Shown one piece after another: positions 1 through 51,161 of a DNA stretch of 51,161 nucleotides. Positions within the stretch are counted from its first letter, which is position 1. Every line of letters starts with the position of its first letter. Below the pieces are notes generated by a model that made no database searches, was not told the DNA's origin, and worked only from the letters and a program-made list of their open reading frames with translations. The translations under genes were made by a program, and so were the position numbers. Source of the stretch: Gammaproteobacteria bacterium (GTDB taxonomy: Bacteria; Pseudomonadota; Gammaproteobacteria; GCA-002705445; GCA-002716945); NCBI GenBank assembly GCA_030835925.1, contig JAURQW010000024.1, positions 1-51,161 on the forward strand. The letters are read 5' to 3'.

Positions 1-1
1 A

Positions 2-232
2 ATCGAAGGTAAATGGGCTATTCATCCATCACAAATTGAATATGCTAATGATGTTTTTTCTCCTCCTGCAAAAGAAGTTGAAAAAGCACATAGAATCATT
101 GAGGAACTAAAAAAAGCTGCGGCTGAAGGTAAAGGCGCCGCTCAACTAGATGGGAGAATGATAGATGCAGCTTCAGAGAAAATGGCTGAAAATATCATAA
201 ATATAAATAACTTAATAGAATCAAAAAAATAA
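2..232 (+). CDS. mcl: C-terminal fragment of malyl-CoA lyase (HpcH/HpaI aldolase / CitE family), truncated by window start
   Basis: Frame 2 reads [65 protein letters not shown].. then TAA; the GKWAIHPSQ and LDGRMID motifs are typical of L-malyl-CoA lyases; stop overlaps the mtkA ATG (TAATG). Confidence 0.8.
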
Positions 233-1407
233 TGAATATACACGAATATCAAGCAAAAGAAATACTAACTAAATATGGAGTAGCTACACCAAAAGGAGGC
301 ATTGCATATAGTCCAGAGAATGCTAAAGACATGGCAACAGAATTAGGTGGTGACATGTGGGTAGTTAAAGCTCAGATCCATTCTGGCGCTAGAGGTAAAG
401 CTGGTGGAATTATAGTATGCAAGAGTCATCAAGAGGTGTCTGATGCTGCTAACACGTTATTAGGAAAAACTTTGGTCACTAATCAAACAGGCCCCGATGG
501 CTTAACAGTTTCAAGAATTTATGTTGAGGAAGCGTCTGATATTAAAAAAGAATATTATTTAGGACTAGTCTTTGACAGAAGCACTGAGAGTATTATGGTT
601 GTCGCCTCATCCGAAGGTGGTATGAGTATAGAAGAAATAGCGAAAGAGAAGCCAGAATCAATCATAAGAGCAAAAGTTGAGGCTGCTGTCGGTATGCAAA
701 GTTTTCAAGCAAGAGAAATAGCATTTGCACTAGGTTTAGAGGCTAAAGCAATATCTAGATGCGCAAAAGCAATCATGGGTTGCTATGAGGCATTCAGTCG
801 TTCTGATGCAACGATGGTAGAAATTAATCCTCTAATTCTAACTGGGGATGATCATATTCTTGCGCTGGATTGTAAAATGTCATTTGATGATAATGCGTTA
901 TACAGAATTCCTGACATTGCTGAACTGCGAGACAAGACACAAGAGGACTCAAAAGAGACATATGCTCATGATAGAGGATTAAATTACATCGCCCTAGATG
1001 GTGATATTGGAAATATTATTAATGGTGCTGGATTAGCTATGGCGTCTATGGATATGATTCAATTAGCAGGCGGACAACCAGCTAACTTTTTAGATGTTGG
1101 TGGTGGTGCTACGCCTGAGAAGTTTGTTAAGGCATTCAAACTCATATCTGGCGACCCAAAAGTCAAAGTTATATTAATTAATATCTTTGCTGGAATAAAT
1201 AGATGTGATTGGGTAGCTCAAGGTATTGTTGATGCCTTAGATCAAATAACAATAGAGCAACCTTTGGTTATAAGACTAGCTGGAACTAATGTTGATGAAG
1301 GCATGAAAATCCTAAAGGATAGCAAGATAGATTATATTGAGGCTTCAACACTTGAAGAAGCAGCTAACAAAGCTGTTGAGGCGTTAAAAGACTTGGAGAA
1401 GAAATAA
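232..1407 (+). CDS. mtkA: Malate-CoA ligase (malate thiokinase) beta subunit / succinyl-CoA synthetase beta-like
   Basis: 391 aa ATP-grasp SucC-like; [28 protein letters not shown]..., [31 protein letters not shown]; closely resembles MtkA; adjacent to malyl-CoA lyase. Confidence 0.8.
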
Positions 1408-1409
1408 TA

Positions 1410-2297
1410 ATGGCTATATTAATTACTAAGGAATCAAAAATCATTGTTCAAGGTTTCACTGGAAAAATTGGAACATTTCATGCTGAAGAAATGATGGAAT
1501 ATGGAACTAATGTCGTAGGTGGTGTTACACCAGGTAAGGGCGGCCAAGAGCATTTAGGTAGACCAGTTTTTAATACTGTAAAAGAAGCTGTTAAAGAAAC
1601 TGGAGCTGATGCAAGTATTCTTTTTGTACCTCCTGCTTTTGCAGCAGATTCTGCTATGGAAGCAGCTGATGCAGGAATTAAAACTCTAGTTGCTATCACG
1701 GATGGTATACCTGCGCACGATATGATAAAAGTTAAGCGCTATATGAGACGTTATAAAAGTGATGATAGAATGACAATGGTTGGCCCAAATTGCGCAGGTG
1801 TTATTAGTCCTGGTAAATGTATGTTGGGTATTATGCCTGGTCATATATATAAAGAAGGCAATGTAGGAGTTATAGGTAGATCCGGAACATTAGGCTATGA
1901 AGCCGCACAACAAATGAAAAATTTAGGAATAGGAATTTCAACAAGTGTGGGTATTGGCGGAGATCCAATAAATGGAAGCTCATTCAAAGATCATCTTGCG
2001 AAATTTGAACAAGATGATGAGACCAAGGTTATTCTAATGATCGGTGAAATTGGCGGACCACAAGAAGCCGAAGCAGCTGAATATGCAAAAGAAAATGTGT
2101 CAAAACCAGTTATTGCTTATATCGCTGGTCTCACAGCACCTAAAGGCAAAAGGATGGGTCATGCTGGGGCGATAGTAAGCTCAAAAGGCGAGTCAGCAGC
2201 TGATAAAGTAGAAATACTTCAAGCAGCTGGTATAACTATTGCAAAAAATCCATCAGTGATTGGTGATACAGTAGAATCAGTATTAAAATCTTTATAA
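1410..2297 (+). CDS. mtkB: Malate-CoA ligase alpha subunit / succinyl-CoA synthetase alpha-like
   Basis: 295 aa; VQGFTGKIGTFHAEEMMEYGTNVVGGVTPGKGGQ, GHIYKEGNVGVIGRSGTLGYEAAQQM, catalytic-His region KGKRMGHAGAI; MtkB-like. Confidence 0.8.
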   Translation: MAILITKESKIIVQGFTGKIGTFHAEEMMEYGTNVVGGVTPGKGGQEHLGRPVFNTVKEAVKETGADASILFVPPAFAADSAMEAADAGIKTLVAITDGIPAHDMIKVKRYMRRYKSDDRMTMVGPNCAGVISPGKCMLGIMPGHIYKEGNVGVIGRSGTLGYEAAQQMKNLGIGISTSVGIGGDPINGSSFKDHLAKFEQDDETKVILMIGEIGGPQEAEAAEYAKENVSKPVIAYIAGLTAPKGKRMGHAGAIVSSKGESAADKVEILQAAGITIAKNPSVIGDTVESVLKSL

Positions 2298-2303
2298 TGA
2301 TCG

Positions 2304-3095
2304 ATGAATAATCAAGGTCTTATTGACATAGGAGCTAATCTCACGCACTCCGAACTATATGACCAACTTGATTTAGTTGTAGATAATATTGTTTCTTCTG
2401 ACACAGGATCTGTAATAATCACTTCCTCTAATCTAAATGATACTGTTATAGCATTAGATATAATTTCTAAGTATCCAGATATATTTTATACTACGGTAGG
2501 TTATCATCCTCATAATGCAAAAGATTTTAAATATGAAGATATGGATAAAATCAGTCAGTATTATAAAAATGATAGAGTCATTGCTATTGGTGAATGCGGT
2601 CTAGATTATTATAGGGAGTATTCTACAACTAAACAGCAAACTTTATGTTTTGAAAACCATTTGATATTAGCAAAAGAGAATAAAGCCCCAGTATTTCTAC
2701 ATGAACGAAAAGCTCACAAAGACTTTATTTCTATGTTAAAAAAATATAATGATGACATCGATAAAAAAGTTGTACATTGTTTCACGGGGGATAAGGCTGA
2801 ATTGATGGCTTATCTTGATATGGGTTGTTATATAGGAATTACTGGTTGGATAAGCGATTTAAGAAGAGGCAAGCATCTACATGATCTAATAAAATATATT
2901 CCTCAGAATAAATTAATGATTGAAACTGATTCTCCTTATTTAACTCCTAAAAATTTACCATTCAAACATAACGGCATCAATCAGCCTTCATATCTTAATT
3001 TTATTGCAGAAACGATTGCAGAGTGCTTAAATAAAGATATAGATTATGTTAAACAAATATCAATTAGGAATACCAAAGAATTCTTTTCAATATGA
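2304..3095 (+). CDS. tatD: TatD family metal-dependent deoxyribonuclease
   Basis: 263 aa; IDIGANLTH, VGYHPHNAK, IGECGLDYYR, VFLHERKAHKDF, VHCFTGD, IETDSPYLTP. Confidence 0.9.
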   Translation: MNNQGLIDIGANLTHSELYDQLDLVVDNIVSSDTGSVIITSSNLNDTVIALDIISKYPDIFYTTVGYHPHNAKDFKYEDMDKISQYYKNDRVIAIGECGLDYYREYSTTKQQTLCFENHLILAKENKAPVFLHERKAHKDFISMLKKYNDDIDKKVVHCFTGDKAELMAYLDMGCYIGITGWISDLRRGKHLHDLIKYIPQNKLMIETDSPYLTPKNLPFKHNGINQPSYLNFIAETIAECLNKDIDYVKQISIRNTKEFFSI

Positions 3096-3763
3096 ATGAT
3101 AAAAAAATATCAAAACTAGTTCTACCTGATAATAAGTCAAAATTATTATTGCATTCTTGCTGCGCCCCTTGTTCAGGAGATATTATGAAAAGGCTATTAG
3201 ATTCTGATATCGATTATACTGTTTTTTTTTATAATCCAAATATTCATCCACATGAAGAGTATATGCTGAGAAAAGAAGAGAATATGTCTTTTGCAAAAAA
3301 ATATAAAATTCCATTTATTGATGCTGATTACAACCCTAGGGCTTGGTTTGAAATTACAAAAGGCATGGAGCATGAACCTGAAAGAGGCAAAAGATGTTCA
3401 ACATGCTTCGACATGAGATTTATAAAAACTTCAGAATACGCTTATAATAATGGATTTGATATTATTTCAAGTACACTAGGAATATCAAGATGGAAGGATA
3501 TGAATCAAATAAATATTTCAGGAAAATATGCTGCATCAAAGTTTAAAGGTTTGAGTTATTGGGATTTTAACTGGAGAAAGGAAAATGGATCTCATCGAAT
3601 GATTGAGGTTTCAAAAGATGAAGGGTTCTATATGCAAGAGTATTGCGGTTGTGTTTACTCACTAAGAGATACCAATAAATGGAGAACAATAAACTTGAAA
3701 CCAAAAATAAAAATTGGCTTAAGTTACTACTCTCATTCAGACAAAGACACCAGTAATAATTAG
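3092..3763 (+). CDS. queH: Epoxyqueuosine reductase QueH
   Basis: 223 aa; LLLHSCCAPCSGD, FFYNPNIHPHEEYMLRKEE, KRCSTCFDMR, YCGCVYS cysteine motifs. Confidence 0.9.
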   Translation: MNDKKISKLVLPDNKSKLLLHSCCAPCSGDIMKRLLDSDIDYTVFFYNPNIHPHEEYMLRKEENMSFAKKYKIPFIDADYNPRAWFEITKGMEHEPERGKRCSTCFDMRFIKTSEYAYNNGFDIISSTLGISRWKDMNQINISGKYAASKFKGLSYWDFNWRKENGSHRMIEVSKDEGFYMQEYCGCVYSLRDTNKWRTINLKPKIKIGLSYYSHSDKDTSNN

Positions 3764-4600
3764 AAACCCAATTATACACAGCCATGCTAATAACGATCTT
3801 GATATCATTGATTGAGCATATATTATTTTACCTAGATTAATATCTTCATTTACATTTCCATCTTTAATTTTTTCAAAGGAAGCAAAACCAACTGAGTTAA
3901 TTAGGTTTATATTCATATTATGTATATCTTTTTCATTTTTTGTAACTTTCCATTGACTTAAACACTGTTCAAAGTTTGCAACTACAGCAAATGTAAAAGC
4001 GGAAACTCTGACTGGTATGTATTCAATGATTGATGTTAGAAGTCTTAAGACTTTTTTAGACTTTTGATCAACTTTTATATGTTCACTATATATAAAGTTG
4101 TCTATTATAATATATGCTAGAGCGCCTGCTGGACCAAGAAGTAAAAAAGTAAAAATTACTGAAAATATATTTCTCATTGAATTATAAAATATATTATTGA
4201 TTATAGAATCTAGCTGATCATTTTTACCTGCATGCAGTATATATTTAAATCTATTAGAGCTATCCAGGTCGACCTTTGATTCTATTGCAAACTTTAAATG
4301 TTCTAATTTAAGATTAAACTCATTTGGTTTTAAGCAATATACTAAAAGAGCAAGACCTAGAAGAAAAGAAAAAAGAGGATGTATTAAATTATATAATAGA
4401 TAATCTAAAACGCTAAAAATTAAAAATACAACTATTGGAAAGGATAAATATACATAAGATTTTTCTAATTCATAGTCTTTTAGATAATTTTTAAATTTTA
4501 AGAAACTTGTATCAATAACAGCAGTATCTTTCATGTTTGAAATAGGGTCATAAACATATTCAAGTACTAGTGCAAAAAATATTAAGAATGCAGTTACCAT
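3737..4600 (-). CDS. ampE: AmpE-like inner-membrane protein (CobD/CbiB-like regulatory signalling modulator)
   Basis: 287 aa multi-TM; directly downstream of ampD; motifs NNIFYNSMRNIFSVIFTFLLLGPAGALAY and IPVRVSAFTFAVVANF are AmpE-like. Confidence 0.75.
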   Translation of the reverse strand: MVTAFLIFFALVLEYVYDPISNMKDTAVIDTSFLKFKNYLKDYELEKSYVYLSFPIVVFLIFSVLDYLLYNLIHPLFSFLLGLALLVYCLKPNEFNLKLEHLKFAIESKVDLDSSNRFKYILHAGKNDQLDSIINNIFYNSMRNIFSVIFTFLLLGPAGALAYIIIDNFIYSEHIKVDQKSKKVLRLLTSIIEYIPVRVSAFTFAVVANFEQCLSQWKVTKNEKDIHNMNINLINSVGFASFEKIKDGNVNEDINLGKIIYAQSMISRSLLAWLCIIGFLIITGVFV

Positions 4601-4603
4601 AGT

Positions 4604-5146
4604 CTATACCTTTATCCTATTCCATTCAAAGAATGGGCCAGGGTCATTTTTTCTATCCGGTGAAACTTCATTATGACCTATTATGTTCTCATCTACAATT
4701 TTAGGATAGTAATCTTTTAATGATTTGATAATCTCATTTAATCTTTCGTATTGAGTGTCTGTAAAATTACTTTTATCAGTACCTTCTAGTTCTATGCCAA
4801 TCGAATAATCATTACAATTCTCTTTCTCTTTATGTTTAGAGACGCCTGCATGCCAAGCACGTAGATTAAAAGGAACAAATTGTATAATTTCCCCATCTCT
4901 TTTAATCAATAAATGTGATGACACCTTGACATCCTTTAATGATTCGAATGATGGATCCTGATTTATATCAAGATTATTCATAAATAAGTCAACAATATTT
5001 TGATTGTCATATGAGCCCGCAGGCAGACTAATACAATGTATAATAATAGTATCAATTATGGTATTATTTGGTCTATTATTACAATTCTCTGAATTATAAT
5101 GTGTAATATCATCAAATAAACCCGAATTATTATTAATTTTAAGCAT
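4604..5146 (-). CDS. ampD: 1,6-anhydro-N-acetylmuramyl-L-alanine amidase
   Basis: 180 aa amidase_2; IIIHCISLP, SSHLLIKRDGEIIQFVPFNLRAWHAG, SIGIELEG, IIGHNEVSPDRKNDPGPFFEW. Confidence 0.9.
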   Translation of the reverse strand: MLKINNNSGLFDDITHYNSENCNNRPNNTIIDTIIIHCISLPAGSYDNQNIVDLFMNNLDINQDPSFESLKDVKVSSHLLIKRDGEIIQFVPFNLRAWHAGVSKHKEKENCNDYSIGIELEGTDKSNFTDTQYERLNEIIKSLKDYYPKIVDENIIGHNEVSPDRKNDPGPFFEWNRIKV

Positions 5147-5198
5147 TTTTTATGTAAGAACTTATCATTCGCTGATATTATGTTAACTAATTCTAATT

Positions 5199-6263
5199 AT
5201 GCCAAATTTTTTAATTAATACAGACATAAAATTACAAAATATTATTGATGAGCTGGAAAAATCATCTATTATTGGTTTAGATACTGAGTTCATCAGAGAA
5301 TCAACCTATTTCCCACAATTGGCTCTTTTGCAGCTAAGTGATAGTGATAATACCTATTGTATAGATATATTAGCTATCAATAATAAAATACCCATTTCAA
5401 ATTTGTTACTCAACAATAGCATTAAAAAAATAATACATGCATCTAAACAAGATCTTGAAGTCCTGAACCACTATTATAACTGTTACCCTCGAAATATTTT
5501 TGACACACAAATTGCATATAATTTGTTAACGTCTGATGTAAGTATAAGTTATTCCAATTTAGTAAAAAAATATTTAGGTGTAGAGTTAAAAGAAGGATCA
5601 TGGAGAACAGATTGGTTAAAGAGACCTATCTCTGATGCAAAAATAGAATACGCTGCTAATGATGTTAAGTATCTAATAGATTTATATGAAATATTATACA
5701 AAAAATTATTAGAAGCTGATCGATATGATTGGTTCAATGAAGAACAGGAATTAGAACTTAAAAAATCTAATATAGTTACTGAGCCAAGATTTTCTTGGGA
5801 AAAAATTAACTTACCATCAAATCTTACAATCACACAGTTAAATTATTTACAAAAACTATCATACTGGAGAGAGGATAAAGCAATTACCAATGATATCCCC
5901 AAAAGATGGATATTTAGTGATAGTGAATTGATAAAAATAGTCACAGCTCGCCCTAATAGATTATCTTATGTATTGGATAATCTGAAACATACATTAAATG
6001 ATGAAGATTTGGGGCTTATTAAGTCGATGCTAAGTGAAAAATATATAAAACCTCAGAGTGTTAATAAAGATATTGATGGAAGTTTATATAATGCAAGAAT
6101 TGTCAAGTGTCATAAAGTTCTCGAGGAAGTTTCCGAAAAATATAATATTGCTCCTACATTGATAGCCAACAAGCGAGATATTGATGCTTTCGCAAGAAAA
6201 AAAGATTATGTGAAGTTTTTGCATGGTTGGAGATTTAAAATTTTTGGTAAGTTGGTACAATAG
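5199..6263 (+). CDS. rnd: Ribonuclease D
   Basis: 354 aa DEDD exonuclease plus HRDC; IIGLDTEFIRESTYFPQLALLQL, HASKQDLEVL, YAANDVKYLIDLY. Confidence 0.9.
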   Translation: MPNFLINTDIKLQNIIDELEKSSIIGLDTEFIRESTYFPQLALLQLSDSDNTYCIDILAINNKIPISNLLLNNSIKKIIHASKQDLEVLNHYYNCYPRNIFDTQIAYNLLTSDVSISYSNLVKKYLGVELKEGSWRTDWLKRPISDAKIEYAANDVKYLIDLYEILYKKLLEADRYDWFNEEQELELKKSNIVTEPRFSWEKINLPSNLTITQLNYLQKLSYWREDKAITNDIPKRWIFSDSELIKIVTARPNRLSYVLDNLKHTLNDEDLGLIKSMLSEKYIKPQSVNKDIDGSLYNARIVKCHKVLEEVSEKYNIAPTLIANKRDIDAFARKKDYVKFLHGWRFKIFGKLVQ

Positions 6264-6266
6264 GTG

Positions 6267-7934
6267 ATGCGTAAATACTCTTCACAAATAGTAGATGGTA
6301 AAGATAGATCACCTAGCAGATCAATGCTTCGTGCTGTAGGGTTTAAAGACAAAGATTTTAAGCTGCCTCAAATTGGAGTTGCATCTACCTGGAGTATGGT
6401 CACTCCATGTAATATGCATATAGATGAGCTGGCTAAAATATCTGCTGGATCAGTTGATAAAAATGGCGGGAAATCAATCATTTTTAACACAATAACGATT
6501 TCTGATGGAATATCAATGGGAACCGAAGGAATGAAGTATTCTTTGGTATCTCGTGAAGTAATAGCTGATTCTATAGAGACAGTTGTAGGTTGTGAAGGCT
6601 TGGATGGATTGATTGCAATAGGTGGATGCGATAAAAATATGCCGGCTTGTATTATGGCTATGGCAAGACTCAATAGACCTTCAATTTTTATATATGGGGG
6701 GACTATTTTACCAGGTATTCACAAATCTAAAAAAATAGATATTGTCTCGGTGTTTGAAGCAGTTGGTAAAAATGCCAATAAAGAAATTTCTAACAATGAG
6801 TTGTTAGAAATCGAAAAAAAAGCAATACCTGGGCCTGGGTCCTGTGGTGGAATGTATACTGCAAATACAATGGCTTGGGCGATTGAAGCATTAGGAATGA
6901 GTTTGACAAATAGTTCAGCTCAAGTAGCGATATCTTCTTCGAAGAAAATTGACTGTAAAGATTCTGCTAGAGCATTAATGAAATGCGTAAAAAGAAATAT
7001 TGTGCCTAGAGATATAATAACAAAAAAATCAATCGAGAATGCTATAACTGTTGTTATGGCGTTAGGTGGTTCTACTAATGCAGTTTTACACATACTTGCT
7101 ATAGCTAGTTCTGCTGGTCTGAAACTTACTCTCAAAGATTTTGATAGAATAGGTAGCAGAACGCCTGTTTTAGCTGATCTAAAACCTAGTGGAAAATATT
7201 CAATGTCAGAATTAGTGAAAATTGGTGGAGTTGCTCCACTCATGAAGTTGCTTCTAGAAAAAAAATTATTACATGGTGATTGTATGACGGTAACAGGTAA
7301 AACAATTAGCAAGAATCTGAAGTCGATCAAACATTATGATAAACGACAGAAAATAATCATGCCTTATGATGAGCCAATTAAAAAAAATGGTCATTTAATT
7401 ATACTAAAAGGTAATCTCGCGCCACAGGGATCTGTGGCAAAAATATCTGGCAAAGAAGGAAATAAATTCATTGGTTCTGCAAAAGTATATGATTCTGAGG
7501 AGAGAGCTTTAAAAGATATTTTGAATGATAAAATTAAAAAGGGCACAGTAATTGTTATTAGATATGAAGGACCAGTTGGTGGCCCTGGTATGCGAGAAAT
7601 GCTTTCACCAACATCAGCTGTCATGGGTAAGGGTCTAGGAAAAGATGTTGCACTCATAACAGATGGAAGATTTTCAGGTGGTAGCCATGGTTTTGTAGTT
7701 GGTCATATTTCACCCGAGGCATATATTGGTGGACCTCTGGCAATAGTCAAAAATGGAGATAAGATAGAAATAAATTCAATAACAAAGAAGTTAATACTTA
7801 ATATATCACCAGCTGAATATAAGAAAAGGATGTCTGTCTGGAAACAACCAAAACTTAAAAGAAAATCTGGGGTTTTATCTAAGTATGCCAAATTAGTCAG
7901 TCAAGCTGATCAAGGAGCTATAACAGTAGACTAG
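6267..7934 (+). CDS. ilvD: Dihydroxy-acid dehydratase
   Basis: GCDKNMPACIMAMARLNRPSI, GPGSCGGMYTANTMA, GRFSGGSHGFVVGHISPEAY; ATG at 6267 preferred over the GTG at 6264. Confidence 0.95.
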   Translation: MRKYSSQIVDGKDRSPSRSMLRAVGFKDKDFKLPQIGVASTWSMVTPCNMHIDELAKISAGSVDKNGGKSIIFNTITISDGISMGTEGMKYSLVSREVIADSIETVVGCEGLDGLIAIGGCDKNMPACIMAMARLNRPSIFIYGGTILPGIHKSKKIDIVSVFEAVGKNANKEISNNELLEIEKKAIPGPGSCGGMYTANTMAWAIEALGMSLTNSSAQVAISSSKKIDCKDSARALMKCVKRNIVPRDIITKKSIENAITVVMALGGSTNAVLHILAIASSAGLKLTLKDFDRIGSRTPVLADLKPSGKYSMSELVKIGGVAPLMKLLLEKKLLHGDCMTVTGKTISKNLKSIKHYDKRQKIIMPYDEPIKKNGHLIILKGNLAPQGSVAKISGKEGNKFIGSAKVYDSEERALKDILNDKIKKGTVIVIRYEGPVGGPGMREMLSPTSAVMGKGLGKDVALITDGRFSGGSHGFVVGHISPEAYIGGPLAIVKNGDKIEINSITKKLILNISPAEYKKRMSVWKQPKLKRKSGVLSKYAKLVSQADQGAITVD

Positions 7935-7935
7935 A

Positions 7936-8541
7936 TTATTTTAATTCTTCAATTTCGGATTTAAAAAGCCTGTTAACAATTTCATTTAATTTTTCTAGTC
8001 TTTCGATTGCATTGCTAGTAGCTATTAATATATTTTTAGTATGTGAGTCTAACGGCAAGCACTCTGTCAATCTAAATCCAACCCAAGACGCATCAGAATA
8101 TCTCTCAGTTTTAAAACTAATGAAGTTTTTTATTCCAGGGTAAATCTTTTTATAAAATCTAGATAAAATAATGTATTTTTGAGGTATCATATATTCTTTT
8201 TCATTAGCACTATGTTCTATGTCTCCGCATAATAAATTTTCACTATTAAGTTGTGAATTTATAACATGAACTTTATTTGAGCCTTCAACAGTTATTCCAA
8301 GAATCCCATCTTCTAGTTGATTCCAGTCAGTAATTTTTACATAACAACCATAATTGTAAATATCATCAATATATTTATCAGGACAATTATTTCTTACAAG
8401 AACAATACAAAAACCTGTGTCATTTTTAATGCAGTTTTTTACCATATCAATATATCTTCTCTCAAAAATCCTTAGAGGAAAGATGCCTCCCGGCAATACT
8501 ATGCTTTTCAATGGGAACAGTGGTATATTTGTATTATTCAT
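7936..8541 (-). CDS. LON peptidase N-terminal (substrate-binding) domain protein
   Basis: 201 aa; IPLFPLKSIVLPGGIFPLRIFERRYIDMV, typical stand-alone Lon N-domain protein; no protease domain. Confidence 0.85.
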   Translation of the reverse strand: MNNTNIPLFPLKSIVLPGGIFPLRIFERRYIDMVKNCIKNDTGFCIVLVRNNCPDKYIDDIYNYGCYVKITDWNQLEDGILGITVEGSNKVHVINSQLNSENLLCGDIEHSANEKEYMIPQKYIILSRFYKKIYPGIKNFISFKTERYSDASWVGFRLTECLPLDSHTKNILIATSNAIERLEKLNEIVNRLFKSEIEELK

Positions 8542-8935
8542 TAATGCCTTTTTTGAACTGTAATGATACTGAATTTATGCAGTACCTCTTACCTGTTGGT
8601 CTAGGGCCATCATCAAATACATGTCCTAAATGCGCTTCGCATTTAGCACATAAAACTTCAAATCTAATCATTGAATGAGATAGATCTTTTATGACTTTAA
8701 TTGCGTCGTCAGATATTATCTCAAAAAAACTAGGCCATCCTGTCCCAGAATCAAATTTAGCAGATGATTTGAATAATTGATTATCACAACATTTACATAC
8801 GTAAATGCCTTTTTCATCATTATAATATAAGTCACCACTAAAAGGTGCCTCAGTCCCTTTTTCTCTCATGACTTTATACTCAGCATCAGTAAGTGCTTTT
8901 TTCCACTCTGAGGATGATTTGATTATTTTTTTCAT
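8534..8935 (-). CDS. msrB: Peptide-methionine (R)-S-oxide reductase
   Basis: 133 aa; CKCCDNQLFKSSAKFDSGTGWPSF, CAKCEAHLGHVFDDGPRPTGKRYCINSVSLQF. Confidence 0.95.
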   Translation of the reverse strand: MKKIIKSSSEWKKALTDAEYKVMREKGTEAPFSGDLYYNDEKGIYVCKCCDNQLFKSSAKFDSGTGWPSFFEIISDDAIKVIKDLSHSMIRFEVLCAKCEAHLGHVFDDGPRPTGKRYCINSVSLQFKKGINE

Positions 8936-10257
8936 ATATTGATTGAATCTCTAAGTAACTTAGTGCTCTTGTTACTCATTATTAAAATTATATCAATTTT
9001 GCTTTTATTGTCATTAATATATTTTAAAACCATTTCATAATTGTCATAAACTTTTATTTTCTTACTAGATAATGTCCATTTTGAGAGCTTCGATTTTATT
9101 AGTATTGCATGATTTGAGATCTCAAGTGCTCTTGGGAGATTTTCCCTATGTGCACCAGATATCATTGAATTTGATTTTATTTCACATATGGATAGTATTT
9201 TTTTATTCTTATAACTATCCTTAAGAGATTTAATAGAGCTTTCAATTTCAGTGGGGTGATGAGCAAAATCATCATATATTAATATTTTATCTTTTTTTCC
9301 AACTAATTCCATACGTCTTTTTACACCATTAAAGTTTTTAATTGCATTTATGCACTTTGATAATGGTATTTTGATTTCAATAGCTGCAAGAATTGCTAAA
9401 GAAATATTCTTGTAATTATGAAGTCCAATCAGGTTTGTTTGAATTAATGCTTTCTTATTATCTTTTATAAGCGCATACTTTTGATTATCTTTTTTAAGTA
9501 ACCAATCAGATTTTGTATTATTTCTTTTTACCGTCAAGGATTTTTGTTTAGACCAGATTCCTTTTTTAATGAGTTTATTGATATTTTTATCATCTTGATT
9601 GAAAATTATTGTTCCATTACTTGGGATGATTCTTATTAAATGATGAAAGTTTTTAATTATTGAGTCTATATCATCAAAGATATCAGCATGATCAAATTCA
9701 ATATTATTTATAATTAATATATTAGGTCGATAATGAATATATTTAGACCTCTTATCAAAGAATGATGTGTCATATTCATCTGCTTCTATGACAAAATATT
9801 TAGAGTTAGTTAGTTTTGCTGGAGCATTAAAATTTATTGGTTGACCGCCAATCAGGTAGCTCGGGTTTAGTTTGGCATATTTTAAAATCCACGCAACTAA
9901 TGATGATGTTGTTGTCTTGCCATGCGTTCCTGATACTGCTATTACAAATTTATTAAATAAAACATTTTCATATAACCATTGTGGCCCAGAGATATATTTT
10001 AATTTTGACCTAAGTAGTTTTTCTATGATAGGCATTCCTCTTGACATAATATTACCCACAATGATCAAGTCAAAGCTTTTATCTAAAACATTAGTCTTAT
10101 ATCCTTCTACATATTTAATTCCAGAATTTTCCAGAACTGTTTTCATTGGGTCATATAAATTTTTATCTGAGCCGCTAACCTCATGACCTAATTGTTTTGC
10201 AATTATTGCAATCCCAGCCATAAAAGTGCCGCCGATGCCTAGTATATGTATTTTCAT
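8932..10257 (-). CDS. mpl: UDP-N-acetylmuramate:L-alanyl-gamma-D-glutamyl-meso-diaminopimelate ligase
   Basis: Mur ligase; MKIHILGIGGTFMAGIAIIAKQLGHEVSGSD, VSGTHGKTTTSSLVAWIL, FAHHPTEI; ATG at 10257 overlaps the stop of the upstream ORF. Confidence 0.9.
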   Translation of the reverse strand: MKIHILGIGGTFMAGIAIIAKQLGHEVSGSDKNLYDPMKTVLENSGIKYVEGYKTNVLDKSFDLIIVGNIMSRGMPIIEKLLRSKLKYISGPQWLYENVLFNKFVIAVSGTHGKTTTSSLVAWILKYAKLNPSYLIGGQPINFNAPAKLTNSKYFVIEADEYDTSFFDKRSKYIHYRPNILIINNIEFDHADIFDDIDSIIKNFHHLIRIIPSNGTIIFNQDDKNINKLIKKGIWSKQKSLTVKRNNTKSDWLLKKDNQKYALIKDNKKALIQTNLIGLHNYKNISLAILAAIEIKIPLSKCINAIKNFNGVKRRMELVGKKDKILIYDDFAHHPTEIESSIKSLKDSYKNKKILSICEIKSNSMISGAHRENLPRALEISNHAILIKSKLSKWTLSSKKIKVYDNYEMVLKYINDNKSKIDIILIMSNKSTKLLRDSINI

Positions 10258-10775
10258 CCTGTCAACACTTGTATAAATACCATCATAAATATTACGCACA
10301 CCATGCTATGAAGAAGAGAAAAACCAAGCCCTATCGTCATAGTTGTGTCAAATGCATTCTTGAAAATATGACCATTTACAAACCATGCATACAAAGAAAT
10401 AATTAAAAAAATTATTAGAAGTGATTCATTGGTTGAGCCAGTCATCAATGTAACGATATTTGTGAATAATGCTACTAAAGCATGAACACCTAAGGTCGCA
10501 TTACAAACTTGCAGATACCTAGATGAGTAGCTTGAAGTTTCATTATTTTTGTCTTTAATATTTAAGCAAACCTTTATAAATAACAATGTTACAAAAATAT
10601 ATATAAGCGCAAAGAAGATGTTTACCGTAATATCAATATTAGGGTCGACTGCCATCACCCCAATCAAGATATTCAGCAATATTATGATCTTCAATAGGTT
10701 GGAGCTCGCTGGTAAATCTTGCGGGCCATTCGAAAAATGAAGAATATTTAGAAATATCTTTAAATTAAATATCAT
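10254..10775 (-). CDS. Conserved hypothetical membrane protein, translationally coupled to mpl
   Basis: 173 aa with several hydrophobic segments; ATGA overlap with mpl; no family assigned. Confidence 0.6.
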   Translation of the reverse strand: MIFNLKIFLNILHFSNGPQDLPASSNLLKIIILLNILIGVMAVDPNIDITVNIFFALIYIFVTLLFIKVCLNIKDKNNETSSYSSRYLQVCNATLGVHALVALFTNIVTLMTGSTNESLLIIFLIISLYAWFVNGHIFKNAFDTTMTIGLGFSLLHSMVCVIFMMVFIQVLTG

Positions 10776-10821
10776 AATAGTGTTATAATTACTTACTTCT
10801 TAACATATAAAGGATAACATA

Positions 10822-11445
10822 TTGGATCAAAACTCTATAATCAAATCTTACAAGAGAGTTTCTAGTTTCTACGATATGACCTTCGGTCAGGTTTTTAGAC
10901 CAGGACAGAAAGCGATCATAAAGAAAATGGATTGCATTGAGTCGGATAATGTTCTGGAGATTGGTATAGGAACTGGTTCGTCACTTCAATATTACCCAAA
11001 AGAGACCAAGGTTGTTGGGATTGATATTTCGCCTGATATGCTAGAAGTAGCAAAAAAAAGGATAGCCAAAGATAAAATCCATAATAAACATATTTTACTA
11101 ATGAATGGAGAGAGACTCTCTTTTCCTGATAACACATTCGATAAAGTTGTTGGCATGTATGTAGTTTCTGTTACCCAGAACCCTCAAGTTTTAGTAGAAG
11201 AGATGAAAAGAGTTTGTAAGAATGATGGTGATATATACATAGTAAATCATTTCAGCACCGAACAAGATAATCTATTTGTGAAAATGTTTGAAAAAGGTTT
11301 AATGCCTATTAGTAAAATCTTAGGTTGGAAGCCATATTTCCCTTTTGACGAATTTAATGCGTATGCTAATCTTGATGTGCTCGAGATGAGCAAAGTGAAC
11401 CTATTTAATTATTGGAATATTATTCACGCTTCCAATAATAAATAA
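10822..11445 (+). CDS. pmtA: SAM-dependent methyltransferase, PmtA-like (phosphatidylethanolamine N-methyltransferase)
   Basis: 207 aa; VLEIGIGTGSSLQYYP, VVGIDISPDMLEVAKKRI, LSFPDNTFDKVVGMYVVSVTQNP, IVNHFSTEQ; TTG start preceded by an aaagga RBS-like motif. Confidence 0.65.
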   Translation: MDQNSIIKSYKRVSSFYDMTFGQVFRPGQKAIIKKMDCIESDNVLEIGIGTGSSLQYYPKETKVVGIDISPDMLEVAKKRIAKDKIHNKHILLMNGERLSFPDNTFDKVVGMYVVSVTQNPQVLVEEMKRVCKNDGDIYIVNHFSTEQDNLFVKMFEKGLMPISKILGWKPYFPFDEFNAYANLDVLEMSKVNLFNYWNIIHASNNK

Positions 11446-11763
11446 CTACTTTGCAGTTGCATCATCAATCATTTTTTTTAATTCACCAGATTCAAATAAC
11501 TCTAGTGTAATATCACATCCACCAACTAATTCACCTTTAATATATAATTGTGGAAATGTGGGCCAATCTTTGAAGTTAGGTAAATCTTGCATGACTTCTT
11601 GATCTAAAATGACATTGCAGTATGCAAATTCTTTTTCACATTTCTTTAGAGCATCGACTGTCCTTGAAGAAAATCCACACATAGGCATATCTGGTGTGCC
11701 TTTCATATACAACATCACAGGGTTTTCTGAAACTTGTTTTTTTATTTTTTCAATAGCTGACAT
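11446..11763 (-). CDS. grxD: Monothiol glutaredoxin (Grx4 family)
   Basis: 105 aa; VMLYMKGTPDMPMCGFSSRTVDAL, WPTFPQLYIKGELVGGCDI. Confidence 0.95.
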   Translation of the reverse strand: MSAIEKIKKQVSENPVMLYMKGTPDMPMCGFSSRTVDALKKCEKEFAYCNVILDQEVMQDLPNFKDWPTFPQLYIKGELVGGCDITLELFESGELKKMIDDATAK

Positions 11764-11835
11764 TTATTTCTCCTTAATTAATATATTTGTTAAAATTTAG
11801 GCTAAAACTAATTATTAGCCTAAATAATAAATAAA

Positions 11836-12420
11836 TTACATTCCTAAGCCATTATGGCTGTAACCCATGAATAATAACATTGGTATACTCAGCAATGTAT
11901 TGGTTCTTGATGCAAGCAGAGCCACTTTTTTTGCTTTGGCAATTTCATCTGCAGTTGCATCAACCATACCAAGTATTTTTTGTTGATTTGGCCATATTAG
12001 CACCCATACATTAAATAACATAATTGTTCCTAACCATGCACCTATGCCTATTCCTGCTGCTCCAGCTTGAAGTGTAAAAGCTGCATGTAGCATTCCATAA
12101 TCCTGCAAGTACCATGCCCCTGTTACCCATGTAACAACTGCTCCCCATCGGAACCAGACTAACGCTAAAGGAGCCACATATTTACCTATAGCTGCAGGGC
12201 CGGGGTCTTTATCAGCTGTAGCTGCAGCCATTGCAGGAACCTGTACAAAATTAAAATAATATAGTAATCCTATCCACGTTATTCCTGAAAGATAGTGAAA
12301 CCACCTTAAATAATGTTCAAAATCAACTAGTTTCCCACCTATTGCCAAAACTAGCACTGCACTTAATACAAAGCCAGAAATTATAGTACCTTTTATTGAT
12401 AGTAACGGGTTCATATACAC
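11836..12420 (-). CDS. Urate hydroxylase PuuD N-terminal-like integral membrane protein (no cytochrome c domain)
   Basis: 194 aa; LRWFHYLSGITWIGLLYYFNFVQVPAM, VVTWVTGAWYL, GTIMLFNVWVLIWPNQQKIL; no CxxCH motif. Confidence 0.6.
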   Translation of the reverse strand: MYMNPLLSIKGTIISGFVLSAVLVLAIGGKLVDFEHYLRWFHYLSGITWIGLLYYFNFVQVPAMAAATADKDPGPAAIGKYVAPLALVWFRWGAVVTWVTGAWYLQDYGMLHAAFTLQAGAAGIGIGAWLGTIMLFNVWVLIWPNQQKILGMVDATADEIAKAKKVALLASRTNTLLSIPMLLFMGYSHNGLGM

Positions 12421-12520
12421 CTCAAAAATTTATTTTATATGGGTCTTATGATAAATGATGTAAAATATTTTATCTATCAGTAAGTTTAATAAATTATGTG
12501 CTTTTTAGGATAAATTATAT

Positions 12521-14287
12521 ATGTGTGGAATATGTGGAGAAATGCGGTTTGATGGCACTGAAATAAGTAATATTAGGTCAGATATCATGCTGGATGCAAT
12601 ATCTTCTCGAGGTCCTGATAATACTGGGTCGTATATAGATAAAAATATATTTCTTGGGCATAAACGGTTATCAGTTATAGATATTTCGTCAAATTCCGAT
12701 CAACCAATGGAAGATGATGATTTAATCATTGTTTTTAACGGTGTAATTTTTAATTATAAAAAACTGAGAGACATCTTATCTAGGGAGGGATATGAATTTT
12801 TTTCAGATGGTGATACTGAGGTGATCTTGAAATGTTATAAGCACTATGGCGAGGATATGCTGAATCACTTAGATGGTGTTTTCTCTTTTGTTATATATGA
12901 TAGAAATTCTAGAGAGTTTTTTTGTGCGAGGGATAGGCTTGGAATCAAACCCTTTTATTATACTTATACTAATGATGCTTTTGCATTTTCATCTAATACT
13001 ACTGCTTTCATTGATGATAAAAAAAACTTACCTATAAATAAAAAAAGCTTACATCATCAATTTACTTTGCATTCTGTAGTGCCAGCTCCAGACACAATTC
13101 TTTCAAATATATTCAAATTAGATCCTGGGTCATTTGCTAGAGTCAGTCCTGATGGAAAAATAACCAAGACAAAGTACTATTCATTTAATCATATAAAATT
13201 AAATACCAAAAACAATGATACAGAGATAGTTGAAGAGACAGATAGATTGCTGCTTAAAGCTATAGAAAAAAGATTTTATACTGCTGATGTTGATGTAGGC
13301 GTATTGCTATCGGGCGGCCTTGATTCTAGTTTAATTGTTGCCATGGCTTCAAAACATAATCTTTCTGACATCAATACATTTTCCATAGGTTTTCCAAGCA
13401 TTGGAAAAGAAGAGGGTAATGAATTTTATTATTCAGATAAGGTCTCGAAACAATTTAAAACAAACCATCATAAATATAATATTTCACAAGATGAGCTATT
13501 TGACTCCTTGGATGATGTAGTAAAAGCTATGCCAGAGCCTATGTTTAGCCAAGATTCCGCTGCCTTTTATTTATTAGCAAAAAAAGTATCTCTTAAGCAA
13601 AAAGTAGTCTTAAGTGGGCAAGGTGCGGATGAGCTTTTTGGCGGGTATTTTTGGTATAAAAAAATGGACCAGACGAAGGGCACTAGTGTAGAAAAATTCA
13701 CACAACACTACTTTGATAGAGGACATGATGATTATTGTAAAATGATTAATAAATCATTTATTAATACAGATTATTCACTTTCTTTGGTTGAAAAATTATA
13801 TGATGATCAACGTACTGATATTAGTTTTTTAGACAAAACACTTCGTATTGATTTATCTACATTGATAATTGATGATCCGGTTAAAAGAGTTGATAGTATG
13901 ACTATGTCTCATGGGTTAGAAACAAGAGTTCCATTTTTGGATCGTGATCTAGTTGAGTTCGTATTATCAATACCATCATTAACTAAACTAAAAAATGATG
14001 GAAAGTATTATCTTAAAAAAATTGCCGAAAAATATCTTGATGATGAACTCATTTATAGAGATAAATTCTACTTTCCTGTACCACCACTTAAAATAATTCA
14101 AGGACAGTTTTATACTTATATTAAATCAATTCTGTTATCTAATTCTTGCAAGAGGAGAGGTTTGTATAATTATGAGTATATTGAAAAAATTCTTAGTAGC
14201 CCAAATTCTTATTTCACTAAGCTTAATGGAAATACGTTATGGCATTTAGGTTTACTAGAAAGATGGTTTCAATTAAATCATGATTAA
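12521..14287 (+). CDS. asnO: Asparagine synthase-family glutamine amidotransferase, N-acetylglutaminylglutamine amidotransferase type
   Basis: 588 aa; N-terminal MCGICGEMRFDG class II GATase, GVLLSGGLDSSLI, EPMFSQDSAAFYLLAKKV, VVLSGQGADELFGGYFWYKKM. The FSQDSAAFYLL and GGYFWY motifs resemble the NAGGN-associated subfamily more than classical AsnB. Confidence 0.7.
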   Translation: MCGICGEMRFDGTEISNIRSDIMLDAISSRGPDNTGSYIDKNIFLGHKRLSVIDISSNSDQPMEDDDLIIVFNGVIFNYKKLRDILSREGYEFFSDGDTEVILKCYKHYGEDMLNHLDGVFSFVIYDRNSREFFCARDRLGIKPFYYTYTNDAFAFSSNTTAFIDDKKNLPINKKSLHHQFTLHSVVPAPDTILSNIFKLDPGSFARVSPDGKITKTKYYSFNHIKLNTKNNDTEIVEETDRLLLKAIEKRFYTADVDVGVLLSGGLDSSLIVAMASKHNLSDINTFSIGFPSIGKEEGNEFYYSDKVSKQFKTNHHKYNISQDELFDSLDDVVKAMPEPMFSQDSAAFYLLAKKVSLKQKVVLSGQGADELFGGYFWYKKMDQTKGTSVEKFTQHYFDRGHDDYCKMINKSFINTDYSLSLVEKLYDDQRTDISFLDKTLRIDLSTLIIDDPVKRVDSMTMSHGLETRVPFLDRDLVEFVLSIPSLTKLKNDGKYYLKKIAEKYLDDELIYRDKFYFPVPPLKIIQGQFYTYIKSILLSNSCKRRGLYNYEYIEKILSSPNSYFTKLNGNTLWHLGLLERWFQLNHD

Positions 14288-14291
14288 TAAA

Positions 14292-14319
14292 AAAACCCAT
14301 CTCAATTGAGATGGGTTTT
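14292..14319. terminator. Bidirectional rho-independent terminator between convergent asnO-like gene and porin
   Basis: Perfect 28-nt palindrome AAAACCCATCTCAATTGAGATGGGTTTT, A/T tracts both sides. Confidence 0.9.
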
Positions 14320-14339
14320 AGCTTCACATAAAATTAAAG

Positions 14340-15401
14340 TTAGAACTTATGAGTTATGCCAAGTCCATATGAACGAACAGCATTACCTGATCCTTCAATC
14401 CCTTTTCTTGTATAACCTATTGTAACGTCAGTAGACTTACTTAAGTTCATTTGATTAGAAATACTAACTACATCATAATCAGTTGTAGCAGCATCCATGT
14501 TACCTTCAGCAACAGCTATTTGAATCATGTTATGACCCATTGTGTAATGAAGACCCATAGTTGTAATGTCGCCTGCAGCATGATTTGAACCAGCTATTTC
14601 AACTTCTTCATCTGTATAGAAAACACCAAGGCCTGGCATTACTTTGTAAGAAGCAAATACTTTATCGTTACTTAGACCGCGGTTTGAGTCACCACTTTTA
14701 TCGTGATTTCTAGCAAACCCAACTTCTAAACCAGGAAGCACCATATCAGCAACCCTTAAACCAACAGCATAGTCACTTTTTTGTACATTTGCATTGTTAG
14801 TTTGTTCACTCATACCTCTTAAGTATGCTACTTCTATTGGACCTACCATAGTGTGTATGCTTAGAGACGAATCCCATGTTCCAGCTTGACCAAAATCACC
14901 ATCAGATGTTCCACCATGATTATTCAGTGCAATTGCAGTATCCACGTTCACGTCATAAAAACCCATAGTTCTATATGGTGATTCAAAAGAACCCATACCA
15001 ATATAACCTAGAGCAGTTTGGAAACCTAAGTTACCAACATGTAAGTTAAAAGTTCTACAATCTTGTGCGTTAGAACAGTTTGTTCCATCACCTGTTGCAG
15101 TACCATCTGCTATATCAAATTTCCATTCTGCAACACCAACTAGTGACATTGAGCCTAAATTTTCTTTGAATTTGATACCTAATCTACTTTTTTGACCATT
15201 ATCTCTTACAGAATCAACTGAATTAGCTGCCCCAGTAGCTGAATGATCATAACCGACATACAGACGCCCATAAAAGTGCACGCCGCTGCCTGATTTAGCT
15301 GCTGATGCAGAATTTGAAGAATTATCCATTCCCCCATGTCCGCCTGCTACAGCCATTGATGATGCAGCCATAAACATAGCTGCTGTATATAATTTATTCA
15401 T
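14340..15401 (-). CDS. Gram-negative general porin
   Basis: 353 aa; signal peptide MNKLYTAAMFMAASSMAVAGG; VHFYGRLYVGYDHS, SRLGIKFKENLGSMSLVGVAEWKFD, C-terminal YGLGITHKF; ggggag RBS upstream. Confidence 0.85.
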   Translation of the reverse strand: MNKLYTAAMFMAASSMAVAGGHGGMDNSSNSASAAKSGSGVHFYGRLYVGYDHSATGAANSVDSVRDNGQKSRLGIKFKENLGSMSLVGVAEWKFDIADGTATGDGTNCSNAQDCRTFNLHVGNLGFQTALGYIGMGSFESPYRTMGFYDVNVDTAIALNNHGGTSDGDFGQAGTWDSSLSIHTMVGPIEVAYLRGMSEQTNNANVQKSDYAVGLRVADMVLPGLEVGFARNHDKSGDSNRGLSNDKVFASYKVMPGLGVFYTDEEVEIAGSNHAAGDITTMGLHYTMGHNMIQIAVAEGNMDAATTDYDVVSISNQMNLSKSTDVTIGYTRKGIEGSGNAVRSYGLGITHKF

Positions 15402-15579
15402 TAAATCTCCCCGTTAATTATTATGTGTATGGGGGTATTTTGACATATTAGGCACTAAATTCAAGGTATTTGAACTAGAATAATGCAGATATTTGCTAAA
15501 AAAGTGCACAAATTGCACGAATAATTATAGATATCACAAACAGTATATTAGAATACTCTTTTATTCTATAATTGATCAC

Positions 15580-16755
15580 ATGAAAAGTTTTTTAATGAAT
15601 ACATATAACAGGAAGAAAGTCTCTTTTGTAAAAGGTGACGGTGTATATTTATGGGATGATCAAAATAATAAATATTTAGATGCATTATGTGGTCTGGCAG
15701 TTACTAGTTTAGGACATTCGCATCCAGATATTTCTGCTAAAATTCAGGAGCAGTCTCAAACATTAATTCATACCTCAAATGCTTTTATAATTAAGCAACA
15801 AGAAAAACTAGGGGAAAGACTTTGCAAGTTAACTGGTTTAGCAAATGCCTTCTTTTGTAATTCTGGTGCAGAAGCTGTAGAGGCAGCAATTAAGATTGCC
15901 AGAAAATATGGAAATGACCAGCATATAGAAAATCCTAAAATAATTGTTATGGAAAATAGTTTTCATGGCAGAACTTTAGCAGCACTCTCTGCAACAGATG
16001 GTGACAAGGCACATAAAGGTTTTTATCCTCTCATAGATGGCCTATTGAGAGTTCCGTATAATAATATCCACGAAATTGAAAAAATTTCCAAACAAAATAA
16101 TGACATTGTCGCTGTATTGCTTGAACCAATACAGGGAGAAGGAGGCATAAAAATTCCAGATGATGATTACCTGCCTAAGTTGAGATCACTTTGCGATGCG
16201 AATAGCTGGTTACTCATGATTGATGAAGTTCAGTCTGGGTTTTGTAGAACAGGAAAGTGGTTTGGTTATCAGCATAGTGAAATTATGCCAGATGTAGTGA
16301 CAGTTGCTAAAGCTCTTGGCAATGGTATTCCCATTGGCGCATGCCTAACTAACAAAGAATCTTCAACTGTGCTAACGCCAGGCAGCCATGGTTCTACATT
16401 TGGTGGAAACTTTTTATCTACTTCAGTGGGACTTCAGGTGCTTGATATAATGAGAGAGAAGAACTTATCTAGAAATGCTAGATTAATGGGTTTATATATT
16501 GAAAAAGAATTAAAAGAAAAGCTTGCTAAATATAGTATAGTTAAAGATATTAGATGTAGAGGACTCATGATTGGAATTGAGCTTAAATTAAAATGTTTAG
16601 GGCTCGTAGAAGAAGCGTTAAAGAATAGGTTAGTCATAAATGTCACAAAAGAAAATACCATAAGGATGCTACCGCCTCTAATAATCAATAAACCAGAAGT
16701 AGATATAATCGTAAATGTCATATGTAAAATAATAAGTGAGATTAAATATGAATAA
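15580..16755 (+). CDS. argD: Acetylornithine aminotransferase
   Basis: Class III aminotransferase; GDGVYLWDDQNNKYLDALCGLAVTSLGHSHP, FCNSGAEAVEAAIKIARKYG, HGRTLAALSATD, IDEVQSGFCRTGKWF; ATG 15580 chosen over upstream in-frame start at 15493. Confidence 0.9.
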   Translation: MKSFLMNTYNRKKVSFVKGDGVYLWDDQNNKYLDALCGLAVTSLGHSHPDISAKIQEQSQTLIHTSNAFIIKQQEKLGERLCKLTGLANAFFCNSGAEAVEAAIKIARKYGNDQHIENPKIIVMENSFHGRTLAALSATDGDKAHKGFYPLIDGLLRVPYNNIHEIEKISKQNNDIVAVLLEPIQGEGGIKIPDDDYLPKLRSLCDANSWLLMIDEVQSGFCRTGKWFGYQHSEIMPDVVTVAKALGNGIPIGACLTNKESSTVLTPGSHGSTFGGNFLSTSVGLQVLDIMREKNLSRNARLMGLYIEKELKEKLAKYSIVKDIRCRGLMIGIELKLKCLGLVEEALKNRLVINVTKENTIRMLPPLIINKPEVDIIVNVICKIISEIKYE

Positions 16756-17665
16756 AGTAAGACACTTTAGGTCGTTATTAGATATCAATAAAAAAGAATT
16801 TATAAGAATAATCGAGAGATCTATTGAGTTAAAAAAAGAGACTGCTAAGGGTGTTATTAATAATTCATTATCTGGTAAAACCATGGCAATGATTTTCAAA
16901 AAAAATTCCACTAGAACTAGGGTTGCTTTCGAGACTGCTATGACAACAATGGGTGGGCATGCCATATTCTTATCATCTGACTCCACTCAACTAAGTCGCG
17001 GAGAAGAGCTTTCTGATACTGCAAAAGTTCTCTCAGGAATGGTGGATATAATTATGGTTAGAACTCATGATCACAATGAAGTTGAAGAGCTTGCTTCAAA
17101 CTCAACAGTTCCTGTAATAAATGGATTAACTGAAAAATTCCATCCATGCCAGCTTTTAGCAGATATGCAAACTTACTATGAGGAGAAAGGTTCTATCGAG
17201 GGCAAGAAAGTTGCTTGGATTGGTGATGGTTGTAATATGTGTAACTCATATATTAATGCAGCCAAAATATTAGACTTCAATTTAAACATCGCTACTCCTT
17301 CTGGCTTTGAGCCAGATCAGTCAACATTGAATTTAGCCAACGACAATGTTGAGCTTTGTGATTTGCCTGGTAAGGCGGTAGAGGATTGTGACCTAGTAAC
17401 AACAGATGTTTGGTCGAGTATGGGTGACGAGGGAGATGCAGAAAAAAGAAAAGCATTATTCAAAGGATATCAAATAAATAAACACTTGTTTGAAAAAAGT
17501 AAAAATGACTCTATATTTTTGCACTGTCTACCTGCACATAGAGGTGAAGAAGTTGAGTCAGATGTTATTGATGGGCTAAGAAGCAAGGTCTGGCAACAAG
17601 CACACAATAGGTTATATACTAGTAAGGCTTTAATAGAATTTTTACTCAAAGAATCAAAAGACTAA
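16748..17665 (+). CDS. argF: Ornithine carbamoyltransferase
   Basis: FKKNSTRTRVAFETAM, MVRTHDHNEVEELA, FHPCQLLADMQTYYE, FLHCLPAHRGEEV. Confidence 0.95.
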   Translation: MNKVRHFRSLLDINKKEFIRIIERSIELKKETAKGVINNSLSGKTMAMIFKKNSTRTRVAFETAMTTMGGHAIFLSSDSTQLSRGEELSDTAKVLSGMVDIIMVRTHDHNEVEELASNSTVPVINGLTEKFHPCQLLADMQTYYEEKGSIEGKKVAWIGDGCNMCNSYINAAKILDFNLNIATPSGFEPDQSTLNLANDNVELCDLPGKAVEDCDLVTTDVWSSMGDEGDAEKRKALFKGYQINKHLFEKSKNDSIFLHCLPAHRGEEVESDVIDGLRSKVWQQAHNRLYTSKALIEFLLKESKD

Positions 17666-19410
17666 ATACAATTTAATTTTTCTATTAGTTTCATTTTCTC
17701 CTTATTCGAGTCACAATTTATAATCTTCTTGCTAATTTTTGTTAGCATAGTTATATCTGAATTAATAATAATGTTTTTAATTTCCGGTATAGCGCTCGGA
17801 TGCATGCTAAACGATCTTAAGCCCAAACCAAGTAATAGTTTTGTGTAATTTGGATCACCAGCCATTTCACCACACAATGAAACTGGTATTTTATTTTTAG
17901 TACCTGCATTAATAATATTTTTTAAGAGTGATAAAACTGCAGAGTTAATTGGGTCATATAAATAATTTACTTCATCATCAACTCTATCTATGGCTAAAGT
18001 ATACTGAACTAAGTCATTAGTGCCTATTGAAAAAAAGTCTACATGTTTTGCGAACTTATTTGCTAGAACTGCGCATGATGGTATTTCAACCATTATCCCT
18101 ACATGAATATCTTCATCAAATTTTTTCCTCTCTTTAACCAACGATCTTTTAGCAGCAAGTATTAATTCTTTAGCCTTATGAATTTCTGATATTGTAGTTA
18201 TCATAGGTAACATAATTTTAACATTTCCTAAATTGCTAACTCTTAAAATAGCCTTGATTTGATTAATAAAGATATTATTATAATTTAGGCTATATCTTAT
18301 ACCTCTTAACCCTAAAGCAGGGTTTCTAACTATAGATCCAGTTTTAATATTTTCTGGCACTTCTTTATCAGCACCAATATCAAGTGTTCTAAAATAGACT
18401 GGAAGCTTACCCATATTTTTTACAATTTTCTTGTATGCTTCATATTGTTCTGTCTCTGATGGGAAATCATGTCGATCAACATATAGATATTCTGTTCTAA
18501 ATAATCCAATACCATCAGCTTTTTTATCTTTTATGATCTTCAATTCTTGGGGTAACTCTAAATTTGCCATTATTTCAACTCTTGTCTTATCGAGAGTTAC
18601 ATTACTTCTATTTAATATAGTTGAGAGATCTTTTTTGTTTTTTTCTTGCTTTTTTTTAAGCTGCATATAATGAGCTTTTATCTTGTCATCTGCATTGATT
18701 ATTACTATACCTTCTTCTCCATCCAGTATTATGTCATCACCATTCTTAATTATACTCAGAACATTTTTGACCCCAACAGTAGACGGCAATTCAAGACTTC
18801 TTGTTAATATAGAACTATGTGATGACCTGCCTCCAAATTCTGAGATGATCCCTAAGCTATTTGAGTCATAGGCTAATACTACATCAGAAGGACTTAAATC
18901 ATCTGTTACGATAATTAAATCTGTTAGACTTTTTTTTGAACTAGCGGCTGTTTCTTGTTTTAATTTAAGATTCTTTATTATCATTTTTACAACATGATTT
19001 ACATCATCTATCCTTTGTTTGATATAAGTATCATCTATATCATTAAAAGATTGTTTGATTGAAAGATACTCATTATGTATTGCCCATTCAGGGGAATTGA
19101 GTTTTTCGCTTATTCTGCTTTTGATATTATTAATAAAACTTTCATCTTTAACTAACATGATGTGTGTATCTAAAAATAGGTCTACATTATTTTTAATTGA
19201 AGGATTGATTTTTTCTTTGATAACTTCTATTTCTTTTATTGTTAAATCTATAGATTTATCTAGCATCTTTAGTTCTCTGGATACATGCTCTTTCTTTATA
19301 TATTTTTCTTTTATTATATTTTTTCCATGTTCTATTAAATAGCTTCTACCAATAGCGATACCTTTTGATACTGGCAAACCTTTTAATAGTATTGGAGTTT
19401 TACTCTTCAT
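17662..19410 (-). CDS. ptsI: PTS enzyme I (phosphoenolpyruvate-protein phosphotransferase)
   Basis: 582 aa; GLPVSKGIAIGRSYLI, phosphohistidine motif GGRSSHSSILTRSLELPSTVGV, GIGLFRTEYLYVDR, FFSIGTNDLVQYTLA; no GAF domain. Confidence 0.9.
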   Translation of the reverse strand: MKSKTPILLKGLPVSKGIAIGRSYLIEHGKNIIKEKYIKKEHVSRELKMLDKSIDLTIKEIEVIKEKINPSIKNNVDLFLDTHIMLVKDESFINNIKSRISEKLNSPEWAIHNEYLSIKQSFNDIDDTYIKQRIDDVNHVVKMIIKNLKLKQETAASSKKSLTDLIIVTDDLSPSDVVLAYDSNSLGIISEFGGRSSHSSILTRSLELPSTVGVKNVLSIIKNGDDIILDGEEGIVIINADDKIKAHYMQLKKKQEKNKKDLSTILNRSNVTLDKTRVEIMANLELPQELKIIKDKKADGIGLFRTEYLYVDRHDFPSETEQYEAYKKIVKNMGKLPVYFRTLDIGADKEVPENIKTGSIVRNPALGLRGIRYSLNYNNIFINQIKAILRVSNLGNVKIMLPMITTISEIHKAKELILAAKRSLVKERKKFDEDIHVGIMVEIPSCAVLANKFAKHVDFFSIGTNDLVQYTLAIDRVDDEVNYLYDPINSAVLSLLKNIINAGTKNKIPVSLCGEMAGDPNYTKLLLGLGLRSFSMHPSAIPEIKNIIINSDITMLTKISKKIINCDSNKEKMKLIEKLNCI

Positions 19411-19666
19411 AGAATTTATCCTTTATAAGAGATTCTAAATTTTTAATTGCTAAGTTTTCATCTTTGCCTGATGCAGTTATTTTAACTTCAGTTCCCTTTG
19501 GCGCAGATAACATTAATATTTTCATAATACTTTTTGCATCAGCACACTTATCACCTTTGTTAATCTCTATGATAGATTCATATTTATTTGTCAGAGTTAC
19601 AATTTTTGCAGCAGCTCTGGCATGCAGACCCAACTTGTTATTAATTACTATTTTCTTTACTTTCAT
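19400..19666 (-). CDS. ptsO: HPr family phosphocarrier (NPr/PtsO type)
   Basis: 88 aa; NKLGLHARAAAKIVTL, ADAKSIMKILMLSAPKGTEV. Confidence 0.9.
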   Translation of the reverse strand: MKVKKIVINNKLGLHARAAAKIVTLTNKYESIIEINKGDKCADAKSIMKILMLSAPKGTEVKITASGKDENLAIKNLESLIKDKFYEE

Positions 19667-20051
19667 ATTCTATCTGCATTACTCCATCTTTACCGCCTTC
19701 AAGGGCTTTTTTTGTTATTTCTTTTAGGTTGAGTGAGGGATAATTAAATATATTTAATAACATGGATAAATTTACTCCTGAAATTACATTGACATTTTTC
19801 TTCTGTGAGAATTTTTTAGCAATGTTACTTGGAGTAGAGCCAAACATATCTGTTAAAATTAACACACCATCACCACTATCTAAAACTTTCACATATTGTT
19901 GGGCTAAGTTGATCAAATCTGTAGGTTGATCATAATGATCAATTGATAATAACTCTGTTCTGTAAGGAACAGATCCATATGTAGACTTTGCTGCCAGTAA
20001 TAGTTGAGCGCCTATATCATTATGAGTTAAAAGCAGTAACCCTATATTCAT
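19641..20051 (-). CDS. PTS EIIA component, mannose/fructose (EIIA-Man) family
   Basis: 136 aa; NIGLLLLTHNDIGAQLLLAA, GDGVLILTDMFGSTPSNIAKKF, NVISGVNLSMLLNIFNY. Confidence 0.9.
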   Translation of the reverse strand: MNIGLLLLTHNDIGAQLLLAAKSTYGSVPYRTELLSIDHYDQPTDLINLAQQYVKVLDSGDGVLILTDMFGSTPSNIAKKFSQKKNVNVISGVNLSMLLNIFNYPSLNLKEITKKALEGGKDGVMQIEYESKENSN

Positions 20052-20929
20052 TTTATATCTCTATGCTTCACTAGAATAGTATATTTCTTTCTTAACTCTT
20101 TGGATACATTTTCTGTAATATATACTGATCTATGCTGTCCTCCAGTGCATCCTATAGATATAGTTAGGTAGTTACGGTCACTTTTAAGAAATTTTGGGAT
20201 CCATTTGTTTAAGAATTTCACAATATTAGTTATCAATTCTAGTGATGCAGGGTCTTTTTTGATAAATGACTTTACCTGATTGTCTTTGCCAGACAGAGCT
20301 CTCAAACTTTTGTCCCAAAATGGGTTTGCAAGACATCTCACATCAAATACAAAATCGCTGTCATTAGGAATATTATTCTTATATCCAAAAGATTGAAGTT
20401 GAATGAGCATATCTTCTTTTTTTTGCGAATGCGAGAATCTCATATTTATTTGTCTTTTTAGATCTAGTGGTAGCAGATCATCGGTATCTATGATTAGGTT
20501 AGAATTCTCTTTTAACACTTGCATAATTTCCATCTCTTTAGAAATTGCTTCTTTAAGACTGATTTTATTTTTCGCGAGAGGATGGAGTCGTCTTGTTGCA
20601 TTAAACCTTGATAATAGTATCTTGATTGAGGAATGTAAAAAAATTGTATTTGTTTTAATATTTAAATCAGCTATTTTGTTGTATAAATTATCAACAGACT
20701 TTTTGAAACTCTTGTCTAATTTGATAGATCTTATATCGATACTTATAGCAACTTTATGATAAGACTTTTCTGTTGGATCATTCATTCTTTCAAGAATAGT
20801 TATAATCATTTTTGGAGATAAATTGTCAATACAAAAATATCCTTGATCTTCAAGAGCATGAAGAGCTATTGTTTTGCCTGATCCAGATAAACCAGTAATG
20901 ATTATTAGTTTAGATTGAGGCCTGTTCAT
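20048..20929 (-). CDS. rapZ: RNase adapter RapZ / nucleotide-binding protein YvcJ family
   Basis: 293 aa; IITGLSGSGKTIALHALEDQGYFCIDNL, DVRCLANPFWDKSLRALSGKD, ISIGCTGGQHRSVYITE. Confidence 0.95.
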   Translation of the reverse strand: MNRPQSKLIIITGLSGSGKTIALHALEDQGYFCIDNLSPKMIITILERMNDPTEKSYHKVAISIDIRSIKLDKSFKKSVDNLYNKIADLNIKTNTIFLHSSIKILLSRFNATRRLHPLAKNKISLKEAISKEMEIMQVLKENSNLIIDTDDLLPLDLKRQINMRFSHSQKKEDMLIQLQSFGYKNNIPNDSDFVFDVRCLANPFWDKSLRALSGKDNQVKSFIKKDPASLELITNIVKFLNKWIPKFLKSDRNYLTISIGCTGGQHRSVYITENVSKELRKKYTILVKHRDIK

Positions 20930-20942
20930 AAATTTATTTTAA

Positions 20943-21392
20943 TTAGTGACTATTAATAATCATCATAACATCGCTTGCAGTATTTGCTGTGCGTATTTTT
21001 TCTCGTAATACTTGATTATCTAATAGAGATGCTATATTCGATAACAACTCTACATGCATTTTATTATTATCATTTGGAACAAATAACGATATTATAATAT
21101 CAACTTTATTGCCATCTATTGAATTGAAGTCTATAGCTTCCGTTAATTTCAATATTATAATCTTGGCATTTTGGATACCCTCAATCCTAGCATGGGGTAT
21201 TGCAATGCCATTTCCAAATGCCGTTGTACCTAACTTTTCTCTCTCATATAACTTTTGAAATATCTCGTCTTTATTTGTTGATGTTAGTTCAGCCATTTTA
21301 TTACTTATAACTTCTAGGGTGTTTTTTTGACTCTTTGAATCACAATCCATTATTATAGACTCTTCAGTTAAAAAATTTGTTATTTCGCTCAT
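20943..21392 (-). CDS. ptsN: PTS nitrogen-regulatory EIIA (EIIA-Ntr)
   Basis: 149 aa; YEREKLGTTAFGNGIAIPHARIEGIQNA with the phospho-His motif. Confidence 0.95.
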   Translation of the reverse strand: MSEITNFLTEESIIMDCDSKSQKNTLEVISNKMAELTSTNKDEIFQKLYEREKLGTTAFGNGIAIPHARIEGIQNAKIIILKLTEAIDFNSIDGNKVDIIISLFVPNDNNKMHVELLSNIASLLDNQVLREKIRTANTASDVMMIINSH

Positions 21393-21394
21393 GT

Positions 21395-22744
21395 TTATTT
21401 TATCTTCCTGTTTTTTGATGTTGGTATTAATAATGTTTCTCTATACTTTGCTACTGTACGTCTTGCAACTTTAATTCCATTTTCATTAAAGTTTTTTGAT
21501 ATATCTGAGTCACTCAAAGGCTTATTTTTATCCTCATTTGCAATAATTTTTGTTATCATTGATTTGATTGCTGTTGAGGATATCATTTTTCCATGATCTG
21601 TACTAATTTCTGATGAAAAAAAGTATTTCATTTCATAAACACCTCTATGTGTTTGAACATATTTATTATTTGTACATCTAGAAACTGTTGATTCATGCAT
21701 ATTGATTTCTACTGCTATGTCTTTTAACGATAATGGCTTCATTGCAATTTCACCTTGATTAAGAAAATCTTTCTGTTTATGAAATATTGCTCTTGCCACC
21801 TTAAGGATAGTGATATTTCTATTATTTAGTGCTTTTAAAAAGAAATTTGCATCTTGCAAATTATTTTTTACATATTCTTGATCAGATTTACTCTTAATTT
21901 TTTCCATCAATTCTTTGTATGCTTTATTGATTCTTATTTTAGGGTTTATTGAGGGATTTAATTCTACCACCCATTTAGAATCTCTTTTCACTATAATAAT
22001 ATCTGGTGTTATGTGTTCATGATGCAATATATCAGAAATAATATTTCCTGGTCTTGGATTAAGTGATTTTATGATATCTTGAGCATTATTCTCTCTCTCA
22101 AATTCTGAAATAAAAGCATCAAAATTTAGCATGGTCGGTTTAATATCATCTTCTAGTTTTTCAATCATATGTTTAGCAGAATCGAAGTTTTTGTGATCTT
22201 GATGATAATATTCAAGTTGTATTAATAGGCAGTCTTTTAACGAGGTCGCGCCAACACCTATTGGGTCAAGATGTTGAATTTTATGAAGAACCGCAAATAT
22301 CTCTTGAAAGGTAGTTTCTAAATTTCGTTTCAACAGTATAAATAGATCTTCAATAGTTTCTGTCAAGAACCCATCATCATTGATATAATCTATAATATTA
22401 TATGCAATGAACTGATCTTGTTGTGACATAGATGATAAATTTATTTGCCACATTAAATATTCCTGAAGCGATTGATGTGATGCAGGAAGTTGTTCATAGG
22501 CATCTTGAGCTACATCTCCAGTAGAAGTAGGGTAACTTAAAGACAATATTGGGCCTTCAGATGAGACCTCAACATGCTCAGATGAATTTTCATTCTCAAG
22601 AAATGGATTTTCAAGGATCTTATCTTCTATTTCTTTTTGTAAATCAATTGAATTTAGCTGTAACAATTTTATCGCAAGTTGAATTTGTTGCGTCATTGCT
22701 AATTTATTATTAATTGATAAGCTTTGCTTTGTCTTAAGACTCAT
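21395..22744 (-). CDS. rpoN: RNA polymerase sigma-54 factor
   Basis: 449 aa; LAMTQQIQLAIKLLQLNSIDLQKEI, IAVEINMHESTVSRCTNNKYVQTHRGVYEMKYFFSS, RpoN box ARRTVAKYRETLLIPTSKNRK. Confidence 0.95.
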   Translation of the reverse strand: MSLKTKQSLSINNKLAMTQQIQLAIKLLQLNSIDLQKEIEDKILENPFLENENSSEHVEVSSEGPILSLSYPTSTGDVAQDAYEQLPASHQSLQEYLMWQINLSSMSQQDQFIAYNIIDYINDDGFLTETIEDLFILLKRNLETTFQEIFAVLHKIQHLDPIGVGATSLKDCLLIQLEYYHQDHKNFDSAKHMIEKLEDDIKPTMLNFDAFISEFERENNAQDIIKSLNPRPGNIISDILHHEHITPDIIIVKRDSKWVVELNPSINPKIRINKAYKELMEKIKSKSDQEYVKNNLQDANFFLKALNNRNITILKVARAIFHKQKDFLNQGEIAMKPLSLKDIAVEINMHESTVSRCTNNKYVQTHRGVYEMKYFFSSEISTDHGKMISSTAIKSMITKIIANEDKNKPLSDSDISKNFNENGIKVARRTVAKYRETLLIPTSKNRKIK

Positions 22745-23463
22745 AATTTGAAGCTATCGCCCAAGTATACGCTTTGAACAATTTTATCTTTGACAATTTC
22801 AGATGGTTTCCCATGTGCTATGACTTTTCCATCACTAATGATATATGATTCATCGCATACTTTTAATGTCTCTCTAACATTATGATCTGTAATTAGCACG
22901 CCTATGTCTACATTTATTAAATCTTTTATGATCTTTTGTATTTCAATAATTGAAATTGGATCTATTCCAGCAAATGGCTCATCTAGTAGTAGGAACTTTG
23001 GCTCAATAGCTAAAGCCCTTGCTATTTCTACCCGCCTTCTTTCTCCTCCTGATAAGCTAGCTCCATTACTATCGAGTATATTTTCTATCTGCAATGTTGA
23101 TACTAGTGAATCTAGTTTTATTTGTCTTTGTTTTAAAGAGAGATGTTTCCTGGTTTCAAGGATTGCCATAATATTATCTCTAACATTTAAGTTTCTAAAT
23201 ATAGAAGGTTCTTGCGGCAAATAACTTATACCCAGGTTAGATCTCAAGTGCATTGGAAGGTTTGTAATATCAGTATCATTTATCTTAATTAGACCGCTAT
23301 TACATTTTATTAGACCCACGAGCATATAAAACGTTGTTGTCTTTCCAGCCCCATTTGGACCCAACAGACCAACGACCTTTTTAGCATGAAGATTTATGCT
23401 TACTTTATCAACAACTTTTTTGTCATTATATTTTTTAACAAGATCCGTACAGTTCAGGTGCAT
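22741..23463 (-). CDS. lptB: LPS export ABC transporter ATP-binding protein
   Basis: 240 aa; GLLGPNGAGKTTTFYMLVGLI, SLSGGERRRVEIARALA, LLLDEPFAGIDPISI, LITDHNVRETL. Confidence 0.95.
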   Translation of the reverse strand: MHLNCTDLVKKYNDKKVVDKVSINLHAKKVVGLLGPNGAGKTTTFYMLVGLIKCNSGLIKINDTDITNLPMHLRSNLGISYLPQEPSIFRNLNVRDNIMAILETRKHLSLKQRQIKLDSLVSTLQIENILDSNGASLSGGERRRVEIARALAIEPKFLLLDEPFAGIDPISIIEIQKIIKDLINVDIGVLITDHNVRETLKVCDESYIISDGKVIAHGKPSEIVKDKIVQSVYLGDSFKL

Positions 23464-24218
23464 TATTTAACCTTTTTAGTTTTTAAGATAGTCTTAACTC
23501 TATTTTGTATTTGTATCTTATCATTTTGGCCTTCTTTTTTAAGCAAAACCCATGTTTTTTTATTAAGATCATACAGCATCGTTTCGCCCTCTAATTCTTC
23601 AGCACGATCATCAGTATTTGATATCCTCTTTGCATTAGAGAGTATTCTAATTTTCCCCGTCTTCATATTCGCTATTACTCCATTACCAGAGGTTTTAGAA
23701 TTCGGAGTAGTTATTGTTGCAAATTCGCTTGTTTCTATAATTTCTTGATTAGGGTATATGATAGCTTTTGACGTTATTATATTAACTTCATTGACTTTAT
23801 TGTTATCATATTTATTAAATATTACATTATCTTTTAAGTATATTGTTTTAAAAAGAGAGTCAGGATCAAGCGCATGGTCTGCTTGGATTATCCAAAAAGA
23901 TTTTTCAGATGATCTTATATTCATAAATGGCATTATGACCTCTGATCTTAAACTATTTGGAAACTTTTCAAGCTTATCTCCAGAAAGTGTCCATGCTAAT
24001 TGTCCATTAACATCTGTTTCAGACATTTCAAAATCATTTAAGAAATGATTAGAAACACTAGAGTCTTTATTAAGCGAATTATAATTTAATGCTTCTGATA
24101 AAATATTATTAATCAACAAAAAGAACGATAACACTATTATAGTTATTAGAATAGTTTTCCTAGAAAATTTTAAAAGGAAATTATTTATTAGATTTTTTAT
24201 CATTTTTTGCGAGTACAA
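23463..24218 (-). CDS. lptC: LPS export protein LptC with C-terminal extension (possible LptA-derived segment)
   Basis: 251 aa; N-terminal TM, LNDFEMSETDVNGQLAWTLSGDKLEKFPNS, WIIQADHALDPDSLFKTIYLKDNVIF; position between lptB and kdsC; start may be the internal ATG near 24203. Confidence 0.75.
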   Translation of the reverse strand: MYSQKMIKNLINNFLLKFSRKTILITIIVLSFFLLINNILSEALNYNSLNKDSSVSNHFLNDFEMSETDVNGQLAWTLSGDKLEKFPNSLRSEVIMPFMNIRSSEKSFWIIQADHALDPDSLFKTIYLKDNVIFNKYDNNKVNEVNIITSKAIIYPNQEIIETSEFATITTPNSKTSGNGVIANMKTGKIRILSNAKRISNTDDRAEELEGETMLYDLNKKTWVLLKKEGQNDKIQIQNRVKTILKTKKVK

Positions 24219-24729
24219 TCAAATCACAAACATCTCTAACAGCACCAAAACCACCATATCTTGGTGTAATCCAATCTGAGTAATCAGTCAATTTATTATA
24301 GTTTGCATTAGGCACTGTAATTGATAATCCAGCCTTTTCCATTAATTCAATATCCACTATATCATCTCCAACAAAGCAGACTTGATCTAGATTATACTTC
24401 TTTGAAAATCTTTCCTTAAAATCTCCTAATTTATCCCTTGAACCTTGTATAACTTCTGTAAACTTAAGATCTTTAGCTCTGTATTCTACTGCTTTTGAAT
24501 ATCTGCCACTTATTATTGCTAATTCAACATCTAGGTTTCTAACTAACATCAGACCATGGCCATCTTGCGCAAAAAACCTTTTGGATTCAGCGCCATTTTC
24601 ATCTAGTATAATGCCACCATCAGTTAATACCCCGTCTACATCTAGTACAAGTAATTGAATATTTTTAGCTTTTTCAATTATTTTTTGATCAATAGAGTTC
24701 ATTTGTTCATAATATTTAGTATAGTTCAT
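24181..24729 (-). CDS. kdsC: 3-deoxy-D-manno-octulosonate 8-phosphate phosphatase
   Basis: 182 aa HAD; LLVLDVDGVLTDGGIILDENGAESKRFFAQDGHGLMLVRN, VCFVGDDIVDIELMEKAGLSITV. Confidence 0.95.
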   Translation of the reverse strand: MNYTKYYEQMNSIDQKIIEKAKNIQLLVLDVDGVLTDGGIILDENGAESKRFFAQDGHGLMLVRNLDVELAIISGRYSKAVEYRAKDLKFTEVIQGSRDKLGDFKERFSKKYNLDQVCFVGDDIVDIELMEKAGLSITVPNANYNKLTDYSDWITPRYGGFGAVRDVCDLIVLAKNDKKSNK

Positions 24730-25697
24730 TATTCAATTCCATTTCTAAGAAGTTCATTAAGAGTTAGCAAGCCAACTACAGTTTTATCATGATTAATAAC
24801 TACTAAAGAAGTTATTTCATTTTTTTCCATTATACTTAATGCTTCAACTGCCATGGTATCTATTGACACCACCAAGGGTTTCTTGGTCATTACTTTATAT
24901 AAGCTTAATGCTGAAATATTTTTATGCTTTTTTAGTACTCTTCTTAGATCGCCATCAGTAAATATTCCTTTGAGTTGTTTTGAAGAATTCAATATTATGA
25001 CAATACCATAATTATATCTCGTAACTACATCAATGGCTTTCATCAAAGGTAGATCCTTATAAACATAAGGTAATTTCTTAGTAAACATTATATCTTCCGA
25101 CTTACGAAGGAGTCTTTTACCTAAACTTCCTTGAGGATGTGATTTCGCAAAGTCTTTAGACGTGAAACCTCTACACTCTAAAAGAGTAATTGCGAGTGCA
25201 TCTGACATCGCTATAGCAGATATAACGCTAGATGTAGGAGCTAAATCTAGAGGACATGCCTCAGATTTGACACCAGAATCTATTATCACATTCGTGTTTT
25301 TAGAAAGCGTCGATCTTTTATTTCCCGTTATGGTAATTAGCGGAATTTTTAGAATCTTGAATAAGGGCAACAAAAGCAACAGTTCTTTTGTTTCACCAGA
25401 ATTTGAGTAAAATATAACAACATCAGATTTCTCAACCAAACCCATATCACCATGCAAAGCTTCTGCCGCATGTAGAAATATCGAAGGACTGCCTGTGCTT
25501 GAAAAAGTTGCAGATGCTTTTTTAGCAACATGGCCAGATTTTCCGAGACCAATTGTAATTATTTTACCTTTACAGGCCAACAAAAGATCACATGCTTTTT
25601 CAAAGTTGCGATCAATCTTTTTTGTTAGTTGATTTAATGCCTGAGCCTCTTTTTTAATTGTTTTTTTGGCAATAGATGCTTTGTCGATATTTCTCAT
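24729..25697 (-). CDS. kdsD: Arabinose-5-phosphate isomerase
   Basis: 322 aa SIS plus tandem CBS; GLGKSGHVAKKASATFSSTGSPSIFLHAAEALHGDMG, IFYSNSGETKELL, AKSHPQGSLGKRLL. Confidence 0.95.
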   Translation of the reverse strand: MRNIDKASIAKKTIKKEAQALNQLTKKIDRNFEKACDLLLACKGKIITIGLGKSGHVAKKASATFSSTGSPSIFLHAAEALHGDMGLVEKSDVVIFYSNSGETKELLLLLPLFKILKIPLITITGNKRSTLSKNTNVIIDSGVKSEACPLDLAPTSSVISAIAMSDALAITLLECRGFTSKDFAKSHPQGSLGKRLLRKSEDIMFTKKLPYVYKDLPLMKAIDVVTRYNYGIVIILNSSKQLKGIFTDGDLRRVLKKHKNISALSLYKVMTKKPLVVSIDTMAVEALSIMEKNEITSLVVINHDKTVVGLLTLNELLRNGIE

Positions 25698-26667
25698 AAA
25701 CTTATGCCATACAAACTAATTTGATACATTGTGAATAATCCAAGTAATAGTGTACATAAAATCTTACTAAATAAATAATTATGGTTTTTTATTATAATAT
25801 AAAAGCACACCATTGTAATTAGGATCATAATTATATCTCGTAATAAATCTGTAATATATAGTGGTTTAGGGAGCTCTAATGCAAATAAACCAGCTAGACT
25901 TATCACTATAGCAAAATTAAATATATTAGATCCAAGGATATTACCAATTATAAAATCAACATTTTTCTTTCTAGCAGACTCAATGCTTGATGCTAATTCA
26001 GGAATACTTGAACCTATCGCAGTAATTGAAAGCCCTATTACATAATTTGATATGCCATAATGTTTAGCAACTATAATACTACTATTTAATAATAACTCAG
26101 TCCCAACCAAAAGAGTCAGTAATCCAAATATCAGGTTTGCGAATACCCTCGCATTACTTTTTAAGTCTTCTGAGTTTACTTTCTTATAATTTTTTGAATC
26201 TTGATAGACGAATTTCTTATATAAAAATACAAGGATAAAAAAAGAAATTATTAAAAGTATAGAATCATTAACTGAGATCGTGCCATCTTTAAGTATTAAA
26301 AATACTAGTATAGAAATTATTATCAGAATAAACATGAAACCATATGTTTCTCGATCAATAAATCTGTTAACAGGTAATATATCTTTTTTAAGAAACAAAT
26401 AACTAATAGCAAATACAAACGCGATATTTGAATATTTGATCCTAATGCATTACCAATAGCTATATTAGATTCACCATCGAGACTGGATATGATTGAGATG
26501 AATATTTCAGGAGAAGATGTAGCTAAGCCAATAAAAATAAAACTAGATAAAAAATAAGAGATATTATATTTTTTTGAGATATTCTCGGTAGATGCAACAA
26601 GCACATTCGCTCCATAGCTGACCAATGCGAGACCTAAGACAAATAATAAAAAAACTGTGATTGTCAT
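25694..26667 (-). pseudogene. yrbG: CaCA-family calcium/sodium antiporter (YrbG-like), split by an apparent 1-nt frameshift
   Basis: Two overlapping ORFs (26323..26667 N-terminal, 25694..26398 C-terminal). Restoring one base between 26430 and 26431 gives GNALGSNIANIAFVFAISYLFLKKD, the expected exchanger motif. Confidence 0.8.
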
Positions 26668-26687
26668 AAGGAAACTTATGTTAAAGC

Positions 26688-27431
26688 TTAATAATCTACA
26701 CCTATCACATCGATTTCAAAATCTTCTTCCGATTCCCCATCATTAACCATGGATTCACGCTTTTGTAGATAAGATTCTCTGATAAAGATATATTTATCTT
26801 TAGCAGCAGTATCAAGTATTTTTGTTGCTCTGAGTAGTCTTGCGCGTATATCAATTACACTCAAAGTATCTAATGCAAGCTCTTCTTTATTATGAAGCTG
26901 TTGAACAGGCGATATTTGTCTATCTGCATATAAACCTGGAGCATCTCTAAATGAGCTTGATCCAAAAAAAGGTAATACCAAATAAGGTCCTTGTGGCACA
27001 CCCCAGTAACCTAAAGTTTGTCCAAAATCTTCCTTATTTTTAGTCAATCCTATAGGCGTAGCAACATCGAAAATACCAAGAATTCCTACAGTGGTATTTA
27101 TAGAGAATCTAAGAAAATCATAACCAGCTTGTTGAAATTTAAATTGAAATACATCATTTGCTATCGTGCTCACTTCTCCAAGATTACTAAAAAAATTTGA
27201 TACTCCAGTTTCAATGGGGTCAGGAGTTACATATTTATACGTTTTTGCAACAGGTTCTAAGACATTATCATCGACAACTTCATTAAACCCAAACATTGCT
27301 CTATTAAAAGGCTCTAAAGGATCATTTTTAGAATTGCCTGTTGTACTGCAACTAGATAATAAAAATACTAAAATAATAGAGGATAAAATTGAGTACCTTG
27401 GTGAAAATTGATAAATTTTTGAATATTTCAT
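26688..27431 (-). CDS. mlaA: MlaA / VacJ family outer-membrane lipoprotein
   Basis: 247 aa; lipobox LLSSCS, DPLEPFNRAMFGFNEVVDDNVLEPVAKTYKYVTP, FGQTLGYWGVPQGPYLVLPFFGSSSFRDAPG. Confidence 0.95.
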   Translation of the reverse strand: MKYSKIYQFSPRYSILSSIILVFLLSSCSTTGNSKNDPLEPFNRAMFGFNEVVDDNVLEPVAKTYKYVTPDPIETGVSNFFSNLGEVSTIANDVFQFKFQQAGYDFLRFSINTTVGILGIFDVATPIGLTKNKEDFGQTLGYWGVPQGPYLVLPFFGSSSFRDAPGLYADRQISPVQQLHNKEELALDTLSVIDIRARLLRATKILDTAAKDKYIFIRESYLQKRESMVNDGESEEDFEIDVIGVDY

Positions 27432-27490
27432 AATTATTGCTTAAATATGTTTAATTTATTTCCTATAATATTGATATTATACCTTTAACT

Positions 27491-28081
27491 ATGAAAATAC
27501 TTAAATACATAATTGCTATTTTTATTCTTTTTTCTTCATATTCATTTGCTAGTGATGGTCCAGATGTGTTTCTGAAAAATAGCGTAGAAGAAATATCAGA
27601 ATTTATATCAGAAAACAAAGATAGCCTAGATACTGATGAAAATTATCTAAGAGCAAAAGTTGATGAATTAGTTATACCAAAACTTGACATCAAGCTCATG
27701 TCAAAAATTGTATTAGGCAAAAAGAACTGGACATCTATGAACCCAAACCTACGTACGAAATTTCAACAAGCTTTTAGAACCCTCATGGTTAAAACATATA
27801 TGAAATCGCTAACAAGTTTTGATGGTGAAAAAATAAAGTTTTTACCTTATAAAAAAGGTGAACGCCCAGATGTAGCTAGAGTAAAGTCAGTTTATCTTCT
27901 CAATGAAGGAGAATTGAGTGTAAACTATAGTCTAAAACTTAATAAATCTGCAGAATGGAAAGTTTACGACATTAATATCGATGGAATAAGCCTCATTAAA
28001 AATTATAGGTCAGATTTTAAAAGTCATATTGAAAGAGATGGTATTGATTCTTTAATAGAAGAATTAGAAGCCAAACAATAA
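27491..28081 (+). CDS. mlaC: MlaC / Ttg2D family periplasmic phospholipid-binding protein
   Basis: 196 aa; signal peptide; VDELVIPKLDIKLMSKIVLGKKNWTSMNPNLRTKFQQAFRTLMVKTYMKSLTSF, YKLKLN/WKVYDINIDGISLIKNYRSDF. Confidence 0.9.
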   Translation: MKILKYIIAIFILFSSYSFASDGPDVFLKNSVEEISEFISENKDSLDTDENYLRAKVDELVIPKLDIKLMSKIVLGKKNWTSMNPNLRTKFQQAFRTLMVKTYMKSLTSFDGEKIKFLPYKKGERPDVARVKSVYLLNEGELSVNYSLKLNKSAEWKVYDINIDGISLIKNYRSDFKSHIERDGIDSLIEELEAKQ

Positions 28082-28097
28082 TATTAAATTAATAAAT

Positions 28098-30560
28098 TTA
28101 AAAAGGTTTAAAAGAAATTAGTAGTTTAGGTAATAGCGTTAATACCGCTACTAATGCAATGAACATTGCAAGTCCAGTTAGCAAGCCAAAGATAATGGTT
28201 GGAATAAAATTTGATAGAACAAGTATTGAAAAACCAAAAATTATGGTTATACCAGTGAAGAATATTGCCCTGCCAATGCTGTCATGTGATCGATATACTG
28301 ATTCGCTATAGTTTTTTGTCTTATTATATTCCTCTCTAAACCTATAGATATAATGTATGCTGTTATCAACTGCTATACCTACTGCAATAGCAGCAATTGT
28401 TATTGTCATCATATCTAGAGGAAGTTTAATCAGACCCATTAGCCCTAAAACAAAACCAGCAGCTAGCAGGTTTGGTATAATCCCTATTACCGCCAATGAT
28501 AGAGATTTAAAAAGTATCAAAAACATGGTGGTTATGCCAATCATCACAAAACCCATAGACAAAATTTGTGAATTAAATAAGCTTTGAAGCATATTATTGT
28601 ATAACACCAATACCCCTGTTAAATAAAACGAATCTTTATTGAATCCTAGTTTATTTAACATATCATTTTCAATTTTCCGGATGAGATTATCTCTCCTCAA
28701 ATCTGGATTAGAGTCTAATATTCTGACATTTATTCTCGCTTGATTCCTCTCTAGTGATACATAGGGGCTAATCGCAACATCTTTAACCTTTTTTGGAACT
28801 CTTTTATATAATAAAGCTAGTTCTAGACTATCTAATTCTTTACCTTCATTTAATTTTTCCGCAACCCTTACTGTTGATGCCAAAGACAAAACTTTACCAG
28901 TCTCTGATAATGAGTCTAAATAGTCATGAACTTTTTTTATTTTGTTAATTTTATTCTTGGTAAACCATTGTTGACTTACATCAGCCTCCTCTTCATCTAA
29001 TAAATCTAAATCATAATCATCTGATACATCATTAGATATATCATCTTCCTGAAATTGAATTATTATGTCTAGTGGAGTTGTCCCACCCAGTTTATCATCT
29101 ATCTTTTTCATACCTTTGTAGATTTCTGTATTAGCTTTAAAATAATTAATAAAACTGTTTTCAACTTTTAATTGAGATATGCCATATATTGTTAAAATTA
29201 ATATAAAAAAACTAATTGTTGTAATAGAAGAACCTTTCTTGACTGTAATATCTGCTAAAAACTTCGTAAATGCAAAAGCAGTAGTTTTTGATGTATTTTT
29301 ATTATTTTTTTTAAGCAAACATAAGATGCTTGGAAATAAAAAAAATGTCGTTACAAAGGTTACAATTAATCCTAGAGTCATCATGTAACCAAAATCTATT
29401 ACAGGTTTAATGTCACTTAGAACCAAGGAAGCAAATGCAACTATAGTTGTCAAGGCTGTATAAAGGCACGGCCAAACCATCTGTTTTGTTGTTTCATAGA
29501 CAGCTTCAACTTGTTTCGATGCTTCTGAACTAATCTGTCTATAGCGAACAATCAAATGGATATTCATAGAAAGAGTAAGAATAAGCATCAATGAAATAAA
29601 ATTAGATGAGATTACTGTTACTTCCCAATTTAATAGGCCCAATAAACCTATCATAAATATAACGGCATAGATGCAGCTTAATACTGGAAGTACAACCCAT
29701 TTTATTGATCTAAAGATAACTATCAGAGTTAGCACAATAAATATGAATACACCTAAACCAAAATTTATCAAATCATTTTTGACATACAATATCATGTCAT
29801 CTGCAATCATTGGAATTCCACCCATGCGTAATTCAATGTCATGTATTTCCATGAACTCCTTCTGAACATCTCTGGCCTGCTTAAGAAGATTATGAATTTG
29901 TTTATCATATAAACTTTTTATAGTTTTATATTCAGATTTGATTGTTTCAAGTCTCAATACTTCTAAAGATGTAATATTGCCACTAATTTTCTTGGATACT
30001 AGAGAAGCTTTAATTTTATTTAGTTCTAGTAGCTCAGGATTTGAACTTAAGATAATTTGTAGTGCAGTTGTAGTTCCGTCCTCAGATATTATTAAGTTCT
30101 TATAAATTGGACTATTTAAAATTTCTTTTTTAGCTTTAATTTTATCTGTGTTATTCGATAATAATGTAGGCACATTATTAATCATTTCTATGAGAGGAGT
30201 ATCAGAGCTTTCTACCAATGGAATATCAATTAATGAAACTACAGATTCAACATTATCAATGGATAATATCCTCTTTTTGAGTCTTTTAATGATACTTATA
30301 TTTTCTTCATCAAAGATATCTCCATTATTTGGGGAAAGCGTCATTACAATGAAGTCATTAGCGCCATAATCTTGGATTATATTTCTATATTTTGCTAAGT
30401 CCTTATCATTCTCCAATATTAGAGAATCAGCAGATGCATCCAATTTAAAATTTGGAATATTTACTATCATTATTCCAAGCATAAGTAGCATTATTACAAT
30501 TACATGTTTAGGATAATTTAGGATGTATTGTAAATATATGTGTGAAAAATTTTTAATCAT
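28098..30560 (-). CDS. RND-superfamily / MMPL-domain exporter (COG1033-like, HpnN-like)
   Basis: 820 aa; two hydrophobic multi-TM repeats separated by soluble loops; second repeat has MTITIAAIAVGIAVDNSIHYIYRFREEY and IFFTGITIIFGFSILVLSNF. Confidence 0.85.
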   Translation of the reverse strand: MIKNFSHIYLQYILNYPKHVIVIMLLMLGIMIVNIPNFKLDASADSLILENDKDLAKYRNIIQDYGANDFIVMTLSPNNGDIFDEENISIIKRLKKRILSIDNVESVVSLIDIPLVESSDTPLIEMINNVPTLLSNNTDKIKAKKEILNSPIYKNLIISEDGTTTALQIILSSNPELLELNKIKASLVSKKISGNITSLEVLRLETIKSEYKTIKSLYDKQIHNLLKQARDVQKEFMEIHDIELRMGGIPMIADDMILYVKNDLINFGLGVFIFIVLTLIVIFRSIKWVVLPVLSCIYAVIFMIGLLGLLNWEVTVISSNFISLMLILTLSMNIHLIVRYRQISSEASKQVEAVYETTKQMVWPCLYTALTTIVAFASLVLSDIKPVIDFGYMMTLGLIVTFVTTFFLFPSILCLLKKNNKNTSKTTAFAFTKFLADITVKKGSSITTISFFILILTIYGISQLKVENSFINYFKANTEIYKGMKKIDDKLGGTTPLDIIIQFQEDDISNDVSDDYDLDLLDEEEADVSQQWFTKNKINKIKKVHDYLDSLSETGKVLSLASTVRVAEKLNEGKELDSLELALLYKRVPKKVKDVAISPYVSLERNQARINVRILDSNPDLRRDNLIRKIENDMLNKLGFNKDSFYLTGVLVLYNNMLQSLFNSQILSMGFVMIGITTMFLILFKSLSLAVIGIIPNLLAAGFVLGLMGLIKLPLDMMTITIAAIAVGIAVDNSIHYIYRFREEYNKTKNYSESVYRSHDSIGRAIFFTGITIIFGFSILVLSNFIPTIIFGLLTGLAMFIALVAVLTLLPKLLISFKPF

Positions 30561-30619
30561 GGCATTATTCTGTATAAGATTTTAGAATATCTAATCAAAG
30601 AACCTTTTAAAAGATAAAT

Positions 30620-31882
30620 ATGGATAAATTAATAATAAATGGTATGGTGCCTTTAAATGGTGAAGTAGCAATTTCGGGTGCTAAAAATGCTGTTCTGCCT
30701 ATGTTATGTGCATCAGTCTTGGTCGACAGCGGAAGTGTCGTATTAAAAAATATCCCACATCTTCATGATGTAACGACAACAGTCAGGTTATTAAGATCAA
30801 TGGGAGTGAGTGTAACCCTCGATGATAATATGAATATCGAGCTTGATCCCTCAACAATTAAAAATTTTTATGCTCCGTACGATCTCGTTAAAACCATGAG
30901 ATCATCAATATTAGTCTTAGGTCCGCTATTATCAAAATTTGGACAAGCAAAAGTGTCTTTACCAGGAGGTTGCGCTATCGGCACAAGACCCGTAGAAATG
31001 CATTTGGATGCTTTGACTAGGATGGGTGCTTCTATAAAAATAGAAAATGGTTATATAACTGCAACAACAACAAAACTAGTTGGTACGAATATCAACTTTC
31101 CAAAATCAACAGTTACTGGCACTGAGAATATATTAATGGCTTCAACTTTAGCTGAGGGAAATACGATTATTTATAATGCTGCACGAGAACCTGAGGTTGT
31201 TGACTTGGGTAATTTTTTAAATGAAATGGGAGCATCAATAACAGGTCATGGCACAGATACTATCAAAATCAAAGGTGTCTCAGAACTCAAAGGAATCTCT
31301 TATAGCGCTTTGCCAGATAGAATTGAAACAGGGACTTTTCTTGTAGCAGCTGCAATTACGGGTGGCAAAATTACTGTAAAGAATACAATACCTGAGCATG
31401 TCGAGACCATAATTCAAAAACTAAAAGAATCTGGAGCAAAAATTTCATCATCCAAAACTTCAATTACATTAGACATGAAAGGTGTAAAACCAAAACCCGT
31501 GAATATTGAAACAGGTGCATATCCATTATTTCCAACAGATATGCAAGCCCAAATCACAGCATTAAATACGATAGCTGATGGAATAAGCATAATAAAAGAA
31601 AATATATTTGAAAACCGCTTTATGCATGTACAAGAAATGACTAGAATGGGAGCAGAAATTAGGTTGGAGAAGAACTGTGCGATAATATCAGGTGTTGATA
31701 ACCTGGTAGGTGCTCCGGTAATGGCAACAGATTTGAGGGCTTCTGCTAGTTTAATTTTAGTTGGCTTAGCCGCCAAAGGAACTACCGAAATTGAAAGAAT
31801 ATATCATATTGACAGAGGATATGATTGTATAGAAGAAAAATTAAGGCAACTTGGCGCTGATATCAGTAGAGAGCCAATGTAA
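30620..31882 (+). CDS. murA: UDP-N-acetylglucosamine 1-carboxyvinyltransferase
   Basis: 420 aa; [63 protein letters not shown]. Confidence 0.95.
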
Positions 31883-31888
31883 AAAAAT

Positions 31889-32506
31889 ATGAAGAAATTA
31901 TTATTAGCAATATCAAAAGGAAGAATTCTTGAAGAAGCGCTTGAAATATTGAGTGCCTCAGGCATAGAATGCCTTGAATCCCCATTCACATCTCGTAAGT
32001 TAATATTTCAAACTAATTATAAAAATTTAGAGATAATAATAGTAAGAGCCAGTGATGTTCCTATTTATATTGAGTCAGGTAAAGTTGACTTTGGTATTGT
32101 TGGTAAAGATACTCTATTTGAGTCTAACTTAAATAATCATATACGCATAGCAGATCTAAATATTGCTGCATGTAGATTAGTTGTTGCGGGAAAGAGTGGA
32201 GTTACTTTACAAAATAATATGAAAGTTGCAACCAAATATCCTACAATCACAAAAAAATTCTTTCAGAGTAAGGGCTTGCCATGTTCCGTGCTCAAACTCT
32301 ATGGATCTATTGAATTAGCAGCAGTTCTTGGATTATCCGACGTTGTAGTTGATCTTGTAGAGTCTGGACAAACTTTAAAACAAAATGGTCTTGTAGAGAT
32401 AGAACTAATTGATAAAATTACATCGATGCTCATAGTGAACAAAACATCATATAAGCTTAATAGGAAAGAAATAACAAAACTTTTAGAAAAAATGAAATTG
32501 GATTAA
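31889..32506 (+). CDS. hisG: ATP phosphoribosyltransferase, short form (HisG-S)
   Basis: 205 aa; LLAISKGRILEEALEIL, VRASDVPIYIESGKVDFGIVGKDTL, VVDLVESGQTLKQNGL; lacks the C-terminal regulatory domain. Confidence 0.9.
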   Translation: MKKLLLAISKGRILEEALEILSASGIECLESPFTSRKLIFQTNYKNLEIIIVRASDVPIYIESGKVDFGIVGKDTLFESNLNNHIRIADLNIAACRLVVAGKSGVTLQNNMKVATKYPTITKKFFQSKGLPCSVLKLYGSIELAAVLGLSDVVVDLVESGQTLKQNGLVEIELIDKITSMLIVNKTSYKLNRKEITKLLEKMKLD

Positions 32507-32508
32507 TT

Positions 32509-33564
32509 ATGACAATAAGCAAATTAACAGATGACCTAAAAATATCATCATTGAAGGAAATGATATCGCCAAGTGATTTAATCACAGAACTACCTCTATC
32601 AGAATCAGCAATTAAAACTGTTATAGATTGTAGATCGGAAATTATAAAGATACTAAATGGAGAAGACAAAAGATTAATGCTCATAGTTGGTCCATGTTCA
32701 ATTCATGATGTTGATGCGGCAATAGAGTATGCTGAGAAACTCCTTAAGGTTAAAGAAAGAGTAAAAAATAATATCTTGATTATTATGAGGGTATATTTTG
32801 AAAAACCGAGAACTGTCATTGGGTGGAAGGGATTAATAAATGATCCAGACCTAGATAATAGCTTTAATATTAACAAAGGTATCAAGATTGCAAGAAAACT
32901 ATTAATAGATCTTGCTGAAATGGGTATTCCTGCGGGTCATGAATATTTGGATCTTATAAGTCCGCAATATATATCTGATGTAATATGTTGGGGTGCAATA
33001 GGCGCTAGAACAACAGAAAGTCAAAGTCACAGAGAACTTGCTTCAGGATTATCATGCCCGGTAGGTTTCAAAAATGGAACAGATGGAGGTATTCAGATTG
33101 CAGTCGATGCAATTAAAGCTGCTAGTAAAGCACATAACTTCCTTTCTGTTACTAAAGAAGGCAAGTCAGCTATTTTCTCGACAACAGGTAATAAAGATTG
33201 TCATATAATACTAAGAGGTGGTAAAAATACAAACTATCAGTCTAAAGATGTTTCTAGTGTATCAGATGTATTAATTGATAATTCATTGCCAAATAATATT
33301 ATGATTGATGCAAGTCATGCTAACAGTCAAAAAGATCATACAAAACAGAGGTTAGTAGTAGACGACATCGTCAGTCAGATTACCAACGGTAATCAATCTA
33401 TATGCGGAGTGATGTTAGAGAGCAACCTTGTGTCGGGGCGCCAAGATATATCTAGTCCCGAGAGTCTAGTATATGGGCAAAGTATAACAGATGCGTGCAT
33501 AGGGTGGGATGAAACAGAAGAATTGATAGATTCTCTAGACAAGGCAATTGAAAGTAATAAATGA
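32509..33564 (+). CDS. aroF: 3-deoxy-7-phosphoheptulonate (DAHP) synthase, class I
   Basis: 351 aa; LMLIVGPCSIHDVDAAIEYAEKL, MRVYFEKPRTVIGWKGLINDP, GARTTESQSHRELASGLSCPVGFKNGTDG, IMIDASHANSQKDH. Confidence 0.95.
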   Translation: MTISKLTDDLKISSLKEMISPSDLITELPLSESAIKTVIDCRSEIIKILNGEDKRLMLIVGPCSIHDVDAAIEYAEKLLKVKERVKNNILIIMRVYFEKPRTVIGWKGLINDPDLDNSFNINKGIKIARKLLIDLAEMGIPAGHEYLDLISPQYISDVICWGAIGARTTESQSHRELASGLSCPVGFKNGTDGGIQIAVDAIKAASKAHNFLSVTKEGKSAIFSTTGNKDCHIILRGGKNTNYQSKDVSSVSDVLIDNSLPNNIMIDASHANSQKDHTKQRLVVDDIVSQITNGNQSICGVMLESNLVSGRQDISSPESLVYGQSITDACIGWDETEELIDSLDKAIESNK

Positions 33565-34859
33565 AAATAAAATATTTTACACTCGATACTTCAAAAAAAG
33601 ATTTTGAAAAAAAATTTAAAAATCGTATTAGGATTAATGCAAGTACAAATAAAAAGGTTCAAGAATTAGTTGATACGATTATATCTAATATCAGAAGCAA
33701 AGGAGATTCCTCACTAGTCAACTATGTCAATAAGTTTGATGGATATAAAATCAAAAATATCAAAGATATACTTATCACAAGTAAACAGATTAAAGAGGCA
33801 TACTCATACATAGATAAATCTCAAATAACGAATCTAAAAAAATCTATATCTAGAATTCGTAAGTTTGCTAAACAACAGAAAACTATTAGTTGGTCGGATA
33901 AACATGAAGGTACTATCCTAGGAGAAAAAGTTACTCCGATAAACTCAGTTGGTGTTTATGTTCCTGCGGGTAAAGCATCATACCCGTCAACAGTTTTGAT
34001 GAATGTAGTCCCTGCAAAAGTTGCTGGTGTGAAAAATATTAGCATGAGTTGTCCAATTAATTCTGTTGAAGAACATGCTCTCGCAATTATAGCTGCAGAT
34101 TTATGTGGGGTAGATAAAATTTATAGAATGGGAGGTGCTCATGCTGTGTCAGCATTAGCCTATGGCACGAAAACCATAGAGCCTGTCGATAAAATCGTTG
34201 GACCTGGAAATATTTATGTAACTTTAGCTAAAAAAACTGTGTTTGGTGATGTTGGAATTGATAATATAGCCGGTCCCTCTGAAGTTGTTGTTGTTGCTGA
34301 TAAAACTAATAATCCTGATTGGGTGGCTATGGATTTATTTTCTCAAGCTGAGCATGATGAATTAGCGCAACCTATACTTATCAGTTCAAGTATACAAGTT
34401 CTTAAAAATGTACAAGATTCAATCGAGAAACTACTACCATCAATGTTGAGAAAAAATATTATCACTAAATCTTTCAATAACAGAGGAATGTTTATTAAAA
34501 CAAAAAACGATAAAGAAATCTCTAGTTTAATAAATTCTATCGCTCCAGAGCATTTAGAAATTATGTCTAAGAATCATAATTTATTGTTAAAGGATATAAA
34601 TAATGCCGGGGCAATATTTTTAGGTGAGTACAGCCCCGAAGTATTTGGTGATTATTGTGCTGGACCAAATCATGTGTTACCAACTTCTGGATCTGCAAAA
34701 TTCTCTTCGCCTCTTGGAGTAGAAGATTTTCAGAAACGCTCGAGTATAATTAATATATCAAAAAAGACAGCCATACATCTTAGTAAGATATCAATATCAA
34801 TAGCTTTAGCTGAGGGACTCCAGGCTCATGCATTGTCTGCGAAATTTAGAGGTAAATAG
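33561..34859 (+). CDS. hisD: Histidinol dehydrogenase
   Basis: 432 aa; VGVYVPAGKASYPSTVLMNVVPAKVAGV, IVGPGNIYVTLAKKTVFGDVGIDNIAGPSEVVVVAD, GDYCAGPNHVLPTSG. Confidence 0.95.
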   Translation: MKIKYFTLDTSKKDFEKKFKNRIRINASTNKKVQELVDTIISNIRSKGDSSLVNYVNKFDGYKIKNIKDILITSKQIKEAYSYIDKSQITNLKKSISRIRKFAKQQKTISWSDKHEGTILGEKVTPINSVGVYVPAGKASYPSTVLMNVVPAKVAGVKNISMSCPINSVEEHALAIIAADLCGVDKIYRMGGAHAVSALAYGTKTIEPVDKIVGPGNIYVTLAKKTVFGDVGIDNIAGPSEVVVVADKTNNPDWVAMDLFSQAEHDELAQPILISSSIQVLKNVQDSIEKLLPSMLRKNIITKSFNNRGMFIKTKNDKEISSLINSIAPEHLEIMSKNHNLLLKDINNAGAIFLGEYSPEVFGDYCAGPNHVLPTSGSAKFSSPLGVEDFQKRSSIINISKKTAIHLSKISISIALAEGLQAHALSAKFRGK

Positions 34860-34863
34860 GTGT

Positions 34864-35928
34864 CTAGTAATAATCCATTTTAGAAACTAAAATATTCACA
34901 TTAGTTAATCTACTATCTCGCTCTATTTGCATTTCAATAACTTGACCAGGTTTTGAATTACCAATTATTTTTTGAATATTTTTAATTTCTGTAACAGATT
35001 TTCCATCAATTTTTTTGATTATATCATTTGTTTTAATCCCGCTGATGTCTGCAGGACTACCTGGTATGACACCATTAACCAATACTCCCAAGCCTCTATA
35101 ATTAATTTCTGCAGAAATTCCTACATATCCACGTATTACTTCTCCATTTTGAATGATCTCTCGAAAAACATATTTAACTATATCAATTGGGATTGCAAAA
35201 CCAATGCCATCAGCACCTCCAGAAACTGAAATTATTGAGGTGTTAATTCCAATTAACTCGCCATTGTAGTTAACAAGAGCTCCTCCTGAGTTTCCTGGAT
35301 TGATTGCTGCATCAGTCTGAACATACCTTTGATATGAATAAGCATTTGGTGAAATTTCTTTGTCAGTTGCTGATATTATACCTAAAGTAATAGTTTGCCC
35401 AACCCCTAAAGGATTACCTATAGCTAAAGCTATGTCACCAATATTGATATTCTTAATATTTCCAAGAGTAATGCCTGATGAGTACTTATCAATTTTTAAT
35501 ACTGCAAGGTCTGTTAATGGATCAATACCAACAATTACCGTACCATATTCTTTTCCATCATAATCCTTAACTAAAATCTCTTCTGATCCAGCTATGACAT
35601 GGAAATTTGTTATAATATGTCCCTGTGAACTAATTATTACTCCAGAACCTTGACCTGTTGGAGAATATTTTTTTTTCACTAATGCTCTTTCTCTTGGGTC
35701 TATAAAATATATATTTTTTCTGGCTGTAGATTTTCTTGTATAGATAGACACAACTGACTTATTAACCTTTTTGAATACATCTGAATAACTATTAGAGTTA
35801 TCATAGTTTTTAGGATGATGGATAGATTCAACCACTTCTATGCGATTGCCAAATATATTAGGTGCAAGAAAATAGATAATAATAGCTGTAATAGCTCCAA
35901 CTATGGCATATCCTTTAATTTCTTTCAT
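34864..35928 (-). CDS. DegS/AlgW-type trypsin-like serine protease with one PDZ domain
   Basis: 354 aa; N-terminal TM; HVIAGSEE, DLAVLKI, DAAINPGNSGGALVN; single PDZ; next to hisD as algW is in Pseudomonas. Confidence 0.85.
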   Translation of the reverse strand: MKEIKGYAIVGAITAIIIYFLAPNIFGNRIEVVESIHHPKNYDNSNSYSDVFKKVNKSVVSIYTRKSTARKNIYFIDPRERALVKKKYSPTGQGSGVIISSQGHIITNFHVIAGSEEILVKDYDGKEYGTVIVGIDPLTDLAVLKIDKYSSGITLGNIKNINIGDIALAIGNPLGVGQTITLGIISATDKEISPNAYSYQRYVQTDAAINPGNSGGALVNYNGELIGINTSIISVSGGADGIGFAIPIDIVKYVFREIIQNGEVIRGYVGISAEINYRGLGVLVNGVIPGSPADISGIKTNDIIKKIDGKSVTEIKNIQKIIGNSKPGQVIEMQIERDSRLTNVNILVSKMDYY

Positions 35929-36052
35929 AATATATCACCTCTATGAAGTAAGGTTATAATTATTAGAATTATATTACATATTACTATAAGACACTCAATA
36001 AAATTTATGTTAGTATAAACGCGATTAAGAATAGCAACTTATTTGAAAATAC

Positions 36053-36646
36053 ATGAGCAACTCAAATAAACCATCAAACAGAAGGAAATTTCTAACAAAT
36101 CTAACTCAGATTATGGGTGGAGTAGGCGGAGTTTTTGCTGTAATCCCATTTCTGTCTACGATGTCACCTAGCGAAAAAGCTAAGGCTGCAGGAGCACCTG
36201 TCGAAATAGATGTATCCGCATTAAGACCAGGGTCTTATAAGATTGTTGAATGGAGAGGGAAGCCTGTATGGGTTGTAAGAAGAACTGAAGAAATGATCAG
36301 AAATACTCTTGAAGATGACAAAGTTTTGAGTGATCCGAAATCCCTTGGAGAACATCAGCCAATTTATACGAAAAATAAATATAGATCTATTAACCCAGAA
36401 TTTTTAGTTTTAGTGGGTGTGTGTACTCACCTTGGTTGTTCTCCTTTGTATAAACCAAATGCTAAATCTGCGGAATTAGGGTTGGATTGGAACGGAGGTT
36501 TCTTTTGCCCATGTCATGGTTCAAAATTTGATTTGTCCGGTAGAGTTCACAAGGCCATGCCAGCACCTTCGAATCTAGAAGTTCCTCCATATTATTTTGC
36601 ATCAGATAATAAAATAATTGTGGGTGAAGATGGAGAAAAAAGCTAA
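36053..36646 (+). CDS. petA: Ubiquinol-cytochrome c reductase Rieske iron-sulfur subunit
   Basis: 197 aa; NRRKFLTNLTQIMGGVGG, CTHLGCSP, CPCHGSKFDLSGRV. Confidence 0.95.
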   Translation: MSNSNKPSNRRKFLTNLTQIMGGVGGVFAVIPFLSTMSPSEKAKAAGAPVEIDVSALRPGSYKIVEWRGKPVWVVRRTEEMIRNTLEDDKVLSDPKSLGEHQPIYTKNKYRSINPEFLVLVGVCTHLGCSPLYKPNAKSAELGLDWNGGFFCPCHGSKFDLSGRVHKAMPAPSNLEVPPYYFASDNKIIVGEDGEKS

Positions 36647-37863
36647 TGGATAAGTTTATAACTTGGATTGATGAAAGACTTCCGGTTAGTAATTTTGTTA
36701 AAAATCACTTATCTCAGTATTATGCGCCTAAAAACTTTAATTTCTTTTACTATTTTGGCGCTTTAGCTATTTTTATTTTTATACTTCAGATTGTTACTGG
36801 AATCTTTTTAACAATTAACTATAAGCCAGATGCGGCATCAGCATTTGCCTCTGTAGAATATATAATGAGAGATGTGGAATGGGGTTGGCTGATTAGATAC
36901 TTACACTCAACTGGCGCATCTTTCTTTTTTGTTGTTATCTATCTTCATATGTTTAGAGCCATGTTATATGGTTCTTATAAAAATCCAAGAGAACTTCTGT
37001 GGTTGTTTGGAATGCTCATATTTGTCTTATTAATGGCAGAAGCCTTTATGGGTTATTTATTGCCATGGGGTCAAATGTCTTATTGGGGAGCTCAAGTAAT
37101 CATATCTTTATTTGGTGCAATTCCATACATTGGAGAATCCCTAGCGTTATGGATTAGAGGAGACTATGTAATTTCAGATGCTACCCTAAATAGATTTTTC
37201 GCGTTCCATGTAATTGCTCTTCCATTATTATTATTTGCTCTGATTTACTTACATTTAGCAGCTCTTCATACAAATGGATCTAATAACCCAGATGGAATAG
37301 AAATTAAAAAGAATAAAGATGCAAATGGAGTTCCATTAGATGGAATCCCTTTCCATCCATATTATACGGTTAAAGATATATTTGGTTTATCTGTGTTTTT
37401 ACTTATTTTTACATTCGTAGTATTTTTTATGCCAGAGCTAGGAGGATATTTCTTAGAAAAAGATAATTTTGTGCCAGCTGATCCTTTGAAAACTCCTGAA
37501 CATATAGTGCCTGTTTGGTATTTTACACCTTTTTATGCAATTCTTAGAGCTATTCCAGATAAAGTTGGCGGAGTACTTGCAATGGGCGCTGCAATATTCG
37601 TCTTATTTGTCTTACCTTGGATTGATAGATGTTCAGTAAAATCTATAAGATACAGAGGTATGTCATACAAAGTACTTTTAACACTTTTTGTGATTAGTTT
37701 CTTTGGATTAGGATATATTGGAATGAATCCTGCTACACCTGTATTAACTTGGATTGGCAGATTATTCACATTAATTTATTTTGGATTTTTTGTAGCTTTA
37801 TATTTTACAAGCGCAAATGAAAAAACCAAAGAACCACCTGATAGAGTTACAATGCATGATTAG
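36646..37863 (+). CDS. petB: Cytochrome b of bc1 complex
   Basis: 405 aa; YYFGALAIFIFILQIVTGIFLTINYKP, HSTGASFFFVVIYLHMFRAMLYGSYK, MPELGGYFLEKDNFVPADPLKTPEHIVPVWYFTPFYAILRAIPDK. Confidence 0.97.
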   Translation: MDKFITWIDERLPVSNFVKNHLSQYYAPKNFNFFYYFGALAIFIFILQIVTGIFLTINYKPDAASAFASVEYIMRDVEWGWLIRYLHSTGASFFFVVIYLHMFRAMLYGSYKNPRELLWLFGMLIFVLLMAEAFMGYLLPWGQMSYWGAQVIISLFGAIPYIGESLALWIRGDYVISDATLNRFFAFHVIALPLLLFALIYLHLAALHTNGSNNPDGIEIKKNKDANGVPLDGIPFHPYYTVKDIFGLSVFLLIFTFVVFFMPELGGYFLEKDNFVPADPLKTPEHIVPVWYFTPFYAILRAIPDKVGGVLAMGAAIFVLFVLPWIDRCSVKSIRYRGMSYKVLLTLFVISFFGLGYIGMNPATPVLTWIGRLFTLIYFGFFVALYFTSANEKTKEPPDRVTMHD

Positions 37864-38578
37864 GATACTATTAATCACAGCCATTATGATCTTACCAGTT
37901 CATGCGTATGCTGCTTCACAATCCATGCCTTTAAAAAGCGTACTTATTGATTTGAATAACAAGTCTTCGCTTCAGAGAGGCGCCCAAATTTATGTGAATA
38001 ACTGCTTGGGATGTCATACATTAAAATATCAGCGTTATGTAAAATTTGTAGATCATTTACAATTACCTGCAGAAACTATTGAGAATAATTTAATTTTCAC
38101 GACAAATAAAGATGGTGAGGCCACGAAAATTGGATCATTGATTTTGAATTCTGTGAATCCTGATCATGCTACAGAAGCTTTCGGAGTTATGCCGCCAGAT
38201 CTAACGTTAATTGCTAGATCTAGAGGAGCAGACTGGCTTTATACTTTTTTGACTTCGTTTTACAAAGATGAAACTAGACCTTTAGGAGTTAATAATTCTC
38301 TCTATTCTAATGTAGGCATGCCACATGTACTAGTTTGGATGGAAGGCTTGAAGAAACAATCTTCAGAAACTGGTGGATATGAGTATATTAACAAAGGAAC
38401 TATGACTTCAGCAGAATATGATAATGCTATGACAGATCTTGTTAATTTTTTAGTTTATGTTGCTGAGCCAGCTCAATTAGACAGATATAGGATAGGTTTT
38501 TGGGTTATACTCTTCTTAGGGGTTTTTTCCTTCATAGCATTTTTATTAAAAAGTGAATACTGGAAGGATGTAAAATAA
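37856..38578 (+). CDS. petC: Cytochrome c1
   Basis: Signal peptide MIRILLITAIMILPVHAYAA; heme site CLGCHTLKYQRY; VMPPDLTLIARSRGADWLYTFLTSFYKD; ATG 37856 overlaps petB 3' end. Confidence 0.95.
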   Translation: MIRILLITAIMILPVHAYAASQSMPLKSVLIDLNNKSSLQRGAQIYVNNCLGCHTLKYQRYVKFVDHLQLPAETIENNLIFTTNKDGEATKIGSLILNSVNPDHATEAFGVMPPDLTLIARSRGADWLYTFLTSFYKDETRPLGVNNSLYSNVGMPHVLVWMEGLKKQSSETGGYEYINKGTMTSAEYDNAMTDLVNFLVYVAEPAQLDRYRIGFWVILFLGVFSFIAFLLKSEYWKDVK

Positions 38579-38581
38579 TAT

Positions 38582-39196
38582 ATGACATCGTTAGCAAACA
38601 GAAGATCAGCAATATTACTTTTTTCTTTGCCTGACTGTTTACACAGCCATAGAACAAGATTAGTAATTAAAGAGAAAGAAATTTCAGCAGAACTACACGA
38701 AATAGATATATCTAATATTTCAGAAGAAATTAAGTCCATTAGCCCATATGATGACTTTCCCACTTTAGTTGATAGAGATCTAGTATTGCAGAACTCTAGA
38801 GTCATAATAGAGTACTTGGATGAGAGGTTTCCTCATCCTCCATTGTTACCAGTAGATCCTGTGGCTAGGGCAAAATTTAGATTAGCTCTCGATAGGATCG
38901 AACATCAATGGTATCCAGAATTCAACAATGCATATCAAAATGGTGCTTTAGACGATTCATTTAAAGAAAAGATCAAATCTTATTTTTTAGAAATCGTACC
39001 ACTTATATCAGATAGTTATTTTATGAGCGAAGATTTTGGTTTGGTGGATTGCAGTCTAGCCCCATTGCTTTGGAGAGCAAAGTGTCTTGGTTTAGAGATC
39101 ACAGAAAATAAAAAAATCATAGATGACTACTGTGAAAGAATATTTAATAGAGAATCGTTCCAAGCTAGTCTTACCGAAACAGAAAGAGATATGTGA
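38582..39196 (+). CDS. sspA: Stringent starvation protein A (GST-fold)
   Basis: 204 aa; DCLHSHRTRLVIKEKEISAELHEIDI, DFPTLVDRDLVLQNSRVIIEYLDERFPHPPLLPVDPVARAKFRLALDRIE; follows petABC. Confidence 0.9.
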   Translation: MTSLANRRSAILLFSLPDCLHSHRTRLVIKEKEISAELHEIDISNISEEIKSISPYDDFPTLVDRDLVLQNSRVIIEYLDERFPHPPLLPVDPVARAKFRLALDRIEHQWYPEFNNAYQNGALDDSFKEKIKSYFLEIVPLISDSYFMSEDFGLVDCSLAPLLWRAKCLGLEITENKKIIDDYCERIFNRESFQASLTETERDM

Positions 39197-39355
39197 TTTT
39201 GAGAACTTCCAGTTCACCAACCCAACATTTGAATAATTTTAGCACAAATTCCTATGGTATATTCTAAGATATATGAATAAGGATTATTACCTATGAAAAT
39301 TATTAATTCTTCCATAATAATAAATTACTGTTTATAATTTAATAGAGGAGCGTTT

Positions 39356-40116
39356 ATGATTAAAAACATATTAGTATTCATGTTTATATTTCTATCAATA
39401 AATTTATCTTACGCACAAGAATTCAACCCACCTACTTTTGAAGAAAGATTCCCCTAAGAACGTGTCAATGATACATTCTACCTTCTTAGTTTAAACCTCG
39501 AAATTTATGATAGAAAAGAACATGAACTAATGTACAACTCATTTATTAAAACAATGGGCAATTATATTAAATTCATGAAAAACAATAAACCAGAAGGTTT
39601 AATTGGAAAGAAACTTTTATGTTCTTATAACTATGGATCTTTTATAAATGATAGTGGGAAGCGAGAGAAAACTACAGAAGAACATGGATTCATCTTTATA
39701 CCCAAAAGCACGGTTCATGGAGATATACCATATGTTGAGGGAAATCTTGCTGCCTTAGCATTTTCTGCTCAAAAACCAGATGTTAATGTGTATAAACACC
39801 CAGATGCTGGGGGATATTTAAATAACGGTTTCTTTTTTGGAGTAAATGTAACACCCGCGGCAGTAAGACTTTCAGAAAAAAAATAGGTATAGAGTTTTCA
39901 GGATTAAGTAATGGTGGTGCTCAAATAGATAGAGAAACATTATCTTATACTGATATTTACTTTAATCCAAAAAATAAAATAACATATGGAAAATGTAAAC
40001 TATATGATGAAAATATGACTAAATATTTCTTTACAAAACAAAAAGATATTATGGATAGGAATATTGAACACTACCAGAAGAAAAAAGCAGAACAAGAAAA
40101 GAAAAACAAAATATAA
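39356..40116 (+). pseudogene. Degraded gene for a secreted hypothetical protein (signal peptide, in-frame TAA, A-tract frameshift)
   Basis: ATG 39356 signal peptide MIKNILVFMFIFLSINLSYAQEFNPPTFEERFP then TAA (39455-39457), open in the same frame to 39886, then after an A8 run the sense continues one frame over (..SEKKIGIEFSGLSNGGAQIDRETLSYTDIYFNPK..) to TAA at 40116. Confidence 0.75.
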
Positions 40117-40185
40117 TTCACTGTACCAACATTAATGAAAATAGCGATAGACAGACTCGAACTGTCACTGTTGCCAGAATCGGAT

Positions 40186-40770
40186 TTATTTCGCTAGATG
40201 TATGTCAATACACTCGCAAATTGAATGAATGATAACAAGATGCATCTCTTGTATCCTGCTAGTTCGAGTAGATGGCACAAGGATCTTAATATCATTTTGA
40301 TCTAATAAGGCACATGCCTTGCCACCATTGTCACCGCTTACTAGTATGATTGGTATATTCTTATCTTTGGCTGAAACTATAGCATCTAATATATTTACAG
40401 AATTCCCACTCGTGGTAAACACCATGAGAATATCATCAGGATTGCCAATAGCCTTAATTTGTTTAGAAAAAACATATTGATACCCATAATCATTTGCAAT
40501 TGAAGTAAGTGTTGCAGTATCAGAATTTAACGAAATAGCTGGCAGAGGTTTTCTTTCAGATTCAAATCTATTTATAAATTCAGATGCTATATGTTGCGCA
40601 TCTCCGGATGACCCACCATTACCACATGTAAGAAGCTTACCTGAGCTATCAATCATTGATAATATCTTAGACGTTGCCGTATCTATGGACTCTAGAATCT
40701 GACTAGACGAAATAGAGTTAATTTTCTGATTCTCTTGAAAATTACTCTTTATAATATCAATATTACTCAT
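40186..40770 (-). CDS. gmhA: Phosphoheptose isomerase / DiaA-like SIS-domain protein
   Basis: 194 aa; LLTCGNGGSSGDAQHIASEFINRFESERKPLPAISLNSD, SIANDYGYQYVFSKQIKAIG, FTTSGNSVNIL. Confidence 0.8.
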   Translation of the reverse strand: MSNIDIIKSNFQENQKINSISSSQILESIDTATSKILSMIDSSGKLLTCGNGGSSGDAQHIASEFINRFESERKPLPAISLNSDTATLTSIANDYGYQYVFSKQIKAIGNPDDILMVFTTSGNSVNILDAIVSAKDKNIPIILVSGDNGGKACALLDQNDIKILVPSTRTSRIQEMHLVIIHSICECIDIHLAK

Positions 40771-40840
40771 AATTTATTTATTGGACTTTGATAATACTAC
40801 AATATAACCTAGCAAGAAGAAATAAGATAGTTTTAACAAT

Positions 40841-41668
40841 ATGCCAGGTACACTTTATATAGTCTCCACACCGATTGGAAATCTTCAAGATATTACCATC
40901 AGGGCAATTGAAGTCTTAAAATTATCAGACTATATATTAGCCGAAAGCTCAGTCCGCTCATCAAGACTACTAAATGAATATAATCTAAATAAACGAATAG
41001 TCACTTTCAATAAAGATAATGAAAAAAGAAAAATAAAAGCAGTGATGGAAGATTTATCTAATGGGCTAAATATATGTTTGATATCAGATGCTGGGACTCC
41101 ATCAATTTCTGATCCAGGATATGAATTAACGAGATGCATAGAACCATCAGTCAATATTGTGCCAATACCCGGGCCAAGTTCACTCACAACTGCTTTATCT
41201 GTCTCAAAAATCCCAATTAATAAATTCATGTTTTTAGGTTTTTTATCTAAAAAACAAAAAGAAAGGGAAAAGCAATTATTAATCATCAAGGACACATCAT
41301 TGCCTGCAGTTGTTTTTGAGAGCAAGCATCGGATAGTATCTCTATTAAGTGATATAACAGATACTCTAGGCCCAGACATCCAAATAGCAGTTATGAGAGA
41401 GTTAACAAAACTTCATGAAGAAATATATCATGACACAGCATCAAACCTCTTGGAGAAATTTTCAGAAAATATGTTGAATGGGGAAATTACAATGATTATA
41501 GGCGCTCCAATATCTCATGCTATCCAAATGAATATTTTTGATAAGCAAATTATAGAATTATCAAAAAAACATTCAGCAAGCGAAATTGTCAATATAATAC
41601 GTTTATTTAATGATGTTAATAAAAAAGAATTGTACAAATATGTATTAAAGATTAGACAGAGCGGCTAG
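40841..41668 (+). CDS. rsmI: 16S rRNA (cytidine1402-2'-O)-methyltransferase
   Basis: 275 aa; LYIVSTPIGNLQDITIRAIEVLKLSD, LISDAGTPSISDPGYELTR, PIPGPSSLTTALSVSKIP, AVMRELTKLHEE. Confidence 0.95.
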   Translation: MPGTLYIVSTPIGNLQDITIRAIEVLKLSDYILAESSVRSSRLLNEYNLNKRIVTFNKDNEKRKIKAVMEDLSNGLNICLISDAGTPSISDPGYELTRCIEPSVNIVPIPGPSSLTTALSVSKIPINKFMFLGFLSKKQKEREKQLLIIKDTSLPAVVFESKHRIVSLLSDITDTLGPDIQIAVMRELTKLHEEIYHDTASNLLEKFSENMLNGEITMIIGAPISHAIQMNIFDKQIIELSKKHSASEIVNIIRLFNDVNKKELYKYVLKIRQSG

Positions 41669-41716
41669 TCTGTCGTATCATTTAGCTTTAGATGCAAGCT
41701 AAAAAAAAACAATCAA

Positions 41717-41748
41717 AGATGACTCAAAACGAGCCATCTTTTTTTTTA
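41717..41748 (+). terminator. Rho-independent terminator-like hairpin 17 nt upstream of carA start
   Basis: AGATGACTC-AAAAC-GAGCCATCT (9-bp stem with one A-C mismatch) followed by a T-run. Confidence 0.75.
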
Positions 41749-41764
41749 CAAACTAGATATAACC

Positions 41765-42898
41765 TTGAATAATACAAATGCAACACTATTGTTAGAAGAC
41801 GGTAGCACCTTTAGCGGCCGTTCTATTGGTGCAGACGGGATATCAGTTGGCGAAGTAGTATTTAATACATCTATGACGGGATATCAGGAGATAATCACTG
41901 ACCCCTCTTACAATAGACAAATTATAACTTTCACAAATCCACATATTGGCAATACAGGAGTCAATCCTGACGATATTGAATCAAGCAAGATATTTGCTTC
42001 TGGAGTTATCATCAGAGATGAGGAGATAATATCAAATAGTTGGAGAAAAACTGGCAAATTACAAGACTTTTTAAAAGATCAAGGAATTTTAGCAATTGCT
42101 GGCGTTGATACAAGAAAACTAACAAAAATCTTAAGAACAAAAGGTTCTCAGAATGGTTGTATTATCTCTGGTGAAAACGATCTTGAAGCAGCTAAGAAAA
42201 AACTTTTAGATTTCAAGGGTCTTGAGGGATTAGACCTCGCGATAAAAGTGACAACAAAAGAAGAATATGAATGGGACAGTACTTCGATAGACATATACAA
42301 CAGAACTTTCGACAAACCAAAGAGCAATTATAGTATTGTTGCTTATGATTTTGGTATAAAACATAATATTCTAAGATTGCTAGTAGACAGTGGTTGTAAA
42401 ATTAAAGTTGTTCCGGCAGATTATCCTGTAGATAAAGTTTTAGAATTAAAGCCAGATGGAGTTTTTCTATCAAATGGACCTGGCGACCCTAAAGCTTGTG
42501 ATTATGCCATACAGAATATAAGAGAGTTATTAAAGAACAAAATACCTATGTTTGGAATCTGTTTGGGTTTTCAGCTTTTAGCTCTAGCATCTGGCGCATC
42601 GACAGTTAAGATGAAATTTGGTCACCATGGTGCAAATCATCCTGTAATGAAGCTTGCTAATAAAAAAGTTTTTATTACAAGTCAGAACCATGGATTTATG
42701 GTTGATGATAACAGCCTGCCTAACAATATAGTTAAAACACATATTTCACTATTTGATAATTCATTACAAGGCTTTGAAATAAAGGATCATTTTGCTTTTG
42801 GATTCCAAGGACATCCCGAGGCCAGTCCAGGACCAAATGATATTAGAGAAATTTTTAAGCAATTTATACAAAAAATGGAAGATAAAATTAATGCCTAA
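41765..42898 (+). CDS. carA: Carbamoyl-phosphate synthase small subunit
   Basis: 377 aa; TTG start; [67 protein letters not shown]. Confidence 0.95.
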
Positions 42899-45800
42899 GG
42901 ATAACAAAATAAAAAGTGTTCTAATTATTGGAGCAGGCCCAATTGTTATTGGGCAAGCTTGCGAATTTGATTATTCTGGTGTTCAGGCTTGCAAAGCTTT
43001 GCGTGAAGAGGGTATTAGGGTAATTTTAGTTAATTCAAATCCTGCAACAATAATGACTGATCCAGAAATGGCAGATAAAGTATATATAGAACCTATTCAC
43101 TGGAGAAATGTAGAGAAAATAATTATTAAAGAAAAACCTGATGCTATTTTGCCTACAATGGGAGGGCAAACCGCTCTCAATACAACGCTAGACTTAAATC
43201 GTCATAAGATCCTAGAAAAATATAATGTTGAGATTATCGGTGCAAGCGTTGACTCAATAGATATGGCAGAGGATAGAGAACTGTTCAAAAATGCTATGGC
43301 AAGTATTGGATTAGAAACTGCAAGAGCATATATAGCTCATGATTACGAAGAAGCACAAGAACATCAAAAGAAAATAGGCTTCCCTGTATTAATCAGACCA
43401 TCTTTTACTCTTGGAGGATCCGGTGGAGGTATCGCGTATAATATCAAAGATTTTGAAAATATTGTGAATAGAGGATTAGATTTATCACCAACAAGCGAGG
43501 TTCTTATAGAAGAGTCTGTTATTGGATGGAAAGAGTTTGAAATGGAGGTAGTTAGAGACAAGAATGATAACTGCATAATAGTTTGTTCTATAGAAAATAT
43601 TGACCCTATGGGTGTACATACTGGAGATTCAATTACAGTAGCCCCCGCTCAAACATTAACAGATAAGGAGTATCAAGAGCTAAGAAATGCATCAATCAAA
43701 GTCCTCCGCAAGATTGGTGTTGATACCGGAGGTTCAAATGTTCAATTTGCTATTTGTCCTGTCACTGGAAGAATACTGGTAATTGAAATGAACCCTAGAG
43801 TTTCTAGATCATCAGCATTAGCCTCAAAAGCTACTGGTTTTCCTATTGCAAAAATTGCAGCTAAATTAGCAATTGGTTACACATTGGATGAACTCAGAAA
43901 TGAGATAACTGGAGGAGTAATTCCTGCCTCATTTGAACCGAGCATTGATTATGTAGTAACTAAAATACCCAGGTTTGCATTCGAAAAGTTTAAAGAAGCT
44001 GACAGTAAACTAACTACTCAAATGAAATCTGTCGGAGAGGTGATGGCAATTGGAAGAAATTTTCAAGAATCTTTTCAAAAAGCTCTACGTGGGTTAGAGA
44101 TAGGGATAGATGGCTTAGAAAATCCTGATCTACCGAATCAAGATAATAAGGATAATCTTATAAATCAATTGAGGACTCCCACACCAAATAGAATTCTATA
44201 CGTAGCAGCAGCTATAAGACAAGGTTTTAAACTTAATGAAATATTTAGCCTAACCCATATTGATTTATGGTTTTTGTCACAAATTGAAGATCTAATAAAA
44301 GAAGAGCTAAGACTATGTAAGATCGATAATAAAAAAATAAATATCGATGACCTTGCTAGATTAAAGAAAAAAGGCTTTTCAGATTCATTGCTATCTAGAC
44401 ATCTCAAATGCAATGAAGATTTCATAAGAGAGTTAAGAATTAAAAATAACATCTTGCCAATATTTAAAAGAGTTGATGCATGTGCTGCTGAATTTGAAGC
44501 AACAACTGCATATATGTATTCATCTTATGATGATGAGTGTGAGGCAAACCCATCTGATAATAAAAAGATTTTAATATTGGGAGGAGGACCAAATAGAATT
44601 GGACAAGGGATAGAATTTGATTATTGCTGTGTACATGCATCTTTAGCTTTAAGGAAAGAAGGCTTTGAAACAATTATGGTTAATTGTAACCCCGAGACTG
44701 TATCTACGGATTTTGATATATCTGATAGGCTTTATTTTGAACCTCTAACATTTGAGGATGTAATGTCGATAATTGATGTTGAAAAACCTCATGGAGTCAT
44801 TGTTCAGTATGGTGGACAAACTCCTTTAAAACTAGCTAATAAACTTAAACAAAATAAAGTTAACATAATAGGTACATCGCCAGAAGCAATTGATCTAGCA
44901 GAAGACAGAGAAAAATTTAAAGATTTAGTAGAAAAGCTTGGATTGAAACAACCTAATAATTCTATAGCAACAAATGTTGATGAGGCTTTAAATGTTGCAA
45001 ATGAAATTGGGTACCCCTTAGTTGTCAGACCATCATATGTTTTGGGTGGAAGAGCAATGGAAATAGTGACAACAGATGATGATTTGAAAAGATATATGGA
45101 TGAAGCTGTATCGGTTTCAAATGACTCTCCAGTCCTACTCGACAGATTTCTAAATGATGCTATAGAAGTTGATATAGATGTTATTGCTGATGGCAAAGAT
45201 GTTTTTATAGGAGCCATAATGGAGCATATTGAAGAAGCTGGTATTCACTCCGGTGATTCAGGCTGCTCCATACCTCCGTATACTCTATCAGATGAGATTA
45301 TGACCCAATTACGAAAACAAGTAACTAAATTAGCTTTGGAGTTAAATGTTATCGGTTTAATGAATACTCAATTCGCTATAAAAGATAATGAAATATTTTT
45401 ATTAGAAGTCAATCCTCGTGCTTCAAGAACTGCACCATTCGTTTCCAAAGCAATTGGGATTCAGTTGGCAAAAATGGGAGCGTTAGTTATGTCAGGAAAA
45501 TCATTAAAAGAGCTCAATCTTTCTCATGAGGTCAGCCCAACATACTTCTCAGTTAAAGAAGCTGTTTTACCTTTTGCAAAATTTCCTGAAGTTGATGTAC
45601 TTTTGGGGCCAGAAATGAAATCTACTGGAGAAGTAATGGGCATAGGACATAGTTTTGGAGAAGCTTACTTCAAAGCTCAAAGAGCAGCTGGAGTTATATT
45701 GCCTAAATCAGGAAATGTATTCTTGAGTGTGCGCGATAAAGACAAGCCTGCTGTCTGTGAAATTGCAAAAGATTTACAAAAAATTGGTTTTCAATTGTTT

Positions 45801-46109
45801 GCAACTAAAGGCACACAAAAATACTTAGATGATAATGGTATCGAATGTAATCAAATCAATAAAGTTAAAGAGGGTCAGCCACATATTGTAGATATGATTA
45901 AGAACGGTGATGTACACCTGATAATTAATACTACAGAAGGAGCTCGTTCTATAAATGATTCATTCTCTATTCGAAAAGAAGCAAACAACTATAATGTTTG
46001 TTTGACAACTACTATCTCTGGGGCAAAAGCGTTTTGTAAAGCAATTTTATTTATTGATAACTTTGATGCAACTGATATTCAATCTTTACATAAGACGATA
46101 GACTACTGA
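42891..46109 (+). CDS. carB: Carbamoyl-phosphate synthase large subunit
   Basis: [33 protein letters not shown] and the internal duplication [35 protein letters not shown] 42891 overlaps carA stop. Confidence 0.97.
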
Positions 46110-47338
46110 TTAAATTTTTTAATATCAATTAAATTTTCACTATGGGCAACCACACATGATATGCATGTATCACCACTTACATTCACACTTGTTCTCATCA
46201 TATCAAGCAATCTATCAACACCTAACAAGAGTGTTATACCTTCGAGTGGAATGCCTAGTTCTGTTAAAATCAAAGACAACATTATGATTCCAGCGCTCGG
46301 TATGCCTGCTGTGCCAATAGAGGCAACAGTCGCAGTTAGTATTATTATTATAAAATCAATTAGTTCTAGTTCAATGCCATAGTAAGCAGCTAAAAAATAT
46401 GTTGCACATCCTTGCATGATTGCGGTGCCATCCATATTTATAGTAGCACCCAAAGGTACTGAGAACGATGCTAAAGATTTATTTACTCCATATTTGTTAG
46501 TTACAATATCTAAAGTAAAAGGTATTGATGCATTACTACTCGAGGTACTAAAAGTAAAAATAATCAGAGATTTTAACTTAGCATAGAATGTTCCAATATC
46601 TAGATTTGAGAAAACTTTAAGTAACAAAGAATACGTAAAAGTGAAATGCAATAATAAAACAAGGACAACTATGGAGAAATATTTCATTAAGGGAATAAAT
46701 ACATCTAATCCCTCCATAGAGAACGTTTTTGCAAGCAATGCAAAAACTGCTATAGGTGTAAATGATATTATAATTAAAACCATTTTATTAAAGATTTTGT
46801 TTAAGTTATCTATTAAATTTACAAACTCTGGAATTTCATTTTTGATATATGAGGCTGATATACCAATAAAAATAGCAAAACTTAGGACTTGTATTACATT
46901 GCCGTCTACCAATGCAGCAAAAAAATTCTGCGGGAAAAGGCTTAAGATGAAATTAGAACTTGGCTCCGCAGCTAGCACTTGTTTAGTATTATTCACGGCA
47001 TCTATTACTTCTATATTATAATTAACAAAACTAGATATAAATAAAGCTAAGGTGATAGCAATCATGGTTGTGAATATATATAGGGTTAAGGTTTTAATAC
47101 CCAGTCTCCCTAGTGTATTCACGTCATTAATAGATATTATGCCAGAAATAATAGATACAAATATAAGTGGCAATACAATCATTTTAAGTAATATTAAAAA
47201 AATAGATGAAATAGTATGAAAAACTTGGTTAATTAAAATGGATTCTATTAATTGATTTGGTATAAAAAAATTATTTATTAACAGACCAACGACAATTCCA
47301 GTCACCATTGAAAATAGTACTTTTTTTGTAAAGCTCAT
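46103..47338 (-). CDS. Dicarboxylate/amino acid:cation symporter (SDF/GltP family)
   Basis: 411 aa; [106 protein letters not shown]. Confidence 0.9.
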
Positions 47339-47345
47339 CTAGAAT

Positions 47346-47843
47346 CTAAAGACTATTTAAAGCGGCATCATAATTTGGTTCATTAGCAATCTCTTGAACC
47401 AGTTCTGAGTGAATTATTTTTTTATTTTTATCAATCACAATTACAGCCCTAGCAGTGATACCAGATAAAGGGCCATCTACAAGGAGAACTCCATAGTCTT
47501 TAGCAAAATTCCTTGATCTCATCATAGATAATGGCTTTACAGAATCAATAGATTCGGTACTACAAAATCTTTTCATAGCAAATGGTAAATCAGCTGATAC
47601 TGCAAGTATAGCTACATCAGGTAGCATAGATGCTTTTTCATTAAAAATCTTTGTAGATTTCTGACAAACTGGTGTGTCTAAGCTCGGTATAATATTCAGA
47701 ATGATATTTTTTCCATCATAGCTGGATAGAGTAACATCATTTAAGTCCGAATCTACTAACACAAATTCAGGTGCAGACGACCCAACTTTTGGCACCTCGC
47801 CATTAGTATTGATTTTATTTCCTTGAAGTGTAATTTCTGCCAT
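47346..47843 (-). CDS. tpx: Thiol peroxidase
   Basis: 165 aa; VGSSAPEFVLVDSDLNDVTLSSYDGKNIILNIIPSLDTPVCQKSTKIFNEKA; peroxidatic and resolving Cys positions present. Confidence 0.95.
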   Translation of the reverse strand: MAEITLQGNKINTNGEVPKVGSSAPEFVLVDSDLNDVTLSSYDGKNIILNIIPSLDTPVCQKSTKIFNEKASMLPDVAILAVSADLPFAMKRFCSTESIDSVKPLSMMRSRNFAKDYGVLLVDGPLSGITARAVIVIDKNKKIIHSELVQEIANEPNYDAALNSL

Positions 47844-47894
47844 ACAACATCATAACAATCTAAATTTATGAATTCAATGTTATAATCCTCGCAT

Positions 47895-48509
47895 ATGAGC
47901 AAAAGTAACAAAACAAACAATTGGGTCAAAAAACACTCCAAAGATCCTTTTGTCAAAAAATCTCAAAATGATAAGTATAGATCTCGAGCTGCATATAAAC
48001 TTAAATCTATTAATGAAAAATTTGATATTTTAAAGGATGTCAGGTGTGTTGTAGATCTAGGCTGCGCACCTGGTTCTTGGTTACAGGTTTTACAGGAATA
48101 CAAGAATATAAGAGAAATCATCGGAATCGATGTTTTAGATCTAGATTTAATCCCTGGAGTACATATATATAAGCAAGATATAAGAGATTATGAATCACTA
48201 GACAAGATCTTTATAGAACTAAATATTGTCGTAGACCTTGTATTATCAGATATTGCCCCCAACATAACAGGTATAAGCGATATAGATCAGAGCAATTTTT
48301 CTGAAATCGCTGTGACTATAAAGGATTTTTGTAAATCTAGGTTAAAGGTCGGAGGAACAATGGTAATGAAATATTTTCTTGGTAGCAGTTTTGATGAGAC
48401 TTTAAATAGTCTAGATAATAACTTTAATAAAATTAATGTTTTTAAGCCAACATCATCCAAGAAAAAGAGTAATGAAGTTTACCTTATTTGTATTGATTTC
48501 AAAGCCTGA
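47895..48509 (+). CDS. rlmE: 23S rRNA (uridine2552-2'-O)-methyltransferase
   Basis: 204 aa; SRAAYKLKSINEKFDIL, VVDLGCAPGSWLQVL, DLVLSDIAPNITGISDIDQSN, MVMKYFLG. Confidence 0.95.
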   Translation: MSKSNKTNNWVKKHSKDPFVKKSQNDKYRSRAAYKLKSINEKFDILKDVRCVVDLGCAPGSWLQVLQEYKNIREIIGIDVLDLDLIPGVHIYKQDIRDYESLDKIFIELNIVVDLVLSDIAPNITGISDIDQSNFSEIAVTIKDFCKSRLKVGGTMVMKYFLGSSFDETLNSLDNNFNKINVFKPTSSKKKSNEVYLICIDFKA

Positions 48510-48586
48510 TATAGTATTAGACGGTTTATTGAATTGACAAGCATAGAAGTTAAAATATAGAATGATTCTAAGAGAGTAATTAAATT

Positions 48587-50503
48587 ATGAGCGATATAAT
48601 AAAAAATTTAGTGATTTGGACAGTGATAGCAGTTGTTATCATGTCTCTGTTTAGTGGTATTAGTGGAAGGAATAATGCTGCAGATGAATATAATTATTCT
48701 GAATTTATGCAACAAGTCCAAACTAGCCAGGTTGAAGAAGTAACTATATCGGGCATAGAAATTGCCGGAACTCTAAAGTCAGGACAATCGTTCATTACAT
48801 ATAGCCCTGAAACAGATAATTCTGCCCTAGTAGGGGAATTGCTAAATAGTAAAGTAAAAATATCAGGACAAGCACCAGAAAAACAATCATTTCTCGCTCA
48901 AATATTTATACATTGGTTCCCATTCTTATTGTTGATAGGTGTATGGATATTCTTTATGAGACAAATGCAAGGCGGAGCTGGCGGAGGCCGTGGAGCGATG
49001 TCATTTGGTAAAAGTAAAGCCAAGCTTATGAATGAAGACCAAGTCAAAGTTACATTTAAAGATGTTGCTGGTGTTGAAGAAGCAAAAGAAGAGGTAAAAG
49101 AATTAGTTGATTTTCTAAAGGACCCAGGTAAATTTCAGAATTTAGGTGGTCAAATACCACGCGGTGTTCTTATGAATGGTTCTCCAGGCACAGGTAAAAC
49201 ACTTCTGGCTCGTGCTATAGCTGGTGAAGCTAAAGTGCCTTTCTTTACTATATCAGGATCAGATTTTGTAGAAATGTTTGTAGGTGTTGGTGCATCAAGA
49301 GTGAGAGACATGTTTGAGCAAGCTAAAAAGCATGCTCCATGTATCATATTCATTGATGAGATTGATGCTGTCGGTAGACATAGAGGTGCTGGCGTTGGAG
49401 GCGGACATGATGAAAGAGAGCAAACTTTAAACCAGTTATTAGTTGAGATGGATGGTTTTGAAGGAAATGAGGGCGTTATAGTTATAGCGGCAACAAATAG
49501 ACCAGATGTACTTGACCCTGCATTATTAAGACCAGGAAGGTTTGATAGACAGGTAACTGTCCCATTGCCTGACATAAGAGGAAGAGAGCAAATATTAAAA
49601 GTTCATATGAAGAAGACGCCTATTTCTAATGACGTCAAGCCCAAACTACTTGCTAGGGGAACACCAGGTTTTTCTGGTGCAGATCTAGCAAACTTAGTCA
49701 ATGAAGCAGCTTTGTTTGCTGCTCGAGCTAGCAAAAAAATTGTTGATATGAGTGATTTTGAAAAAGCTAAAGATAAAATACTAATGGGCGGTGAACGAAA
49801 ATCTATGGTCATGAACGATGATGAAAGAAAGTTAACCGCTTACCATGAAGCTGGTCATGCCATAGTGGGCAGACTAGTTCCAGATCATGATCCTGTTTAT
49901 AAAGTTAGTATAATACCTAGAGGAAGAGCTCTTGGGGTCACTATGTTTCTACCAGAAGAAGATAGGTACAGTAACAGCAGACAACGAATTAATAGTATGA
50001 TTGCTGCATTATTTGGTGGAAGAGTTGCTGAAGAAGAAATCTTTGGAGATGAGGCTGTTACCACTGGTGCATCTAATGATATCGAGAGAGCTACTGCACT
50101 TGCAAGAAGCATGGTTACCAAGTGGGGTCTATCCAATAAAATGGGACCACTAGCATATGCTGAAGAGGAGAATGAAGTGTTTCTTGGAAAATCATCTGGT
50201 CAACAACAGAAAAGTGTATCAGATGAAACAGCTAGAACAATTGATACAGAGATTAGAAAGATTATTGATACTCAATATTCTCGTGCTACAAAATTAATCA
50301 AAGATAACATGGATAAAATGCATCTTATGGCCGACGCATTGATGAAATATGAAACTATTGATAGTAGTCAGATTGATGAGATAATGGATGGCAAAACCCC
50401 ATCCGCTCCTGAAAGTTGGTCTGATGATGATGACAGCTCTAATACTAGTGGTGGAGTTACTTCTGGATCTAAAGAAAGTCCTGCTACAACCCCAGCATCT
50501 TAA
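48587..50503 (+). CDS. ftsH: ATP-dependent zinc metalloprotease FtsH
   Basis: 638 aa; [69 protein letters not shown]. Confidence 0.97.
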
Positions 50504-50524
50504 ATTTAAAAAACATCTAAATAC

Positions 50525-50560
50525 AAAGAAAGCATAAGAATAAACTTATGCTTTCTTTTT
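50525..50560 (+). terminator. Rho-independent terminator after ftsH
   Basis: AAAGAAAGCATAAG-AATAAA-CTTATGCTTTCTTT, perfect 14-bp stem followed by T's. Confidence 0.9.
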
Positions 50561-50589
50561 ATTTAATAACAATTAAACTATTTAGTAAT

Positions 50590-51161
50590 ATGCATTGGAA
50601 TAAAAAGTTTAATTATCCGAACAGTAATCGCGTCATAGTAGATGGATCTAGATATTATAATATTAATGATATAAAACTACCTTCAGTAACAGAGATACTC
50701 AAAGCAACAGAGTCTGAAGAAAAAAAGAGCTCATTATTAAAATGGAGACAAAGAGTAGGAAATGAAGAAGCTGATAGAATAATGAAAACATCATCTTCTA
50801 GAGGTACTAAAATGCATAAGTACATAGAAGAGTATTTGATTGGACAATCTAATATAGATTTATCTTATGAGACAAATGACGCGCAACTTATGTCTACTAA
50901 AATAATCAATGAGGGACTTTGTAATTTAGATGAATTATGGGGTGCTGAAGTAACACTATCTTTCCCTGGATTATATGCTGGCACAGCAGATGCATGTGGC
51001 CTATATAATGGAAAAGAAAGTATATTAGATTTTAAACAATCAAATAAACCAAAAAAAAGAGAGTGGATAGAAGATTATTTTTTGCAAATTGCTGCATATG
51101 GTCTAGCCCATAATAAAGTATATTCCACGAATGTATCTCAAGGAGTTATTTTAGTTTGCAC
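50590..51161 (+). CDS. PD-(D/E)XK exonuclease, phage/MGME1-like (truncated by window end)
   Basis: Open frame MHWNKKFNYPNSNRVIVDGSRYYNINDIKLPSVTEILKATES..LLKWRQRVGNEEADRIMKTSSSRGTKMHKYIEEYL..GLYAGTADACG..ESILDFKQSNK..EDYFLQIAAYGLAHN; D, DxK and QxxxY nuclease motifs in order. Missing from the ORF list because it runs off the window. Confidence 0.7.
   Translation, partial: MHWNKKFNYPNSNRVIVDGSRYYNINDIKLPSVTEILKATESEEKKSSLLKWRQRVGNEEADRIMKTSSSRGTKMHKYIEEYLIGQSNIDLSYETNDAQLMSTKIINEGLCNLDELWGAEVTLSFPGLYAGTADACGLYNGKESILDFKQSNKPKKREWIEDYFLQIAAYGLAHNKVYSTNVSQGVILVC

Follow-up and report, generated by a model that had tools for sequence, protein, structure and literature searches.

How phospholipids travel between inner and outer membrane in Gram-negative bacteria has long been debated, as regards both direction and energy source, and the Mla pathway is usually viewed as inseparable from its ABC-MCE machine. 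In E. coli the pathway consists of MlaA with OmpC/F, of MlaC and of the MlaFEDB complex, and the gene order at this site is murA-ibaG-mlaB-C-D-E-F||yrbG-kdsD. A further known system is the hopanoid transporter HpnN-HpnM, in which an HAE3/MMPL protein is paired with a protein of the MlaC family.

The window analysed here is a stretch of 51,161 nucleotides from a marine gammaproteobacterium (contig JAURQW010000024.1). As in E. coli, homologues of MlaA and MlaC are present and the site lies between yrbG-kdsD and murA. The order is mlaA(-), mlaC(+) and an MMPL/RND gene (-), with yrbG-kdsD-kdsC-lptC-lptB-rpoN as left-hand and murA-hisG as right-hand flank (Table 1), and comparison of gene order places the trio where E. 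coli has mlaFEDCB-ibaG. This arrangement was the starting point of the original prediction, and profile matches as well as the identities of the flanking genes bear it out. The predicted lack of mlaF, mlaE, mlaD, mlaB and ibaG at the site was also confirmed. With the E. coli Mla proteins as queries no MlaB, MlaD, MlaE, MlaF or IbaG was found in the window; the queries match only MlaC, MurA, YrbG and LptB, the last being a paralogue of MlaF. Thus, unlike E. coli, the locus carries an RND/MMPL protein in place of the ABC-MCE complex. The MlaC protein has a canonical carrier domain. The window copy of yrbG has a frame break and the gene is intact in a related locus (L057); lptA too is absent between lptC and lptB. 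Promoter and terminator scans of the region yielded no more than expected by chance.

Table 1. Features of the mla site and its flanks in the window
Feature	Position	Strand	Basis
mlaA, outer-membrane lipoprotein, 247 aa	26688..27431	-	PF04333 E=2.5e-77; sole MlaA of genome
MlaA C-terminal acidic tail (..DGESEEDFEIDVIGVDY), predicted MlaC-docking tail	26691..26750	-	sequence; E. coli MlaA tail (PMC10245069)
mlaC, periplasmic phospholipid carrier, 196 aa	27491..28081	+	PF05494 E=2e-44; PDB relatives MlaC/Ttg2D; sole MlaC of genome
MMPL/RND (HAE3-type) inner-membrane protein, 820 aa, 12 TM, proposed MlaFEDB replacement	28098..30560	-	PF03176 E=8e-33, two repeats
MMPL acidic-aromatic disordered periplasmic loop, aa 503-531, proposed MlaC-docking loop	28968..29054	-	pLDDT<50 at aa 509-527
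Asp732 codon (TM10), one retained RND intramembrane aspartate of MMPL	28365..28367	-	alignment, Asp in 50/54
murA, right flank of ancestral mla site	30620..31882	+	same side in E. coli
yrbG, left flank of ancestral mla site, frame-shifted here	25694..26667	-	PF01699 in both halves

The genome that contains the window is a 0.92 Mb assembly of 83.5% completeness, in which the MMPL protein is the only member of the A1 family. The genome-wide search for mlaD and mlaE that the original prediction called for retrieved neither gene: MlaE is found in 0/25 genomes of the family (its own and 24 further members, some of them 99-100% complete), and so is the MCE domain that defines MlaD. A gap in the metagenome-assembled genome is therefore rejected as the cause of the missing MlaFED. 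Nor is the locus itself an assembly artefact, since 17 independent contigs, three of which are truncated, show the identical order (L009-L022, L026, L035, L036), and near-complete relatives share it (L057, L058).

We then asked how the MMPL subfamily is distributed in a sample of 258 gammaproteobacterial genomes, nearly all of which are at least 90% complete. MlaE is absent from 30 of them. All 22 MlaE-less genomes with MlaC (17 families) carry this MMPL subfamily, against none of the eight that also lack MlaC (6 families). The profile becomes 19/19 versus 0/8 when the family of the window is removed, and 21/22 without G087, whose MMPL protein is a long-branch member of the tree. Taken over the whole sample, the subfamily occurs in 22/30 MlaE-less and 27/228 MlaE-containing genomes (p=2.8e-12). 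The expected co-occurrence was thus recovered, as MlaC without MlaE is seen solely alongside this MMPL subfamily. MlaA is retained in 21 of the 22 genomes; G291 has MlaC and MMPL and lacks MlaA. A single-MCE MlaD is present in none of the 22, and we reject the idea that another MCE protein serves MlaC, because 19 of these genomes have no MCE domain at all and three have only a PqiB-type triple MCE protein. The MMPL tree calls for 12 or more changes in MlaE state, nine of them forced by well-supported branches, and therefore the pattern does not go back to a single evolutionary event.

The MMPL protein does not exclude MCE systems, since 27 of the 228 MlaE-containing genomes also possess it, often away from the mla genes. 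It can coexist with them and may have another job there. In lineage f105 it is encoded directly upstream of mlaC-ibaG while the MlaFED genes are elsewhere in the genome. The original prediction, that an RND protein has replaced the MCE complex as partner of MlaA and MlaC, is supported by the profile and by the recurring gene pairing, with this coexistence as a point against it; its proton-motive-force drive, its exporter role and a binding of MlaC by the MMPL protein are putative. The 27 genomes of the class sample that combine an MlaE system with this MMPL gene are distant ones, and none belongs to the family of the window.

Gene neighbourhoods in other lineages point in the same direction. 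We found kdsD||MMPL-mlaC in three loci (L023, L032, L063), followed by murA in L023 and L032, MMPL-mlaC-ibaG in L067, and yrbG||MMPL in L028 and L030. In these loci the MMPL gene occupies the mlaFED site of E. coli (mlaFEDCB-ibaG-murA). Two further loci have an operon of just the three genes mlaA-MMPL-mlaC (L096, L100), and other operons read MMPL-mlaC (L107), MMPL-mlaA-yrbG (L089) and mlaA-MMPL (L139), so that MMPL adjoins mlaC, mlaA or both in several differently ordered operons.

By its sequence the MMPL protein is a divergent subfamily of the HAE3/MMPL branch of the RND superfamily, because it scores 195 bits with TIGR00921 (HAE3), below the curated cut-off of 351.9. PF03176 matches in two stretches, and the secondary structure of the AF2 model (pLDDT 85, pTM 0.80) gives two transmembrane blocks and two periplasmic loops. 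In Foldseek the model matches MmpL, HpnN and NPC1 proteins, the best matches being MmpL3, MmpL4 and MmpL5 with a TM-score of about 0.65-0.69 by query length; the sequence also matches the sterol-sensing-domain profile. The predicted fold is thus that of lipid-moving RND proteins. Among the 54 aligned MMPL proteins His335 is invariant, whereas the counterpart of Asp732 in TM4, Ser331, is Ser in 50 and Asp in none. Proton coupling is uncertain, because the protein retains only one of the two intramembrane aspartates that are classical for RND proteins.

The acidic-aromatic loop is found in 93% of the family compared with 10% of 20 control HAE3 paralogues (net acidity p=1e-8), and its composition resembles that of acidic MlaA tails. 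In E. coli the cleft of MlaC receives the tail of MlaA (PMC10245069). A lineage-wise match of the loop to the MlaA tail of the same genome was not significant (permutation p=0.11), with HTCC5015 as a striking exception; we therefore dropped the genome-matched likeness and claim only the general character of the loop. Divergence at the MlaD-binding residues of MMPL-linked MlaC proteins (p=0.01 raw, 0.05 when corrected for variability) is only suggestive of a changed interface.

We suggest that the trio probably constitutes an MCE-independent Mla pathway, in which the MMPL/RND protein takes the inner-membrane role of MlaFEDB. The proposal is based on gene content and order, the absence of MlaE and MCE proteins, the phylogenetic co-occurrence, the predicted RND fold and the family-specific loop; the physical docking of MlaC, the cargo and the proton coupling we infer. 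The transfer could proceed in the following way. MlaC would take up a glycerophospholipid at MlaA in the outer membrane and, once loaded, traverse the periplasm. Its positively charged cleft would dock on the MMPL protein at the acidic-aromatic loop, which would be the analog of the beta6-beta7 loop of MlaD in E. coli, and lipid could be exchanged between MlaC and the periplasmic domain of the MMPL protein. Finally the MMPL protein would shift the lipid between MlaC and the inner membrane, with the proton motive force as drive.

As for direction, analogy leads us to favour slightly a retrograde transport (outer to inner membrane) over export. One retrograde analogue is Mla with MlaA, another the transfer of sterol from NPC2 to NPC1, which has an RND fold; the export analogues are HpnN and MmpL3. 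The opposite course, in which the identical MlaA-MlaC-MMPL pathway would supply the outer membrane with glycerophospholipids taken from the inner one, is a variant of our main reading and a real, if the less probable, possibility. Bacterial MMPL/RND proteins of known function are exporters, and the direction of canonical Mla has itself been a matter of debate (PMC10212509, PMC6365058). However, MlaA of E. coli functions in the retrograde sense, and since NPC1 receives its lipid from a soluble carrier, the fold shared according to Foldseek does not force export.

It is rather improbable that the pairing serves an export of the HpnN/HpnM type. In that case the MMPL protein would deliver a special amphiphile, be it a hopanoid, a sterol or some other lipid, to MlaC and to the outer membrane, with no part in general phospholipid homeostasis. 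Among NCBIfam models, HAE3 and HpnN come nearest to the MMPL protein and HpnM to MlaC, HpnN is the best PDB sequence match of the MMPL protein, and the known routes with an RND protein and a carrier, for sterols (BstABC, PMC10942540) and for hopanoids, are export routes. Yet the scores are far below the cut-offs (HpnN 131 versus 752 bits, HpnM 71 versus 160). Moreover, genes for squalene-hopene cyclase (SHC; PF13243) or oxidosqualene cyclase (OSC) are missing from all 19 genomes of the family that were searched and from the majority of the remaining genomes without MlaE, and for the window's family we reject hopanoid or sterol export on this ground. The retention of MlaA also argues against it, its known role being the removal of phospholipids from the outer leaflet.

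Could the three genes be without functional link? MlaFED would then have been lost in reduced genomes, MlaA and MlaC would be relics or passive, and an unrelated MMPL transporter would have been kept by chance. Many of the genomes concerned are indeed small, and in most large genomes the MMPL gene is distant from the mla genes. We consider this unlikely, however, as the 22/22 versus 0/8 profile is not confined to small genomes but includes several of 2-5 Mb, operons made up of just these genes recur, and MlaC and MMPL are full-length and conserved in the family loci inspected. That MlaC hands its lipid to another ABC transporter with MMPL as an accessory, as mlaC-ABC ATPase-permease-murA in HTCC5015 (L043; an ABC-2 pair after mlaC) and ABC ATPase-MMPL-ABC-2 permease in f56 (L071/L090) might suggest, is very improbable, since a search of the mla site found no such pair in the window, its family or L023/L032.

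Our analysis suggests a second, previously undescribed mode of the Mla pathway in this marine bacterium and many relatives. With somewhat less confidence than for the trio itself, we lean towards a widespread second Mla type that arose repeatedly, in 17 or more gammaproteobacterial families and in alphaproteobacteria, and in which a proton-driven RND protein instead of an ATP-driven MCE machine would serve MlaA and MlaC and a loop of the RND protein would mimic the MlaA tail to dock MlaC. In the open-access literature (subscription papers and preprints lie outside this scope) we found no paper on a pairing of MlaA, MlaC and MMPL, of HpnN and MlaC, or of MMPL and VacJ, and none placing MlaC and MMPL in one pathway; papers naming both are unrelated as judged by title and abstract. 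If the proposal is true, MlaA and MlaC can be served by more than one kind of motor, the direction and energetics of Mla lipid transfer can be probed in a case that does not depend on ATP, and a large uncharacterised MMPL subfamily gains a function.

Compared with the HpnN-HpnM system, the trio stands apart by the lack of a hopanoid synthesis gene, by the linkage to mlaA and the mla site and by the extra acidic loop. The mycobacterial MmpL3, MmpL4 and MmpL5 proteins transport lipids or siderophores like the proposed function here, but share only about 11-15% identity with the MMPL protein of the window, and they are not known to have an MlaC or MlaA partner. BstABC (sterols) and AmeABCD (monoterpene efflux) likewise combine an inner-membrane HAE3 RND protein with partners in the periplasm and the outer membrane (PMC10942540, PMC6394551), but these are the PBP-like BstB, BstC, the DUF1329/LolA-superfamily protein AmeB and others, not MlaC and MlaA. 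Finally, although the carrier folds differ and we claim an analogy and no orthology, eukaryotic sterol transfer also relies on an RND fold that takes lipid from a soluble carrier, with matches in fold and sterol-sensing domain, and the MlaC-MMPL pair would then be a bacterial parallel to the NPC2-NPC1 hand-off.

At the site that MlaFEDB, the ATP-driven ABC-MCE complex of the canonical Mla pathway, occupies in E. coli K-12 (murA-ibaG-mlaB-mlaC-mlaD-mlaE-mlaF||yrbG-kdsD), the window carries mlaA, mlaC and a gene for an 820-aa MMPL/RND protein, here called MMPL. The arrangement is as originally noted, with yrbG-kdsD-kdsC-lptC-lptB-rpoN on one side and murA-hisG on the other. The genes mlaB, mlaD, mlaE, mlaF and ibaG are indeed missing from the window, since a search with the E. 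coli Mla-region proteins matched only MlaC, MurA, YrbG and LptB, a paralogue of MlaF. MlaA and MlaC are common to both organisms, whereas the window has MMPL where E. coli has the ABC-MCE genes. A frame shift splits yrbG in the window, through a mistake in assembly or through recent decay; the copy on contig L057 is intact. No lptA lies between lptC and lptB in the window nor, apparently, anywhere in the family, and LptC (251 aa) has a C-terminal extension; loci L023 and L032 retain a separate lptA.

Positions of the genes and loci discussed
Feature	Contig	Position	Strand
mlaA	window	26688-27431	-
mlaC	window	27491-28081	+
MMPL gene, 820 aa	window	28098-30560	-
yrbG	window	25694-26667	-
yrbG, two ORFs	window	26323-26667; 25694-26398	-
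lptC/lptB, no lptA between	window	23463-24218	-
lolA-MMPL-mlaA-yrbG order	L089	4529-8445	
ABC-2 type pair, HTCC5015	L043	8667-10387	
ABC-2 type pair and MMPL gene, family f56	L090	2856-7132	
MMPL gene, HTCC5015	L037	10001-12604	
mlaA, HTCC5015	L043	6837-7655	

The absence extends beyond the window. The genome comprises 918,761 bases in 27 contigs and is 83.5% complete; we found in it neither MlaE nor an MCE domain, in line with the original hypothesis, and one copy each of MlaA, MlaC and MMPL. MlaE was not found in any of the 25 genomes of the family, some 99-100% complete; the same search detected it in 13 of 15 genomes from elsewhere in the class. Of the 25, 22 have MlaC and 23 have MlaA, those lacking either being 69-87% complete. 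Gene set and order around MMPL-mlaC-mlaA are kept on 17 independently assembled contigs, three of them incomplete (L014, L020, L021). Genome G309 has MlaA without MMPL and MlaC, and G093 of the same genus has all three (both 97-98% complete); the adjacent pair was either lost jointly or lies in an assembly gap.

We then consider one class-wide set of 258 genomes (completeness of 90% or more and contamination of 5% or less in 254), searched for MMPL, MlaE and MlaC. The subfamily profile detected MMPL in 49 genomes. Its scores were mostly 760-1290 bits and dropped lower for a few members that are split or on long branches; other HAE3 proteins stayed below 250 bits. MlaE is absent from 30 genomes, and MMPL occurs in all 22 of these with MlaC and in none of the 8 without it (Fisher p=1.7e-7; 17 vs 6 families, which are not fully independent, so that p-values are indicative). 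The predicted co-occurrence is therefore borne out. Without the window's family the counts are 19/19 and 0/8; leaving out G087, whose MMPL is a long-branch member, gives 21/22. MlaA is found in 21 of the 22 genomes, 19 of which have no MCE domain and three only triple-MCE PqiB-type proteins. MlaE and MMPL were not found together within the family (MlaE in 0/25); class-wide, 27 of 228 MlaE-bearing genomes have MMPL. The MMPL tree requires 12 or more changes of MlaE state, nine of which are forced by well-supported branches; thus MlaE was lost repeatedly.

In loci L023, L032 and L063, MMPL(+) and kdsD(-) point away from each other, and mlaC(+) comes after MMPL. As murA comes next in L023 and L032, MMPL sits there exactly at the mlaFED position, co-directional with mlaC. 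Sponge symbionts (L028, L030) show yrbG(-)||MMPL(+) and mlaC-murA as separated halves, as expected from breakage of such a locus by rearrangement. Family f105 has MMPL-mlaC on two contigs (L066 and L067, in the latter followed by ibaG), and its genome G265 carries a different MlaFED cluster elsewhere. Independent operons read mlaA-MMPL-mlaC (L096, L100), MMPL-mlaC (L107), mlaA-MMPL (L139) and lolA-MMPL-mlaA-yrbG (L089), the lipoprotein carrier gene lolA immediately preceding MMPL. MlaE and MMPL occur together in Bermanella, HTCC5015, Halioglobus and one Nitrospirae-labelled bin; in HTCC5015 (L043) and Halioglobus (L048) a murA-adjacent mlaC lacks mlaFED neighbours. In HTCC5015 mlaC is followed by an ABC-2 type ATPase/permease pair, possibly a further partner; in family f56 such a pair flanks the MMPL gene on both sides. 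Four MMPL-bearing MAGs labelled as alphaproteobacteria all lack MlaE and MCE; MlaA is present in three and MlaC in two, assemblies missing either being 0.8-1.0 Mb. In L029, L031 and L040, from MAGs with the alphaproteobacterial label, MMPL lies between alr and cvpA, distant from mla genes, and yet MlaE is missing.

The AlphaFold2 model of MMPL (54-sequence alignment; pLDDT 85, pTM 0.80) matches MmpL3/4/5, HpnN, NPC1, NPC1L1 and NCR1 in Foldseek, with TM-scores mostly 0.64-0.70 by query length and 10-15% identity; the best PDB relative by sequence is HpnN. MmpL3 and HpnN have aspartates in both TM4 and TM10. MMPL shares the TM10 residue (Asp732, in 50/54 sequences), but its TM4 counterpart is Ser331 (Ser in 50/54, Asp in none), beside the invariant His335. 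Proton coupling is therefore only plausible.

We suggest that MMPL takes the place of MlaFEDB as inner-membrane partner of MlaC. The genes present, their position and co-occurrence, the predicted fold and the loop described below are observed; docking of MlaC, the glycerophospholipid cargo, the energy source and the direction we infer. Transfer might also run in the export direction; there is a slight preference for retrograde transfer by MMPL, given that MlaA has been kept and that the RND-fold protein NPC1 of eukaryotes accepts lipid from a soluble carrier. For this family we consider a role in hopanoid or sterol transport unlikely, as a search of 19 family genomes found no cyclase gene.

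The loop (residues 503-531, EDDISNDVSDDYDLDLLDEEEADVSQQWF), a proposed docking site for MlaC, is acidic and aromatic, predicted to be disordered (pLDDT <50 at 509-527) and of conserved character. The motif [DE]{2}x0-2[FYW] occurs in 93% of the MMPL family vs 10% of 20 HAE3 paralogues, mean loop length is about 40 vs 9 residues, and net acidity differs likewise (p=1e-8). MlaA tails from the same organisms resemble these loops (window MlaA, SEEDFEIDVIGVDY). In HTCC5015 the MMPL loop has SEEEAIFGDDF and the MlaA C-terminus DEEDAIFGDDF, a near-identical stretch in two unrelated proteins, but the genome-by-genome match is not significant overall (p=0.11). E. coli MlaA, through its C-terminal tail, and MlaD, through its negatively charged beta6-beta7 loop, bind one and the same positively charged cleft of MlaC, probably not simultaneously (PMC10245069, PMC11289387). 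Between MMPL-linked MlaC and its MlaE-linked counterparts, residues that weaken MlaD binding when mutated diverge above average (p=0.01, 0.05 corrected), which is suggestive only.

In the open-access literature we found no MlaC or VacJ paired with an MMPL protein in one pathway. HpnN/HpnM, BstABC (PMC10942540) and AmeABCD (PMC6394551) are known relatives. Both the Mla parts and the RND parts are already known; their joining in one pathway appears to be new.
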